From Candidatus Pseudothioglobus singularis PS1 (GTDB lineage Bacteria; Pseudomonadota; Gammaproteobacteria; PS1; Pseudothioglobaceae), in assembly GCF_001281385.1 (NCBI RefSeq), contig NZ_CP006911.1, forward strand, positions 186,001 to 250,000: a DNA stretch of 64,000 nt, given 5' to 3'. This document shows positions 1 through 64,000 of the stretch, piece by piece. How positions within the stretch are numbered: position 1 is the stretch's first letter; the number at the start of each line of letters is the position of its first letter. Made by a program: the position numbers and the translations under genes. The notes under the pieces were generated by a model. That model worked only from the letters and a program-made list of their open reading frames with translations, was not told the DNA's origin and made no database searches.

Positions 1-1
1 C

Positions 2-583
2 CTTATTCCTGCTTTAGTTTCTGGCCAGTTAAAGGCAAGGCCTGATAGTGATTTAAAGATTATTAGAATTTCACGTAATTTGGATACAGTAGAAATCTCA
101 AATCCTCAACAAAAACCACTTAATCGTTCATGTGCAACAAGACAGCTTGGTGACTACTGCGGTGGATCAAAATCAATTGCTCTTTTAGGGGTTAGCGATT
201 CAAGCTCCTTGGAGGAGTATGAATATTTAGTTGATAGTTTTGTTCGTTCTGCGCAACAACTTTCTTCATCTTTAGCTGGGCTAACAGAGCAAATACTTGA
301 TGGCTTGCCAGGCAAAAATATTAGTTTCTATCTTAGTGTAGATGTCGATGTTCTTTCAATTCCCTCTATTCGCTCTAACTCTCCATACCTTGGAACTGGG
401 CTGACACCAAAGCAGTTGACTTCACTCATTCTTGAATTAGGAAAACTGCCCATTATTGGTGCCGATGTAACCGGATACATACCAGATCTAGATATTTCTG
501 GGAGTGCAGCTAGTGTCACTGTTGTTGAAATTATTAGAAGTGTTATTGAAGCAATGTCTCAGGAGAGCGTCCTATGCCGTTGA
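2..583 (+). CDS. Ureohydrolase-family protein (arginase/agmatinase fold), 5' end cut by window
   Basis: The reading frame is open to the first bases of the window, so the N-terminal half is missing. What remains is the C-terminal half of an arginase/agmatinase-fold protein. It shows the metal-binding stretch SVDVDVL followed by a long loop and GTGLTP, matching the family pattern SxDxDxxDPxxxPGTG, except that the last Asp-Pro is replaced by Ser-Ile. The family's late 'VE.NP' substrate-binding Glu is not evident (the region reads ADVTGYIPDLD). The family hydrolyses guanidino compounds to urea plus an amine using two metal ions. The TTG at position 80 is only an internal codon, not a start. It overlaps the next paralogue by 10 nt, so the two are translationally coupled. 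Substrate unknown; activity cannot be judged without the N-terminal half. Confidence 0.8.
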   Translation, partial: LIPALVSGQLKARPDSDLKIIRISRNLDTVEISNPQQKPLNRSCATRQLGDYCGGSKSIALLGVSDSSSLEEYEYLVDSFVRSAQQLSSSLAGLTEQILDGLPGKNISFYLSVDVDVLSIPSIRSNSPYLGTGLTPKQLTSLILELGKLPIIGADVTGYIPDLDISGSAASVTVVEIIRSVIEAMSQESVLCR

Positions 584-1569
584 GAACTGCTCCATTACCT
601 CGTATGGCTGGCCATTTATCATTTATGAGATCAGTAAGGGCAAAGGTTGAAGACTTATCATCAGGAACGTTAGCAGTCATTGGTGTTCCAATGGAAGGTA
701 GTAAAAATCTTAAATCTGGTGCACGTTTTTCTCCCTTATCGATAAGAGAAACTTCAGTCTATTTTGGTTGGTATGCGAACCCACAATTTAGTAATCCAAT
801 CAACATTGATGAGCATGAGGTATTTGATACATCATCAATCAACGAGCGATTATTTGATCTTGGAGATATTCCAATTTTAGGGCAAACTAAATTAAAAGCT
901 GAAGAGCTTATTAATCATTCTATTGCACAAATATATAATCGTAATGCAACAAGTATTGTCCTTGGTGGGGATAGTAGCATTATTTCTCCTGTTTGCAGAG
1001 GTATTGCAAATGGAAAGTCTGCTGCATATATTCAAATTGGAGGGAAGACACCAGGCACTTCGAATATAAAGCTTGATCATCAATCTTCTGCGCCTCTTTG
1101 TTCTCTCTTGGCAAGTGGTGAAGTCAAGCTGGAAGATACATGTATTCTAGCCCCAGCTGAGAATCCATCTGTAGAATTTTTGAAGGAGCTATCAGGCGTT
1201 GGGGCAAAAATATTTTCATCAAGCCAACTTAAAGATATGAACTCTAAGGAGATTGCCGATTTAAGCCTAACATTATCGAACCGTGAGTTACCAGTAATCG
1301 TTAATCTGGATCTATCATCGGTATCTTCAGAGCTTCATGGTATGTCTGAACAGCCAATATTTAATGGAATGAGCCTAAAGTTGTTAAGGCAAGTGCTAGT
1401 CGCACTCGCTAGTGCACCAATAGCTACCTTAATTTTGACGGGTCATAACCCTACAATAAATGGACTAAGCGTTGTCAAAACTGGCCAGCGCCTAATTGTT
1501 ACTGCACTAGTTGGATACCTCTGTTCACGTCTTGGACTTATGAATGATTTCAACTCAAATGAAAATTAA
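574..1569 (+). CDS. Degenerate ureohydrolase paralogue, probable pseudoenzyme
   Basis: Full-length (331 aa) arginase-fold protein, recognisable by IVLGGDSS near residues 128-135 and the overall spacing of the family. The metal ligands are largely gone: GGDH reads GGDS (His to Ser134), the DAHxD motif reads IGGKTP around residues 155-160, and SxDxD reads NLDLS around 244-248 with one Asp left. The late 'VE.NP' segment reads LTGHNP. It is probably unable to bind the two-metal centre and may act as a structural or regulatory partner of the intact paralogue. It overlaps the preceding gene and is followed 22 nt later by the third paralogue. The reading frame is intact, so it is maintained as a protein and is not a decayed pseudogene. 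Confidence 0.8.
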   Translation: MPLRTAPLPRMAGHLSFMRSVRAKVEDLSSGTLAVIGVPMEGSKNLKSGARFSPLSIRETSVYFGWYANPQFSNPINIDEHEVFDTSSINERLFDLGDIPILGQTKLKAEELINHSIAQIYNRNATSIVLGGDSSIISPVCRGIANGKSAAYIQIGGKTPGTSNIKLDHQSSAPLCSLLASGEVKLEDTCILAPAENPSVEFLKELSGVGAKIFSSSQLKDMNSKEIADLSLTLSNRELPVIVNLDLSSVSSELHGMSEQPIFNGMSLKLLRQVLVALASAPIATLILTGHNPTINGLSVVKTGQRLIVTALVGYLCSRLGLMNDFNSNEN

Positions 1570-1591
1570 AAAAAGGAGCAAACTCTAACTT

Positions 1592-2578
1592 ATGTCAAAT
1601 TATCCAAAAATGAATCCCGTTGCTCGCTCTCTTTTTAGCGCACCACTTGGATCTCCAGAAGAGATTCAGTCTGGAACACTTGGGGTTGTGGGAATGCCAT
1701 CTGACTGGACACACTCAAGCCGTGTTGGAACTCGCTTTGGTCCAGATGCACTGAGGGCAGCAACTACAGAAATATCTAAATTGATGTCAAATGAACAAAC
1801 TGAATTTTTCGATCCTATTTTGAAAAATGTGCTTCGAAACCGTCAAGATAAATGGATTATTGATTGTGGTGATGCTGATATTTTTCCAGATTGTGTGGAA
1901 GATACGACTGAGTCTATTGCCTCAATGACACAAGCTATTACAGCTGCCGGGGGAATACCTCTTGCATTAGGCGGTGATCATTATAATGGTTATCCGGCAT
2001 GTCTTGGATATTCGCGAGGCCTTTTAAATCGTGATCCAAATCGAAAGTTTGGCTACATTCAGATTGATGGGCACTTAGATTTTACAAATCGTCTTGGAGC
2101 ATGGGGTACTCATAATCATGCCACTAATGGACGACGCATTTCTGAATTTTCTAATATTATTCAACCCAACATGGTATGGATTGGTATATCAGGTTGGATC
2201 GATGGGGGCGAATATGAGCTGATTAAAAGCATGGGTGGAAAGGTTTTCTCTTCTCAGGATGTTCATCGCCTAGGCGCTTCCAAGGTTATGGAGCTTGCCA
2301 TTAAACATGCAACAAGAGGGTGCGAAAGCCTTTATGTTTCTCTTTGCATTGATGCGATGGATGCTGGCTATTTACCTGGAACAGGTTCTGTTGTCCATAG
2401 TGGAATTACGCCAAGACAGTATTGCCAAATGCTTGATATCCTCTCAGAAGCGCCGTTTGATGGTTTGGACATTGTAGAAACTTGCCCCCCACTAGACCCA
2501 TCTGGACGCACAGAACAAATTGCGGGACACCTTCTCTTGCGAACTCTTCGCAGGCATATGTTTGAAATTAGTGAATAA
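1592..2578 (+). CDS. Ureohydrolase-family protein (agmatinase/guanidino-acid hydrolase type)
   Basis: 328 aa, the best preserved of the three paralogues. GGDHY lies at 127-131 (His130), and D159-G-H161-L-D163 corresponds to the family DAHxD motif. SLCIDAMD at 250-257 corresponds to SxDxDxxD, but the first metal-ligand Asp is Cys252 while Asp254 is kept. PGTG follows at 262-265 and GLDIVETCPPLDPS near 291-304 carries the substrate-binding Glu. Such enzymes release urea from agmatine, guanidinobutyrate, guanidinopropionate or guanidine, so this is likely the catalytic member of the operon although the Cys may alter the metal site. An AAAGGAG ribosome site precedes the ATG. The downstream ALDH fits conversion of an amine product to an acid, but the substrate is not known. 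Confidence 0.8.
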   Translation: MSNYPKMNPVARSLFSAPLGSPEEIQSGTLGVVGMPSDWTHSSRVGTRFGPDALRAATTEISKLMSNEQTEFFDPILKNVLRNRQDKWIIDCGDADIFPDCVEDTTESIASMTQAITAAGGIPLALGGDHYNGYPACLGYSRGLLNRDPNRKFGYIQIDGHLDFTNRLGAWGTHNHATNGRRISEFSNIIQPNMVWIGISGWIDGGEYELIKSMGGKVFSSQDVHRLGASKVMELAIKHATRGCESLYVSLCIDAMDAGYLPGTGSVVHSGITPRQYCQMLDILSEAPFDGLDIVETCPPLDPSGRTEQIAGHLLLRTLRRHMFEISE

Positions 2579-2586
2579 AACTAATT

Positions 2587-3297
2587 ATGCATATATTTGA
2601 AGGTATTAAATCTTTTGGGGCGTTATATCATGACAATGAGCCTCAACCTCTTCCATCTCGCCCATGGATTGTTGATTTCTCAATACTACAAAAACCTTTT
2701 GTGGGCATGGAGCCTGGCAATATTTCAGAGTTTGAACCCGCACCAGATTGGAGTCGATGGTGGTTAGGAGATACATCAAGCAACCCTAAAAATACCTTAA
2801 ACTGGGTTGTCCTTAAAGACACTATTAGGCGACTATATATTTGTGATCGCATGATTCTTGTCCGAGTTAGTTGGCAAGATTTATTTGATGCGGGGTATGT
2901 TGATGGAATTAAGCTGGTGATTGATGGGAAAACTTTCAAATGTCGTTTGATGTCTGGAGGGAGTGATTTTCATTTAGATAATGATGGCCTCAGTGGCGGA
3001 CATCCAGCTGATAATGAGTGGGATCGTTTTGTCTCAGGTCGAGAAAAAATTAAGGGACTTCCATCATTGACTTCCATTGATAAGACTGGAGTCTTAAGTG
3101 ATGAGGTGCTACAATCACCTCATAATCAATTCTGGAATTGGGTTGGTGCTGTTAGCTGGACTTCCACACCATATGTAAATCGAGATACTGCTCGCTGTTG
3201 TCGTGGTTATCAGGCTGGCCAATTTTTTTATTTAAACACCTATGATCATCGGCATGAGGATATCGGTTGGCGACCTATTTTAGAGGAATTACTATGA
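2587..3297 (+). CDS. Unrecognised 236-residue protein in the ureohydrolase operon
   Basis: I do not recognise the family. The protein is rich in Trp (WSRWW near residue 55, WNWVGAVSW near 200) and ends with a GWRPILEE motif. It has no signal peptide and no obvious membrane segment. The centre has Asp/Gly-rich stretches (SGGSDFHLDNDG) and a late CCRGY segment. It lies 8 nt after the third ureohydrolase, and its stop codon overlaps the ATG of the aldehyde dehydrogenase (ATGA), so it is part of the same transcription unit and is expected to serve the same pathway. An enzyme or a substrate-handling accessory are both possible. Confidence 0.75.
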   Translation: MHIFEGIKSFGALYHDNEPQPLPSRPWIVDFSILQKPFVGMEPGNISEFEPAPDWSRWWLGDTSSNPKNTLNWVVLKDTIRRLYICDRMILVRVSWQDLFDAGYVDGIKLVIDGKTFKCRLMSGGSDFHLDNDGLSGGHPADNEWDRFVSGREKIKGLPSLTSIDKTGVLSDEVLQSPHNQFWNWVGAVSWTSTPYVNRDTARCCRGYQAGQFFYLNTYDHRHEDIGWRPILEELL

Positions 3298-4787
3298 GTA
3301 ACCAAATTACCAATGAACAAGACATAAAACATAACTTCATTGCAGGTGAGTGGCGTTCTAGCTCAGAATATATGCAAAACATTAATCCATCGGATACTAA
3401 TGATGTAATCGCTACATACGCAACTGCAACTAGCAATGATGTTCAGGATGCTGTTTCAGCGGCAGTCTCTGCACTGCCACTTTGGTCATCCAGTACATCT
3501 GGGGAGAGGTTTGACATTCTCGATGCAATCGGTTCTGAGATTATTCAGCGCAAAGGTGAACTAGGCGATCTTCTTGCACGTGAAGAGGGAAAGACACTGA
3601 AAGAGGCCGTGGCAGAGGCTCATCGTGCGGGTAGTCTTTTTAAGTTTTTTGCAGCAGAGGTATATCGTTCAGAGTCAGAGGGTTATCGTTCTCTTCGTGA
3701 GGGTATATCACTTGAGATTCAGCGTGAACCAATCGGTGTAGTTGCAGCAATAACACCCTGGAACTTTCCATTGGCGATTCCTGCCTGGAAAATTGCGCCA
3801 GCACTTGCTTATGGTAATACTGTTGTTTTCAAACCTTCCGAACTAGTCTGCGGTTCTGCTTGGGCTCTTGCTGAGATTATTTCCCGGGCAGGTTTGCCAG
3901 ATGGAGTGTTTAATCTTCTAATGGGACAAGGAACAGAAACTGGTGCAGCATTAGTGGAACATCCAAATGTTGCAGGCGTTTCTTTTACTGGATCTTCAGT
4001 TGTTGGACGCAAGATTGGAGCTAGTGTATTTGCCCGAGGTGGCAAGATGCAACTAGAAATGGGTGGCAAGAATCCACTCATCGTGCTTGATGATGCTGAC
4101 CTAGAAAAAGCTGTTGAGTTTGCAATTAATGGTGCATTCTTTTCTGCTGGACAAAGATGTACCGCATCATCTCGTCTCATAGTAACTGAGAATATTCATG
4201 ATTCTTTTATTGATGCAATGTCAAAGCGTATGGAGCTTCTTAGGATTGGTGATGCCCGAAACCCAAAAACTGATATTGGTCCTGTTGTGAGTGAGGCTCA
4301 GCTTAAGAAAAACCTTGAATACCTTCGCATTGGTTTGAACGATGGTGCTAAGCACTTAATGGGTGGAGACCAGGTTGAACAGACAACACCTGGATGGTAT
4401 TTATCACCAGCACTTTTTATTAATGCTAAGAGCGAAATGAAAATTTGTCGTGAGGAAATATTTGGACCAATCGCTGCTGTAATTTCTGTGAGCGATTATG
4501 ACGAAGCACTCTCTGTAGCTAATGACTCTGAATTTGGCCTATCGGCAGGTATAGTTTCAAATGACCGCTTGATAATTGACCACTTCATAGATAATATTCA
4601 AGCTGGAATGGTACAAATTAATCTTCCAACTGCTGGTATGGATTTTCATGCACCAATAACTGGTCGAAAAAATTCATCATTTGGACCTCCTGAAAAGAGT
4701 AGTTATTGCCGAGAGTTTTTTACCAACACTAAGGTAATCCATGCAAATTATGGTAAACGCTTAAATTCTAAAAGGGAGGGCTCATGA
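3294..4787 (+). CDS. NAD(P)-dependent aldehyde dehydrogenase
   Basis: About 497 aa from the ATG at 3294, which overlaps the stop of the upstream gene (ATGA). An in-frame start 27 nt upstream is less likely. The full ALDH signature is present: TPWNFP near 154-159 (Asn157), the cofactor region FTGSS near 231, general base Glu255 in LEMGGK and nucleophile Cys289 in GQRCTAS. Sequence flavour resembles 2-oxoglutarate-semialdehyde/succinate-semialdehyde type dehydrogenases. In this operon it would oxidise the aldehyde formed after deamination of the amine released by the ureohydrolase, giving a carboxylic acid for the CoA-transferase encoded next (overlap ATGA at 4784). The substrate itself is inferred. 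Confidence 0.88.
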   Translation: MSNQITNEQDIKHNFIAGEWRSSSEYMQNINPSDTNDVIATYATATSNDVQDAVSAAVSALPLWSSSTSGERFDILDAIGSEIIQRKGELGDLLAREEGKTLKEAVAEAHRAGSLFKFFAAEVYRSESEGYRSLREGISLEIQREPIGVVAAITPWNFPLAIPAWKIAPALAYGNTVVFKPSELVCGSAWALAEIISRAGLPDGVFNLLMGQGTETGAALVEHPNVAGVSFTGSSVVGRKIGASVFARGGKMQLEMGGKNPLIVLDDADLEKAVEFAINGAFFSAGQRCTASSRLIVTENIHDSFIDAMSKRMELLRIGDARNPKTDIGPVVSEAQLKKNLEYLRIGLNDGAKHLMGGDQVEQTTPGWYLSPALFINAKSEMKICREEIFGPIAAVISVSDYDEALSVANDSEFGLSAGIVSNDRLIIDHFIDNIQAGMVQINLPTAGMDFHAPITGRKNSSFGPPEKSSYCREFFTNTKVIHANYGKRLNSKREGS

Positions 4788-5980
4788 AATCTTTAGAGGG
4801 CTATCGTGTACTTGATCTTTCAAATGTCCTTTCTGGTCCATTCTGTGCCTGTCAACTTGCACATCTTGGAGCAGAGGTAATAAAAATTGAATTGCCTGTA
4901 AGGGGTGACTTAGCAAGGCAATTGGGTTTGGATATTGAGCTGAATCAAAAACTTATGGGAGCTACTTTTCTTGCTCAAAATTCAGGCAAGCGCTCAATTA
5001 CTATTAATCTCAAATCTTCAGAAGGAATTAATTTATTTAAACGCCTTGTAGAAACTGCTGATGTAGTAGTTGAAAATTTCAGGCCAGGAGTCATGAATCG
5101 TCTTGGGGTTGGCTATGAAGTGCTTCGAGATTTGAATCCAGATCTAATTTATTGTGCAATATCAGGATTTGGTCAGGAAGGTGCTCTGAAGAGTCGACCA
5201 GCATATGATCAAATTATCCAGGGTATGTCAGGCACTATGAATATTACAGGTGATAAAGATTCAGCCCCTTTGAGGGTTGGTTATCCCATAGCTGATACAA
5301 TTGGCGGATTGACAGCTGCCTTCGCGATTTCAGCAGCACTTGCAAAACAAGGTGGCAACCGTGGTACCTTTATAGATGTTTCAATGTTGGAGTCTGTAAT
5401 GTGTACGATGGGTTTTCAGATTTCAAACTACTTTAATGCATATCAAGAACCTCAAGCGATGGGTAATGAGAATTTTACGAGTAGCCCATCTGGGACTTTT
5501 AAAACTAGCTCTGGACAGATCAACATTGCAGCAAATAAACAGGAACAGTTTGAAGCCACATGTCAAGTCCTAGGGCTTAATGAGTTACTTGAAAATCCTA
5601 AATTTGCTACTAGAGAGGCGCGTCTTGAAAATCGCTCAGAACTATCTGATATTCTCAACCTAACACTTATGACTCGATCTACGGATGAGTGGACTGAACT
5701 ATTAAATGATAAAGGAGTCCCTTGTGGTCCAATTTTGACTGTTCCAGAGGCTCTAGCTCAACCTCAGATTGCAGATCGAGGTATGGTTGGAACTTATAAT
5801 GATGTTCCAGGAGTAGGTCGTGATATTAAAATTACGCGAACCGGTATCAAGCTTGATGGAAATGCTCCAACTGTAGATAACCCACCTCCAATGCTTGGTG
5901 AACATACTGATGAGATTCTTGGTGAACTTGGTTTGACCGAAACTGAAATAAAAACGCTAAAAGAACAAAAAGCAATATGA
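4784..5980 (+). CDS. Class III CoA-transferase (CaiB/BaiF family)
   Basis: 398 aa, normal length for the family. The N-terminal GYRVLDLSNVLSGPFC, the ENFRPGVMNRLG block near 97-108 and RPAYDQIIQG near 138-147 identify a CaiB/BaiF (formyl-CoA transferase type) enzyme, and Asp142 is the expected catalytic aspartate that forms the acyl anhydride. These enzymes move CoA from a donor such as succinyl-CoA to a carboxylic acid. The start overlaps the ALDH stop and its own stop overlaps the start of the HMG-CoA-lyase gene, so acid activation is coupled to C-C cleavage in the next step. The acid could be a 3-hydroxy or branched dicarboxylate. Confidence 0.9.
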   Translation: MKSLEGYRVLDLSNVLSGPFCACQLAHLGAEVIKIELPVRGDLARQLGLDIELNQKLMGATFLAQNSGKRSITINLKSSEGINLFKRLVETADVVVENFRPGVMNRLGVGYEVLRDLNPDLIYCAISGFGQEGALKSRPAYDQIIQGMSGTMNITGDKDSAPLRVGYPIADTIGGLTAAFAISAALAKQGGNRGTFIDVSMLESVMCTMGFQISNYFNAYQEPQAMGNENFTSSPSGTFKTSSGQINIAANKQEQFEATCQVLGLNELLENPKFATREARLENRSELSDILNLTLMTRSTDEWTELLNDKGVPCGPILTVPEALAQPQIADRGMVGTYNDVPGVGRDIKITRTGIKLDGNAPTVDNPPPMLGEHTDEILGELGLTETEIKTLKEQKAI

Positions 5981-6894
5981 ATAAAATTGACATTGAAGTG
6001 AGTGAAGTTGGACCAAGAGATGGGTTGCAAAGTATCAGTCAAATTATGCCCACTGAGGCTAAAAAGCTCTGGATTAAAGCTTTGGCTTTAGCAGGCATTC
6101 CCGAGATAGAGGTCGGTTCATTTGTTCCAGTACGGATATTCCCACAGTTTGCTGACATGATGGAAGTCGCTCAGTATGCAAGAACTATTGAAGGACTCAA
6201 AGTGGCTGTTTTAGTTCCAAACTTGAAGGGAGCTGAGAATGCGATAAAGGCAGATGTCCATAAGCTTACAATTCCCATGTCAGTTAGTGAGACTCATAGT
6301 CTGCGAAATGTCAATCGAACGCATGAACAGATGTTGGACGAAGTGAAAAGTATAGTTAACCTAATTAGACAGCTACCTGTCGATGAAAGACCTGTTATTG
6401 AAGGTGCGCTTTCAACTGCTTTCGGTTGCACAATAGAGGGCAGTGTTCCAGAAGATCGAGTAGTGGAGTTAGCAGAAGCGTTAATGGAGGCTGGATGTGA
6501 TGAGGTAGGTCTTTCGGATACTACCGGATACGCAAATCCCGTGCAAGTTAAGCGTTTGATAGGGAAAGTCTGGACTGCCATTGGGCGCGAGCATCTTACA
6601 GGGATTCATTTGCACAATACACGTGGACAAGGATTGGCGAATGTTTTAGCTGCTGTGGAAGTAGGACTAACCACCATTGACTCATCTATGGGAGGTATTG
6701 GTGGATGCCCAGCAGCACCAGGTGCCAGCGGTAATATTGTTACTGAGGATTTGGTTTTCTTATTAGAGGCAATGGGGCTAAAAACAGGTATTGATTTTGA
6801 TAAGCTCATGGCCGCTAGAAATGTCGTTGCAACAGCGCTACCAGATGTTGAATTGTATGGTTTTACACCGGATGCTGGTTTACCTCTTAGCTAA
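5977..6894 (+). CDS. Hydroxymethylglutaryl-CoA lyase-type enzyme
   Basis: 305 aa TIM-barrel of the HMGL-like family. It begins with the EVGPRDGLQ motif (Asp15 near the metal site), has HLHNTRGQ near 210 carrying the metal-binding histidines, and the diagnostic active-site loop GGCPAAPGASGNIVTED near 243-259. The family cleaves 3-hydroxy-3-methyl acyl-CoA esters such as HMG-CoA or citramalyl-type esters to acetyl-CoA and a keto product. Overlap with the CoA-transferase indicates that the transferase makes the CoA ester and this lyase splits it. Leucine-type HMG-CoA cleavage is possible, but no other leucine-catabolism gene is nearby, so a dedicated route is as likely. Confidence 0.88.
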   Translation: MNKIDIEVSEVGPRDGLQSISQIMPTEAKKLWIKALALAGIPEIEVGSFVPVRIFPQFADMMEVAQYARTIEGLKVAVLVPNLKGAENAIKADVHKLTIPMSVSETHSLRNVNRTHEQMLDEVKSIVNLIRQLPVDERPVIEGALSTAFGCTIEGSVPEDRVVELAEALMEAGCDEVGLSDTTGYANPVQVKRLIGKVWTAIGREHLTGIHLHNTRGQGLANVLAAVEVGLTTIDSSMGGIGGCPAAPGASGNIVTEDLVFLLEAMGLKTGIDFDKLMAARNVVATALPDVELYGFTPDAGLPLS

Positions 6895-6900
6895 TACACC

Positions 6901-7101
6901 TTAAACTAATTGGGTATCAGCATCTATATCACGAGACAATAAATCTGTCATGATTGCTGTTCTCATTTCATCAGTATAATCAAACCAATCAAAAATTTCA
7001 TTCATGTGACGTTTGCAACCAACGCAGAAGTTGTTTTTATTGTATTTACAAATACTAACACAAGGACTTTTGATTTGTTTTAGTCTAGCTTGTTCACTCA
7101 T
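6901..7101 (-). CDS. DUF1289 small Cys-rich protein
   Basis: 66 aa with the DUF1289 pattern SPCVSIC followed by CVGC (Cys14, Cys18, Cys26, Cys29) and the EIFDW segment. The four cysteines suggest a metal or Fe-S site. Function in the family is not established. It ends 7 nt from the convergent lyase gene and lies 40 nt downstream of the DMGDH-like gene on the same strand, possibly as the last gene of that unit. Confidence 0.8.
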   Translation of the reverse strand: MSEQARLKQIKSPCVSICKYNKNNFCVGCKRHMNEIFDWFDYTDEMRTAIMTDLLSRDIDADTQLV

Positions 7102-7141
7102 AGCTTATTTTTTTTGAAATGCATTTTAGTTGAGTTTTCAT

Positions 7142-9559
7142 TTACGAGCGAAGTTTTTCATTGTCGTTGTCGTATGCAGCATTCATAGAGACATGGCATT
7201 TTCGACTTCCTAAAGAGGTTTCTACTCTGAGAGTCTTTCCTTCAGAGCAGTGACTCGGATTGAGGTAGGCAAATGCGACACTATGGCTAACTCTATAGCC
7301 ATAAGCTCCACTGGTAATGATTCCAGATAGTTCATCACCATCAAACACAGCCTCATTTCCAAAACACTCGGCTGGAATCTCATCATCAAAGATCAGATAG
7401 GCTAGCTGAGTTTCTACCCCTTTTGATTGGCGTTCTTTAATATTATCAGAGCCAATAAAATTACGACTCAGATCTAAGAACCTGTCCATTCCTGCTTCGA
7501 GCGCAGATATCTCTTCGGTAAACTCAGCGCCATATGCTCTATACATTTTCTCAAGTCTCATGCTGTTAAAAGCTTGACCACCAAAATCTCTTATCCCGAA
7601 AGGGGAGCCCATTTCAAATAAAGATTCATAGATGGAGATTAACTGCCAGCTTGGCATATGGAGCTCCCACCCCAGCTCTCCAGCATAAGAAACGCGCATT
7701 GCAAAAACGTCTGCTGAGTCGATTTTAATGGTTTTACAGCTTAGCCAAGAAAACCCAGTATTGCTAAGATCTTCCTGAGTACATTGGCTTAAAACATTTC
7801 TGGCTTCAGGGCCAGTCAATAAAAGTCCGCCCCATTCCTCAGTTAAGTTTTCAATCGTTACATCGAGTTCACCGACGTGCCATTCAAGCCACTGATAATC
7901 TTTGACTTCAGATCCAATGGCGCCCATTAATAGAAATTCTTCTTGACTAATACGACTAATCGTTTGCTCCGCCCTTATACCTCCATTCGGAGCATGAAAA
8001 AGTGTCAAACCAATTCTTCCATCCTTTGCAGGCAGTTTGTTGCAAGACAATTTGTCAAGAAAATCAAAGGCATCTTTACCAGTGATTCTAAATTTTGCTG
8101 TGCCACTAATGTCGGTAACGCCGCAAGAGTCTTGAACTGCTTTGCACTCCTCTTTGATGGCTTCATGTGCTTCAGTGTGAGCCCAGGATAAGGTTTCACC
8201 CCTGATCTCATCTGTTGCAAACCAAGATGGCTTTTCAAAGCCTGTATTGACTGTATGAATTGCACCTTTTTGGACTAAGACTGTGTGCAGAGGGCTCACC
8301 CTGATAGGCCTGCCATGTGGGCGATTATCATTGGGCGCCGCGTAGGCATACATGCGTTCATAGGACTCAATGGCTCTCGTTGTGCAGTAATTTTTATCTG
8401 CCCACGTGTCAAATCTTCGACTATCAAGAGAGGACATATTGAGCTCTGTTTGACCATGAACCATCCACTGCGCTAAATACTTTCCTATCCCGCCTTGAGC
8501 AATACCAATACTAGCACCACAAAGATTCCAAAAGTTTTTGAGACCTTTCGCGGGTCCAACAAGAAGATTATCATCAGGTGTGTGAGTAATGAGGCCATTG
8601 ATCACTGTACTAATTCCTACCTCCTTGAAGAGAGGAAAAATATCCATGCATCTTTCCAGCCAAGGCATCAGTCTTTCTAAGTCTCCTTCAAAGAGCTCCC
8701 TGTCAAATGACCAGTCGACGCCTTCCAGAGCCCATGGCTTAGAGCCTCTGGTTTCGTAAGGACCAATTAAGAAGCCACTCCCTTCTTGCCTAATATAGGA
8801 GGCTGCAATTGAATCTCGAGTCACCGGAAGTTCTTTAGTGAGTGCGGCAATTTCTGGATGGCTATCAGTTATTAAGTACTGATGCTGAAGATTGACTAAA
8901 GGCACATATGATCCAACCATCGCTCCAACTTGAGGTGAAAAACAACCACCAGCATTGACGACGTGCTGGGCAATGATATTTCCTTGCTCTGTTATAACTT
9001 CGTATTCTCCAGAAGGAAGAATATTGATATCAGTAACCCTGTTAAAGTTGCTCACCTCTGCCCCAGCCTTTTTAGCCAGTTGAGCTAGTTGAGTGACAAC
9101 TGTTGTGGGATCTACATGACCATCATTTGGGGTGTATAAGATGTTTCTCGCACTGCTAAAATCCATCATTGGATTGATGATTGATGCTTCTTCTTTTGAA
9201 ACAAAATGCATTTCACAGCCAATATGGTTTGCGCGACTGATTATATTATTAAACCACTGCTCCTCAACCTCAGTATGACCCACTCGTAGGGATCCTGTTT
9301 TATGGAATGATGAAGGGAGCCCTGTTTTTTCAGGCAGAATTTCATCATACAACTTGATGGTGTACTCATGAATATTAGAGAGCGTATGGTTTCCGTTAAA
9401 GTTTGGACATAAACCGGCAGCGTGCCAGGTAGAGCCACTTGTGAGTTCACCTTTTTCAATTAAAACAACATCTGTCCATCCCTCTAGACCTAGGTGATAC
9501 ATTAGGTTAACTCCTAATGACCCACCACCAATGATTACAACTTGTGCATGTGACTTCAT
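7142..9559 (-). CDS. FAD-dependent dimethylglycine/sarcosine dehydrogenase-like protein
   Basis: 805 aa, the usual length for the DMGDH/SDH family. The N-terminal Rossmann motif VVIIGGGSLG (8-17) is followed by SGSTWHAAGL, in which His46 is the family's covalent FAD attachment site. The DAO domain covers about residues 5-365, a linker (FAO_M) about 370-430, and a glycine-cleavage-T-like tetrahydrofolate domain about 435-800 with the IRDFGGQAFNSMRLEK segment. Members N-demethylate methylated glycines and pass the C1 unit to tetrahydrofolate. It sits 14 nt downstream of an MttB-family methyltransferase on the same strand, which suggests stepwise demethylation of a quaternary or tertiary amine such as glycine betaine. 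Exact substrate not determined. Confidence 0.85.
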   Translation of the reverse strand: MKSHAQVVIIGGGSLGVNLMYHLGLEGWTDVVLIEKGELTSGSTWHAAGLCPNFNGNHTLSNIHEYTIKLYDEILPEKTGLPSSFHKTGSLRVGHTEVEEQWFNNIISRANHIGCEMHFVSKEEASIINPMMDFSSARNILYTPNDGHVDPTTVVTQLAQLAKKAGAEVSNFNRVTDINILPSGEYEVITEQGNIIAQHVVNAGGCFSPQVGAMVGSYVPLVNLQHQYLITDSHPEIAALTKELPVTRDSIAASYIRQEGSGFLIGPYETRGSKPWALEGVDWSFDRELFEGDLERLMPWLERCMDIFPLFKEVGISTVINGLITHTPDDNLLVGPAKGLKNFWNLCGASIGIAQGGIGKYLAQWMVHGQTELNMSSLDSRRFDTWADKNYCTTRAIESYERMYAYAAPNDNRPHGRPIRVSPLHTVLVQKGAIHTVNTGFEKPSWFATDEIRGETLSWAHTEAHEAIKEECKAVQDSCGVTDISGTAKFRITGKDAFDFLDKLSCNKLPAKDGRIGLTLFHAPNGGIRAEQTISRISQEEFLLMGAIGSEVKDYQWLEWHVGELDVTIENLTEEWGGLLLTGPEARNVLSQCTQEDLSNTGFSWLSCKTIKIDSADVFAMRVSYAGELGWELHMPSWQLISIYESLFEMGSPFGIRDFGGQAFNSMRLEKMYRAYGAEFTEEISALEAGMDRFLDLSRNFIGSDNIKERQSKGVETQLAYLIFDDEIPAECFGNEAVFDGDELSGIITSGAYGYRVSHSVAFAYLNPSHCSEGKTLRVETSLGSRKCHVSMNAAYDNDNEKLRS

Positions 9560-9573
9560 ATTAATGACCTTTT

Positions 9574-11130
9574 CTATAGAGGCTTGCGACCAATCTCTTT
9601 TCTAGTTAATTTAATATTGAACTTGTCGCGTATTTTTTTATCCACAGCATCACTGACATGACCTGGAAAATATTCTGACAATATTTCTTTTTTTTGCTGA
9701 ATTGCTTTTTCTAAAATAATGGGTTTTCCCATATCTGCCCAATCATTTGGGCTGTCTCTATCGCTGAGCTCGGGGTAGATGTATTCACTTTGCATAACAT
9801 CAATAGTTTGATCTGAGCCAAGATAGTGAGCTTTGTCATTCAAACAAACATCTTTAATAGTTTCAAAGCAAAGCGACTCTTCACTGTCGTCACTAAATCC
9901 TTTGGTCATTCTCATAGAGGCGCCCAGTAAATCATTGTCTAAAAGCAAACTTTCTGGACATGTTCCAAGGAGGCTCGCATACATACCTGCAGATTCATAA
10001 ACAATATTCGCACCAGCGATTGCAGTCACTGCATGCGTTGAAGCCCTCTCAGAACCGGCCTGAAAGTCAGGAAATTTTGAGTCTGTCATTCCTGCTGGCG
10101 TTCCCGTTGGCAGATTAAAGTGATTGCCCATTTGCGCGCATGCAGCAGAAATTAATCCTTGCTCTGGAGAGCCGCCACACATTGAGCCAGTTCTTAGATC
10201 GGAGACAAACGGCCAAGTACCTAAAATAGCTGGAGCGCCCGGCTTAATTGCATTCACATAAACGAGTCCTCCGAGGCATTCAGCCCAGGCTTGAGATACT
10301 ACTCCTGGAAGTAATGGCGGCGCTGTAGCACCAGCCTGGCCAGCAGACAGAAGTAATATTGGCATACCACCCTCAACTCCAACGCGGACACATTCTAATG
10401 ACTCTTCTGCAAATTTCATTGGCGGTACTACGTGACAGTTGCTCATGCTTACAAAGGGTCTCTCCCTCCATTTCTCTTCACTTCCAGCAATAATATGAAG
10501 CATTTCGAGGGCATCAGTCACATGCTTAGATTCAGTAAAACTAACGCCAGCGTGTTTTTCAGTTCCCATTGCTACGCAGTAGACTGAGTTTTGATCCATC
10601 TCACGAGGACTGGCAATATCCCTAAGAACGCAGGTACGCTGAAACATATGAATATGCTCACATTGGTCAGCTATCCTTGCCATATCATACAAGTCTTGAC
10701 TTTCAGATTCTCTGTATTCGTTATTTTCAGGATCTGCAATGAGTACGGCTGCGCCAGCAGTTGAAAAATGAACTCTTGAGCCGCTCAGATCAAGGTCATG
10801 TTTTGGTGATTGGCCAAAAAGAGTTAGGTTTCTTTGTGATAGATTGATCGCCTTATCAACAATCTCTCTTGACATTCTCAATCTGCCATCATCACCTAAA
10901 GTGGCGCCAAACTCGACACACTTTTCTATGCAGTGGGGTGTTGCATCTCCAAACCCAATCTCCTCAAGAATGCGATAAATGTTGGCTTCGATTGCTGTAA
11001 CTTGCTTTTCACTAAGTGGCTTGTATCTGCCGCCTATTTCTCCAGCTTTGACCGGTTTTTCTTCTTCTGTTAGAGGCGCATTTCTTAATGCGATCCTGGC
11101 TTCTCTTCCACCCGATTTTCTTCTAGACAT
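9574..11130 (-). CDS. Trimethylamine methyltransferase (MttB) superfamily protein, non-pyrrolysine type
   Basis: 518 aa MttB-superfamily TIM-barrel methyltransferase. The frame runs through without an in-frame UAG, so this is not the pyrrolysine-containing archaeal MttB but the non-Pyl branch, whose studied members (MtgB, MtpB, MtcB) transfer a methyl group from glycine betaine, proline betaine or carnitine to a corrinoid protein. No corrinoid protein gene (MttC-like, DxHxxG) is visible in the window. The conserved glycine-rich centre, with AGQAGATAPPLLPG near 275 and CGGSPEQGL near 320, is present. First gene of the - strand unit with the DMGDH-like enzyme, which supports a role in methylated-amine use. 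Confidence 0.8.
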   Translation of the reverse strand: MSRRKSGGREARIALRNAPLTEEEKPVKAGEIGGRYKPLSEKQVTAIEANIYRILEEIGFGDATPHCIEKCVEFGATLGDDGRLRMSREIVDKAINLSQRNLTLFGQSPKHDLDLSGSRVHFSTAGAAVLIADPENNEYRESESQDLYDMARIADQCEHIHMFQRTCVLRDIASPREMDQNSVYCVAMGTEKHAGVSFTESKHVTDALEMLHIIAGSEEKWRERPFVSMSNCHVVPPMKFAEESLECVRVGVEGGMPILLLSAGQAGATAPPLLPGVVSQAWAECLGGLVYVNAIKPGAPAILGTWPFVSDLRTGSMCGGSPEQGLISAACAQMGNHFNLPTGTPAGMTDSKFPDFQAGSERASTHAVTAIAGANIVYESAGMYASLLGTCPESLLLDNDLLGASMRMTKGFSDDSEESLCFETIKDVCLNDKAHYLGSDQTIDVMQSEYIYPELSDRDSPNDWADMGKPIILEKAIQQKKEILSEYFPGHVSDAVDKKIRDKFNIKLTRKEIGRKPL

Positions 11131-11256
11131 AACTGAAACATGAGTTTGTAATATGACATCATTTTGATACGAAATTTAACTACTGTCAATTGTTTTTTTA
11201 ACAGTTATTTTCTAGAGAAAAACTTTAGCAAAATTTAGAGAGATATGGATTAAAAA

Positions 11257-12756
11257 TTAAACGTCTTTCCCGCTCTCAAAATTGAACTGAGCACCTTTTC
11301 TAATGCCAGATGGCCATCTCGAGGTAATCGTTTTAAGTTGCGTGTAAAACCTTACGCCTTCCATCCCATGAATGGATGAACCGCCAAAAAGGGATCTCTT
11401 CCAGCCGCCAAAACTATGCATTGCAACAGGAACTGGGATGGGTATGTTAACGCCAACCATGCCTACTTTGACATTCGTTGTAAAGTGACGAGCCGTATCA
11501 CCATCTCTTGTAAATATCGCTGTGCCGTTACCATACTCATGGTCATTGACTAGCTTAAGTGCTTCATCATAAGTTGATACTCTTACAACAGAGAGAACTG
11601 GGCCAAAGATTTCATCAGTGTAGATTGACATGTCAGAGGTGACATGATCAAAAAGACACCCTCCAACAAAGAAGCCATCTCTTTCAGTCTCAGACCTGCC
11701 ATCAACCTTAAGATCTGCACCAGCATTTATTCCAGCATCAATATAGGAGACAATTTTTTCCTGACTTTCTTTAGAGACCACTGGACCCATCTCAACACCA
11801 GGCTCATTGTAAGAGCCAATTTTTAGTGACTTAACTTTAGGTGTAAGTGACTCAATAAGGGTGTCTGCTGTCTCATCACCAACAGCAACAACGACAGAAA
11901 TCGCCATACACCTCTCACCTGCAGAGCCATAGGCTGCCCCGATGATTGCGTCACTACTTTGATCTAAATCAGCATCGGGCATCACTATCATGTGATTTTT
12001 AGCGCCGCATAATGCCTGAACGCGTTTATTATTTTTTGATCCTTCTTGATAGATATACTCGCCCACACCGGTAGAGCCAACAAAGCTCACTGCTCTGACT
12101 TGAGGGTTGGTTAGGATCTCATCGACTGCTTCTTTATCGCCAACGATTGTATTTAATACGCCATTAGGTAGTCCTGCTTCATGCATCAGTTCGGTCAGTC
12201 TTAACCCACATGACGGGACTTTCTCTGAGAGCTTTAATACGAACGTGTTGCCGCAAGCAATCGCTACTGGGTACATCCACATCGGCACCATCGCAGGGAA
12301 GTTAAACGGAACAATACCCGCACAGACCCCAAGCGCTTGACGCAGATTATGGCTATCAATGCCTCTGGAGACATCCGCACTAAAGTCAGACTTTAGGTGA
12401 TTGTTAATTGCCGTGCAGTACTCCACAATCTCAAGACCTCTTCCCACTTCACCTTGTGCATCTGCAAATGTTTTTCCGTGTTCCTGTGAAACTAATTCTG
12501 CAAGCTCATCGGTGTGCTTAATAATAAGCTCGCGATAGGTAAACATGATTTGAGCCCGTTTAGAGGGAGGAACTTGACTCCATTCTTCAAAGGCATCACT
12601 GGCTACTTGAATGGCCTTGGCAGTATCTTTTGCGCTAGCAGCTTCAATGGTTTTTGTGACTTTGCCAGTGGCAGGATTAAAAACACTTAGTGTTCGACCT
12701 GATGATCCTGAAACTTTTTCTCCATTAATGAAATGTTTTAAAAGATGATTAGACAT
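11257..12756 (-). CDS. iolA: CoA-acylating methylmalonate/malonate-semialdehyde dehydrogenase
   Basis: 499 aa ALDH of the MMSDH type. The oxyanion segment PFNFPAMVPMWM (150-161) and nucleophile Cys283 in GSAGERCMA are present. The usual general-base Glu is replaced in QALCGAKNH (247-254), as expected for CoA-acylating MMSDHs, where thiolysis by CoA replaces hydrolysis. It converts malonate semialdehyde to acetyl-CoA plus CO2, the last step of inositol catabolism. It is divergent from the sugar-binding-protein gene that begins the inositol island, so IolA is the most economical role. A valine-catabolic role (mmsA) is also possible and the enzyme may serve both. Confidence 0.88.
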   Translation of the reverse strand: MSNHLLKHFINGEKVSGSSGRTLSVFNPATGKVTKTIEAASAKDTAKAIQVASDAFEEWSQVPPSKRAQIMFTYRELIIKHTDELAELVSQEHGKTFADAQGEVGRGLEIVEYCTAINNHLKSDFSADVSRGIDSHNLRQALGVCAGIVPFNFPAMVPMWMYPVAIACGNTFVLKLSEKVPSCGLRLTELMHEAGLPNGVLNTIVGDKEAVDEILTNPQVRAVSFVGSTGVGEYIYQEGSKNNKRVQALCGAKNHMIVMPDADLDQSSDAIIGAAYGSAGERCMAISVVVAVGDETADTLIESLTPKVKSLKIGSYNEPGVEMGPVVSKESQEKIVSYIDAGINAGADLKVDGRSETERDGFFVGGCLFDHVTSDMSIYTDEIFGPVLSVVRVSTYDEALKLVNDHEYGNGTAIFTRDGDTARHFTTNVKVGMVGVNIPIPVPVAMHSFGGWKRSLFGGSSIHGMEGVRFYTQLKTITSRWPSGIRKGAQFNFESGKDV

Positions 12757-12783
12757 AATATTGATTATTAATTATTTGAGCAC

Positions 12784-12792
12784 ACTATACCA
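12784..12792 (-). promoter_or_regulatory. Extended -10 promoter element for iolA
   Basis: Read on the minus strand this is TGG followed by TATAGT, which matches the extended -10 form TGnTATAAT. It lies about 28 nt upstream of the iolA start. No good -35 hexamer is visible, which fits an extended -10 promoter. Prediction by eye only. Confidence 0.35.
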
Positions 12793-12903
12793 AGAACTTG
12801 ATTTATTTTGATATTAATTCACTTGCAGGAAGTCTTTTAAAGGGCTTTTTATAAAACTAGAAAACAAATAAGATTATAACATATGTTCTATTTTTTAAAT
12901 AAT

Positions 12904-12933
12904 AGAAAACATATATATCTCTTCATGTATACT
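12904..12933 (+). promoter_or_regulatory. Promoter/operator of the sugar-binding-protein gene; shares a 25-bp element with 33155-33179
   Basis: Positions 12909-12933 carry ACATATATATC, five variable bases and ATGTATACT, identical at 22 of 25 positions to the element upstream of the TRAP binding-protein gene. TATACT at 12928-12933 is a good -10 hexamer. The -35 position is poor, so activation may be needed. A TTGAAG...CTTCAA inverted repeat (12941-12946 and 12958-12963) follows and would be at or after the transcription start. The position, 84 nt before the start codon, fits a regulated promoter. Confidence 0.5.
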
Positions 12934-13016
12934 AAATTTATTGAAGTTTTTAAAACCCTTCAATATTGGGATCAATTTTGATCTCAAAAAAACTTATAGA
13001 AAGGAGATACAAAATT

Positions 13017-13976
13017 ATGTTGAAAATTAATAAATATGTCTCAAGTCTATTTCTTTCAGTTTTTGTTCTTTTTGGAACGACTGTAGGAAGTACGGCTGCG
13101 ATGGCAGATGGAGAAAAGTTTGTATTAATTAGCCATGCACCAGACTCTGATTCATGGTGGAATACAATTAAAAATGCAATTGGAATTGCCGGTGAACAAA
13201 TGGGAGTCGATGTTGATTACCGTAACCCAACTACAGGAGATCTTGCTGATATGGCTCGTATCGTTGAGCAAGCTGCTGCAAGTAACCCTGACGGCATTAT
13301 TGTTACGATTGCTGATTATGACGTCCTAAAAGGACCAATTACTTCAGCTATAGCAAAAGGAATCCCAGTTGTAACAATTAACTCTGGTACTCGTGAGCAA
13401 TCTGAAATGCTAGGTGCTTTAGCACACATTGGTCAGCCTGAGTATGATGCTGGTTTTGGTGCTGGTAAGAGAGCAAAAGCTGCTGGAGTAACTAAGTTTT
13501 TATGTGTAAATCACTTCTTCACAAACCCGGTATCAGTTGATCGTTGCCAGGGATATGCAGATGCACTTGGTGTAGATCTAGGCGATCAAATGATTGATTC
13601 AGGCCAAGATCCAACTGAAATTAAAAACAAGGTCATGGCTCATCTTAGATCACACCCTGATACAGATGCAATTCTTACTTTAGGTCCAACTTCTGCTCAT
13701 CCAACGCTTTCAGCTCTTGATGATATGGGGCGTTCGGGAGATATGTACTTTGGAACTTTTGATCTGTCAGGTGAAATTGCCGCTGCTGTTAAATCAGGCG
13801 TTATTTCTTTCGCGATTGATCAACAGCCGTACCTCCAAGGTTACCTTCCAGTTGTTTTCTTGACTAACATGTCAAGATATGGAGTATGGCCTTCTGGTGC
13901 AATTAACTCTGGTCCTGGATTTATCACTAAGAGTAACATTAGCTTAGTTGAAAAATATGCAGGCGTTTACCGTTAA
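13017..13976 (+). CDS. Periplasmic sugar-binding protein of an ABC transporter (probably inositol)
   Basis: 319 aa from the ATG at 13017, chosen because AAAGGAG precedes it at optimal distance and because it gives a clean signal peptide (hydrophobic core about residues 9-24, cleavage after AMA near 31). The mature protein is a Peripla_BP_4/ribose-type binding protein with PTTGDLADMARIVEQA and PDGIIVTIAD segments. In the periplasm it captures a cyclic sugar or polyol for the permease and ATPase encoded next. Operon context with a full iol set makes myo-inositol or a related inositol the likely ligand. A strong terminator follows, so it is probably made in excess over the membrane components. 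Confidence 0.88.
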   Translation: MLKINKYVSSLFLSVFVLFGTTVGSTAAMADGEKFVLISHAPDSDSWWNTIKNAIGIAGEQMGVDVDYRNPTTGDLADMARIVEQAAASNPDGIIVTIADYDVLKGPITSAIAKGIPVVTINSGTREQSEMLGALAHIGQPEYDAGFGAGKRAKAAGVTKFLCVNHFFTNPVSVDRCQGYADALGVDLGDQMIDSGQDPTEIKNKVMAHLRSHPDTDAILTLGPTSAHPTLSALDDMGRSGDMYFGTFDLSGEIAAAVKSGVISFAIDQQPYLQGYLPVVFLTNMSRYGVWPSGAINSGPGFITKSNISLVEKYAGVYR

Positions 13977-13998
13977 TAGTTAATTTAGTTTATTAACG

Positions 13999-14041
13999 TG
14001 CTACCCATCATAATTTCAAAATGGTGGGTAGCATTTTTTTT
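13999..14041 (+). terminator. Intrinsic terminator/attenuator between binding protein and permease genes
   Basis: An inverted repeat GCTACCCATCAT (14000-14011) pairs with ATGGTGGGTAGC (14021-14032) with one wobble pair, a nine-base loop and a following T-run. It would release most transcripts after the binding-protein gene, a common way to set high binding-protein to permease ratios. Confidence 0.85.
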
Positions 14042-14100
14042 ATCTTCATCAGATTTAAAATTCAATTTAATTCTTTTAGATTAATCAATAGGATCTAATC

Positions 14101-15207
14101 ATGTCTACAACTGAAAAAAAAATTTCATCATTGCGTTCCAAATTTAGTGTCGCATTACTTCGTCCTGACTTAGGAGCCATTGTTGGCGTTGTATTAGTTT
14201 TTCTATTCTTCTTTTTAGTAGCACGAGATACTGGCATGTTCTCATTAGAGGGTTCTATGAATTGGGGAATCGTGTCTTCACAGTTTATTATTATTGCTGT
14301 TGGCGCTTGCCTTCTCATGATAGCTGGAGAATTTGATCTATCAGTTGGATCAATGATCGGTTTTGCCGGAATTGTTATAGCAGTGACCTCAGTAGTTTGG
14401 GGTTGGCCAGTATGGCTCAGTATCATTACAGCGTTCGTTGTTTCGATGGCTATAGGCGCATTAATTGGCTACATTACAGTCAAAACAAATTTACCTTCTT
14501 TTATTGTGAGTCTTGCATTTTTATATATCCTGCGAGGCATGACAATCTTTATTGCAATCATAAGTACGAAAAAAACCATTATTGGTGGAGTTACAGAGGT
14601 AGCTGAAAATGACTGGTTAGCGCCAATTTTTGGTGGCGAGATATTTACAGGCGTATTTGACTGGCTTGCTGAGCAAGGCATCATTCAAACCTTTGTCGCT
14701 GGTACAAAGGCTGGTCAGCCAGTTGTATCAGGCATCCCAATGATGATGGTTTGGGCTATAGGACTCGTTATTTTTGCACATTTTTTATTAACAAAGACGC
14801 GTTTTGGTAACTGGATCTATGCCTCAGGCGGTGATGCGCAAGCTGCTCGTCACATCGGAGTTCCAGTTAATAGAGTTAAAATATTGATGTTTGTTTTTAC
14901 TGCCTTTTGTGCGACTGTATTTGCAACTACTCAGGTAATTGAGTTTGGTTCAGCTTCAGCGGATAGAGGAATTCTTAAAGAGTTTGAGGCGATCATTTCA
15001 GTTGTTATAGGTGGCGCTTTATTAACGGGTGGTTACGGCTCAGTTATTGGAGCTGCTCTAGGTGCAGTTATATTTGGAGTGGTTCAACAAGGCTTATTCT
15101 TTATTGGAGTAGAGAGTTCTTTGTTTAGAGTGTTCTTAGGCGTTCTTCTATTGTTAGCAGTGATCCTTAATACACATGTTCGTAAATTAATTACAGGAGC
15201 AAAATGA
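14101..15207 (+). CDS. ABC transporter permease (ribose/xylose/inositol type)
   Basis: 368 aa hydrophobic inner-membrane protein with about ten predicted membrane segments. It contains the BPD_transp_2 hallmark GEFDLSVGSMIGFAG near 78-92 and the cytoplasmic loop ASGGDAQAARHIGVPVNRVK near 242-261 that couples to the ATPase. It forms the channel for the substrate delivered by the upstream binding protein. It starts about 60 nt after the terminator and overlaps the ATPase gene by 4 nt. Paralogues of this family take up xylose, fructose, ribose or inositol, and the context favours inositol. Confidence 0.9.
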   Translation: MSTTEKKISSLRSKFSVALLRPDLGAIVGVVLVFLFFFLVARDTGMFSLEGSMNWGIVSSQFIIIAVGACLLMIAGEFDLSVGSMIGFAGIVIAVTSVVWGWPVWLSIITAFVVSMAIGALIGYITVKTNLPSFIVSLAFLYILRGMTIFIAIISTKKTIIGGVTEVAENDWLAPIFGGEIFTGVFDWLAEQGIIQTFVAGTKAGQPVVSGIPMMMVWAIGLVIFAHFLLTKTRFGNWIYASGGDAQAARHIGVPVNRVKILMFVFTAFCATVFATTQVIEFGSASADRGILKEFEAIISVVIGGALLTGGYGSVIGAALGAVIFGVVQQGLFFIGVESSLFRVFLGVLLLLAVILNTHVRKLITGAK

Positions 15208-15971
15208 TGAGTGACTTACCGTTAATGGAACTTAAAGATATCCATAAGAGCTTCGGAAATGTAGATGCTCTTAAAGGTGTTTCAATCTCTATTAAAGCTG
15301 GAGAATGTCATTGTTTGCTGGGTGATAACGGAGCAGGTAAATCGACATTTATTAAAATCATGTCTGGTGTGCATCAGCCAACAAGTGGACAGATAAGTAT
15401 TAATGGACAAGATACTGAAATAAATAACCCTCGCGAAGCAATTGATGTTGGAATTGCTACAGTTTATCAAGACTTAGCCTTAATTCCTTTGATGTCAGTG
15501 TCTCGTAATTTTTGGCTCGGAAGAGAATTGACAAAAAAAGTGGGCCCAATCACTGTCATGGATTTTGAGAAATGCAACTCAATTTTGATGACTGAAATGG
15601 ACAAAATGGGAATTCAATTGCGTGATCCCACTCAATCAATTGGGACTCTGTCTGGTGGCGAAAGGCAAACGGTTGCTATCGCCCGTGCTGTGCTGTTTGG
15701 CGCCAAAATACTGATACTTGATGAGCCAACTTCAGCACTGGGAGTTTATCAAACCTCAAATGTGCTAAAAACTATTGAAAGGGTTCGAGAAAAAGGTGTT
15801 GCAGTAATCTTTATTTCTCATAATGTTTCCCATGCTTTAGCAGTGGGGGATAAGTTTACGGTTTTATCTCGAGGTGAGACGCTAGGTACTGCGAAAGCAG
15901 GTGAAATTGATTTCCAAGAATTACAAGCCATGATGTCTGGTAATAAAGAATTATCAGTATTAAAAAAATAG
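15204..15971 (+). CDS. ABC transporter ATP-binding protein, single-domain sugar type
   Basis: 255 aa with one nucleotide-binding domain, unlike the duplicated RbsA/XylG ATPases but like FrcA-type proteins. Walker A GDNGAGKST, Q-loop region VYQDLALIP, ABC signature LSGGERQ, Walker B ILILDEPTSALG and the switch His in FISHN are all present. It energises uptake by the upstream permease. Two ATGs are adjacent at 15204 and 15207; the first overlaps the permease stop and favours translational coupling. It is followed 9 nt later by iolG. Confidence 0.9.
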   Translation: MMSDLPLMELKDIHKSFGNVDALKGVSISIKAGECHCLLGDNGAGKSTFIKIMSGVHQPTSGQISINGQDTEINNPREAIDVGIATVYQDLALIPLMSVSRNFWLGRELTKKVGPITVMDFEKCNSILMTEMDKMGIQLRDPTQSIGTLSGGERQTVAIARAVLFGAKILILDEPTSALGVYQTSNVLKTIERVREKGVAVIFISHNVSHALAVGDKFTVLSRGETLGTAKAGEIDFQELQAMMSGNKELSVLKK

Positions 15972-15980
15972 AGGTTAATT

Positions 15981-16961
15981 ATGAAAATATGTCTAATCGG
16001 CGCAGGTCGCATAGGAGCAGTTCATGCTATCGCGATAGCCAGTGACGAAAATGCTAATCTCCACTCTGTTGTCGATTTTCATCAAGAGTCCGCTGAGAAG
16101 CTTGCGAATAAATACAATGCCATCACTCTTTCAATGGATGAGGCATTTGAAAACAATGAAATAGACGCCTTTATTATTGCTAGTAGTACCTCTACTCATG
16201 CCGATCTTATTGAAAAATGTGCCAAGGTAGGTAAACCAGTTTTTTGTGAAAAGCCTATAGATTTGAGCCTTGATAGGGCACTATCATGCGCTAAGGCAGT
16301 TGAAGAGAGTGGCATCGTATGTATGCTAGGGTTTAATAGACGTTTTGATCCTCATATGGCAAGTTTGAAAAGCCAAGTTGATGCAAATGCAATTGGTTCA
16401 GTTCAGTCTTTAGTGATAACCTCTCATGACCCTGAGCCACCTTCGATGGAGTATATCGCAGGTTCTGGCGGTTTATTTCTCGACATGATGATTCACGATT
16501 TTGACATGGCTTGTTGGATTTTAGATGATTCACCCAGCAGTATTTATGTTGCAGCAAATGCTGTAAATGATGCTATTGCAGGCCAGGGTGATGTGGATAC
16601 AGCAAGTGTAATCATGAATATGAAAAAGGGTGCAATTGTTACGATTATGAATGGTAGACAGGCTTCCTTTGGATATGATCAAAGAGTTGAAGCTTTTGGT
16701 GAGACAGGCATGTTACAAGTAAAAAATGCCCTTGAGGATAACGTTGTTTTAAGTAATTCATCTGGAATTAGGCAGGCTAAAAACCAACACTTTTTTTTAG
16801 AAAGGTATGGAAAAGCGTTCCACAACGAACTTGTGCATTTTATGGATTCTTTTCAGTCAGGCGTTCAACCAAGTGTGAACATTTCAGATGGAGTTCTTGC
16901 TCTAAAAATTGCAGAAGCCGCCAAAGAGTCACTGCTAAGTGGAAATTCAATTAACTTATAA
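15981..16961 (+). CDS. iolG: Inositol 2-dehydrogenase
   Basis: 326 aa Gfo/Idh/MocA oxidoreductase. The NAD-binding GAGRIG is at 7-12, EKP at 90-92 (catalytic Lys91), and LDMMIHDFD at 167-175 supplies Asp168 and His172, which correspond to the catalytic pair of Bacillus IolG. It oxidises myo-inositol to 2-keto-myo-inositol in the cytoplasm, the first pathway step. Directly downstream of the transporter genes and upstream of the RpiR regulator. A second, more divergent family member lies at 24474-25598, so the two may split inositol isomers between them. Confidence 0.88.
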   Translation: MKICLIGAGRIGAVHAIAIASDENANLHSVVDFHQESAEKLANKYNAITLSMDEAFENNEIDAFIIASSTSTHADLIEKCAKVGKPVFCEKPIDLSLDRALSCAKAVEESGIVCMLGFNRRFDPHMASLKSQVDANAIGSVQSLVITSHDPEPPSMEYIAGSGGLFLDMMIHDFDMACWILDDSPSSIYVAANAVNDAIAGQGDVDTASVIMNMKKGAIVTIMNGRQASFGYDQRVEAFGETGMLQVKNALEDNVVLSNSSGIRQAKNQHFFLERYGKAFHNELVHFMDSFQSGVQPSVNISDGVLALKIAEAAKESLLSGNSINL

Positions 16962-16971
16962 ACTTAAATAA

Positions 16972-17793
16972 ATGCCACCAGAAAATATTAATGATTTGAA
17001 TAGCTTGCTTCAAGAAAGTTATCCAGAACTAAGCAAAAAAATGAAGTTAATTGCTTTTTATATCATTGACCAGCCCCAAAACCTTGCCATAAATACGTTA
17101 GCAGTTATTGCATCAGAGATTGGCGTTTATCCTTCAACTTTAGTTCGTTTTGCTAAACACTTTGGTTTTAGCGGTTTTGCTGAATTACAGGATCTATTTA
17201 AAGTCAAAATCTCACAATCTGCCATCAATTATCGGCAACGTATTACTGATGTTAAGAAAGTCACTGAGAACAATGTTGTGCCCGACAGCTCAAATATATT
17301 TAATGAAATCACTAGGCGAAATATTGCTGCGACTGAGCTGCTTTCTGAAAATATTGATAGAGAAGTAATTGAGGAATCGGTTCAAGCTTTATGTAATGCT
17401 AATGAAGTGATTCTTTGCGGAACAAACAGAGCTCAGCCTGTAGCCAATTATTTTTACTACATGTTAAATAATCTTGGAATTAGGTGCCGTATTGCAAATA
17501 ATACCAATGAAGTTGAGAACTTATCAAGCTGGCTTGATGATAAAACAGTATTTATTGCTATTACCTATAATCCCTACAATAATCTAACAACTGAAGCTGT
17601 TAAGGAAGCAAAGCAAGCTAATGCAAAGGTAATTTTGCTTACAGATACAGAACTCAATCCAATAGCTCATTTGGCAGATTTTTTATTTAGTATTCATGAG
17701 GCTGAAATCCATACTTTCAGGTCACTAGGCGCAACGATGTGTCTCGTTCAGGCTATATGTATTTCTATTGGATACCATCAACAAGGAAACTAA
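16972..17793 (+). CDS. RpiR/MurR-family transcriptional regulator (likely inositol regulator)
   Basis: 273 aa. An N-terminal HTH_6 domain spans about residues 8-85, including the SEIGVYPSTLVRFAKHFGFSGF recognition region. A C-terminal SIS sugar-phosphate-binding domain spans about 130-255 (VILCGTNRAQPVANY, then VFIAITYNPY). In several proteobacteria RpiR-type regulators control iol genes and sense pathway intermediates; here the gene is embedded between iolG and iolB, so autogenous control of the operon is likely. No clear ribosome site is seen in front of the ATG, and expression may depend on coupling to iolG. It could be a candidate binder of the element at 12909-12933. Confidence 0.85.
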   Translation: MPPENINDLNSLLQESYPELSKKMKLIAFYIIDQPQNLAINTLAVIASEIGVYPSTLVRFAKHFGFSGFAELQDLFKVKISQSAINYRQRITDVKKVTENNVVPDSSNIFNEITRRNIAATELLSENIDREVIEESVQALCNANEVILCGTNRAQPVANYFYYMLNNLGIRCRIANNTNEVENLSSWLDDKTVFIAITYNPYNNLTTEAVKEAKQANAKVILLTDTELNPIAHLADFLFSIHEAEIHTFRSLGATMCLVQAICISIGYHQQGN

Positions 17794-18591
17794 ATGTCAT
17801 TATTAAGTCGACCAAAACATATTAAAGATAGTTGTTATCAAAAAATTACACCAAAATCAGCAAATTGGGATTATGTTGGTTTTGAGGCTCATGACCTAAA
17901 TGAGATGGAGATTCTTGATTGGAAGGATCAGAAAAATGAATCATGCTTGGTCATTCTGTCTGGACTGGCAAACATCATTGTTGATGATGAAGAGTTCTTG
18001 AACATTGGCGAGAGAATGAGCGTTTTTGATGACTTAAACCCTCATGCTATATATGTTCCTAACAACAAACAAATTAAAGTCACCGCTTTAACTAAATTGG
18101 AATTAGCAATAGCAGTTGCACCTGGATTTGGTAATTTTCCAGCTCGACATATTAAGCCTGATGACATGGATAGTGAGGTTCGTGGTGAGGGAAGCAACAC
18201 TAGATTTATATGTAACATACTTCCTGAGAAAGAAAAGGCTGACAGTCTTCTTGTTGTTGAGGTCAAAACCCCTTCAGGAAATTGGTCAAGCTATCCACCT
18301 CACAAACATGATTCAGATAACATTCCAGTCGAAACATATCTAGAAGAAACATACTATCATCGGATTAACCCACCCCAAGGGTTTGCTTTCCAGAGGGTTT
18401 ATACAGATGACCTTTCAATTGATGAAACGATGGCAGTTGAAGATAAGTGTGTTGTTCTTGTTCCAAAAGGCTACCATCCAGTTGGGGTTCCTCATGGATA
18501 TGATTCATATTATTTGAATGTCATGGCAGGTCCTAAAAGACAATGGATTTTTAAAAACCATCCTGATCATGAATGGATGCTAAATAAATAA
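17794..18591 (+). CDS. iolB: 5-deoxy-glucuronate isomerase
   Basis: 265 aa two-cupin IolB. The metal-binding PPHKHD at about 167-172 with a downstream EETYYHRINPPQGFAFQRVYTDD segment (about 184-206) and a late PKGYHPVG His are typical. It isomerises 5-deoxy-D-glucuronate to 5-dehydro-2-deoxy-D-gluconate. The start follows the regulator stop directly and its stop overlaps the iolC start by one base, so this is a tightly coupled cluster. A second IolB-like gene occurs at 26592. Confidence 0.9.
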   Translation: MSLLSRPKHIKDSCYQKITPKSANWDYVGFEAHDLNEMEILDWKDQKNESCLVILSGLANIIVDDEEFLNIGERMSVFDDLNPHAIYVPNNKQIKVTALTKLELAIAVAPGFGNFPARHIKPDDMDSEVRGEGSNTRFICNILPEKEKADSLLVVEVKTPSGNWSSYPPHKHDSDNIPVETYLEETYYHRINPPQGFAFQRVYTDDLSIDETMAVEDKCVVLVPKGYHPVGVPHGYDSYYLNVMAGPKRQWIFKNHPDHEWMLNK

Positions 18592-20501
18592 TGAAATCAA
18601 TTGACATTATTTGTTTAGGGAGAGCTGCTGTTGATTTTTACGGTCAACAGATTGGATCCTCATTAGAAAATATGGGGAGTTTTGCCAAATATCTGGGCGG
18701 CTCTTCTGCAAACATTGCTTATGGCTGCTCTAAACTGGGCTTAAGTTCAGCAATGCTTACTCGAGTGGGTAATGAGCATATGGGTCGTTTTGTGCGCAAC
18801 GAACTTGAAAGTGTTGGCGTAGATACGTCCCATGTCATTACAGATAGAGAGCGATTAACTGGATTAGTTGTCCTTGGCATTCAAGACAAAGAAACTTTCC
18901 CACTAATTTTCTATCGTAAAGACTGTGCTGATATGGCTATCAGTGAAGATGACTTTACAAAAGAGTTTATTGCGAGCAGTAGAGCATTACTCATTACAGG
19001 AACTCACTTTTCATCTGATAAAACTTATAAAACAAGCATGAAAGCAATCGAGTATGCAAAAGAATCTGATACCCAGGTCATTGTTGATATTGATTATCGA
19101 CCTGTTCTTTGGGGGCTTACTGAATTGGGAGATGGAGAGTCTCGATTTGTTGCGAGTAATGATGTCAGTCTCCATTTACAAACGATTCTTCCATATTGTG
19201 ATGTGATTGTTGGAACTGAAGAAGAGATTCACATTGCTGGAGGTAGTGAAGATACCATTGCTGCATTGAGCAAGATACGTGAGCTTAGTAATTCAATTAT
19301 TGTTCTTAAACTTGGCCCATTGGGATGTACTGTTATAACTAGTGACATTCCAAATAGCATCAATGATTTCAATGTTGTCAAAGGGAACCCTGTCGATATT
19401 CTTAATGTTTTGGGTGCGGGTGATGCATTCATGTCAGGCTTTTTACGAGGATATCTTCGAGGTGAGAGTCTCGAAAAGAGTGCTAATTATGCTAACGCGT
19501 CTGGCGCATTAGTTGTGTCACGTCACGGCTGCGCTCCAGCAATTCCTGGAGAAAATGAGTTACTTTACTACATTGAAAATGCAGCCAATATTCCAGACCC
19601 AACATCAGACATAACCTTAAATCATCTCCACAGAGTGAGTTTTAGAAGCAAAGAAGAGCAAGAAATTTTTGGATTTGCTTTTGATCATCGAAAACAACTT
19701 GCTGATCTTGCAGAAATTTATGGAGAGGGTTTAAGCAGAATTACAGAACTTAAAAAACTATTTATTAGATCAGTTGAAAACACTATAGAAAAATTAAATA
19801 TTCCAGAAAAAAATATTGGTGTATTAATTGACGATACTTATGGTGAAGATGCCCTGAATTCAATTGCTGAAAAAGCATGGTGGATTGGAAGACCTGTAGA
19901 GCTGCCAGGATCACGACCTTTAAAGTTTGAAGGCCAGCAGTCTATTGGCTCAAAGTTGCAGTCATGGCCTCTATCACACGTTGTTAAGTGCTTATTTTAT
20001 TACCACCCAGATGACTCAGATGAGCTCAAAATTAAGCAAGAACAAAAAGTTAAAGAGCTCTATTTTGCTTGTATTCAAAGTGGACATCAATTGTTACTTG
20101 AGGTTATTCCTCCTTCAGAATACGAAATGGATGAAGAAATAATTCCAACTGTTTTAAAGCAATTTTATGACCTAGAAATTAAGCCTGACTGGTGGAAATT
20201 GCCAGCTCTTAAGGATAAATCTTGGGTTCAGGTAAGTGATGTTATAAATTCATATGATTCTCATTGCCAAGGTGTATTATTATTAGGTCTCTCTGCGCCA
20301 ATCGATACTGTTAGAGAATCATTTAGTGTGGCGGCAAAATATAATATTTGTAAGGGCTTTACAGTGGGCCGAACTATTTTTTATGAGCCAGCTAAGCTTT
20401 GGATGCAACATAAAATAAGTGATCAAGAGTTAGTTGATTTTGTTTCAACTAATTACAATGAATTGATTCAATCTTGGAAAAAATATAAAGAGGAAATATA
20501 A
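18591..20501 (+). CDS. iolC: Bifunctional 5-dehydro-2-deoxygluconokinase/aldolase (IolC-DUF2090 fusion)
   Basis: 636 aa, about twice the size of a plain IolC. Residues 1 to about 325 form a PfkB kinase (GGSSANIAYG near 36-45, LGAGDAFMSGF with catalytic Asp278). Residues about 335-630 are a DUF2090 domain, an aldolase-like barrel (FAFDHRKQLADLAE near 363). The kinase makes 5-dehydro-2-deoxygluconate 6-phosphate. DUF2090 has been linked to its cleavage to dihydroxyacetone phosphate and malonate semialdehyde. The fusion is common in proteobacteria, yet a separate IolJ-type aldolase is present at 27431, giving apparent redundancy. Confidence 0.88.
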   Translation: MKSIDIICLGRAAVDFYGQQIGSSLENMGSFAKYLGGSSANIAYGCSKLGLSSAMLTRVGNEHMGRFVRNELESVGVDTSHVITDRERLTGLVVLGIQDKETFPLIFYRKDCADMAISEDDFTKEFIASSRALLITGTHFSSDKTYKTSMKAIEYAKESDTQVIVDIDYRPVLWGLTELGDGESRFVASNDVSLHLQTILPYCDVIVGTEEEIHIAGGSEDTIAALSKIRELSNSIIVLKLGPLGCTVITSDIPNSINDFNVVKGNPVDILNVLGAGDAFMSGFLRGYLRGESLEKSANYANASGALVVSRHGCAPAIPGENELLYYIENAANIPDPTSDITLNHLHRVSFRSKEEQEIFGFAFDHRKQLADLAEIYGEGLSRITELKKLFIRSVENTIEKLNIPEKNIGVLIDDTYGEDALNSIAEKAWWIGRPVELPGSRPLKFEGQQSIGSKLQSWPLSHVVKCLFYYHPDDSDELKIKQEQKVKELYFACIQSGHQLLLEVIPPSEYEMDEEIIPTVLKQFYDLEIKPDWWKLPALKDKSWVQVSDVINSYDSHCQGVLLLGLSAPIDTVRESFSVAAKYNICKGFTVGRTIFYEPAKLWMQHKISDQELVDFVSTNYNELIQSWKKYKEEI

Positions 20502-20503
20502 AA

Positions 20504-22360
20504 ATGAAAACTATTAGACTAACAATGACTCAGGCTATAGTTAAATACTTATCGTCCCAATTTATTGAAACAGAGGAAGGTATTCAGCCAATATTTGCCG
20601 GTGTGTTTGCTATTTTTGGGCATGGAAATGTAGCAGGAATTGGGCAAGCCCTTAATGAATGTCAAGACAAGCTGCCAACATATCGAGGACATAGTGAGCA
20701 AGGTATGGTCCATTCTGCAATTGCCTATGCTAAGGCTAATAACCGTCAAAGAATGATGGCGTGTACAAGCTCAATCGGCCCTGGGGCAACTAACATGGTT
20801 ACAGCAGCTGCACTCGCTCACGTTAATCGATTGCCTGTTTTACTTTTGCCAGGAGATTACTTTGCAAGTAGAACGCCAGACCCTGTCCTTCAGCAGTTAG
20901 AAGATTTTTCTGACCCCACAGTAAGCGTGAATGACTGTTTTAGGCCAGTCAGCAGATACTTTGACCGAATCATGAGGCCTGAGCAAATAATTAACAGCCT
21001 ACCTGTTGCAATTCAAACATTACTAGATCCTGAAAATTGTGGCCCAGTTACACTCTCATTGCCTCAAGATGTTCAGGCAGAAGCGTTTGACTATCCTGAA
21101 GCTTTTTTCAAAAAGCGAACACATAAGATTCGCAAGATAAAAGTTGATGATGATGAGTTAAATCGTGCAGTTGACATTTTAAAAAACTCAAAAAAGCCTC
21201 TAATCATTGCTGGTGGTGGAGTTCATTATGCTAAAGCTTGTGATGTGCTCAAAGCATTTTCTAAAAAATATCAAATTCCAGTTGCAGAGACATCTGCAGG
21301 GAAAGGCGCAGTGACATGGGACCACCCAGGTTATGTTGGTGCAATTGGTGTGACTGGATCAAGTGCAGCTAATAATTTAGCAAGAGAAGCCGATACGGTC
21401 TTAGCTATAGGCACAAGACTCAATGATTTTATATCGGGTTCAAGGGCGTTATTTTCTGATAAAACACTTATACAACTTAATGTTGCTAGATTTGATACGA
21501 TCAAGCACAATGCTTTTTCTTTGTGGGGGGATGCAAAGTTAGGAATCAGTAATTTAGATGAATGTCTTAATGAATGGAAGGTGTCTGACAACTGGTTTAA
21601 AGAAGCAGAAGCAGAAGCCTCAAATTGGAATAACTATTATGATGACATTACAGCAATTAATAGCTCTTCCGCTGCCGAGGGCAGTTTACCAACAGATGCA
21701 CAAGTACTTGGCGAAGTTAAGCGAAATGGTGAAGCAAGTGACATTGTGGTTTGTGCGGCTGGGAGTTTGCCTGGAGAGCTTCACAAGCTTTGGAGAACTG
21801 AACAAACTGGAGGGTACCACTCTGAATACGGATTTTCCTGTATGGGGTATGAGATAGCTGGAGGACTGGGCGTAAAAATGGCAGAGCCAGATCGTGAAGT
21901 CATTGTACTTGTGGGTGATGGATCATATTTAATGCTTAATTCAGAGCTAGCAACCAGCATCATGTTGGGCCACAAAATTATTGCTGTCATCCTTGATAAT
22001 AGAGGTTTTTCATGTATCAATCGACTGCAAAATGCAACTGGAAATACCTCATTTAATAATTTATTGAAGGATTGTAAGAGTATCGATGATGGGCATCCAG
22101 AAATTAATTTTGCAATGCATGCACAGTCTCTCGGAGCAAACTCAGAGCATGTTGAAAATATTGATGAATTAGCTGCTGCACTTAATCGCGCTAGATCATC
22201 AACTAAATCTTATGTTATTAGTTTGGTTACTGACTCTCATAAAATTAGTCCTGAGGGCGGATGTTGGTGGGAAGTAGCTGTACCTGAGGTATCTTCAAAT
22301 GAAAAAAGTGAACAAATTCTTAGTTCATATAAGGAATCTAAAACAAAACAGCCATACTAG
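20504..22360 (+). CDS. iolD: 3D-(3,5/4)-trihydroxycyclohexane-1,2-dione acylhydrolase
   Basis: 618 aa thiamine-diphosphate enzyme of the acetolactate synthase superfamily. The N-terminal PYR domain holds RGHSEQGMVHSA with the cofactor-activating Glu, and the C-terminal PP domain holds GDGSYLMLNSE, the ThDP/Mg binding motif. GGCWWEV near the end is characteristic of IolD. It opens the inositol-derived ring to 5-deoxy-D-glucuronate. It lies 2 nt after the iolC fusion and 2 nt before the oxygenase gene, so all three are co-translated or at least co-transcribed. Confidence 0.92.
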   Translation: MKTIRLTMTQAIVKYLSSQFIETEEGIQPIFAGVFAIFGHGNVAGIGQALNECQDKLPTYRGHSEQGMVHSAIAYAKANNRQRMMACTSSIGPGATNMVTAAALAHVNRLPVLLLPGDYFASRTPDPVLQQLEDFSDPTVSVNDCFRPVSRYFDRIMRPEQIINSLPVAIQTLLDPENCGPVTLSLPQDVQAEAFDYPEAFFKKRTHKIRKIKVDDDELNRAVDILKNSKKPLIIAGGGVHYAKACDVLKAFSKKYQIPVAETSAGKGAVTWDHPGYVGAIGVTGSSAANNLAREADTVLAIGTRLNDFISGSRALFSDKTLIQLNVARFDTIKHNAFSLWGDAKLGISNLDECLNEWKVSDNWFKEAEAEASNWNNYYDDITAINSSSAAEGSLPTDAQVLGEVKRNGEASDIVVCAAGSLPGELHKLWRTEQTGGYHSEYGFSCMGYEIAGGLGVKMAEPDREVIVLVGDGSYLMLNSELATSIMLGHKIIAVILDNRGFSCINRLQNATGNTSFNNLLKDCKSIDDGHPEINFAMHAQSLGANSEHVENIDELAAALNRARSSTKSYVISLVTDSHKISPEGGCWWEVAVPEVSSNEKSEQILSSYKESKTKQPY

Positions 22361-22362
22361 AA

Positions 22363-23541
22363 ATGAAAGAAGAAGTAGTAAAAACAAATCAACAAGTTTA
22401 CTTCAGTCAATCTGATATCGATTATGATGATTTAGCTAAAATCTGTTCTCAAAAAACTCTTCAAGAGGATTATCCCTTTGCTGATTCAGTTTCAAATAAT
22501 GTTGTTATTTATGATGCAAATTACCTTGAGACATTTATTGGCGATTCAGAAAATGAATTAAGATTAAAAACAGAGCTGCATCAGGTTTTGGAAGGAGGCC
22601 CTGGGGTTTTTGTTATTCGAAATCTTTATAGGCATGATGCAATTGACCAGAGTAATAATATCTTTGAAAAAATCGTTGAAAGCGAAGGTAATACTAGTAA
22701 TGATCATTTTGCCTCTGGAACAAATACAAGAATCTGGAATGCCTTTCAAAAAGTTGCTTTAGAGGATCCTAACGCATTTATTAGTTATTATTCAAACAAC
22801 CTCTTAAAGTTAGTTGCAGAATCCTGGTGTGGGCCAAATTCTCAAATGACTGCTCAAGTTAACATTGTAAGGCCTGGTGGTGAAATGCAAAAACCACATC
22901 GTGATTATCATTTAGGCTTTCAAGAAAACCAAATTGTTGAACTCTTTCCTATTTCAGCTCATCGCCTTTCAAATTACTTAACTCTTCAAGGCGGGGTCGC
23001 TCATACTGATATGCCATTAGCGTCCGGACCAACCATGGTTTTGCCATATTCACAGCAATATGAACTGGGCTACCTTGCCTGGAGAGATAATGCATGTACT
23101 GACTTTTTTAATGACAATGCAGTTCAAAATCAAATGAATAAAGGCGACGGCATTTTTTTTAATCCTGCTTTATTACATGGAGCAGGGTCAAACACTACAA
23201 AAGACTTTCATAGAATTGGTAACCTTTTGCAAATTTCATCGCCTTTTGGAAAGACTATGGAGAGAATAGATTATTTAAAAATCATTAACCGAATTTATCC
23301 TTTATTGCTGGAGCATTCAATTAATAAAACTCTTTCAGAAAAACTAATTGAGAATGTCCTTGTGTGTGCAACAGACGGTTATGCGTTCCCTACAAATCTT
23401 GATAATGATAAAAATTCAAATTCTAAGTTGCAGGGAATGACTATGTTTGAACTAACTAAGCAATCACTTCTAGATTTGGTTAATCTAGAAAACTTTAGCT
23501 TAAAGCTTTTGGAGCATCAAAAAATTAGATTTACTAATTAA
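22363..23541 (+). CDS. Phytanoyl-CoA dioxygenase-family Fe(II)/2-oxoglutarate oxygenase inside the iol operon
   Basis: 392 aa PhyH-like protein. The iron-binding facial triad is visible as His179-Arg-Asp181 and His272 (LLHGAG), with Arg284 (FHRIGN) placed to bind 2-oxoglutarate. The preceding TAQVNIVRPGGEMQKP strand is typical of the fold. Such enzymes hydroxylate C-H bonds of small molecules and can remove O- or N-methyl groups oxidatively. It is not part of the canonical inositol pathway, but it starts 2 nt after iolD and is followed by iolE. A role in converting a modified inositol, for example an O-methyl inositol, to a pathway substrate is plausible but unproven. Confidence 0.82.
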   Translation: MKEEVVKTNQQVYFSQSDIDYDDLAKICSQKTLQEDYPFADSVSNNVVIYDANYLETFIGDSENELRLKTELHQVLEGGPGVFVIRNLYRHDAIDQSNNIFEKIVESEGNTSNDHFASGTNTRIWNAFQKVALEDPNAFISYYSNNLLKLVAESWCGPNSQMTAQVNIVRPGGEMQKPHRDYHLGFQENQIVELFPISAHRLSNYLTLQGGVAHTDMPLASGPTMVLPYSQQYELGYLAWRDNACTDFFNDNAVQNQMNKGDGIFFNPALLHGAGSNTTKDFHRIGNLLQISSPFGKTMERIDYLKIINRIYPLLLEHSINKTLSEKLIENVLVCATDGYAFPTNLDNDKNSNSKLQGMTMFELTKQSLLDLVNLENFSLKLLEHQKIRFTN

Positions 23542-23571
23542 ACAATATTAACAATAATTTGGAGAATTAAG

Positions 23572-24477
23572 ATGAGTGTAAAACTTGGTGTTAGTCCGAT
23601 TTCATGGACTAACGATGATATGCCTGAACTGGGTAAAGATACTACCGTAGAGCATTGCCTTAAAGAAGGAAAGCAAGCTGGTTTTAGTGGATTTGAATTA
23701 GGAGGAAAATGGCCTAAGGACTCAGCAATATTAACACCGTTATTTGATAAATATGACATGGACGTAGTTTCTAGTTGGTTTTGTGGAGGCTTATTAGCGG
23801 ACTCTTTAGAAGGTGAAATAGAGAGAATAACCCCACATATGAATCTTCTTAAAGATATGGGGACCGAGGTAATTGTTTATTGTGAAATGGACTCTTGTGT
23901 TCATGGAGATATTAGTTCGCCGCTTTCAAAACGCCCTGTCCTTGATAATGAACAATGGGAAGAGTGGACTGATAAGTTGAGTCAGTTGGCTAAATATACG
24001 TTGTCACATGGATTGAAGCTTGCTTATCATCATCATATGGGAACAGTAGTTCAAGTCGAGGAAGAAGTAGACAAGTTAATGGCTATGACGACCCATGATC
24101 TTGGATTGGTATTTGATACTGGTCATTTAATTTATGCAGGCGCTGACCCTTTAGAGGTTTATAAAAAACATAGTGGAAGGGTTATGCATATTCACTGCAA
24201 AGATGTTCGAAGTGAGATATTAAATCGTTCACTAGAAACTGACTCAAGTTTTTTAAATTCAGTTTTGAATGGGGTATATACAGTCCCTGGCGATGGTGAT
24301 TTTAATTTTCCTGAGCTATTTAAAATGGTGAGTGATAACAATTTTAATGGATGGGTGGTTGTAGAGGCTGAACAAGACCCAGCAAAAGCACATCCACTAA
24401 CCTATGTCACAATGGGCTATGAAAATATTAAAAGTTATTGTGATAAATTTGGAATTCAAATAGAGGAAAAAGAATGA
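23572..24477 (+). CDS. iolE: Inosose dehydratase
   Basis: 301 aa xylose-isomerase-like TIM barrel. The N-terminal LGVSPISWTNDDMPELG and FSGFELGGKWP segments, the His pair in LAYHHHMGTVVQ (about 158-169) and FDTGHLIYAGADP (about 184-196) and the final WVVVEAEQDP are IolE hallmarks. It dehydrates 2-keto-myo-inositol to the diketone used by IolD. A GGAG ribosome site precedes the ATG. The stop overlaps the following Gfo/Idh dehydrogenase gene (ATGA), which indicates coupling. Confidence 0.92.
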   Translation: MSVKLGVSPISWTNDDMPELGKDTTVEHCLKEGKQAGFSGFELGGKWPKDSAILTPLFDKYDMDVVSSWFCGGLLADSLEGEIERITPHMNLLKDMGTEVIVYCEMDSCVHGDISSPLSKRPVLDNEQWEEWTDKLSQLAKYTLSHGLKLAYHHHMGTVVQVEEEVDKLMAMTTHDLGLVFDTGHLIYAGADPLEVYKKHSGRVMHIHCKDVRSEILNRSLETDSSFLNSVLNGVYTVPGDGDFNFPELFKMVSDNNFNGWVVVEAEQDPAKAHPLTYVTMGYENIKSYCDKFGIQIEEKE

Positions 24478-25598
24478 AAACTATTGGTGTAGGAGTTATT
24501 GGTACCGCTTTTATGGGCAAAGCCCATTCTATTGCTTATGCAGCTGCAGGAAGTGTTTTTGGAGATGCCTTAAGACCTAGACTAGAGATTATTTGTGATT
24601 ACAATCCTGAAAGAGCCGAAGTAATGAGAACTGAAATGGGTTTCTCTCGGTGCACTAGTAATTGGATGGATGTTGTGAATGACCCTGAAGTACAGTTGAT
24701 TTCAGTCTGTGTTCCCAATTCGCTTCATAAAGAAATTTCTGTGGCTGCACTCAAGCTTGGTAAGCATGTTTGGTGTGAAAAACCAATGTCTACTAATTTA
24801 GCTGATTCTGAAGCTATGTTGGCTGCTGCTCAAGCCAGTAAGGCTCAAACTATTCTAGGCTACAACTATACTCAAAACCCTGCAGTTCAAAGTGCTAGAG
24901 AGCTTATTGAAGAAGGAGCTATAGGCCGAGTAATTGGATTTCATGGGATATATGATGTTGATAATGAGGCTGATCCAGATCGCCCTCATTCTTGGCGCAT
25001 GAATAGAGAAGCCTCTGGTTCTGGTGCAAATGCTGACGTTATGTGTCATTTGGTTAGTATGGCTCATTATATGACTGGTAGCTCAATAACTAGGCTAGTG
25101 GGAGATTACGATACTGTTCACAAAGAGCGAACTGATCCTCAAAATCCAAGCCAAACATTACCTGTTGATAATGATGATGTTTGTACTGCATTGGCTCACT
25201 TTGAGAGTGGCATTAAAGGAACTTTGAGAGTAAGCAGAGTGGCCTGGGGAAGAAAGTGCGGATTAAGTTGGGAAATACATGGGTCACAGGGGATGATCTG
25301 TCATGATCAAGAGCGTTTGAATGAAATTAAGCTTTACACTAGAAGCGATGATCCGAGGCAAGAAGGCTTCAAAACGATTTTGAGTGGCCCTGCTCAGCCA
25401 CCTTATGATGCTTTTTTACCGAATGCAGGACACAGTCTAGGCTTTATCGATGTCAAGGTATGTGAACTTAAACATTTACTAGACTCAATTGAAACTGGCA
25501 AGCCAGTATGGCCAAACTTTGAAGATGGTTTAAAAATTGAAAGAGTGATGGATGCAATAGACCGCTCCGCAATGACTGGACAGTGGCTTGATGTCTAA
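24474..25598 (+). CDS. Second Gfo/Idh/MocA dehydrogenase (inositol-type)
   Basis: 374 aa, longer than IolG and divergent from it. The Rossmann motif VIGTAFMGKAH is at 8-18 and CEKP at 101-104 (Lys103). A long C-terminal domain contains SHSWRMNREASGSGANADVMCHL-type substrate residues. In other bacteria a second Gfo/Idh in iol clusters oxidises scyllo-inositol or other isomers, or a methylated or aminated derivative. Coupled upstream to iolE (ATGA overlap) and downstream to the second PfkB gene (8-nt overlap). The exact inositol isomer is inferred only. Confidence 0.85.
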   Translation: MKTIGVGVIGTAFMGKAHSIAYAAAGSVFGDALRPRLEIICDYNPERAEVMRTEMGFSRCTSNWMDVVNDPEVQLISVCVPNSLHKEISVAALKLGKHVWCEKPMSTNLADSEAMLAAAQASKAQTILGYNYTQNPAVQSARELIEEGAIGRVIGFHGIYDVDNEADPDRPHSWRMNREASGSGANADVMCHLVSMAHYMTGSSITRLVGDYDTVHKERTDPQNPSQTLPVDNDDVCTALAHFESGIKGTLRVSRVAWGRKCGLSWEIHGSQGMICHDQERLNEIKLYTRSDDPRQEGFKTILSGPAQPPYDAFLPNAGHSLGFIDVKVCELKHLLDSIETGKPVWPNFEDGLKIERVMDAIDRSAMTGQWLDV

Positions 25599-26589
25599 AT
25601 CCAAACCGCTCAATATGCACTACTCAGAAAAACGATACTATGATGCGCTAGTGGTAGGGCGAGCTGGGCTTGATCTTTATCCTCAGCCTGCAGGAAGCAA
25701 GACTCGAGATGCAGAATACTTTGCAAGTGATGTAGGTGGGTCTGGAGCAAATATAGCTATTGCTATGAGGCGTGTAGGAGGGAAAGTGGGACTTATTTCA
25801 GCGATATCTGATGATCCTGTTGGAGAGTTTGTTAGAAAGAGGCTTGATTTGGAAGGTGTCGAACTTCAGTTTATGCAAACTACCTTTGGGGATGAGCGAA
25901 CTAGTTTGGCAATTGCTGAAGTGCGTCAAGAGGACTGCGAAGTAGTAATATATCGTAATAACCCTGCAGACCTCAGAGTCGTCTTTGATGACAATATATC
26001 ACTTGCCATTGATCAGAGCAGTAATCTAGTTGTAACTGGTACGAGCTTGATTGAGGCTGATTCACGAAAACAAACTTTAAAAATGATGGCGCATGCGTAT
26101 AAAAATAAATGCAAAGTTTGGTTAGATTTAGATTATCGAAAATGGAATTGGCCAGATCAAGAAACGACGCGTTTGGTTTATCAAGAGGCTGCACTGCTTG
26201 CAAATGTATTGGTTGGCAATGAAGAAGAATTTAAAATTCTTCAAGAAGATATTAATTTACAAATCAGCCAGAGTGGCTCAAAAAATCAACTCATGATTCT
26301 TAAACGAGGCAAGGATGGCTGCAGTCTTTTTTTTGGTGAAGATCGACTTGATACAGGAATTTATAGCTTACCAGCTCTTAAACCCTATGGTTCAGGTGAT
26401 GCCTTTCTGGGCAATGTCATAATGAATTATATGTCTTCTGAGGACTGGCAATTGGCAATAGAAGCTGGAAGTGCTGCTGCAGCTTTAGTAGTGTCAAAAC
26501 AAGGATGCTCAAGTGCAATGCCAAAAATAGAAGAAATTGAACTATTACAAAAAAACACAACCATTAAACCAAAAACAATTTGGAGTTAA
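25591..26589 (+). CDS. Second PfkB-family kinase (stand-alone IolC-like)
   Basis: About 332 aa from the ATG at 25591; a TTG codon just before it is less likely as a start. Typical PfkB features are present: GGSGANIAIAMRRVGG near 49-64 and a C-terminal GSGDAFLGN with the catalytic Asp. It resembles the kinase half of the IolC fusion encoded at 18591 but has no DUF2090 domain. It lies directly before a second IolB-like gene and an IolJ-type aldolase, so these three genes form a self-contained lower module. It may phosphorylate 5-dehydro-2-deoxygluconate or a related deoxy sugar acid. Confidence 0.82.
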   Translation: MSKSKPLNMHYSEKRYYDALVVGRAGLDLYPQPAGSKTRDAEYFASDVGGSGANIAIAMRRVGGKVGLISAISDDPVGEFVRKRLDLEGVELQFMQTTFGDERTSLAIAEVRQEDCEVVIYRNNPADLRVVFDDNISLAIDQSSNLVVTGTSLIEADSRKQTLKMMAHAYKNKCKVWLDLDYRKWNWPDQETTRLVYQEAALLANVLVGNEEEFKILQEDINLQISQSGSKNQLMILKRGKDGCSLFFGEDRLDTGIYSLPALKPYGSGDAFLGNVIMNYMSSEDWQLAIEAGSAAAALVVSKQGCSSAMPKIEEIELLQKNTTIKPKTIWS

Positions 26590-26591
26590 AT

Positions 26592-27431
26592 ATGCATATC
26601 CCCCATCATAACAACAACAACAAGGCAATCGTAGACTGCAATAATGAAATAGTGCCTCTATGCTATTTCAATATTGTAAAGCTGAGTGTTGGAGAATCTT
26701 TCACTTATCAGCTCTCTGATTATGAGACGTGTATTGTTCCTGCAACAGGAAGTGTTGATGTACAAGTTCAAGGTCAAACTTTTAAAGCAGTTGGAAAACG
26801 AAACCATATTTGGGAAGCTGACCCTGAAGGTGTCTATGTTCCAGTCGGTTGTGAAGCTAAATTAGTCTGCATCAGTGATGAGGTTGAAGTTTTTATTTCA
26901 GGCGCTAAGCATGATCAAACTCATGATGCTTTTGTCATTAGGCAAAAAGATATTGACAAAGTTCAGTATGGATCTGATGACACTAAAACCCATCGTAAAA
27001 TCAAACATATATTAGGAAAAGATCCAGCTGGAAAGGTTGGAAAGTTATTAGTAAGTGAATTATTCACTGTTGGAGAAGGAGGCTGGTCTGGCTTTCCACC
27101 TCATAAACATGAGACAGATATGCTGCCAGATGAGAGTCGGCATAATGAAGTTTATAACTTTAGATTTAATCCTTCAAATGGTTTTGGTGCTCAATTTTTA
27201 ACGCCTGATGGAGAGGATTTTGGGCCTATCTATCACGTACGAGACGGGTCTACATTTTTCTTTGACAAGGGTTATCATCCCTGCGTTGCGGCACCTGGCT
27301 TTGAAATGTATTACTTTACTATTCTAGCTGGTGAGACTCAAAGGCCGTTACATATGAACTATCAAAAAGAATATGCTTATCAGCTTGAAACCATTCCTGG
27401 CATGCAAGACATGCTTAATAAATTTAAATAA
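26592..27431 (+). CDS. Second IolB-like isomerase
   Basis: About 279 aa from the ATG at 26592, selected because GGAG at 26582-26585 is at good distance. Two-cupin architecture as in IolB, with FPPHKHETDMLPDESRHNEVYNF holding the metal-binding His-Lys-His and Glu residues and FFDKGYHPCVAAPGFEMYYF supplying the last His. It is clearly diverged from the first IolB (17794), and the two share mainly the cupin motifs. Its coupling to the second kinase and the aldolase suggests a parallel route for a 5-deoxyuronate or similar compound, or isoenzymes with different affinity. Confidence 0.82.
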   Translation: MHIPHHNNNNKAIVDCNNEIVPLCYFNIVKLSVGESFTYQLSDYETCIVPATGSVDVQVQGQTFKAVGKRNHIWEADPEGVYVPVGCEAKLVCISDEVEVFISGAKHDQTHDAFVIRQKDIDKVQYGSDDTKTHRKIKHILGKDPAGKVGKLLVSELFTVGEGGWSGFPPHKHETDMLPDESRHNEVYNFRFNPSNGFGAQFLTPDGEDFGPIYHVRDGSTFFFDKGYHPCVAAPGFEMYYFTILAGETQRPLHMNYQKEYAYQLETIPGMQDMLNKFK

Positions 27432-28261
27432 TGATTTCAAATCTTAAAGATATTCTTTTACCAGCCAGTAACCAAGGTTACGCAGTCGCATGCTTTAATG
27501 TTTTTGGCTTTGAGGACTCAAAGGCAGTTGTAGATGCTGCTGAAGCTAGAAATGCATCTGTCATTCTTTCAATCAATCTTGATATGCGTCAGTTTATGTC
27601 TATGGAGCAAATTATTGGAATGCTAAGACCTATGGCTGAGAGCTCAAAAGCGCCCGTTTGTATTCACCTTGATCATACGTATGAAGTTGAGGTGGTGAAG
27701 CAAGCAATAGATGCCGGGTTTACCTCAGTAATGTTTGATGGCTCTCAATTACCAATTGCTGAAAATATCGCTCATATACGTGATGTGGTTTCTTATGCCT
27801 ATCCAAAAGGTGTATCGGTTGAGGCTGAGGTAGGTTCTGTTCCATATGCATCAGGAAGAGATCATATCAAGTCAGCATTAACTGAGGTTTCAGATGCTTT
27901 AGCTATGGAACAACAGGGCAGTCCTGATGCACTGGCAATTTCAATTGGCAATGTCCATCGCCTAGAGAGCGGATCTGTAGAAATTGATATGAAGCGTTTT
28001 AATGAACTTGAAAAGGTACTAAGCATTCCCTTAGTTATTCATGGAACAAGTGGTTTAGATGATAAAGATATTAAAATATTATCAAAGCGTCACGTCACTA
28101 AATTTAATGTTGGAACAGTTTTGAGAAAAAGTTTTGGAAGTTCATTAAGAGCTACACTGAACTCTAATCCGGAGCTATTTGATAGAATCACAATCATGCA
28201 ACAAGTGATTCCCGATTTAAAAGATACAGCAACAAAGGTTATTGATCTGCTTGGCCAATAA
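27431..28261 (+). CDS. iolJ: Class II aldolase, 6-phospho-5-dehydro-2-deoxygluconate aldolase type
   Basis: 276 aa zinc-dependent class II fructose-bisphosphate aldolase family protein. CIHLDHTYEVEVVKQAID near 76-93 provides the Zn-binding and catalytic residues, FDGSQLP follows, and IHGTSGLDD and KFNVGT bind the phosphate. In an iol cluster this protein usually is IolJ, which cleaves the phosphorylated acid to dihydroxyacetone phosphate and malonate semialdehyde. It starts on the last base of the IolB-like stop and ends the operon. A generic FBP aldolase role cannot be excluded. Confidence 0.85.
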   Translation: MISNLKDILLPASNQGYAVACFNVFGFEDSKAVVDAAEARNASVILSINLDMRQFMSMEQIIGMLRPMAESSKAPVCIHLDHTYEVEVVKQAIDAGFTSVMFDGSQLPIAENIAHIRDVVSYAYPKGVSVEAEVGSVPYASGRDHIKSALTEVSDALAMEQQGSPDALAISIGNVHRLESGSVEIDMKRFNELEKVLSIPLVIHGTSGLDDKDIKILSKRHVTKFNVGTVLRKSFGSSLRATLNSNPELFDRITIMQQVIPDLKDTATKVIDLLGQ

Positions 28262-28280
28262 AACCAGGATTAATCATCTC

Positions 28281-29327
28281 CTACTTAGACATTGCTTTTG
28301 AAAGACTTCTAATGACTTCTTCTGTCTCTTGCCAATCAATGCATCCATCAGTGACTGATACGCCATATTGCATGTCATCTTTATTATCTAATATTTTTTG
28401 TTTGCCCGAGAATAAGTTGCTTTCAAGCATTACACCAAAAATTGATTTATTACCTAAAAGTATTTGACTTTTAATGTCTTCAATAACTCTACCTTGATTT
28501 CTATAGTCTTGATTTGAGTTATCATGAGAGCAGTCAATCATGATTCTTTCAGCTAAACCGTTTTCTTTGAGAAGTTTTTCACAATTTTTGACAGCTTCTC
28601 CATCATAATTAGGCTTGGCTCCGCCTCTAAGGATTATATGAGAAGACTTATTTCCTTTAGCTTTAAATGTTGATATCTGGCCTTGATCATTAATCCCTAG
28701 AAAACTTTGTTTTGAAGAGCAGGCTTTAATGGCATTAATAGCCATAGTTAAATTTCCATCGGTACCATTTTTAAAACCAACTGGCATCGAGAGTCCACTT
28801 GACATTTCTCGATGCGTTTGTGATTCAGTTGTTCTTGCCCCAATCGCACACCATGAAATCAAGTCAGCTAAGTACTGAGGTGTGATCGGGTTAAGTGCCT
28901 CAGTCCCAGTGGGAATATTTTTTTCTGCAAGCCATGCTAAAAGCTCACGCCCCTGGCGAAGACCCTTTTCTACATCTAGCGAGTTGTCCATATCTGGGTC
29001 ACTAATTAAGCCCTTCCAGCCAACAGTCGTTCTTGGCTTTTCAAAATAAACTCTCATAACGATGAAAATTGATTTTTCAACCTCTCTTTGAAGGGTCAGT
29101 AATTTTAGAGCATACTCTTTGGCAGCATTAATATCATGAATTGAACATGGCCCAACAATTACAATTAATCTGTCATCATTTCCTAAAAAAATGTCTTCAA
29201 CAGTATTTCGACTCGATAAAATGTTCTCTTTGCCTTGCTCGCTGACAGAGATTTGTTGTCTCAACTCAATCGGTGAGGTAATAACCGTTTCGGTTTCAAT
29301 ATTTTTATTGTGAATTTGATTAGTCAT
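28281..29327 (-). CDS. aroG: 3-deoxy-7-phosphoheptulonate synthase, class I (AroF/G/H type)
   Basis: 348 aa, the normal size. LIVIVGPCSIHD (about 54-65), MRVYFEKPRTTVGWKGL (about 91-107), the GARTTESQTHRE motif and IMIDCSHDNSNQD are diagnostic. It condenses phosphoenolpyruvate with erythrose 4-phosphate, committing carbon to aromatic amino acids. Which aromatic amino acid inhibits it cannot be read from the sequence. Convergent with the inositol operon and divergent from the lipoprotein gene, so it is transcribed alone. Confidence 0.93.
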   Translation of the reverse strand: MTNQIHNKNIETETVITSPIELRQQISVSEQGKENILSSRNTVEDIFLGNDDRLIVIVGPCSIHDINAAKEYALKLLTLQREVEKSIFIVMRVYFEKPRTTVGWKGLISDPDMDNSLDVEKGLRQGRELLAWLAEKNIPTGTEALNPITPQYLADLISWCAIGARTTESQTHREMSSGLSMPVGFKNGTDGNLTMAINAIKACSSKQSFLGINDQGQISTFKAKGNKSSHIILRGGAKPNYDGEAVKNCEKLLKENGLAERIMIDCSHDNSNQDYRNQGRVIEDIKSQILLGNKSIFGVMLESNLFSGKQKILDNKDDMQYGVSVTDGCIDWQETEEVIRSLSKAMSK

Positions 29328-29402
29328 GTAAGTCTATTTTATTACTGTGACCAGAGATTTAAACATAAATCTAAAGTTTGTTTTATAAAGTTTGTGCTAC
29401 CT

Positions 29403-30236
29403 ATGAAGTTATTAATTAAAAAATTGCTGTTATTTTCACTTATTTTTCTTGTTGGTTGTAGTTCAACGACTTTTGTGTATAACCGGATTGATTTTTTATT
29501 ACCTTGGTATCTTGAAAGTTATGTGGACCTTAACCGAGAGCAAAAACAAGATTTAAAGGAGTTATTAATTCCATTTTTTAAATGGCATAGGGAGGAAGAA
29601 TTACCAAGTTATGTAGCTATTATTGAGGACTTAGAGTTGACTCTTGATTCTTCATTGGCGTTTGAGAGTATCTCTGAAATAACTAATGATGTTGAAGAAT
29701 CTTGGTTCAGACTGGAAGATAGAATGCTTTTGTGGGCAATACCTATGACGAGAGATCTGTCTGAAAAACAAATAGATGGGTTTATTCAAACTATGGAAAC
29801 TAAAACCGAGCAGCGGGAAAATGAATACTTAAGTCGTAATTTGCTAACCTATCAGAATGATAACTATAAGCGTTTAAGAAAAAACTTAAGGCGCTTTATG
29901 GGGGGGCTCAATAAAGATCAGCTTGACCTGATTGCGACCGCAAGTAAAAAAATGATTAGAGTAGATAGCCAATGGATTGATAACCGAAAGGCTCTCATTG
30001 AAAAACTTAAGGTCATTCTTAAGAGAGGTGATGGCTGGGAACTGGCTCTTGAAAATATAACTCACAGGGACGATTTAGTAGCTCAGAATTATCGTAAAAC
30101 TTATGCGCACAACATTTCAGTAAACCAAAACCTTCTTATTGAAATATTAAATTCACGCACTGATAAACAAGATCTGAAACTACGCACGCAACTTTCAAGA
30201 TATAAAACTGATATTAATAATTTGATTAAGCAATAA
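29403..30236 (+). CDS. DUF6279-type lipoprotein
   Basis: 277 aa from the ATG at 29403. An upstream in-frame start would bury the signal sequence, while this one gives MKLLIKKLLLFSLIFLVGC, a standard lipoprotein signal with the lipobox Cys at residue 19. The mature part begins with FVYNRIDFLLPWYLESYVDLN and is rich in charged helices, as in DUF6279 proteins. Presumably anchored to the outer membrane from the periplasmic side. Function unknown. Convergent with the ABC-2 permease gene by a gap of 4 nt. Confidence 0.8.
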   Translation: MKLLIKKLLLFSLIFLVGCSSTTFVYNRIDFLLPWYLESYVDLNREQKQDLKELLIPFFKWHREEELPSYVAIIEDLELTLDSSLAFESISEITNDVEESWFRLEDRMLLWAIPMTRDLSEKQIDGFIQTMETKTEQRENEYLSRNLLTYQNDNYKRLRKNLRRFMGGLNKDQLDLIATASKKMIRVDSQWIDNRKALIEKLKVILKRGDGWELALENITHRDDLVAQNYRKTYAHNISVNQNLLIEILNSRTDKQDLKLRTQLSRYKTDINNLIKQ

Positions 30237-30240
30237 TAGA

Positions 30241-31362
30241 TTACCAGCGTCTTTTCATTCTCCCTCTAAAGATATCTGATCCCCAGTTAAGAAGAAGCCC
30301 AAGGAGGGCTGCGCCTGCAAGCCATAGATAAGGAAGGCTACCATTAGATTTGAATATTATTGCTCTATAAGCGCTTCCAATTGAATCAAAAGGAATCCAG
30401 GTCCCAATGAGCTCTAACCACTCTGGCGCTGCGCTCAAAGGAATCATAGTTCCACTCAGCACTGATTGATAAAAGACAATTGGAAGAATTAAAACCATCG
30501 CGGAAAGTCCGATAATAGTAAAAATTCCAAGGAAAAGCCAACTCAAACAGACACTAATCAGCCAAGGCGCTAGCCAAAGCATGATGAATGACCCCCATTG
30601 CAGAGTAGAAGTTGTCACAACGATTGCTAAAACCAAGCTGGAAGCTCCCATTGTCATTATTGGAATAACAGTTCTTACATAGGCTCTATTCAGAAGAGTC
30701 ATTTGATTAGTGGCAAGAAAAAGCAGAACGGATCCAACCATCGCAGTCAGCCAGGTCACAAAATTCATGACAAAGGGCGACGGCATAGAGGCAAGGCTTT
30801 GAGCTTTATACAAAGTTTCATTTTCAATCATGATCGGAATCTCAAGGCTGGACTGCTCATTTTTAATTTTTGATAAACGAAGGTTTGAAACAAAAGTAGA
30901 GAGTCCCATCTGGAACATTGATGGGAGCTGCTTCGCAATCTGAGTTTCAGAGACAGTTAAGTGTTCTGTACTGATAACTTTGACAGCTATGCTGCGATCA
31001 CTTAATGCTAGTTCTGAAAAATTTTCTGGAAAAATAATGACTGAAGAAATACTACCTTTAGACAGTGCTTCTTTCGCCTCATCCGCAGTCTTAAATAAAC
31101 CCACTCTGAAGGGTAATGATCTAGACAATGATTTTATTGCCTGAGTTGAAATTCGAGGAATCGTTATACTTGTATCTAGGTTTACTATCCCGAGTTTAAA
31201 GTTCGATGCAATTTTTTCGGGATCGTTCGGAGCTGTCAGATTGAATAAAGAAAAGATTAATGAGATAAGGATTGGGACAATAACCGCTGCCCTAAATAAT
31301 TTGCTACGACGAAAATCATTAAGTGAGGAGGGCATTAAACTGAACCAAAATAAATTAAACAA
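30241..31362 (-). CDS. ABC-2 type / YhgE-Pip-like membrane permease without visible ATPase partner
   Basis: 373 aa. One N-terminal membrane segment (about 20-42) is followed by an extracytoplasmic region of roughly 150 residues (FKLGIVNLDTSI onward, a fold seen in YhgE/Pip and ABC-2 permeases), then five to six membrane segments from about 205 to 360. Such proteins export drugs, lipids or polysaccharide with an ATPase partner, but none is encoded next to it here. Located 13 nt downstream of the GMC oxidoreductase on the same strand, so they may share a transcript. Function unknown. Confidence 0.7.
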   Translation of the reverse strand: MFNLFWFSLMPSSLNDFRRSKLFRAAVIVPILISLIFSLFNLTAPNDPEKIASNFKLGIVNLDTSITIPRISTQAIKSLSRSLPFRVGLFKTADEAKEALSKGSISSVIIFPENFSELALSDRSIAVKVISTEHLTVSETQIAKQLPSMFQMGLSTFVSNLRLSKIKNEQSSLEIPIMIENETLYKAQSLASMPSPFVMNFVTWLTAMVGSVLLFLATNQMTLLNRAYVRTVIPIMTMGASSLVLAIVVTTSTLQWGSFIMLWLAPWLISVCLSWLFLGIFTIIGLSAMVLILPIVFYQSVLSGTMIPLSAAPEWLELIGTWIPFDSIGSAYRAIIFKSNGSLPYLWLAGAALLGLLLNWGSDIFRGRMKRRW

Positions 31363-31375
31363 TACATAAACTCGC

Positions 31376-32995
31376 CTATTTAGTCAAACTGGAATGGTTG
31401 TCTTCAAGAATCATTTCAGCTGCTTTCTCTGCAATCATCATGGTTGGTGCGTTCGTATTGCCAGATACAAGTTCAGGCATGATTGAGGCATCAACAACTC
31501 TTAATCCAGAGACTCCATGAACCCTGAGACGATCATCAACTACACTTTCTTCATCATGTCCCATCTTACAGGTGCCGACAGGATGATAAATACTTTGACT
31601 ATGATTTTTAGCCACTTCTAATAACTCCTCATCCGATTCAAAGGAATAGCCGGGAACATATTCATCAAGAATATTATTTTTAATCGAATTAGCCTTCGCA
31701 ATTTTTCTTGCAACTTTAATAGAGTCAATTGCAATTTGTCTATCAGATTCTGTCGACAGATAGTTTGGAATGATTGTTGGGAGATCGTTTGGATTTGAAG
31801 ATTTAATTGAAACTTCTCCTCTACTTTCCGGCCTTAAGTTACAAATAGACATTGTAAATGCAGAAAATGGATGAACACCATCTCCAGGTTTATCAGCACT
31901 TAATGGCTGCATATGAAATTGTATATTAGGCCTTGAGCCGTCCAGGGAGGTATTGGTAAAGGCAAAGACTTGACTTGCGCTCAGTGTTAATGGACCCGTT
32001 CTAAAAAGCATATACTGAAGACCAATCAGCCCTTTCTTCCACCATGTGTTGAGTTCATCATTCAAGGTTCTTGTGTTAGTTTTATAAACCATCCTAACCT
32101 GGAGATGGTCCTGCAAGTTTTTTCCAACTGAAGGATTGTTATGAATTGTTTTGATACCCAGTTCACTTAAGTGTTTATCATCCCCGATTCCAGAAAGTTG
32201 TAATATTTGTGGTGAACTAATTGCTCCTGCAGACAGAATAACTTCTTTATTTGCATGAATTATCTGATTAGATTGTCCTTTATTTTGAGAACATTCAACA
32301 CCAATCGCCTTTGACCCTTCAAAAATTACTTTTCCCAGTTGTGTATTGGTAACAATGGTCAAATTTTTTCTAGATCTAATTTTTCTGTTTAAAAATGAAC
32401 GGTATGAGCTTCTTCTGAAGCCTTTATGTGTTGTTTGTTGAAAATAGCCAACCCCTTCTTGCTTCTCTCCATTGCAATCTGAGTTGAAAGGAATCCCTAC
32501 TTCTTCAGAGGCTTGGATAAAAAGGTCAGCTATTTCTCTTCGAAGTCGGAGATTAGAAACTTTAAGTTCTCCATCAATACCATGGAATTCATTTGCACCA
32601 TTTTCTTGACACTCAAACTTTTTAAAATAAGGAAGAACATCTTTATATGACCAGCCTTTATTTCCCAGCTTCTCCCAGTTATCATAGTCATGTCTATCGC
32701 CTCGGATATAGAGAAGTCCGTTAAGGGCACTGGAGCCTCCAAGTACTTTTCCTCTTGGCCAATCAATCCTTCTGTTATTTAAACCTTTGTCCTTTTCAAG
32801 CTTATACATCCAATCAAATTTGGGATTATTCATGGTTTTGAAATACCCAACTGGGACATGAAGCCAGATGTTATTGTCTCTTCGACCAGCCTCAATCAAT
32901 AGAACCTTGTTTTCTGGGTTTAGAGAGAGTCGGTTGGCGAGCAAGCATCCTGCTGAGCCTGCACCAATAACAATGTAATCGTATTCCTTAAGCAT
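31376..32995 (-). CDS. GMC-family FAD oxidoreductase (choline dehydrogenase-like)
   Basis: 539 aa, the usual size. The FAD-binding IVIGAGSAGCLLANRL is at 8-23, followed by WPRGKVLGGSSALNGLLYIRG (about 79-99, GMC signature 1), a second signature near GAISSPQILQLSGIG and the C-terminal YHPVGTCKMGHD catalytic His block with a final NTNAPTMMIAEK. Family members oxidise choline and many other alcohols to aldehydes. Homology to BetA is evident, but no betaine aldehyde dehydrogenase or BetI is adjacent. It is divergent from the DHPS TRAP transporter, so an alcohol substrate delivered by that system should be considered as well. Confidence 0.85.
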   Translation of the reverse strand: MLKEYDYIVIGAGSAGCLLANRLSLNPENKVLLIEAGRRDNNIWLHVPVGYFKTMNNPKFDWMYKLEKDKGLNNRRIDWPRGKVLGGSSALNGLLYIRGDRHDYDNWEKLGNKGWSYKDVLPYFKKFECQENGANEFHGIDGELKVSNLRLRREIADLFIQASEEVGIPFNSDCNGEKQEGVGYFQQTTHKGFRRSSYRSFLNRKIRSRKNLTIVTNTQLGKVIFEGSKAIGVECSQNKGQSNQIIHANKEVILSAGAISSPQILQLSGIGDDKHLSELGIKTIHNNPSVGKNLQDHLQVRMVYKTNTRTLNDELNTWWKKGLIGLQYMLFRTGPLTLSASQVFAFTNTSLDGSRPNIQFHMQPLSADKPGDGVHPFSAFTMSICNLRPESRGEVSIKSSNPNDLPTIIPNYLSTESDRQIAIDSIKVARKIAKANSIKNNILDEYVPGYSFESDEELLEVAKNHSQSIYHPVGTCKMGHDEESVVDDRLRVHGVSGLRVVDASIMPELVSGNTNAPTMMIAEKAAEMILEDNHSSLTK

Positions 32996-33149
32996 TTTTA
33001 TATGTGGTATTTATTATCACTACCTATTAAATGTAGTTTTATTTTTTTAATAAAGATTAGACTTACTGGACTTCAATTATAGGTAAAACTTTAAAGCATC
33101 TAGTTATGAATAAAAAAATAGATTGACTTACGTTTTTTTTATAAATAGA

Positions 33150-33179
33150 TTGAAACATATATATCAATTGATGTATACT
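33150..33179 (+). promoter_or_regulatory. Promoter/operator of the TRAP binding-protein gene
   Basis: TTGAAA (33150-33155), an 18-nt spacer and TATACT (33174-33179) form a plausible promoter. The spacer and -10 carry a nearly palindromic block (TATATATCAA then TTGATGTATA, one mismatched pair) typical of an operator. The 25-bp stretch 33155-33179 matches the one upstream of the sugar-binding-protein gene at 22 of 25 positions. GntR-family regulators bind palindromes of this kind, and one is encoded at 36534. Confidence 0.5.
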
Positions 33180-33246
33180 GGTTGTTAGCTAAATGCATAT
33201 TATATTGTGTGTTTAACTACTTATATATAAATTATTAGGAGATTTT

Positions 33247-34341
33247 ATGTTTAAAAGTAAAGTTGGTTTATTGGCCGCTGCTGTCGTTGCGTTTAGTTCA
33301 AGCGCTATGGCTGATGGTCATATCCATTTAAAAATACAATCTGTATTAAACTCTACTGGTAGTGAAGTTGGCTATGTTAGAGATTTTGCAGAAGATGTTG
33401 CTGCATTGACTGATGGCAGAGTAACGATGGAAGTCCTCCCTGGAGGTTCTGTTGTACCTAACTCTGACCTTATTGATGCTGTAGACGCTGGTCTAATTGA
33501 TGGCGGATTTGCATGGACTCACTACTGGTCTGGTAAGCACCCAGCAGCAATGCTGTTTGGCTCACCAATCGCTGGAGCTGGCCTTGGTATTGATAATATC
33601 GCATGGCTTTCTTGGTTCCACAGTGCGGGTGGTAAAGAGTTATACGATCAATTATGGGACGAGATGGACCTAAACGTTGTTGGTTTGATGCTTCAACCAG
33701 TTGGTCCTGAAGCGCTAGGTTGGTTTAAAGAGCCAATCAATAGTATGGATGACTTCCGTAAGCTAAGATTCCGTGCACCTCCAGGAATCCCAGGTCAAAC
33801 ATATAAAGATATTGGTGTTGCAGCTGTAGCTATGGGTGGTGGTGATATTCTTCCAGCACTTGAGAAAGGCGTAATTGACGCAGCAGAATGGTGCTGCCCA
33901 GAGCCGGACAGAGACTTTGGTTTCCAGAAAGTTCTTAAGTACTATTACCTACAAGGACTTCACCAGAACGTTGTGAATGCTGATATGTATATCAACGGTG
34001 ACAGATGGAATGAAATTTCTCCACGTGACCAAAGAGCGATCCATGTTGCTGCAAGAGCTGCAAGACTTGACTCTATGTCAAATCGTATCTATGCAAACGG
34101 TATTGCAATGGCAGACTTGCTAGAGCAAGGCGTTCAGCTAATGGATACGCCTGATGACTACTTCGTAGAGTTTATGGCTGCTGCGAATGCAACACTTCAA
34201 AAGAACGCTGATGAAAATGCATTCTTTGCTGAAGTATGGGCATCACAGAGAGATTTCGCTGAAAAAGCGGTACCTTTCTGGTCAGGAGCTCAGTCTTCTA
34301 ACGCTAAGTTAGGTTTAGCTTTTGCGAAAACTTTACAGTAA
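33247..34341 (+). CDS. dctP: TRAP transporter solute-binding protein (DctP family), probably for a sulfonate
   Basis: 364 aa. The signal peptide (MFKSKVGLLAAAVVAFSSSA) ends near residue 22 before DGHIHL. The mature protein is a TRAP binding protein with LRFRAPPGIPGQTY near 177-190, whose Arg contacts the ligand's anionic group, and a Trp/Cys-rich AAEWCCPEPDRDFGFQKVL near 217. It binds an organic acid in the periplasm and hands it to the DctQ/DctM permease. Opposite the suyAB-hpsN operon, so 2,3-dihydroxypropane-1-sulfonate is the inferred ligand (HpsK-type role), though a keto acid is not excluded. AGGAG precedes the ATG. Confidence 0.88.
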   Translation: MFKSKVGLLAAAVVAFSSSAMADGHIHLKIQSVLNSTGSEVGYVRDFAEDVAALTDGRVTMEVLPGGSVVPNSDLIDAVDAGLIDGGFAWTHYWSGKHPAAMLFGSPIAGAGLGIDNIAWLSWFHSAGGKELYDQLWDEMDLNVVGLMLQPVGPEALGWFKEPINSMDDFRKLRFRAPPGIPGQTYKDIGVAAVAMGGGDILPALEKGVIDAAEWCCPEPDRDFGFQKVLKYYYLQGLHQNVVNADMYINGDRWNEISPRDQRAIHVAARAARLDSMSNRIYANGIAMADLLEQGVQLMDTPDDYFVEFMAAANATLQKNADENAFFAEVWASQRDFAEKAVPFWSGAQSSNAKLGLAFAKTLQ

Positions 34342-34368
34342 AGATTTTTCGTAAAACTTAAAAACTAA

Positions 34369-34404
34369 GTTGCCAATAGTGAAAACTGTTGGCAACTTTT
34401 TTTT
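34369..34404 (+). terminator. Intrinsic terminator after the TRAP binding-protein gene
   Basis: GTTGCCAATAG (34369-34379) pairs with CTGTTGGCAAC (34386-34396), allowing one G-T wobble, around a 6-nt loop and directly followed by eight T residues. Read-through would supply lower amounts of the two permease subunits. Confidence 0.88.
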
Positions 34405-34417
34405 ATCTAAATATGTT

Positions 34418-34458
34418 TTTTCTAACTTCAGGTTCTCCTTTATCCTGAAGTTAGAAAA
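34418..34458. repeat. Perfect 15-bp inverted repeat between dctP and dctQ
   Basis: Left arm 34418-34432 and right arm 34444-34458 are exact reverse complements over 15 bp (core CTAACTTCAGG and CCTGAAGTTAG) with an 11-nt loop. No T-run follows, so it is not a standard second terminator in the forward direction; on the minus strand it is followed by only a short T-stretch. It may stabilise the dctP transcript 3' end or bind a protein. Purpose unknown. Confidence 0.75.
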
Positions 34459-34547
34459 GCCATATTAATAGAAGGGTTTTATTTAATGAATCCTAAAATT
34501 TGTTACAATAGCTGTAGTGTTTTTTAGTTTTATAATTAGGTGCATTT

Positions 34548-35156
34548 ATGTCAGAAAAAGAAGATATTGGTGAATTAGACATTACAGATGAAATGATCGC
34601 TGAGGGCAGATCATATACCGGTGTCATGCCGGATGATATGCCTAAGTTAATGGCAAAAACGATTCTCAGTATTGATCTCTTTAGTCTCAGGGTTGGTCAG
34701 ATTGCATGCTGGTTGACCGTTCCAGTATTCACTGCCATGTTTATTGAGGTTGTGGGAAGACACTTCTTTGGCTCTCCAACAATGTGGGCATATGATATTA
34801 GCAGAATGGGTGCGGGAGCAATGTTTATGCTCGGTGCTGGTTATGCTTTATCCAAAGGCGTTCATATACGAGCAGACTTTATGTATCGAGATTGGTCGGT
34901 CAAGACTCAAGCAATCATTGATTTAACGCTCTACTTATTATTTTATTTTCCTGGGATTATTGGTGCAGCATGGGCGTGCTACAAGTATGCCTATAAATCT
35001 TGGTCGATCATGGAAAGAGGAATGGATACTGCCTGGATGCCTTACATGTATCCAATTAAGTTTGCCCTATTTATTGGATTTATTTTCCTATTAATTCAAG
35101 GTGTTTCAGAGGTGCTTAAGTGCGTGTATGCAATAAAAAATAGGAGATGGCCGTGA
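34548..35156 (+). CDS. dctQ: TRAP transporter small permease (DctQ)
   Basis: 202 aa with an N-terminal acidic cytoplasmic stretch of about 45 residues followed by four membrane segments. The family motif VVGRHFFGSPTMWAYDISRMG near 68-88 and the region GVHIRADFMYRDWS near 106-119 identify DctQ. It partners DctM in the inner membrane. The gene overlaps dctM by 10 nt. A TATAAT at 34531-34536 just upstream could serve as a weak internal -10 element, but no convincing -35 is seen. Confidence 0.88.
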   Translation: MSEKEDIGELDITDEMIAEGRSYTGVMPDDMPKLMAKTILSIDLFSLRVGQIACWLTVPVFTAMFIEVVGRHFFGSPTMWAYDISRMGAGAMFMLGAGYALSKGVHIRADFMYRDWSVKTQAIIDLTLYLLFYFPGIIGAAWACYKYAYKSWSIMERGMDTAWMPYMYPIKFALFIGFIFLLIQGVSEVLKCVYAIKNRRWP

Positions 35157-36469
35157 GTCCAGAAGTTCTAGGCATTGTCCTAATATTAACCATGTTGTTT
35201 GCCATATTTATTGGCTTTCCAATCTCATTTACATTAATTTTCTTAGGGGTCTTCTTTGGCTACATAGGTTTTGGGGATCTTGTTTTTTATTTAATGACCT
35301 TCCAGTTTTCTGGGAGTATGCTTGAGCAAACCCTTGCAGCAATTCCATTGTTCACCTTTATGGGTATTCTCATGGAGAAGGCCAACCTCATGGAGAGGTT
35401 GTTCACATCCGTTCAAATGGCTCTTGCAAGAACCAAAGGTTCATTATTTGTCGCTGTTCTTTTTGTTGCAACAATCTTTGGAGCGGCAACAGGAATTGTA
35501 GGTGCTTCGGTTACTATTCTTGGAATTATGTCTGCGAAGACAATGAATAGATCGGGTTATGACGTGCGTTTAGCAGCAGGAACGATTACGGCTGGCGGTA
35601 CGCTGGGTATATTAATTCCGCCGAGTATTATGCTTGTTGTTATGGGCCCAATACTCAACGTTCCAGTAACAGATTTGTTTGCAGCAGCAATTATGCCTGG
35701 CCTTATGTTGGCTGTCCTTTATACAGGTTACACGCTGATTAGATGTCACCTAAACCCTAATTTAGGCCCAGTCGTTCCAGAGGACTTGATTCCAGATTCT
35801 ATGAAAGAGGTTTGGGTGGAGTTCTTTAAAGGCTTGGTGCCACCCGTTCTTTTAGTCGGGTCATCTCTAGGAAGTATATTGGCTGGTTGGGCAACACCAA
35901 CTGAAGGTGCTGCGATGGGAGCTGTTGGTTCAATATTACTAACTCTAGCCTACCGTAAGCTTACTTTTGAGTCTTTTAAAAGCTCTCTTCTAAAAACTTT
36001 AGAGATCACTACTTTAATTATGGTTTTGGTGTGTGCTTCTAACTTCTTTGGATCAGTATTTTCAAGACTGGGTACGCCAACAATGATCACAGAATATTTG
36101 ATGCTGCTTGATCTTCCGCCAACTGCGATTCTGTTAATCATAATGGCCTTTATTTTCTTGTTAGCCTGGCCATTAGAATGGGTTCCAATTGTGCTCATCA
36201 TTATTCCAATTGTCTTGCCTCTTATTGAACAACTAGGATTTAATCTTACTTGGTTTGGAATACTGGTCGCTGTTAATCTCCAGACGGCATGGCTGTCACC
36301 TCCTGTTGCCTTATCCGCCTACTTCCTCAAGGGAGTGGTCCCAGAGTGGGATTTGGCAGATATCTATAAAGGGATGATGCAGTTTATGGCGATTCAGGTT
36401 GTTGGACTTGCACTGATCATTATCTTTCCGCAAATTGTACTTTGGTTACCAACTTACCTCTATGGATAA
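35147..36469 (+). CDS. dctM: TRAP transporter large permease (DctM)
   Basis: 440 aa, about twelve membrane segments, the usual size for DctM. Conserved loops FGAATGIVGASVTILGIMS (about 110-128) and GTLGILIPPSIMLVVMG (about 150-166), plus ATPTEGAAMGAVGS (about 248-261), are the TRAP large-subunit hallmarks. It carries out sodium-driven uptake of the ligand delivered by the binding protein. It ends the + strand transporter operon and is convergent with the GntR regulator. Confidence 0.92.
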   Translation: MAVSPEVLGIVLILTMLFAIFIGFPISFTLIFLGVFFGYIGFGDLVFYLMTFQFSGSMLEQTLAAIPLFTFMGILMEKANLMERLFTSVQMALARTKGSLFVAVLFVATIFGAATGIVGASVTILGIMSAKTMNRSGYDVRLAAGTITAGGTLGILIPPSIMLVVMGPILNVPVTDLFAAAIMPGLMLAVLYTGYTLIRCHLNPNLGPVVPEDLIPDSMKEVWVEFFKGLVPPVLLVGSSLGSILAGWATPTEGAAMGAVGSILLTLAYRKLTFESFKSSLLKTLEITTLIMVLVCASNFFGSVFSRLGTPTMITEYLMLLDLPPTAILLIIMAFIFLLAWPLEWVPIVLIIIPIVLPLIEQLGFNLTWFGILVAVNLQTAWLSPPVALSAYFLKGVVPEWDLADIYKGMMQFMAIQVVGLALIIIFPQIVLWLPTYLYG

Positions 36470-36501
36470 AAAGAGTGCGGTTCAAAAAGGTTTGGTTGAA
36501 A

Positions 36502-36522
36502 AGTAATTAAGAATTAATTACT
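36502..36522 (-). terminator. Weak AT-rich hairpin between convergent dctM and gntR
   Basis: AGTAATTAA (36502-36510) and TTAATTACT (36514-36522) are perfect 9-bp arms with a 3-nt spacer. Reading on the minus strand the hairpin is followed by TTTTC, so it may end the suyAB-hpsN-gntR transcript, but the stem is all A/T except two pairs and would be weak. Confidence 0.3.
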
Positions 36523-36533
36523 GAAAAATTGAA

Positions 36534-37307
36534 TTACAATGATTCACCGAATGTACTATTTTGAGAGTGAATGTACTCGATATCACTCGTATGAACGTAT
36601 GATGTTCGAATCTCAATAGTTTCATTGTGATAGGTTTGACCAATCCGATCTATTTTAAGAATAGGTGAACCTAACTCAATATTCAGCAGCTTAGAGATTT
36701 TCTCATTAGAAGTGATCGCTTTTAGTTTTTCTGAACAGTTAGTGATAAAGATATTAAATTTATTCTGATATAGATTGTAAATTGTATTTGCTCTATTTTT
36801 AAAAATCTCTTCATTAAGTCCAGGAAATTTATCCTGAGAGATAATAATTTTATCAACGATATAGAATTTCTTATTCAGGCCTAGCTTGTTATAAATTCTA
36901 TAAATAGCACTTCCAGTAGGAATATTTAAAGATTCAGCTTCAGCTTTAGATGCCTTCTTAGTCTCAAAAGAGATAAATTCGACAGTTGGACTTTCTTGTT
37001 TTTCAGTTCCATTTAAAGCAAAGTGAAAATACTCAAAAAGGAAACTGCTATTATCGTGCTGAAAGACAAAGGTCCCGAGACCTTGCTTGCGAATAAGAAA
37101 GCCTTCCTTTTCTAGAACGCCTACCGCTTTCCTGATTGTGCCAATAGATACCTGAAAAAGTTCAACGAGTGTCTTTTCATTTGGAATGAGTTGCCCAGGT
37201 CTGAGTTCATCTCTGTAAAGGCAATTGAATAGTTCATTGCGAATTTGTAGCCAAAGAGGCGTTTTACTGTCTCTATCGATATCAAATTTGAGATCAGTAA
37301 TGCTCAT
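36534..37307 (-). CDS. GntR-family (HutC/UTRA subgroup) transcriptional regulator
   Basis: 257 aa. The N-terminal winged helix-turn-helix (about 9-78) has PLWLQIRNELFNCLYRDELRPGQLIPNEKTLVELFQVSIGTIRKAVGVLEKEG. The UTRA ligand-binding domain runs from about 100 to 245. It is the last gene of the - strand catabolic operon, 21 nt after the Zn dehydrogenase, and lies between the operon and the TRAP transporter genes, so it most likely represses both and responds to the sulfonate or an intermediate. Candidate operators are the palindrome at 33160-33179 and the AT-rich palindrome near 41961. Confidence 0.85.
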   Translation of the reverse strand: MSITDLKFDIDRDSKTPLWLQIRNELFNCLYRDELRPGQLIPNEKTLVELFQVSIGTIRKAVGVLEKEGFLIRKQGLGTFVFQHDNSSFLFEYFHFALNGTEKQESPTVEFISFETKKASKAEAESLNIPTGSAIYRIYNKLGLNKKFYIVDKIIISQDKFPGLNEEIFKNRANTIYNLYQNKFNIFITNCSEKLKAITSNEKISKLLNIELGSPILKIDRIGQTYHNETIEIRTSYVHTSDIEYIHSQNSTFGESL

Positions 37308-37328
37308 AGATTAATTAATAAAAATCAT

Positions 37329-38339
37329 TTAAAAAGAAGGCTTTAAGATCACCTTGGCTGACGCCATTGTACCATTGTGTAAACTTTGAAAAGCTAAATT
37401 CGTTTCTGATAATGGCATCTCTTCAATCCAGGATAAATCTCCAAAATCTCCATTTTCAATTGACTTTAATGCAGATCTAAAGTCCTCCATGTTGTAGGTA
37501 TAACATCCCACAAGCTTTATTTCTTGGAGGGTTATTTTTCGAATATCAATGTTGCTACTCCAGCTAAGCAGTCCAACATTAACCACTACGCCTCCAGCTC
37601 TGACAGAGGAAACGGATAGCGCATTTGTTTTCTCACTTCCCACGCAATCAATCACGACATCATATGTGTCTTCCTTGACTGAGTCAGTAATTGGGTTAAC
37701 AGGGTTAACACCAACATGATCTTTAACACAAGAATGACGAGCCTCATTCGTTTCAAGGACAGTCATTGTGACGCCATGAGACTTCAGTAAAAGTGCAGCT
37801 AGAAGACCAATAGCACCCGCACCGACAACAAGCACATTACACTCGCTGATTGGTTTGAAGGAGCTCTCTATGGCAAGATTGACAGCGTGGACTACTGTGG
37901 CTGCAGGCTCAGTCAGCGCTACATGGTTTGAGTTCATGGTATTGGGCGCATGAACAAGGCATTGATTGGGTATCGTCATGTATTGAGCAAAAGCACCTTG
38001 TCTGCTCATTCCTATCATATCTCTATCGCTACATAAGTTATCTCTACCCTGGAGGCAGTATTCACATTTTCCACACGTAATAAGTGGATTACCTGTTACC
38101 TTTTGTCCTTTATGGGTACCCTCAACAATCTCACCACAGAACTCATGTCCCAAAATTAATCCAGGATTTCTTCTTGGATCCTTTCCATGGAATGCGTGCA
38201 TATCAGAGCCACAAATACCAACCGACTCAATGCGCAGAAGAACATCATCATCGCGGTCAATTTGGGTAGAGTGATAATCATTTATAAAGGTCATTTCGTT
38301 AGGTGCGGTATATACCACTGCTTCCATTTTATCTATCAT
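37329..38339 (-). CDS. Zinc-dependent medium-chain alcohol dehydrogenase (DHPS pathway candidate)
   Basis: 336 aa MDR protein. Catalytic zinc ligands are in GICGSDMHAF and GHEFCGE, structural zinc ligands in CGKCEYCLQGRDNLC, and the NAD-binding motif VVGAGAIGLLAALLL is near 170-185. It would oxidise a secondary or primary alcohol. In known DHPS degraders two dehydrogenases (HpsO and HpsP) interconvert S- and R-DHPS through dihydroxyacetone sulfonate before HpsN acts. This gene and the SDR upstream of it (4-nt overlap) fit that pair, but I cannot say which of the two enzymes is HpsO. Also resembles L-idonate/sorbitol dehydrogenases. Confidence 0.85.
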   Translation of the reverse strand: MIDKMEAVVYTAPNEMTFINDYHSTQIDRDDDVLLRIESVGICGSDMHAFHGKDPRRNPGLILGHEFCGEIVEGTHKGQKVTGNPLITCGKCEYCLQGRDNLCSDRDMIGMSRQGAFAQYMTIPNQCLVHAPNTMNSNHVALTEPAATVVHAVNLAIESSFKPISECNVLVVGAGAIGLLAALLLKSHGVTMTVLETNEARHSCVKDHVGVNPVNPITDSVKEDTYDVVIDCVGSEKTNALSVSSVRAGGVVVNVGLLSWSSNIDIRKITLQEIKLVGCYTYNMEDFRSALKSIENGDFGDLSWIEEMPLSETNLAFQSLHNGTMASAKVILKPSF

Positions 38340-39097
38340 GCTGCTGAAAATCCTCCATCAAGAAATATAGTTTGACCCGTGACATATGAGTTAGCATCAC
38401 TACACAAAAAGACGCTTATTCCAAATATATCCTTTTCTTCGCCGTTACGACCCATCATCGTTTTATCAGCTAAAGTTTGTAATTTACCCGGGTCTTGGAA
38501 TAATGATTCCGTTAAGTTGGTTCTAAAAAACCCTGGAGCTATGGCATTCACTAGCACACCATCTTTAGAGTAAGCTTGCGCTAAAGCGCGTGTTAGTTGC
38601 ATAATTCCACCTTTACTTGCGCCATATGGAATGCTATTATCAAAAGCCCTAAGAGATTGAAGTGAGGCGATATTTATAATTCTACCCCAATTATTTTCTC
38701 TCATTGAGTCTGCAACAAGTTGACTTAAATGGAAGGGTGCTGTTAAGTTAATATCGATTGTTTTTTGCCATTCATCAAGCGTAAGATCCTCAGCTGAAGT
38801 TCGCAGATTAATTCCTGCTGCATTCACTAAAATGTCTATTCGGTTGGACTCTTGATGGATCAGGGAGACAACATTTTCAAGGGCTTCACTGGAAGTGACA
38901 TCCAGTTGAATGAATCGCCCCTCAGTGCCCTGATCTTTTAATTCTTTGAGCGTTTCATCTGCATTATCTCGACTACTCGCAATCCAGACAAATGCGCCTG
39001 CTTTTGCAAGCGCAAGTGCCATCATTTTTCCTAATCCGCTAGTACCACCAGTTATCAGAGCAACTTTATTCTCAAGAGAAAAGTCTGACAAGCTCAT
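38336..39097 (-). CDS. Short-chain dehydrogenase/reductase (DHPS pathway candidate)
   Basis: 253 aa classical SDR. TGGTSGLGKMMA near 17-28 is the cofactor loop, NAAGIN near 90 the stabilising motif, and IASLQSLRAFDNSIPYGASKGG (about 144-165) holds the Ser-Tyr-Lys catalytic set. The best resemblance is to gluconate 5-dehydrogenase-like SDRs. It overlaps the zinc dehydrogenase downstream by 4 nt and starts 3 nt after hpsN. Expected to act as one half of the dehydrogenase pair that inverts the DHPS stereocentre or oxidises its C2. Confidence 0.88.
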   Translation of the reverse strand: MSLSDFSLENKVALITGGTSGLGKMMALALAKAGAFVWIASSRDNADETLKELKDQGTEGRFIQLDVTSSEALENVVSLIHQESNRIDILVNAAGINLRTSAEDLTLDEWQKTIDINLTAPFHLSQLVADSMRENNWGRIINIASLQSLRAFDNSIPYGASKGGIMQLTRALAQAYSKDGVLVNAIAPGFFRTNLTESLFQDPGKLQTLADKTMMGRNGEEKDIFGISVFLCSDANSYVTGQTIFLDGGFSAA

Positions 39098-39100
39098 GCT

Positions 39101-41602
<2,502 letters not shown>

Positions 41603-41609
<7 letters not shown>

Positions 41610-41884
41610 CTCTTTGTTTTAACGTTATGAACATGTAGATGGTCACCAACTGCAATTTTTGCAATTGTTCTGCCAATATCTACACCATATTTGATGACTG
41701 TATCATCTTCATTAAGGTCTTTGATCGCAAGTTTATGACCAATAGGAATATCTTGATTGATCTTAATGTCTATTAAGACATCTTGATCCATTATCCACCC
41801 CGTTATAGTGTCATTTGCTTTTAGACCTTCAACTGTAACAACGCCGACGGAATCGTCTTCGTCATGAACTATAAATTGAATCAT
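41603..41884 (-). CDS. suyA: 3-sulfolactate sulfo-lyase small subunit (SAF domain)
   Basis: 93 aa, a stand-alone SAF/UxaA N-terminal domain. [42 protein letters not shown] is the diagnostic stretch, and [14 protein letters not shown] occurs at the N-terminus as in SuyA proteins. It forms the active lyase with SuyB. First gene of the - strand operon, with a good AAAGGAG ribosome site 7 nt ahead of the ATG. The enzyme releases sulfite in the cytoplasm, so an export or oxidation route is needed; candidates are discussed for the TSUP and YeiH proteins in this window. Confidence 0.88.
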
Positions 41885-41951
41885 GCCTACTCCTTTCTAA
41901 ATAATTAAAAAAAATCTGTGATTAAATTTTGCAATAAAATTTAATGAGAAG

Positions 41952-41974
41952 TATATTATATCATATATATGAAT
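41952..41974 (-). promoter_or_regulatory. Probable promoter/operator of the suyA operon
   Basis: On the minus strand a perfect 12-bp palindrome TCATATATATGA is followed by TATAAT (41955-41960), about 70 nt upstream of suyA. It shares CATATATAT upstream of a -10 with the two binding-protein promoters (12909 and 33155), but spacing to the -10 is two bases shorter. AT-rich sequence makes chance similarity possible. Confidence 0.35.
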
Positions 41975-42110
41975 TTTTTTTACTGAGATATTGAAAAAAA
42001 TTGTAAATTATCGATATAAAATTTAGTTTTATTCTGAAATATCTCGGCATAAAATTCAAAGTAATAGAATTAGATTTCTAAAGTAATAATTTAATCAATA
42101 GAGGTTAAAA

Positions 42111-42500
42111 ATGAAAAATTTTTTCTTAATTATTTTGTTGAGCTTGGCTCCTTTATCAGTTTTATCTGAAGTGGGAGATCTCTATTACTGTGAGATGACT
42201 CAGGCAGTTGAAATAAAAGAGGGTAAGCTGATTAATTATATTCCCCAAAAATTTAAATTTAGAATTATCAAAAGTGATTTAATAGAGTTTGGACAAGAGG
42301 CAAATTACTTTAGTGGTCTTGAGCTCAAGGTGCTCGAATTTGCATCTAATGGAGAAGAGTTTTACGGAGAAAATTTTGAATATTCGTATGGAAGTTTTTA
42401 TTTTGCTGATGTTTTTAGGCGGCCATCAGCGGGTATAAACAAACTTACAGCAACAATGCTAAGTGCAGAATGCGCTGTTGTAGATGATTATTCTGTATAG
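42111..42500 (+). CDS. Small secreted protein of unknown function
   Basis: 129 aa with a clear signal peptide (MKNFFLIILLSLAPLSVLS, cleavage near residue 20). The mature part begins EVGDLYYCEMTQAVEI and contains two cysteines (DLYYC and AECAV) that could form a disulfide. No family recognised. Ribosome site AGAGG precedes the ATG. It stands alone between the suyA promoter region and a hot-dog thioesterase gene, with 227 nt upstream holding an 8-bp inverted repeat (41985-41992 and 42038-42045). Confidence 0.65.
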   Translation: MKNFFLIILLSLAPLSVLSEVGDLYYCEMTQAVEIKEGKLINYIPQKFKFRIIKSDLIEFGQEANYFSGLELKVLEFASNGEEFYGENFEYSYGSFYFADVFRRPSAGINKLTATMLSAECAVVDDYSV

Positions 42501-42533
42501 TCAACAACTATTAACCCGTTTATATTTGAAATT

Positions 42534-43007
42534 ATGATTTCAAGAGCTGTAAAAACAAATCGACTTGTTAGGTTATTTGGTTTGACTAAGGTCCCCATGA
42601 TTTGGTATTGTCGCCCAAGGGTCATTGAGCATAATGATGAAAAGATTGAAATTAGAATGCCTCTTAAAAGAAGAACAAAAAATCATTTAGGAAGCATGTA
42701 CTTTGGCGTCCTGGCAGTTGGTGCAGACATTACTGGTGGGTTTCTTGCTATGAATCCAATCCAAGAGAGTGGGCGTAATATTGCTTTAATCTTTAAAGAC
42801 TTTAAGGCCGACTTTCTTAAAAGACCTGAGGGTGATGTTCATTTCATATGTAAAGATGGACTGGCAATAAAAGAGTTGGTTAATCAAGTTGCGCATTCCA
42901 CTGAAAGGCATAACTATACATTGAGTATTGAAGCTATAGTACCATCTATCTCCTCTGATGTAGTCGCAAGGTTTGAGCTTACACTTTCCTTGAAAGACAA
43001 AACTTAA
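42534..43007 (+). CDS. DUF4442/PaaI-like hot-dog fold protein
   Basis: 157 aa. KNHLGSMYFGVLAVGADITGGFLAM near 46-70 is the helix region of the DUF4442 thioesterase-like hot-dog family, followed by FKDFKADFLKRPEGDV and a C-terminal VVARFELTLSLK strand. Members are suspected acyl-CoA thioesterases, but no substrate is known. The next small gene starts 3 nt after its stop. Confidence 0.75.
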   Translation: MISRAVKTNRLVRLFGLTKVPMIWYCRPRVIEHNDEKIEIRMPLKRRTKNHLGSMYFGVLAVGADITGGFLAMNPIQESGRNIALIFKDFKADFLKRPEGDVHFICKDGLAIKELVNQVAHSTERHNYTLSIEAIVPSISSDVVARFELTLSLKDKT

Positions 43008-43010
43008 AGT

Positions 43011-43196
43011 ATGCATCAAAATCCTATCAATAATGACCCTCAAAATGCTAATATCAAGCCAGCGTTGCTTGAGTTATCTCAATTTAAACTTGCGCTCATA
43101 ATCACCATTCTTTGTGTATTATTTTTTCTAATTATTCAGCCAAATCTAATGAAATTTTTGTTATTTTCATCGCCCATGTTGTGGGAGTGCATGTAG
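43011..43196 (+). CDS. Possible 61-residue membrane protein
   Basis: An ORF directly behind the DUF4442 gene (3-nt gap). An N-terminal polar stretch of about 27 residues is followed by one long hydrophobic segment (LALIITILCVLFFLIIQP) and a hydrophobic tail. Nothing is recognisable. It may be a real small inner-membrane protein coupled to the upstream gene, or a chance frame. Confidence 0.35.
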   Translation: MHQNPINNDPQNANIKPALLELSQFKLALIITILCVLFFLIIQPNLMKFLLFSSPMLWECM

Positions 43197-43288
43197 TCTA
43201 GATTCGCAATATAAAAAATTTATAAAATCCTTATTTTTGATAGGGTTTATCTGTGATAATTCACTTTTGAAACTATAGGGTAAAGTTA

Positions 43289-44830
43289 ATGGTTTATATT
43301 GATTTAGCTCCCACGGAGCTTATTAGTGAGTCATTGAATCGAAGTGAGGGTTCCCTCACAAATACGGGCGCTTTATTAGTTGAGACTGGAAACCGATCTG
43401 GCAGAAGCCCAAACGATCGTTTCATTGTTGATGAGCCTTCGACATCAGAATTTATTGAATGGAGTGAGGTCAATAGACCTTTTTCTGAAGAAAATTTCAA
43501 CGCTTTGTGGACTAAAGTTGAGAATCATTTGTCCAAAAATGACTCCTTCAGATCACACCTTCATGTAGGTGCTCACTCTGAACATTACCTTCCAGTTGAG
43601 GTCAATACGGAGACTGCTTGGCAGGGCTTGTTTGGACGAAATATGTTTATAAAGCCTGATACCTTTAACCCAAAAGGTAAAGAGCTATGGTCTATTCTGA
43701 ATGTTGCATCCTATGTCTGTGATCCTCAAACAGACGGCACAAATTCCGATGGCGTTGTTATTATTAATTTTGCTCAAAAGAAGGTCTTACTTGCTGGAAT
43801 GAGATACGCAGGTGAGATGAAAAAAGCAATGTTTTCAGTACAAAACTTTTTACTCCCTGAAAAAGACGTTTTACCAATGCATTGCTCTGCAAATGTTGGA
43901 GAAAATGGTGATACAGCTTTATTTTTTGGTCTATCAGGAACTGGAAAGACGACCCTATCAGCTGACCCTGAGCGTTATTTGATTGGAGACGATGAGCATG
44001 GCTGGTCCACAGGTTCAGTGTTTAACATCGAGGGAGGTTGTTATGCAAAAACCATTAACCTTTCCCAAAAAAATGAACCTATTATTTGGGATGCTATCCA
44101 TCATGGCGCCATTGTTGAAAATGTAAAAGTTGATCACAATGGTCTAGCTGATTATGACGATACGACTATTTCTGAGAATGGTCGGTGTTCGTATCCATTA
44201 GAGCATGTTAAAAAACGTGTTAAAGAAAACTCAGCAGGCGAACCAAGGGTTGTTATTTTCTTAACCTGTGATGTATCTGGAGTACTTCCACCTGTCTCAA
44301 TTCTGAGTAAAGAGGCGGCAGCTTATCATTTTCTTTCAGGGTACACTGCGCGAGTAGGCTCAACAGAGCTAGGCGCTCAAGCTGGCATAAATCCAGCCTT
44401 CTCGTCATGCTTTGGAGCGCCGTTTATGCCAAGATCGCCAGGAAGCTATGCCAATCTGCTTATTAAACGACTTGCAGAGTTTGATACTCAAGTTTACCTG
44501 GTGAATACTGGTTGGACTGGGGGCTCGGGTGCTCCTGGAGGATCTGGATCGAGATTCCCAATCCCGGTCACTCGGGCAATAGTCTCAGCATGTCAGAGCG
44601 GTGATTTACTTAATTCAAAGGTCAGGCATCTTGACGATTTAAATCTGGATATTCCGTTGTCAATACCAGGAGTAGATGATACTTATCTCAACCCGCGTGA
44701 TACCTGGGAGAATAAGTTGGACTATGATAATGAGTCATCAAAACTTGCAAAGTTGTTTTCTGAAAACTTTAAACAGTTTAATGTTGATGAGTCAATTATT
44801 GCTGCAGGACCTATAGAAGTTAGTAAATAA
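43289..44830 (+). CDS. pckA: Phosphoenolpyruvate carboxykinase (ATP)
   Basis: 513 aa ATP-type [20 protein letters not shown] (about 36-50), the kinase loop [16 protein letters not shown] (about 212-227), [10 protein letters not shown] (about 231-240) and [12 protein letters not shown] (about 352-363) are diagnostic. It interconverts oxaloacetate plus ATP with phosphoenolpyruvate, CO2 and ADP and is the entry to gluconeogenesis, consistent with growth on organic acids, sulfonates and inositol as encoded here. Monocistronic, with a short gap to the preceding small ORF. Confidence 0.95.
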
Positions 44831-44936
44831 AATTCTGTATAAGTAAAACCACAACTGCGATGATAATGGCAGCAATGACGACTGGTGGGGTGTTTTTCAT
44901 AAATGAATTATAAATATTCTTTCTGTACTTTTTCAT
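44820..44936 (-). CDS. 38-residue single-span membrane peptide
   Basis: A short frame missed by length cut-offs. It begins [15 protein letters not shown] (strongly basic), continues with a hydrophobic span ([20 protein letters not shown]) and stops at once, giving an inside-out topology. An AAAGGTG ribosome site lies 8 nt before the ATG. It is convergent with pckA and overlaps its last 11 nt. An internal ATG at codon 13 is a second possible start. Real small membrane proteins look like this, but conservation cannot be tested here. Confidence 0.5.
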
Positions 44937-45009
44937 GTAAATAACACCTTTTAGCCAAAGATTTTCTATATTATTTTATGGCTTAAATCATTTAATATTC
45001 GAAGTCATA

Positions 45010-46209
45010 ATGGCAATCAAAGCGTTTTCACGTCCTTTCACACAGCAAGAGTCAATTAGCCAAGAGGCCATTGATGCTGCAGTGGAGGTCCTTAAGTCTG
45101 GCAGACTTCATCGATATAATACCGTTGAAGATGAGCTTTCAGAGGTTTCCCTTTTGGAGCAAGAATATGCTAATTATCAAGGATCAAAATACTGTTTAGC
45201 ATGTGCGTCAGGTGGTTATGCTATGAGTGTTGCCCTTAGAGCTGCGGGCCTTCAGCCTGGGGAGAGTGTTCTCACAAATACCTTTACTCTTGCGCCTGTT
45301 CCTGGCTCAATTTCTAATGCGGGCGGAAAACCAATTTTCATAGAGATTACAAAAGACCTTGTCTTAGATCTAGATGATTTATCTAAGAAAGCCAATTCAA
45401 GTGGTGCACGTTTTTTACTGATCTCTCATATGCGTGGTCACCTCGTTGATATGGATCAGTTAATGAAAATTGTCAATGAAAATAATTTAATACTTATTGA
45501 GGATTGTGCTCATACTATGGGTGCCCAATGGGGTAAACAAAAGAGCGGTAATTTTGGGCTTGCTGGTTGCTTTAGTACTCAAACCTATAAGCATTTGAAT
45601 TCTGGTGAGGGCGGACTCTTGACATCAAATGATGAGGAGTTTATGGCCCGTGCAATAATATATTCTGGGTCCTATATGCTTTATGAAAGGCATGGGGCCT
45701 CTCCAAAGGCAGAGGTATTTGAAAATATTAGGCTTGAAACCCCAAACTATTCAGGGCGCATGGACAATCTCAGGGCCTCCATTCTTAGGCCGCAACTAGG
45801 TAATCTAGATAATAATGTTGAGCGTTGGAATGAGCGCTACCAGTTAGTTGAGAGTAAGTTAAGACAAGTCAAAGGAATTGAGGTTCCAGTTCGCTTTAAA
45901 GAAGAGAGATACGTTGGAAGCTCAATCCAGTTTAGAATTCCAGGAATTTCAAACTCTGAAGCCAAAACGTTTATTGAGAGTAATAAGAAACTAGGTGTTG
46001 AGCTGAAATGGTTTGGAAATGATGACCCAAATGGGTTTACAAGTAATCATAAGAGCTGGAAATATGTGAGCTCCCAAGAGCTCAAAAAATCAGATGAAAT
46101 CTTGTCTTGTTTATTTGACTTAAGGTTGCCGTTAACGTTTACTCTTGTTGACTGTTCTCATTTGTCAGAGGTTATTATTGAATGCGCGGGTCAGCTTCTT
46201 GATCAGTAG
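45010..46209 (+). CDS. DegT/DnrJ/EryC1/StrS-family PLP aminotransferase
   Basis: 399 aa. An N-terminal FTQQESISQEAIDAAVEVLKSGRLHRYN, the catalytic region LIEDCAHTMGAQWGKQKSGNFGLAGCFSTQTYKHLNSGEGG (Lys of TYKHLNSG binds PLP), and YSGRMDNLRASILRPQL are typical of the family. Members aminate keto-sugars or, more rarely, serve other ketones. No nucleotide-sugar genes are nearby, so the substrate is unknown. It ends 7 nt inside the convergent YhiN-like gene. Confidence 0.88.
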   Translation: MAIKAFSRPFTQQESISQEAIDAAVEVLKSGRLHRYNTVEDELSEVSLLEQEYANYQGSKYCLACASGGYAMSVALRAAGLQPGESVLTNTFTLAPVPGSISNAGGKPIFIEITKDLVLDLDDLSKKANSSGARFLLISHMRGHLVDMDQLMKIVNENNLILIEDCAHTMGAQWGKQKSGNFGLAGCFSTQTYKHLNSGEGGLLTSNDEEFMARAIIYSGSYMLYERHGASPKAEVFENIRLETPNYSGRMDNLRASILRPQLGNLDNNVERWNERYQLVESKLRQVKGIEVPVRFKEERYVGSSIQFRIPGISNSEAKTFIESNKKLGVELKWFGNDDPNGFTSNHKSWKYVSSQELKKSDEILSCLFDLRLPLTFTLVDCSHLSEVIIECAGQLLDQ

Positions 46210-47471
46210 TTACCGCTTTCTTGAAGAGCCATATTGCCTCCAGCAATCCATCCAGAGGTCCATGCGCTTTGAAAGTTGAATCCTCCAGTGATACCATCAA
46301 TATCCATAACTTCACCAGAAAAAAATAATCCCGAGCAAATTTTGCTTTCCATCGTTTTTAGATTAATTTCTTTGAGGTCGACTCCGCCGCATTCGACAAA
46401 CTCTTCTTTGAATCGACTTTTTCCAAGAATACTGAGTTCACAGTGAATCAAATTTTCTATAATTTGATTTAATTCATTTTTGCTAATTTCAGACCAATTT
46501 TTTTCTTTTGAAATTGAGCATTTAACAAGAAGCTGCAGCCAAAATCTTTTGGTTAGGGCTTTTGGATAGGCATTACCAATTGAGGTTTTAGTGTTGCTAT
46601 TTTTAATATCTTTTAGAAGGTTTTCAGCATCACTCAAATTTTCAATGCTTAGCCAATTCACAATAATTTTAGCTTTGTAGTCAGCATGCATCATTTCACG
46701 TGCAGCCCAGGCTGATAGCTTTAAGAGGGCAGGACCACTCAAGCCCCAGTGGGTGATTAGCAGAGCGCCAGTTTCAGCAAAGGGCTTTGCGTTTTCAATG
46801 TTAAGGGTTAGTGTTGCATTAGTAAAAGAGGTGCCGGATAAGTTTTCTAAGACGGGATCGGCAATTTTGAACGTGAAAAGAGATGGAGCAATTTCTGTTA
46901 TTGAGTGGCCAAGAGATTTTGCAAGATCGTATCCTAATGGCTTGCTACCAGTAGCAATTAAAACTGAATCAGCTATGAATGACTCATCCTTATTTATAGA
47001 TAAAGCTATTTTTCCATTCTGAAGTTTATTTATAGCAGTAACATTCGTTTTATTTTTTAATTTAACTTTGTGTTTATGAGTTTCTTTGAGAAAGCAGTCA
47101 ATAATGGTTTCTGAGTTATCTGTTACTGGAAACATGCGCCCGTCACTTTCATGCTTAAGGGCAACTCCACGATTTTCAAACCACTCAATGGTATTGGATG
47201 CATGAAATTTTTGTAAGGGAGAGAGGAGTTCTTTCTGTCCACGTGGATATTTTAGGCTGAAATCTTTGATATCAAAAAGATGATGAGTTACATTGCAGCG
47301 ACCACCACCTGAAATTCTAACCTTTCTTAAAAAACTTGTGGTTGCTTCAAAGACGCAAATATTAACATCAATATCTTTTTCTTTGGCAATTTCAGCGCAG
47401 CGAATCGAGGCAAAAATTCCACTTGCACCTCCTCCAATGATTGCGATGGTTTTCTTTTTTGTTGGGCTCAT
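46203..47471 (-). CDS. YhiN/HI0933-family flavoprotein
   Basis: 422 aa. The N-terminal FAD motif TIAIIGGGASGIFASIRCAE and the family stretch VRISGGGRCNVTHH (about 52-65) are clear. It ends with ICSGLFFSGEVMDIDGITGGFNFQSAWTSGWIAG, the HI0933 C-terminal flavin-binding signature. Function is not settled; members are annotated as flavin-dependent reductases or as aminoacetone oxidase-like proteins. Convergent overlap with the DegT gene. Monocistronic as far as can be seen. Confidence 0.88.
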   Translation of the reverse strand: MSPTKKKTIAIIGGGASGIFASIRCAEIAKEKDIDVNICVFEATTSFLRKVRISGGGRCNVTHHLFDIKDFSLKYPRGQKELLSPLQKFHASNTIEWFENRGVALKHESDGRMFPVTDNSETIIDCFLKETHKHKVKLKNKTNVTAINKLQNGKIALSINKDESFIADSVLIATGSKPLGYDLAKSLGHSITEIAPSLFTFKIADPVLENLSGTSFTNATLTLNIENAKPFAETGALLITHWGLSGPALLKLSAWAAREMMHADYKAKIIVNWLSIENLSDAENLLKDIKNSNTKTSIGNAYPKALTKRFWLQLLVKCSISKEKNWSEISKNELNQIIENLIHCELSILGKSRFKEEFVECGGVDLKEINLKTMESKICSGLFFSGEVMDIDGITGGFNFQSAWTSGWIAGGNMALQESGNY

Positions 47472-47512
47472 TGTAATTGAATATTAATTTGATGATCCCG
47501 GATGTGATTAAT

Positions 47513-47734
47513 TCAGTACCACCTTACCATACCTATAATTCCTGCTGTCGCATAAAAGAATTGAAGAAAGAGAATTCCTTTATGTTGACCCAGATATGCC
47601 CAATAGCCTATGGAGATGGCTGATATAAGAAGTAAAAGAAAGCCAGCAAATTCAACGCCAACATTCAACGCCACCATCATCGAATACAAAATTGCTGTAA
47701 TCACTCCAAACCATTCAAAAACTTTACTTTTCAT
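47513..47734 (-). CDS. Small conserved-looking membrane protein, 73 aa
   Basis: Two to three hydrophobic segments (WFGVITAILYSMMVALNVG, FAGFLLLLISAISIGYWAYLG, LFLQFFYATAGIIGMVRWY) fill nearly the whole sequence; the layout resembles tiny PnuC-like or DUF-type inner-membrane proteins. Located 11 nt downstream of the YeiH-type transporter on the same strand, so probably co-transcribed with it. Function unknown. Confidence 0.65.
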   Translation of the reverse strand: MKSKVFEWFGVITAILYSMMVALNVGVEFAGFLLLLISAISIGYWAYLGQHKGILFLQFFYATAGIIGMVRWY

Positions 47735-47745
47735 AATAACGCCTT

Positions 47746-48753
47746 CTAGATTAATTCAGTTGAGACAGCTATAACTGCAATAGCCAAAAGAGCAAGTGTT
47801 TGCAGAACTAGCAGTGCGATTGATTTACCACCCAATTCCATCATTGATTTTAGGGAAGTTGTTACCCCGAGACCTGCAATCGCGAATACTAAGGACCACT
47901 GTGAAACACCGGCAAGGAATTCAGAGAGAATTGAGGGTATAAAACCACTACTATTGATCACTAAGCACATTGCAAATGCAAGTGCAAACCAAGGGAAGGC
48001 TTTAGGGCTGATATTGCTGGTTGCATCGCCTCTTTTCAATAAAATGGCTATCACAATCACAATGATAGGGAGCATTGAGATCCGAAGCAGTTTAATAAAT
48101 GTGGCTATATCCCCTGTCTCATTGGATACAGCATAACCAGCACCAACAACTTGAGCAACATCATGAATCGTTGAGCCGATTAGAATTCCAATTTCAACCT
48201 CACTAAACTCAGCCATTGAGAAAAGGATGGGATAGATAATCATTGCGATCGTTGATAAAGAGGTCACACAGACAACAACAAACAAGGTGTCACGATGCCT
48301 GTCTTTCCAGTTTGGAAAGACTGAGGCAACAGCGAGTGCAGCAGCAGCACCACAAATTGCAACAGCACTGGCAGTTAAAAGTGCAAACAGATGTCGTCTT
48401 CCCATCAACCTTGCAATAAGCCAGCTGACGCCAATAGATAAGAGAACTAGAATAGGAACAAACAAAAGAGCGTTTGTTCCAAGCCCTAAAATTTGATCAA
48501 GTGTGACTCTGAAGCCTAATAATGCAACACCAAAACGCAAAATCTTTTTACTTGAAAATTCAATGCCTGGAGCACAACGTTCATCACTTGAGAGAAAGTT
48601 AAACGCTATTCCAATGAGAAGAGCAAACAACATGACTGGTGCTTTGTAATGAAGACTCAGAAATCCAGCCGCGGCCGCAATGGTTCCAACAACAATTAGA
48701 CCTGGTGAAAGAATATTAAGTCGGTTCTGTATGTTGAGTAATGCTGATTTCAT
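47746..48753 (-). CDS. YeiH/UPF0324-family putative sulfate exporter
   Basis: 335 aa with about ten membrane segments. The conserved blocks RFGVALLGFRVTLDQILGLG, AICGAAAALAVASVFP and IGILIGSTIHDVAQVVGAGYAVSNETG define the family (YeiH-like, annotated as putative sulfate or sulfonate-related exporter). In this genome a sulfonate-derived sulfite or sulfate exporter would be useful because SuyAB releases sulfite. That link is an inference from content, not adjacency. Upstream of the 73-aa membrane protein and downstream of the HAD gene on the same strand. Confidence 0.85.
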   Translation of the reverse strand: MKSALLNIQNRLNILSPGLIVVGTIAAAAGFLSLHYKAPVMLFALLIGIAFNFLSSDERCAPGIEFSSKKILRFGVALLGFRVTLDQILGLGTNALLFVPILVLLSIGVSWLIARLMGRRHLFALLTASAVAICGAAAALAVASVFPNWKDRHRDTLFVVVCVTSLSTIAMIIYPILFSMAEFSEVEIGILIGSTIHDVAQVVGAGYAVSNETGDIATFIKLLRISMLPIIVIVIAILLKRGDATSNISPKAFPWFALAFAMCLVINSSGFIPSILSEFLAGVSQWSLVFAIAGLGVTTSLKSMMELGGKSIALLVLQTLALLAIAVIAVSTELI

Positions 48754-48764
48754 ATTATCAGACG

Positions 48765-49421
48765 CTATGGCAGATCATTAAAAGATAGGATATCTGTCAC
48801 AAGTATAGCACTGCTGAAATCATTATCCTTCGCAAACGCTCCCGGAAAGCCAATACACTTAATTGAGGCTGCTAATGCAGATTGCATACTGACTTCAGTA
48901 TCTTCAATAGCAACACAGTCCTCTGCTTTTAAATTAAGCTCTGAAAGGGCTTTTAGATAGATGTCAGGACTTGGTTTTGTATTTGAAACCATTTTGTCGT
49001 TGCCAATGAAGTTGAAATTGCTTCTATGAAGTTGATTCTTAAGCGCTTGAAAGACGGCATCTACATTGTCTTTGGAGGTGCTAGTCACAAATGCTAGCTT
49101 TATCCCATTTTCAAGCGCTTGATCTATAAAGTTAGCAACGCCAGGTCGAAGCAAGACATCTCCACTAGCCATAAGGCCATCAAAGATTTTAGTTTTTTCC
49201 TCATGCAGTTTGCTTGCATCCACCTCAATGCCTTGATGAGCCGCAAAGTCTTCAATTCTTTGACGACCACCAGATTTTTTTAGTAAATCTTGATATTGCG
49301 CTGGACTCCAATTCCAGTCTAGTCCATTTTCAGAAAACGCTTGATTGAATGCATTTCGTTGAAGCTCTGAAGTTTCAATAAGTGTTCCAATTGATCCAAA
49401 TAGGATTGCTTTGTAATTCAT
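48765..49421 (-). CDS. HAD-superfamily protein (CbbY/PGMB type) with altered motif I
   Basis: 218 aa. The fold is HAD-IA: a helical cap about 20-90, motif II TSTSKDN (Ser/Thr), motif III Lys in NTKPSPDIY, and motif IV AIEDTEVSM. But motif I, usually FDxDGTL, reads FGSIGTL (residues 8-14), so the nucleophilic Asp is Gly9 and the acid/base Asp is Ile11. Such a protein should not work as a phosphatase by the standard mechanism. It may bind a phosphorylated ligand or have an unusual reaction. First gene of a - strand cluster with YeiH and a small membrane protein. Confidence 0.8.
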   Translation of the reverse strand: MNYKAILFGSIGTLIETSELQRNAFNQAFSENGLDWNWSPAQYQDLLKKSGGRQRIEDFAAHQGIEVDASKLHEEKTKIFDGLMASGDVLLRPGVANFIDQALENGIKLAFVTSTSKDNVDAVFQALKNQLHRSNFNFIGNDKMVSNTKPSPDIYLKALSELNLKAEDCVAIEDTEVSMQSALAASIKCIGFPGAFAKDNDFSSAILVTDILSFNDLP

Positions 49422-49537
49422 TGTTTTGCCCTTAAAAAGTTGTAATAGTTCTATAGTGAAGTATTCACGTATCTACTTTTTAGATACACAAAAGTGCAGC
49501 ATTTTAATTAAAAATGCTTATTATCGCAAGACATAAA

Positions 49538-49887
49538 TGGTGGAGATGGGGGGAATTGAACCCCCGTCCGAAAACTTTCAGTCAAGAAGTCTACATGCTT
49601 AGTAAAGGTCTATTGAGTTAACTTTTTACCACCCGACCCACAGGGATGTAGAAAGCGATTTTAGTTTAGGTTTTAACCCTATTATCCTAAAATAATAATA
49701 GTGGCGAGTCTGTTAGCGACCGTTATCCTAAAAGTACAGACAACTCCTAAGTAACGGTTAGCATTATGCTGCTAAAGCGTAGTTGTCTTCGTTTGCAACT
49801 ATTATTTAAAGAACGTTTTTACGAGCAATCTTTGTCCTCGACATGCATCCTTGAAATCCAACTCCTCGTCGAAGCCATGTCATCCCC
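49538..49887 (-). ncRNA. ssrA: tmRNA (transfer-messenger RNA)
   Basis: This fills the 500-nt gap between the HAD gene and tyrS. On the minus strand the 5' end reads GGGGATG and the 3' end CATCTCCACCA, which pair as the seven-base acceptor stem (one G-U). The T-arm GTTCAATTC-type sequence and the CCA end are encoded. The proteolysis-tag reading frame, on the minus strand at 49796 down to 49764, encodes ANEDNYALAA before TAA, so ribosomes resume at GCA and tag proteins for ClpXP/ClpAP. Length of about 350 nt is normal. It frees stalled ribosomes together with SmpB. Confidence 0.95.
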
Positions 49888-49897
49888 AGATGGGTAT

Positions 49898-49903
49898 ATT
49901 ATA
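49898..49903 (-). promoter_or_regulatory. Consensus -10 element of the tmRNA promoter
   Basis: TATAAT on the minus strand, 10 nt upstream of the predicted tmRNA 5' end, exactly where a -10 should be. The -35 region is not obvious. It lies between the tmRNA and the end of tyrS. Confidence 0.55.
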
Positions 49904-49920
49904 CTCTTGATTAATTGAAT

Positions 49921-51105
49921 TTAGCTAATTGTCACTCTAGCAAATTTTCTTTTGCCTACTTGAAATACGAGCGTGCCTTCGTCAAGTGCCAAGTCTTTAT
50001 CAGTAAGCTTTTCACCATCAACTTTTACGGCGCCCTGCTTAATCATTCGAAATGCCTCTGAGGTTGAACTAACAAGATTAGAGTCTTTTAGAAGGTTTGC
50101 TACCTTAATTCCCTTAGAAAAGGTGAATTCATCCATTTCATCTGGAATTTGGTTTTTTGCGAACCTATCTATAAAGTTTTGCTGCGCTTTGAGTGCTTGA
50201 TCTTTGTCATGGAATCGCGTAATTATCTCTTCCGCTAATCGAAACTTAACGTTTCTTGGGTTTTCACCATCCTCTACTTCTTTTTTCCAGGATTCAATGG
50301 TTTCAAGTGATTCAAAGCTTAACAGTTCAAGATAGCGCCACATAAGATCATCTGAAATCGACATGATTTTGCCAAACATGCTATCAGGATCTTCATCAAT
50401 ACCAATATAGTTGCCGAGTGACTTGCTCATTTTCTGAACGCCATCAAGGCCTTCTAAAATAGGCATTGTCAGGATGACTTGAGGCTCCATATTGGTCTGC
50501 TTTTGAAGCTCTCTGCCAACCAAAAGATTAAATTTTTGATCAGAGCCTCCTAGCTCGATATCAGCTCTCAGTGCAACAGAGTCATAACCCTGAACGAGAG
50601 GATATAAAAATTCATGAATCGAAATTGCTTGGCCGCCTTTGTAGCGTTTGGAAAAGTCATCACGCTCAAGCATTCTTGCAACGGTCTGTCTTGATGCCAG
50701 TGATATCATTTCTGCAGAGCTCATTTTGCCCATCCACTCAGAGTTAAAGGCAATCCTAGTTTTATCCTTATCCAAGATCTTAAAGACTTGATCTTCATAG
50801 CTTTTGGCATTTTCAAGGACGTCTGCTTTTGTGAGCGGTTTGCGGGTTACATTTTTTCCGGTAGGATCTCCTATCATGCCTGTAAAGTCACCAATCAAGA
50901 AAATAATTTCGTGACCCAGATCTTGAAGCTGCTTCATTTTATTGATGACGACAGTGTGCCCCAGATGAAGATCTGGTGCAGTTGGATCCATTCCCAGCTT
51001 GACTCTTAAGGGTTTGTTTTTTTCAAGTTTCTTCTTAAGCTCTTCAAGAGGTAGTATTTCATCTGCTCCTCTTTGAATAATTGCTAGTGTTTCGTCTATT
51101 GTCAT
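49921..51105 (-). CDS. tyrS: Tyrosyl-tRNA synthetase
   Basis: 394 aa class I aminoacyl-tRNA synthetase. [12 protein letters not shown] carries the HIGH-type motif (near 46), [12 protein letters not shown] the KMSKS loop (near 230), and [28 protein letters not shown] the tyrosine pocket. The C-terminal S4 RNA-binding domain ([16 protein letters not shown], about 345-360) is present. It charges tRNA-Tyr. Upstream neighbour proA ends 12 nt before its start. Confidence 0.96.
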
Positions 51106-51117
51106 TTTAAATGCTCT

Positions 51118-52377
51118 CTATGGTCTTATTTGTCCGTCACCCATGACGATGTATTTTTGTGATGTAAGTCCCTCTAGCCCTACTGGACCTCTGACATGGA
51201 ATTTACCTGTACTGATTCCAATTTCAGCGCCAAAACCATACTCAAATCCATCTGCAAAACCTGTAGAAGCGTTGACCATAACAGAGGATGAGTCAACTTC
51301 GGATAGGAATTTTTTTGAATTGACATTATTCTCAGTCACAATTGCATCGGTATGGGCAGACCCATATGTATTAATGTGAGATATGGCCTCGTCGACTGAA
51401 TCAACAATCTTCATCGAAAGAATCGGCGCTAAGTACTCTTCACTCCAGTCATCCTCAGTTGCTTTTTTAATAACATTTGATAGCATCTGAGATTTTTCAC
51501 AGCCCCTAATTTCAACTTCTTTTTTAATGAAAAGCTCGATTAATTTTGATAGGGCTTCGGAGTCAAAATCTTTATGAACGAGAAGGGTTTCAGTAGCGTT
51601 ACAAACTCCGTATCTTCTAGTCTTACCATTGAAGGCAATATCAACTCCTTTTTGAGGGTCTGCATCTTTGTCTAAATAAGTGTGACAGACTCCATCCAGA
51701 TGTTTGATAACTGGCATTCTGGCATTCATACTAATATTTTTGATGAGACCTTTGCCGCCTCTTGGAATGATTGCATCGACATAATCACTTGCACTAACGA
51801 GTTCAGTGACTGCTTCGCGATCAGTAACCTTAATCAGTTGCACTGAGTTCGGATCAAGTCTTGCCTCTTCGAGACCTCTCTCGATGCAAGAATAAAAGGC
51901 TATGTTTGAGTTGATAGCCTCAGAGCCACCTCTTAGTATGATGGCATTGCCAGATTTAATGCACAGTCCTGCAGCGTCAACTGTGACGTTTGGACGAGAC
52001 TCATAAATCATCCCTATGACGCCCAAAGGAACCATCATTTTTCCAATTTTGATGCCACTTGGTCTTTCCTTAAAGTCAGAGATTTGTCCTATCGGATCAA
52101 CCAAGGTTGAGATTTGATGAAGTCCTTCAACAACGCTATCGAGTCTCTCATCATTAAGCATTAGTCGATCTAAAAGCGCATCATCAATACTATTTTCTCT
52201 AGCAGCTTTTAAGTCTAAGTCATTGGCATCTAAGATAAATTGTTTGTTCTGTTGGATTTGACTGGCAATATTGATTAATGCATTATTCTTTTGATCAGTG
52301 CTGGCAATTCTTAAAGTTTCAGAGGCTAACCTAGCCTTCTGGCCAATTATTTTAATTAATTCAGCTATTGAGCCCAT
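51118..52377 (-). CDS. proA: Gamma-glutamyl phosphate reductase
   Basis: 419 aa ALDH-fold enzyme of proline synthesis. Typical segments are [38 protein letters not shown] (about 116-153), the catalytic Cys in [15 protein letters not shown] and the C-terminal [18 protein letters not shown]-type end ([13 protein letters not shown]). It reduces gamma-glutamyl phosphate to glutamate semialdehyde with NADPH. The start overlaps the stop of holA by 17 nt. proB is not in this window. Confidence 0.95.
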
Positions 52378-53383
52378 TGCTTTTTCCTGATAAAGAAGTA
52401 ACTACGCCTTGTAGTTCGTCATAAACGTTTAGATTATCCATACCTTTGAGAGAGCGGTCAATACGACCCAGGGTTAGGAGGAGTTTTTGAAGCGACTGGT
52501 AGCTATGCTTTTTGAGCGCATTCGATATTAAAGGCTTTCTTTTTTGCCAGACCCTGTGATTACTAAGAACACTTTCAATGGTCTGGTTGGTTTTGAGTTC
52601 AATAGCCATCGTCACTAGGTTTTTAATTTCTCGGTAGAGCGATGAGATCAGAATGATGGGTGGGGTCGCATCTTCGACAAGTGATTTAAAAATTTTGTTT
52701 ACTTTTTCGCTGTCACCTTGAAGGGCTGAGTCGATCATTCCAAAAACTGAATACTGAGATTGCTGATCAATCTGATTCAAGTATTCCTGTAGATTGATAT
52801 TGCCATCAGGGTAGGCAATTTTAAGTTTTTGGATCTCCTGCATAGTGGCTAAAAGATTTCCTTCAGTGCAGTAAGCTATAGCGTTGGCAACATCATGATT
52901 AGAATTTAAACCGAGTTGCGACATGTTAGTTGAAATCCAGCCCACAAGTTGATTGCTTTGAACTTCCCAATGCTGTATGACAATTCCATTACTATTAAGT
53001 GACTTAAACCATTTACTTTTTTGCTGAGCCATATCTAATTTTCCAGAGGAAATTAATAGCAAAATATCATCTGGCAAACTTTCAGCGAGCTCTGTGAGTG
53101 CTTTAGACCCTTTCACTCCAATTTTTCCAGTTGTTAGGCGGCACTCAATAATCCTTTTTTCAGCAAACAAAGATGGACTTGAAATTAGACTAAATATTGA
53201 ATCCCAAGAAAAGTTGCCATCAATGTCAAACCTAAATCGCTCACTGTATCCATTTGTCTTTGCTGAATCCTTGATTAAAGATAAAGACTGCTCCACGAGG
53301 AGTATTTCTGCTCCAAATACGAAATAAATTGAAGCGAGTTGATTTGAAAGATTATTTTGAAGTTGTTCAGGTTTAATATTCAT
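52361..53383 (-). CDS. holA: DNA polymerase III delta subunit
   Basis: 340 aa, similar to gammaproteobacterial HolA. The N-terminal [39 protein letters not shown] and [16 protein letters not shown] match the family, with the three-domain clamp-loader fold inferred from length. It opens the beta clamp as part of the clamp loader. It overlaps proA, and the divergent neighbour is ftsH. In many gammaproteobacteria holA follows lptE, which is not present here. Confidence 0.85.
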
Positions 53384-53477
53384 TTAGTATCTATAGTTAC
53401 TCTGGCTTCTTATACAGAAGTAAATTAAGTATGCCCTCATTCATTATGTCATAGTTATAAAAAATATTGATTAAACC

Positions 53478-53506
53478 TTGAAAAATGCCATCAAACACTA
53501 TATATA
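53478..53506 (+). promoter_or_regulatory. Probable sigma-70-type promoter for ftsH
   Basis: TTGAAA at 53478-53483 is followed after exactly 17 nt by TATATA at 53501-53506, about 50 nt upstream of the ftsH start. The region between holA and ftsH is AT-rich and holds only this and the opposite promoter. No heat-shock consensus was recognised. Confidence 0.5.
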
Positions 53507-53556
53507 AAAAACAATAGGGTATATTTACCTTTCTAATTTAGGATAAATTTAAGTTT

Positions 53557-55482
53557 ATGTATAAGAATATTTTACTATGGTTGGTCCTTGGAAGTGTGCT
53601 TGCATCGCTTTTTGGGCAATTTAATGTAGCTGATGAAAAGAATGAGATTAGTTACTCTCAATTCATTCAAAGTGTTAAGCAAGGAAGTGTCTCAAGCGTT
53701 AAGATTGCAGGTAGTAATATTAGCGGTGTAACCGCTCTTGGTGAAAGGTTTGAAACCTATAGCCCTGGCGATCTTGGGCTGATGGGTGACTTATTAAACA
53801 ACGGCGTTTCAGTTGAGGCGACGCCTCCTGCCAAAGAAAGCTTTGTAAAACAGCTAATTATTTCCTTGGCACCTATACTGCTTCTTATTGGAGTCATCAT
53901 GTATACGATGAGAGGTGCTGGAGGATCAATGGGCGGTAAAAACCCAATGTCATTTGGTAAATCAAAAGCGCGTTTAATCACAAAGGATGAGTCTCACGTC
54001 ACTTTTGATGATGTTGCTGGTGTAGATGAAGCTAAAGAAGAGGTTGGAGAGCTCGTCGACTTTCTATCGGACCCTAGTAAGTTCACTAAAGTGGGTGGTA
54101 AGATTCCTAAGGGCGTTCTTATGGTCGGTCCTCCAGGTACAGGTAAAACACTTTTGGCAAAAGCAGTTGCCGGTGAGGCAGATGTCCCATTCTTTTTCAT
54201 TTCTGGATCAGATTTTGTAGAAATGTTTGTAGGTGTTGGTGCTTCTCGAGTAAGAGATATGTTTGATCAAGCAAAGAAAAATGCTCCTTGCATTATATTT
54301 ATTGATGAGATTGATGCTGTAGGTCGTCAGCGAGGCGCTGGAATGGGCGGTGGTCATGATGAACGTGAGCAGACACTTAATCAAATGCTAGTTGAAATGG
54401 ATGGATTTGAGGGTTCAGAAGGCATCATTGTGGTTGCTGCAACTAACCGACCTGACGTTCTTGATCCTGCACTTTTAAGACCTGGTAGATTTGACAGAAC
54501 GGTGACTGTTGGTCTTCCTGACATTAATGGACGCGATGCCATCTTGAAAGTTCACATGAGAAAACTGCCGATTGCAAAAAATGTCAAGTCGATGGATATT
54601 GCTAGAGGGACTCCTGGTTTTTCTGGTGCAGACCTTGCTAATCTAGCGAATGAAGCAGCACTCATTGCTGCTCGATTTAGTAAAAAGCTTGTTGGTATGA
54701 GAGAATTTGAAAAGGCTAAAGATAAAATTATGATGGGCGCTGAGCGAAAAGGCATGGTGATGGATGCCTCTGAAAAAGAAATGACTGCATACCATGAGGC
54801 TGGCCACGCTATTGTGGGCCGTTTAATGCCAGAGCATGATCCTGTTTATAAGGTAAGTATCATTCCAAGAGGAAGGGCACTTGGTGTTACGATGTTTCTT
54901 CCTGAAAAAGACAGCTACAGTATTTCAAAACGCAAACTTAATTCACAGGTGGCCTCTTTGTTTGGTGGACGAATTGCTGAAGAGGTTGTGTATGGTGAGG
55001 ATGCTGTCACTACAGGTGCAAGTAACGATATTGAGCGTGCTACTGAAATAGCTCACAAGATGGTTAAGCTTTGGGGTATGTCCAGTGTTATGGGACCAAT
55101 GGCTTACGGTGAAGATGAGGGTGAAGTCTTTTTGGGACGCCAGGTTACAAAGCATAAACATATTTCAGATGAAACGTTTACCAAGGTAGATAGTGAAATA
55201 CGAAAGATTATCGATAGGAACTACTCAACAGCCTATAAGATTATTGAGGACAACAGAGATATATTGGACGCAATGGCTGCAGCGCTTGTTGAGTTTGAAA
55301 CGATTGATACGAGTCAAATAGATGATTTAATGGCAAGAGTTCCTATGAGGGAGCCTGCAGATGTTGTTGATTCTGAAGAGGTTTCTTCGGAACTTGGGAC
55401 AGGAGGTAAAGATTCAAAAAGCTCTAAATCTTCATTAGATACTAAGACTGATGCAGATGGTGGTACTGAGCAGTTTGCATAA
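53557..55482 (+). CDS. ftsH: ATP-dependent zinc metalloprotease FtsH
   Basis: 641 aa. Two N-terminal membrane segments (about 4-20 and 97-116) flank a small periplasmic domain. The AAA domain has [22 protein letters not shown] and the second-region-of-homology arginines in [16 protein letters not shown]. The zinc protease motif HEAGH has His413, Glu414 and His417. It degrades membrane and regulatory proteins at the inner membrane. First gene of the conserved ftsH-folP-glmM order; folP begins 12 nt later. The Ser/Lys-rich tail is usual. Confidence 0.97.
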
Positions 55483-55494
55483 TTTATCCTCGCT

Positions 55495-56304
55495 ATGATT
55501 GTCTCTGAGCCAATCATTATGGGTGTTCTCAATGTAACACCCGACTCCTTTTCTGATGGCGGAAAGTTTTTTGATGCTAACTCAGCTATTGATCAGGCTT
55601 CATCAATGGTCCAGGAAGGTGCTGGCATTATTGATATTGGTGGTGAGTCGACAAGACCTGGTGCTAAAGCTGTCAGTGTCCAAGATGAGCTTAACCGCGT
55701 CATTCCCGTTATCGAAGCTCTAAAAGGAAAAATTAATGTCCCAATCTCGATTGATACCTCTAAGCCAGAGGTTATGGAGAGAGCTGTTGGAGCCGGCGCC
55801 AGTATTATCAATGATGTCAATGCACTTCGCGCTGATGGTGCCTTGGATATGGCTGCAAAACTTAAAACTGATATATGCCTCATGCATATGCAGGGAAGTC
55901 CAAGAACGATGCAGAATAATCCTACTTATGAAGATGTAGTCAGGGATATAAAAGTATTCTTTAAGGAAAGAATTAATGCTTGCAAACTAGCGGGTATAGA
56001 GCTCAGTTCAATCTCATTAGATCCTGGATTTGGCTTTGGAAAGAACTTAGGTCATAATATAGCTTTGTTAAAGAATCTCTCAGAGTTTCATGAATTTGGC
56101 GTATCCATTCTTGCGGGACTCTCTAGAAAATCAATGATTGGAACCCTTTTGGGAGACAAAGACGTTGACTCAAGAATGATTGGGAGCGTGACAGCAGCAT
56201 TAATTGCTGTCGAAAATGGGGCTGATATTATAAGAGTCCACGATGTTGCAGAGACGAGTGATGCACTCAGAGTCTGGCAACAAATTAAGAATTTTAGGGG
56301 GTAA
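55495..56304 (+). CDS. folP: Dihydropteroate synthase
   Basis: 269 aa. [18 protein letters not shown] near 8-25 and [12 protein letters not shown] near 44-55 are the two DHPS signatures, followed by [32 protein letters not shown] and LDPGFGFGK. It joins pterin pyrophosphate and p-aminobenzoate in folate synthesis. 12 nt after ftsH and 2 nt before glmM. Confidence 0.96.
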
Positions 56305-56306
56305 TT

Positions 56307-57635
56307 TTGAGTAATTTTTTTGGGACTGATGGGATTCGTGGCGAAGTTGGTAAGGCGCCGATCACAGCCGACTTTTTACTAAAAGTGGGTTGGGCCGTAG
56401 GCTCTGTTTTAAGAGAGAGTGGAAGTGCTAGCGTCATTATTGGAAAGGATACCCGAGTTTCAGGCTATCTATTTGAGTCAGCGCTCGAAGCTGGATTCCT
56501 ATCTGCTGGCGTCAACGTTGGCATGCTTGGGCCGATGCCCTCTCCTGCTATTGCGTACCTGACGCAAGCATTCGGAGCAACAGCGGGCGTCGTTATCAGT
56601 GCATCTCACAACCCATACCATGATAATGGAGTAAAGTTTTTTTCATCTAAAGGCGTCAAGCTGAGTGACGATATTCAAAAAGCAATTGAAAAGAAGCTTT
56701 CAATGCCAATGGTCAGCGTTAATTCAGCTACCATTGGAAAAGCAAAGCGCTATGGGCAAGCAGTTGGTAGATATATCGAGTTTTGTAAGTCAACATTTGA
56801 TAAATCGTGCGACTTATCCAACTTAAAGATTGTTATTGATTGTGCCAATGGCGCAACTTACCATATTGCTGAAGACGTTTTTACTGAGCTCGGCGCCTCA
56901 GTCACAATGATTAATAATACGCCAGACGGTTACAATATAAACCGTGAGTGCGGGGCAACTGATACGCTTCATCTCCAGCACGAGGTGATAGAAAACAGTG
57001 CTGATCTGGGAATCGCTTTCGATGGCGATGGAGATAGGCTGATTATGGTTGATCATAAAGGTGAAAAAGTAGATGGTGATGAGTTAGTCTTTATTATTGC
57101 GAATGCCTGGCAAAAAAGAGGTGAACTAAAATCCAACACCGTTGTCGGCACTAAGATGACAAATTTAGGAATTCGCAACGCATTAACAGACAATGGAATG
57201 AAGTTCATTGAGGCTGACGTCGGAGACAGACATGTCATGAATCACTTAATTAAAAACAAAGCTATTTTGGGCGGGGAAGGCTCTGGACATATTATCTGCT
57301 TAAATAAGTCTACCTCTGGAGACGCTATCATAGCAGCCCTTCAGGTTTTGGAGATTGTTGTAAAAGCTGGGCAATCTCTTTTCGATCTCAAAAGCGAAAT
57401 GACTAAATACCCTCAAGTTCTAATTAATATTAAAACTGAGAGTAAGGTCAACCTAAATGACTCAAAACTATTAGAGTTAATTGGTACTGTTGAGTCAAAG
57501 CTCTCTGACAAAGGTCGACTTTTAGTTAGAGAATCTGGAACTGAGCCTCTGGTTCGCGTTATGGTTGAATGTGTGGATAATGCCCTGGCTACTGAATCTG
57601 CAAAACAAATATCAGAAGCAATTCAGTCAATGTAA
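56307..57635 (+). CDS. glmM: Phosphoglucosamine mutase
   Basis: 442 aa starting at TTG (56307), the codon that gives the standard [16 protein letters not shown]-terminus and follows a GGGGG ribosome site. [14 protein letters not shown] holds the phosphorylated Ser100, [12 protein letters not shown] the metal loop, [11 protein letters not shown] the sugar loop and [14 protein letters not shown] the phosphate-binding end. It converts glucosamine 6-phosphate to the 1-phosphate for cell-wall precursors. Coupled to folP (2-nt gap). A pair of GTAATTAC copies follows at the stop (57632-57650). Confidence 0.96.
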
Positions 57636-57678
57636 TTACAAAGTAATTACTATATTATATTTAGCATAATTTAAGATT

Positions 57679-58413
57679 ATGGTTTTCACTCCAGTTGACA
57701 TAATCATCATTTCACTCATCTTTATTTGGATTGGTTTTGTAAGAACAGGCCTTGGTTTTGGCGGCGCAGTCTTAGGTCTTCCACTATTAATGTTGGTTGG
57801 AGGGTCTCCAATTGATTGGCTCCCCATTATTGGGATACATTTACTATTTTTTTCAGGAATTGCGCTCGCAAGATCACTAAAAATAGTCGATTGGGGTTAT
57901 TTAAAGCAGTCACTGCCATGGATTCTGCCTGCAAAAATTATTGGTGTTATAGGTCTAATCAGTCTTCCACCAACCTTAATGACAGTCATAGTTTATTTGA
58001 TAACATCTTTTTATGCATTGACATGGATCATGAACTTTCAAATTGCATCTCGTAGGGGCTGGGGAAGTCGATTGCTGCTTATGCTTGGTGGTTACATTTC
58101 TGGAACATCACTCAATGGTGCGCCATTATTAGTCGCTGTCTACATGCAAAATATTGATCTCAAAAGGCTTAGAAATACTTTGTTTGTTCTATGGTTTTTA
58201 TTAGTTACAATAAAGATGGGGGCATTTTTGATGGTTGACGTATACATTAACTGGCAGTTTTCTTTGATGTTAATTCCAGTCGCAGGACTTGGACACTTTG
58301 TTGGACTCAAAGTACATGATCAAATCATTAATAACGATATCCAGTTCAAAAGATGGATAGGTAGTGCGCTAATTGTTATATGTATAGTAGGTCTATCAAA
58401 AGTAATCTTTTAA
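57679..58413 (+). CDS. TSUP/TauE-SafE family sulfite or organosulfonate exporter-like membrane protein
   Basis: 244 aa with about seven membrane segments. IGFVRTGLGFGGAVLGLPLLMLVGG near 17-40 and LMLGGYISGTSLNGAPLLVAVYMQN near 133-157 are the duplicated TauE motifs. TSUP proteins move sulfite, sulfoacetate or similar anions across the inner membrane. Because SuyAB at 40-42 kb would free sulfite, this is a candidate exporter, although it is not clustered with those genes. It lies 43 nt after glmM and converges with the Lrp gene. Confidence 0.82.
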   Translation: MVFTPVDIIIISLIFIWIGFVRTGLGFGGAVLGLPLLMLVGGSPIDWLPIIGIHLLFFSGIALARSLKIVDWGYLKQSLPWILPAKIIGVIGLISLPPTLMTVIVYLITSFYALTWIMNFQIASRRGWGSRLLLMLGGYISGTSLNGAPLLVAVYMQNIDLKRLRNTLFVLWFLLVTIKMGAFLMVDVYINWQFSLMLIPVAGLGHFVGLKVHDQIINNDIQFKRWIGSALIVICIVGLSKVIF

Positions 58414-58432
58414 TGGCATTACTTATAACGAG

Positions 58433-58894
58433 CTAATCCATTGTGTTGATAGGTATTTCGGTTGTGCTTTTAATTTCTTCAATAGCAAAATTAGAAGTCA
58501 CCTTTAGAAATTTAACTTTTTCAATTAAGTTTTTATAAAAATTGTCATAGCTCTCTATGTCGCTCACAACCACTTTAAGAAGGTAGTCTGTTTCACCGCT
58601 CATACGATAACATTCAATGACTTCAGGGATCTCTTTAACGGTATCAGCAAAAACACTAATTCTTTCTTGGTTATGATTAGTTACAGTGACACCAACCATC
58701 GCAGTGACATTGGAGCCAACCCTCTTTCGATTAACCAGAGCAACCGTTTTATTTATATAGCCATTATTTTTAAGCTGGTTGATTCTCTTCCAGCAGGGTG
58801 TTGTTGATAAATGTACCTCAGAGGAAAGATCTTGGATTGTGAGTTCAGCGTTATGCTGTAGTAGTTTTAATAGTTTAATATCGATTGCGTCCAT
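58433..58894 (-). CDS. Lrp/AsnC-family transcriptional regulator
   Basis: 153 aa. The N-terminal DAIDIKLLKLLQHNAELTIQDLSSEVHLSTTPCWKRINQLKNNGYI is the classic Lrp helix-turn-helix (1-47), and the C-terminal half is the RAM ligand-binding domain (IECYRMSGETDYLLKVVVSDIESY). It responds to amino acids and forms octamers in relatives. Divergent from cysI and convergent with the TSUP gene, so it may control either. Effector unknown. Confidence 0.92.
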   Translation of the reverse strand: MDAIDIKLLKLLQHNAELTIQDLSSEVHLSTTPCWKRINQLKNNGYINKTVALVNRKRVGSNVTAMVGVTVTNHNQERISVFADTVKEIPEVIECYRMSGETDYLLKVVVSDIESYDNFYKNLIEKVKFLKVTSNFAIEEIKSTTEIPINTMD

Positions 58895-59038
58895 AATGTT
58901 ATCTAAAAAAGGTACAAAATATAATATTATTCTTTATATGATATATTTCTAAGAAAAAATTCCTTTTTTATTTCTTTTTATAATTGAAAATAGAATATTT
59001 TACTATAATTCTGCGTAATATATTAATTATTCAAAAAG

Positions 59039-60676
59039 ATGTATCAATACAGCGTAGAGGATAAGCAGTTTTTAGTTGAGCGAGTCGATCAATTTGAAAA
59101 GCAATTAAAGCGGCACTTGTCTGGTGAACTAGATGAAGATAAATTCAGAAGCTTAAGGCTTAGGAATGGTCTCTACATGGAGCTTCACGCGCACATGCTA
59201 AGAATTGCAATTCCTTATGGTATCTTGGCTTCAGATCAGCTCAGAGCGCTTGCAGATGTTGCTGACAAGTATGACCGTGGTTTTGGACACTTTACAACGC
59301 GGCAAAATATTCAGTTCAATTGGATACAGCTCCCTGAGATTGCCAATTTACTTCGTGATTTAACAGATTCCGGACTCCATGCAATCCAAACCAGCGGTAA
59401 AGCCACAAGGAATATCACTGCAGACCCTTTATCGGGCTTAACTGAAGGAGAGATTGAAGATGCGAGGCCATATTGTGAGCTGATTAGGCGATGGTTTAAC
59501 CTGCATCCAGAATTCTCATGGCTTCCTGGTAAATTTAAAATTGCTATTAATGGCGCAAAGCTTGATGAAACTGCATTAAGAATCCATGACCTAGGCTTAA
59601 GATTGGTTCGAAATGAAAATGGAGATCTAGGCTTTAGCGTTTTCGTGGGAGGTGGTTTAGGGGCAGCAGCTATGATCGCCGCTGAAACAGCATCCTTTGT
59701 TCCAGTTGTTGACATACTAAGCTACCTAGAATCATCACTGAGAATATACAATTTAAAGGGTCGCAGAGACCATCAAAAGAAACTGCGCATTAAGTTCCTT
59801 GTTCGAGAATTAGGTGCAACTGAGTTTTCAAAATTGGTTGATGAAGATTGGCAACAAACTAAAGATGATCCTGATTTGAAATTAAATTTAAACGAATTAG
59901 AGAGCCTAAAGAAAGATTTCGCTTTACCAATTAAGCCTATTGATCTTGATGGTTTTAAGGACAAAGTCGACTTCAATTACAGTATTTGGAAGAAAAACAA
60001 TGTCCGAAGCCATAAAGTTTCTGGCTACAGCATTGTCAATATCTCTCTTACCAAGCTGGGAACTGCCCCGGGAGATGCAACATCAGCGCAGATGAGAATT
60101 CTTGCAAAACTCGCTGATGAGTTCAGTTCGGGAGAGATTAGAACAACCAAAAGGCAAACGATTGTGTTTCCTTTTGTTCGAAAAGATCAAGTATTTGACC
60201 TATGGAAATCATTAGAGCAGTATGACCTCTCAAGTCCTCACCAAGGGACACTGGCTCAGATTGTTGCCTGCCCAGGAAGGGATTATTGTGATTTAGCAAA
60301 GGCGGTCTCTATCCCAATAGCTACAAGGGTTCAAGAGCGATTCAATGATATGAATAGGTTACTTGATATTGGAGATTTAAAGATTAATATTTCTGGCTGT
60401 GAGAATTCATGTGCCCACCACCATATCGCTGATATTGGTCTTTTGGGTATGCAAAAAAATGGTGAAGAGTACTATCAAATTACCCTGGCAGGAGAGACAC
60501 TTCATGAGACTAACATTGGTAAAAAGTTAGGCCCCTCTGTAAGCGGGGAAACAATAGTTGATGCCGTTGAAGACATCGTCAATGTATACATAGACAACCG
60601 TCAGCAGGAAGAAAAATTTACTGATGTATTTAAGCGGATTGGTATAACACCCTTTAAGGAGAAGGTCTATGGATGA
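59039..60676 (+). CDS. cysI: Sulfite reductase hemoprotein subunit (nitrite/sulfite reductase family)
   Basis: 545 aa siroheme and [4Fe-4S] enzyme. FGHFTTRQNIQFNWI (about 81-95) and the ribbon TRQT motif TTKRQTIVFPF are typical. The cluster cysteines are in CPGRDYCDLA (about 417-426) and SGCENSCAHHH (about 453-463). It reduces sulfite to sulfide in assimilation. Instead of a CysJ flavoprotein it is followed by DUF934 and, 60 nt on, by a ferredoxin-NADP reductase, indicating a ferredoxin-type electron supply. A TATAAT (59004-59009) lies 29 nt upstream of the start. A nitrite reductase role is less likely given the DUF934 partner. Confidence 0.9.
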   Translation: MYQYSVEDKQFLVERVDQFEKQLKRHLSGELDEDKFRSLRLRNGLYMELHAHMLRIAIPYGILASDQLRALADVADKYDRGFGHFTTRQNIQFNWIQLPEIANLLRDLTDSGLHAIQTSGKATRNITADPLSGLTEGEIEDARPYCELIRRWFNLHPEFSWLPGKFKIAINGAKLDETALRIHDLGLRLVRNENGDLGFSVFVGGGLGAAAMIAAETASFVPVVDILSYLESSLRIYNLKGRRDHQKKLRIKFLVRELGATEFSKLVDEDWQQTKDDPDLKLNLNELESLKKDFALPIKPIDLDGFKDKVDFNYSIWKKNNVRSHKVSGYSIVNISLTKLGTAPGDATSAQMRILAKLADEFSSGEIRTTKRQTIVFPFVRKDQVFDLWKSLEQYDLSSPHQGTLAQIVACPGRDYCDLAKAVSIPIATRVQERFNDMNRLLDIGDLKINISGCENSCAHHHIADIGLLGMQKNGEEYYQITLAGETLHETNIGKKLGPSVSGETIVDAVEDIVNVYIDNRQQEEKFTDVFKRIGITPFKEKVYG

Positions 60677-61109
60677 AATAAAAAATCCAATCAGTCTCAT
60701 TAATAAAGATTATGAAACGATAAACCTTGTTACATTTGAAGAGTGGCTCGAAGACAGCGACAAATTATCGAGGCTTGGTGTTGGCCTAATATTAGATCCC
60801 TCGAACGATGTTGGATTAATAAAAGAAAGCCTCGACTCTATTGAATTAATTGCTTTAGATTTTAGAAACTTTGATGATGGAAGAGGCTACTCTCAAGCTT
60901 ACTTTTTGAGCAAAAGGTGGAAGTTTAAAGGTGAGATTGTTGGTATCAATGCCCACCTTGATCAACTTCAGTTTATGATCAGGTCTGGCATTACGAGTTA
61001 TCAGTTACTCGAGTCTTACAAGGGTTTTAATGAGGAAGATTACTCTAACGGATTCAGTATTTGCTACCAGGCTGCAGCAAACAACAATGGCCTCAATTTA
61101 AAGTATTAA
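60669..61109 (+). CDS. DUF934 sulfite-reductase accessory protein
   Basis: 146 aa DUF934 protein. The FRNFDDGRGYSQAYFLSKRWKFKGEIVG segment (about 60-87) is the family hallmark. It is almost always found downstream of sulfite reductase genes and is believed to assist assimilation, but its exact role is unknown. It overlaps cysI by 8 nt. cysH, the usual third gene, is not here. Confidence 0.88.
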   Translation: MDEIKNPISLINKDYETINLVTFEEWLEDSDKLSRLGVGLILDPSNDVGLIKESLDSIELIALDFRNFDDGRGYSQAYFLSKRWKFKGEIVGINAHLDQLQFMIRSGITSYQLLESYKGFNEEDYSNGFSICYQAAANNNGLNLKY

Positions 61110-61171
61110 TTTAAGAGTATAATAAAACCGTTTTTTTAACAAAAAATGTTGATAAATTAAGGAAAGAATTT

Positions 61172-61942
61172 ATGTCAGTAATGACCGAAAAAGTAACCCA
61201 TGTACACCACTGGAATGATAACTTATTTAGTTTTCGAACCACTAGAGATCCAGGCTATAGATTTAAAAACGGTCATTTCACAATGATTGGACTTCCATCA
61301 GATGATCGCCCTTTAATGAGGGCTTACAGCATTACAAGTTCTAATCATGAGGAAGAGCTGGAATTCTTCAGTATTAAGGTTCAGGATGGAGCGCTCACCT
61401 CAAAGCTACAAAACCTTCAGGTAGGTGACGAGGTTCTGGTTGGAAAGCGCTCAACAGGAACCTTAGTTCCGGATAATATGCTGCCTGGACGCTTCCTTTA
61501 TTTGTTAGCTACTGGCACTGGGCTGGCTCCCTTTATGAGCATCATTAAGGACCCCGAAATTTATGATCAATTTGAACGCATTATTTTGGCTCATGGTGTT
61601 CGTGAGGTTTCAGAGCTAGCTTATTCTGACTATATTGAAAATGTTCTTCCCAATGATGAATACTTGGGAGAAATGGTGCGTGACAAACTCGTTTATTATC
61701 CAACTGTAACGCGTGAGCCATACAAGAATAATGGACGTCTGACAACGCTTATGGAGTGTGGCAAGTTATTTTTAGATTTGGATCAGCCACATCCTACATT
61801 GGAAGATGATCGCTTTATGATGTGTGGTAGTCCAAGTATGCTTAAAGATTTAGTTGCCATTTTAGAGTCCAAGGGTTTTATTGAGGCGCGCAATATCAAT
61901 CCAGGGCACTTTGTTATTGAGCGTGCTTTTGTAGAATCCTAG
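61172..61942 (+). CDS. fpr: Ferredoxin-NADP reductase
   Basis: 256 aa. RAYSITSSNHEEELEFFSIKV (about 50-70) is the FAD-binding RxYS region, and LLATGTGLAPFMSII (about 110-124) the nucleotide-binding motif; the protein ends in FVIERAFVES, the FAD-stacking C-terminus. It shuttles electrons between NADPH and ferredoxin or flavodoxin in the cytoplasm. Next to the sulfite reductase, it could drive the hemoprotein through ferredoxin. A TATAAT at 61118-61123 suggests its own promoter. Ribosome site AAGGAAAG precedes the ATG. Confidence 0.9.
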   Translation: MSVMTEKVTHVHHWNDNLFSFRTTRDPGYRFKNGHFTMIGLPSDDRPLMRAYSITSSNHEEELEFFSIKVQDGALTSKLQNLQVGDEVLVGKRSTGTLVPDNMLPGRFLYLLATGTGLAPFMSIIKDPEIYDQFERIILAHGVREVSELAYSDYIENVLPNDEYLGEMVRDKLVYYPTVTREPYKNNGRLTTLMECGKLFLDLDQPHPTLEDDRFMMCGSPSMLKDLVAILESKGFIEARNINPGHFVIERAFVES

Positions 61943-61998
61943 ATTTTAATTAGTCTTTCAGTCTTTTTCACTCGCAATTACTAAATGTCTCTTATGGC

Positions 61999-62020
61999 AA
62001 AGCCAGTTGTGGCTTTTCAT
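61999..62020 (+). terminator. Possible short terminator after fpr
   Basis: AAAGCCA (61999-62005) pairs with TGGCTTT (62010-62016) across a GTTG loop, followed by a brief T-containing tail. The stem is 7 bp, so it is only a modest terminator. Confidence 0.4.
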
Positions 62021-62071
62021 TCATAGTGAAAGAAGAAAGTTAACTATATTTAGTTTAAAATTACTAAGTAT

Positions 62072-62797
62072 ATGAATGAGAATTTTTTAGTTCTTTTAGG
62101 CTTAGGAAATACCGCAAAAGCTGAAGGAAAATCCTTAGTAGGGCAAATAGATGCAGTCTTACCTCAGACGCAATGTACCCAGTGCGACTTTGATGGATGT
62201 AAGCCGTATGCTGAAGCAATTGCAGCGGGAGAAGCTGAAATAAATCAGTGCCCACCTGGGGGTCAGGATGGAATTAACGCTCTTGCAGAACTTCTAGGGC
62301 GAGAAACGCTGCCATTAAATAAAGCTCATGGAGAAACAAAACCGAGGCGAATAGCTGTGGTTGATGAAAAAGTCTGTATAGGATGTACTCTCTGTATACA
62401 GGCTTGTCCAGTAGATGCTTTTGTAGGCTCTTCAAAGGTTATGACGCAGGTGATTGCAGAAGAATGTACTGGCTGCGATTTATGCTTGCCCGTTTGCCCA
62501 GTTGACTGTATAGATATGATTGAGTCTAACCCAATTGAACGTGGAAATAATATACTGCAGAATGAAACTTTAAACATTAGGCAAGATCAAGAGAGGGCAA
62601 TCCGAGACAATTGGAGAAACAGATTTGAGTTTCATCAATCTCGTATAGAGAGAAACAAGCGCGAAAGAGATGAGCTATTAAAATCAAAAATGATTGCCTT
62701 AAAAGAAAAAATGGCAAAGGATAAGGCTCAAAAAGAAAAAATTAATGCAGCAATGCTGCGAATCAAAAATGCAAAGGAAAAAAATGAAACTAAGTGA
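62072..62797 (+). CDS. rnfB: RnfB-type electron-transport protein (soluble form)
   Basis: 241 aa. It begins after a short leader with [21 protein letters not shown] (about 30-50), the RnfB four-Cys [4Fe-4S] motif, and continues with two ferredoxin clusters, [18 protein letters not shown] (about 100-117) and [20 protein letters not shown] (about 131-150). The N-terminal membrane helix of complex-bound RnfB is absent and the C-terminus (about 165-241) is a charged Lys/Glu coil. The other Rnf subunits are not encoded here, so it may act as a free electron carrier. It overlaps queA's start. Confidence 0.85.
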
Positions 62798-63797
62798 CTT
62801 TGATTTCGAGTTGCCTGAATCATTAATTGCTCAACACCCAAGCCACAAAAGAACTGACTCACGCCTTCTGGTGAGGGGTCATGATTTAGTTGACAGTCAT
62901 TTTGCTGACTTAGGCCTATTTCTTAAGCCAAAAGATTTACTTATTCTTAATGATACAAGAGTTATTCCAGCAAGATTATTTGGTCACAAAGAGTCAGGTG
63001 GAAAAGTTGAGGTGTTAATAGAAAGATTAATTAATGAAAGGGAGGCCAGGGCGATGATTAAATCAAGCAGGTCTCCTAAGTTGGGAAGTTACATCATTCT
63101 AGAAAATGACTGCCAGTTTCAGGTGACCTCAAAGAATGATGGAATATATAACATCTACTTTGATACAGGCTCTATCCTTGAAACGCTCAATGAAATTGGA
63201 CATATGCCATTGCCACCTTATATTGTTAGAGATGACTCAAATGAGGATGCCAAAAGGTATCAGACAGTCTATGCAAAAAATGATGGCGCCGTTGCAGCTC
63301 CTACGGCAGGACTTCACTTTGATGATGAACTACTAGCTAATCTGAAGGAGCAGGGCGTTGATCATGCTTTCGTAACCCTTCATGTTGGAGCTGGAACTTT
63401 TCAGCCTGTCAAAGTTGAAAATATTAAAGCTCACAAAATGCATAGTGAGCAGTACGAAATTAATCAGGACACCGTAGACAAGATAGAGAGAGCCAAGGTA
63501 GAGGGAGGTCGTGTAATAGCGGTAGGTACAACTGCTGTAAGAACGTTAGAGTCTGCATCTTTGGGCGGCAACCTTAGAAGCCAAAAAAGTGATACCGAGA
63601 TATTTATTTATCCGGGCTTTAAGTTTCAAGTGGTTGACGCAATGATCACAAACTTCCACTTACCAAAATCATCATTACTTATGCTGGTTAGCGCCTTTAT
63701 AGGTTTTGAAGAGATGCATCAAACGTATCAGCACGCTATCAGTAAAGAGTACCGTTTCTTTAGTTACGGCGATGCTATGCTTTTAGAAAAAAGCTAG
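62784..63797 (+). CDS. queA: S-adenosylmethionine:tRNA ribosyltransferase-isomerase
   Basis: About 337 aa from the ATG at 62784, chosen because it gives the standard [20 protein letters not shown]-terminus and follows an AAAGGA ribosome site; the frame extends further upstream into rnf[13 protein letters not shown], the AAPTAGLHF motif (about 161-169) and the C-terminal [15 protein letters not shown] are typical of QueA. It transfers the ribosyl group of SAM to 7-aminomethyl-7-deazaguanine in tRNA, forming epoxyqueuosine. Overlap with rnfB indicates co-transcription. Confidence 0.94.
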
Positions 63798-64000
63798 ACT
63801 CTTGGGTTTGTTGAAAGGTGCTTTGAAAGCAGAAAAATTAGGAAGGCTAATATTGGTAAAAGCAAAAAGCTCGTTTTAATTGAAGTGAATTCAGCAATAA
63901 GGCCTATAAATAGGGGGCCAAGCAGCATGCCGCCATATCCAAGGGTTGCAATGCTCGCAATAGCTGACCCTTGGGAAATTTCTTTGTCTTTACCTGCACG
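63794..64000 (-). CDS. C-terminal end of an MFS transporter, cut by window
   Basis: On the minus strand an open frame of 69 codons runs from the window edge to a TAG at 63794-63796. It reads KEISQGSAIASIATLGYGG, then MLLGPLFIGLIAEF and a final hydrophobic segment, as the last helices of a major facilitator superfamily protein. It converges with queA and overlaps its stop by 3-4 nt. The substrate cannot be inferred from this part. Confidence 0.7.
   Translation of the reverse strand, partial: RAGKDKEISQGSAIASIATLGYGGMLLGPLFIGLIAEFTSIKTSFLLLPILAFLIFLLSKHLSTNPRV

Follow-up and report, generated by a model that had tools for sequence, protein, structure and literature searches.

Why would an open-ocean bacterium keep a row of arginase-fold genes, most of which have lost the residues that bind metal? 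The question is raised by the start of a 64,000-nucleotide stretch of the Candidatus Pseudothioglobus singularis PS1 chromosome (here termed the window; G000:C1:186001-250000, part of a single-contig genome of 1.71 Mb). The original prediction, drawn from the window, described three tandem, coupled ureohydrolase paralogues and suggested that they could form a hetero-oligomer of catalytic and regulatory chains, or an enzyme with a changed metal preference. Heteromeric ureohydrolases with a pseudo-subunit have been described only recently, as alpha/beta pairs associated with man-made or methylated guanidines. Here, we focus on the gene set, its active-site residues and its distribution. Sequence comparison shows a real, conserved and co-inherited set of four paralogues, which are best read as a heteromeric ureohydrolase-like enzyme of a new variant type.

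Four paralogues at the head of an eight-gene block

A search with PF00491 finds six arginase-family genes in the genome, four in tandem (184.7-188.6 kb) and two as single genes elsewhere. Two of the tandem matches lie just upstream of or across the window start (U1, 184776-185615; U2, 185738-186544, contig coordinates). The genes are thus adjacent, coupled and located as predicted, but they number four (table 1), and what was taken for the first member of a trio is only the 3′ portion of U2. Because the window starts inside U2 and after U1, the truncated view concealed the degeneracy of both. All four proteins exceed the 22-bit cut-off and so belong to the superfamily (104, 88, 54 and 188 bits for U1, U2, U3 and U4; E = 2.3e-14 for U3 and 3.3e-55 for U4), with U1-U3 sharing 20-24% identity with U4. 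The predicted model of U3 is of low confidence (pLDDT 60) and was used for fold assignment only; it matches agmatinases in Foldseek down to E = 8e-15, and the 50 listed matches are all of the arginase family, metformin hydrolase chains included. On this model, the arginase fold is kept in U3.

Table 1. Features of the locus; positions are those of the window unless a contig coordinate is given.
Feature	Position	Strand	Remarks
U1, first arginase-fold paralogue	G000:C1:184686-185645, just before U2		319 aa
U2, second arginase-fold paralogue	1..583, 3′ part only	+	full gene G000:C1:185648-186583, 311 aa
U3, most degenerate arginase-fold paralogue	574..1569	+	331 aa; 10 nt overlap with U2
U3 Ser134 codon, replaces GGDH metal-ligand His	973..975	+	Cys in Fram Strait orthologue
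U4, presumed catalytic paralogue	1592..2578	+	328 aa
U4 Cys252 codon TGC, at bridging metal-ligand Asp (Asp232 of arginase I)	2345..2347	+	
U5, DGR variable (C-type-lectin-fold) domain homologue	2587..3297	+	236 aa
Aldehyde dehydrogenase of block	3294..4787	+	PF00171
CoA-transferase of block, CaiB/BaiF-type (family III)	4784..5980	+	
HMG-CoA-lyase-like enzyme of block	5977..6894	+	above PRK05692 cut-off

The order of the block (U1, U2, U3, U4, U5, aldehyde dehydrogenase, CoA-transferase, HMG-CoA lyase) is identical in the four genomes found to carry it, and the spacing is constant in all four: U2 and U3 overlap by 10 nt, U3 and U4 are separated by 22 nt and U4 and U5 by 8 nt. A polyamine-type ABC transporter lies upstream of the block in all four genomes, and a divergent IclR regulator is present in the three loci that extend far enough. 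An Rfam search of the operon gave no riboswitch and no other match, while promoter and terminator scans of the operon gave scores not above those of shuffles.

Two further features flank the operon. Upstream are two genes for PotD-like solute-binding proteins (G000:C1:178627-179685 and 180661-181719; L007 4627-5685 and 6661-7719), which form a mosaic: the 5′-terminal 128 nt or so and a central segment of about 230 nt are identical or nearly so and the remainder differs (75% overall), a pattern that gene conversion would be expected to leave. Other loci that extend to the PotD-like genes have one copy only. Beside the block, the minus strand (window 7142-11130) encodes a dimethylglycine/sarcosine-dehydrogenase-like flavoprotein with DAO and GCV_T domains, and a trimethylamine-methyltransferase-like protein recognised by eye, suggesting the use of methylated amines.

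Graded loss of the metal site

The dinuclear site of the family is built from six ligands, taken here in the order His, Asp-His-Asp, Asp, Asp (HDHDDD). At these positions U1 has G-S-R-D-D-G (two of six kept), U2 has Y-S-N-D-D-D (three), U3 has S-G-K-P-D-S (one) and U4 has H-D-H-D-C-D (five), such that none of the four has an intact six-ligand site. The motifs first reported for the two genes lying wholly within the window were confirmed: U3 reads GGDS, IGGKTP and NLDLS in an intact frame, and U4 keeps GGDH and DGHLD and has Cys252 where the SxDxD motif has its first Asp. A catalytic-type His176 and a substrate-binding Glu296 are present in U4, and neither occurs in U1-U3. The full HDHDDD set is found in 68 of the 68 other arginase-family proteins collected, a sample that is biased to high scorers and gives no true base rate; position 252 of U4 is Asp in every one of these and Cys in all four U4 orthologues. 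Ligand states are the same across the four carrier genomes, with the single exception of U3 Ser134, a position at which the orthologue from Fram Strait has Cys. Because these states recur in four genomes, one of them distant, are held under purifying selection and contrast with intact sites in all 68 other proteins, they are not due to chance.

Columns within four positions of the metal ligands are 81-90% invariant, against 63-76% elsewhere in U1-U3, and in every paralogue, degenerate ones included, the near-ligand regions are more conserved than the remainder. This pattern reflects the conserved fold core too, and does not by itself prove a role in the pocket.

The residues of U4 make a changed or single metal plausible. 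Its retained Asp, His and Asp correspond to the residues that hold a single zinc in HDAC-type enzymes of the arginase fold. The Asp232Cys laboratory variant of arginase I, in which the ligand change is the same, is reportedly weakened in metal binding and activity; that variant is man-made, whereas the cysteine of U4 is natural and conserved in four species. With one of six ligands gone, even U4 may be inactive or mononuclear. Alternatively, none of the four would be a hydrolase, and together they would bind a cationic metabolite, or act as its scaffold, on behalf of the transporter or of the enzymes downstream. No chain has the HDHDDD set seen in all 68 relatives, and a search of the genome gave no urease that could use urea, both of which fit such a role; U4, however, is the most constrained of the four and retains five ligands along with its catalytic His and Glu, and the genome's two ordinary arginase-family proteins would likewise release urea without a urease. 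We therefore regard a purely non-catalytic complex as improbable.

Distribution, selection and transfer

The set is carried by three of 29 genomes of the genus, and separate searches with U3 and U4 found the same three: the window genome, AG-390-E17 (CACDVH010000007.1) and Candidatus Thioglobus REDSEA-S12_B1 (LURN01000017.1). A fourth copy of the set, on an 895 kb contig of an uncultured 'Pseudomonadales' gammaproteobacterial MAG from Fram Strait, came from a scan of contigs with peptide patterns, narrow enough that distant relatives would escape. When 83 family, 369 class and 399 phylum genomes were searched with U4, nothing turned up beyond the three Thioglobus-group carriers, 145 relatives of the Fram Strait MAG included no further carrier, and viral contigs contained no relatives of U4. 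Among the genomes examined the set is all-or-none: U1-U4 occur in the same order in all four carriers, and no genome was found with one of the genes alone.

Between species, dN/dS is mostly 0.07-0.08 for U4, 0.10-0.14 for U3 and 0.15-0.21 for U1 and U2; the closest pair, AG-390-E17 and REDSEA, gives higher values (0.13-0.33) at a small dS. With ratios between species of mostly 0.07-0.21, U1-U4 are not decaying. U1-U3 might otherwise be taken for decaying duplicates heading for loss, given that most of their metal ligands are gone and that U1 and U2 evolve faster than U4. Yet their frames are intact in four genomes, their dN/dS between species is mostly 0.10-0.21, a distant lineage has the same residue states, and U3 is more constrained than U1 or U2. 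Selection and shared residue states together rule out a pseudogene reading, to which we assign next to no weight; nor does the recent decay once considered for the most degenerate gene apply, since U3 has a dN/dS of mostly 0.10-0.14 and residue states common to a distant lineage.

Comparison with the Fram Strait genome separates the block from its surroundings. From U1 to HMG-CoA lyase dS is about 0.5-1.3, whereas the transporter genes are mostly saturated in dS, with a protein identity of 64-76%. On these distances, the eight-gene block moved between lineages as a unit, and the transporter genes have a different history; transfer as a unit argues that the genes of the block act together. Phylogenetically, the Fram Strait copies of U1 and U2 are sister to those of the window (99/100 support). 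Branches are long and there is no clear deep order of U1-U4, but the stem of U4 (1.39, compared with 3.2-4.1 for U1-U3) makes it much the least divergent.

This low divergence would suit a U4 that works by itself through a modified metal site (e.g. mononuclear or Zn/Fe-type, with the Asp-His...Asp set of HDAC-family enzymes), U1-U3 being separate regulatory or binding proteins. The retained His, Glu and five ligands agree with such an arrangement, as does the failure to find HypA in the genome, which makes the nickel route used by metformin hydrolase less likely. All-or-none presence, conserved overlaps and the co-transfer of four genes nonetheless favour an obligate partnership, and a stand-alone U4 is in our view unlikely.

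A separate observation concerns the Fram Strait MAG, in which a Cas9-looking ORF follows the transferred block at a distance of a few kb (locus L046 18012-20987); it has an N-terminal GLDLGSNSLGWAL and an arginine-rich helix, and was recognised by eye only.

A fixed relative of phage variable proteins

U5, which travels with U1-U4 in the block, has no significant match in Pfam or NCBIfam and matches PHROG 36643 (E = 2.5e-50). It is homologous to the variable proteins of phage diversity-generating retroelements (DGR) of the Mushu type, the closest of which are about 37-40% identical to U5 along almost its entire length; the protein of Faecalibacterium phage Mushu, which lies beside a reverse transcriptase, is 37% identical over all of U5. 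The Mushu template repeat has the accessory gene on one side and the reverse transcriptase on the other, and matches the C-terminal part of the domain at 88%. Among the 22 viral homologues that match most of U5, 17 have a repeat of the variable segment some 2 kb upstream, with 79-89% identity and with mismatches mostly at template adenines.

No template repeat was found near the four bacterial U5 loci, where the best candidate reaches 46% identity, and the window's genome gave no match to a reverse transcriptase (RVT_1). The segment that varies in the phage proteins is fixed in U5, in which residues 202-233 are the most conserved part (28 of 32 invariant, against 128 of 201 before it). The predicted model of U5 is confident (pLDDT 91.8) and its fold matches are weak (E of 0.05 or more), the best being mostly a DGR variable protein, formylglycine-generating enzymes, EgtB and PvdO; as modelled, the fold is C-type-lectin/FGE-like. 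A role of U5 as a formylglycine-generating-type oxidase acting on Cys252 was considered and is at most speculative, given the weakness of these fold matches. A fixed relative of a phage hypermutation target is an unexpected member of a catabolic block.

A proposed heteromeric hydrolase

We propose, with a probability of about 0.6, that U1-U4 are subunits of one heteromeric arginase-fold hydrolase, in which U4 is catalytic and U1-U3 are pseudo-subunits. This division of roles is based on the precedent of metformin hydrolase and on the ligand losses of U1-U3, which fall in the range of MetCb-like chains. U4 would contain a metal centre with cysteine in place of one bridging aspartate, and U1-U3 would complete the oligomer and shape or cap the U4 pocket, as MetCb/MefH-beta does in metformin hydrolase. 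The complex would hydrolyse a C-N bond in some cationic substrate taken up by the cell, either a guanidino or a polyamine-like compound and probably not agmatine; a different cationic compound is likely because the upstream transporter is of the polyamine type and a separate canonical agmatinase (P0006) is found in the genome beside polyamine-catabolism genes. The cleavage product would be oxidised by the aldehyde dehydrogenase, the resulting acid converted to a CoA ester by the CoA-transferase and the ester split by the HMG-CoA-lyase-like enzyme, an order that we infer from family assignments only. Ordinary degradation of agmatine or arginine was rejected, since the canonical agmatinase and polyamine genes are elsewhere and U1-U4 fall under the family cut-offs.

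The idea of a hetero-oligomer of catalytic and regulatory chains is thus well supported, if indirectly, by all-or-none presence, close spacing, conservation, purifying selection, co-transfer and the existence of known pseudo-subunit enzymes (PMC11399263, PMC11271267), although it has to accommodate four genes, and four different chains do not fit simply into the trimer or hexamer first envisaged. The sole described architecture, a two-chain alpha/beta enzyme (PMC11399263, PMC11271267), would instead suggest two independent heteromeric pairs with jobs of their own, e.g. U3-U4 and U1-U2. However, a plausible catalytic site is missing from both U1 and U2, all four genes are kept and moved together, and the overlap joins U2 to U3 across the supposed pairs, which leaves two pairs as a decidedly poor prospect. 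As the same genes are present in a distantly related bacterium, the four arginase-fold genes and their four partner genes probably work as one unusual multi-part enzyme. Its full form, a four-chain arginase-fold enzyme (one catalytic chain and three pseudo-subunits) with a cysteine-containing metal centre, U5 as a lectin-fold partner akin to the hypermutated receptor-binding domains of phages, and an eight-gene catabolic module for a cationic compound that passes between bacteria, is offered tentatively. If true, the recruitment of pseudo-subunits in the arginase fold extends beyond what is known, and into open-ocean bacteria; the conserved cysteine at a metal-ligand position would be new metal-site chemistry, and the four-paralogue set would point to a form of dissolved nitrogen in seawater that has so far gone unrecognised.

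Comparison with known ureohydrolases

The original prediction knew of no three-subunit ureohydrolase, and none was found here; alpha/beta enzymes that are encoded by two genes and include a pseudo-subunit have been described before. No description of the present gene cluster was found in the open-licence literature. Among single-chain enzymes, agmatinase, guanidinobutyrase and guanidinopropionase have the PF00491 fold in common with U1-U4, and their catalytic His and Glu also occur in U4. None of U1-U4 reaches the NCBIfam cut-offs for agmatinase, arginase or formimidoylglutamase: U4 scores 102 against 174.3 (TIGR01230) and 111.9 against 302 (PRK02190), and U1-U3 score lower. Guanidinase-type 'agmatinase 2' sequences match U4 better (E = 2.9e-28) than metformin hydrolase chains do (best E = 5e-15). 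The guanidine hydrolases of Synechocystis (7esr) and Nitrospira (9fek) are the solved structures that match U4 best, and they are also among the few that match U3; they are single-sequence entries with Asp at the position of the U4 cysteine. Plasmid and haloarchaeal matches of up to 33.5% identity were set aside, those inspected being six-ligand proteins. Paired genes on alphaproteobacterial plasmids (Chelatococcus, Salipiger) are both intact and so represent a different system.

These two plasmids (L052, L053) have a gene order in common, comprising a LysR regulator, an agmatinase-like gene, an amino-acid ABC transporter, a second arginase-family gene and a urea-carboxylase-associated gene, with all six ligands in both arginase-family proteins.

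Metformin/dimethylguanidine hydrolase is an alpha2beta4 hexamer in which metal is bound by alpha only; beta has lost four of six ligands, its N-terminus caps the alpha active site, and neither chain is active alone (PMC11399263, PMC11271267). MefH, MetCaCb, MfmAB and DmgH are each encoded by two genes, with a six-ligand, dinickel alpha chain and hypAB nearby (PMC11399263, PMC11271267, PMC11647477). The genome studied here has no match to HypA (PF01155), which makes a nickel enzyme like MefH less likely, and no hypAB was seen among the neighbouring genes. Common to these hydrolases and U1-U4 are adjacent arginase-fold genes, low identity within the set, one chain with catalytic residues and partners with lost ligands; chains active only together have been demonstrated for the known enzymes. 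In MetCb-like chains three to five ligands are changed, the same range as in U2 (three lost), U1 (four) and U3 (five). The six-ligand catalytic chain of MetCaCb/MefH has no counterpart, as U4 has Cys at one ligand. Unlike the two-gene metformin hydrolases, the present set combines four genes, three types of pseudo-subunit and a cysteine at the bridging-aspartate position of U4, in a genome without a HypA match.
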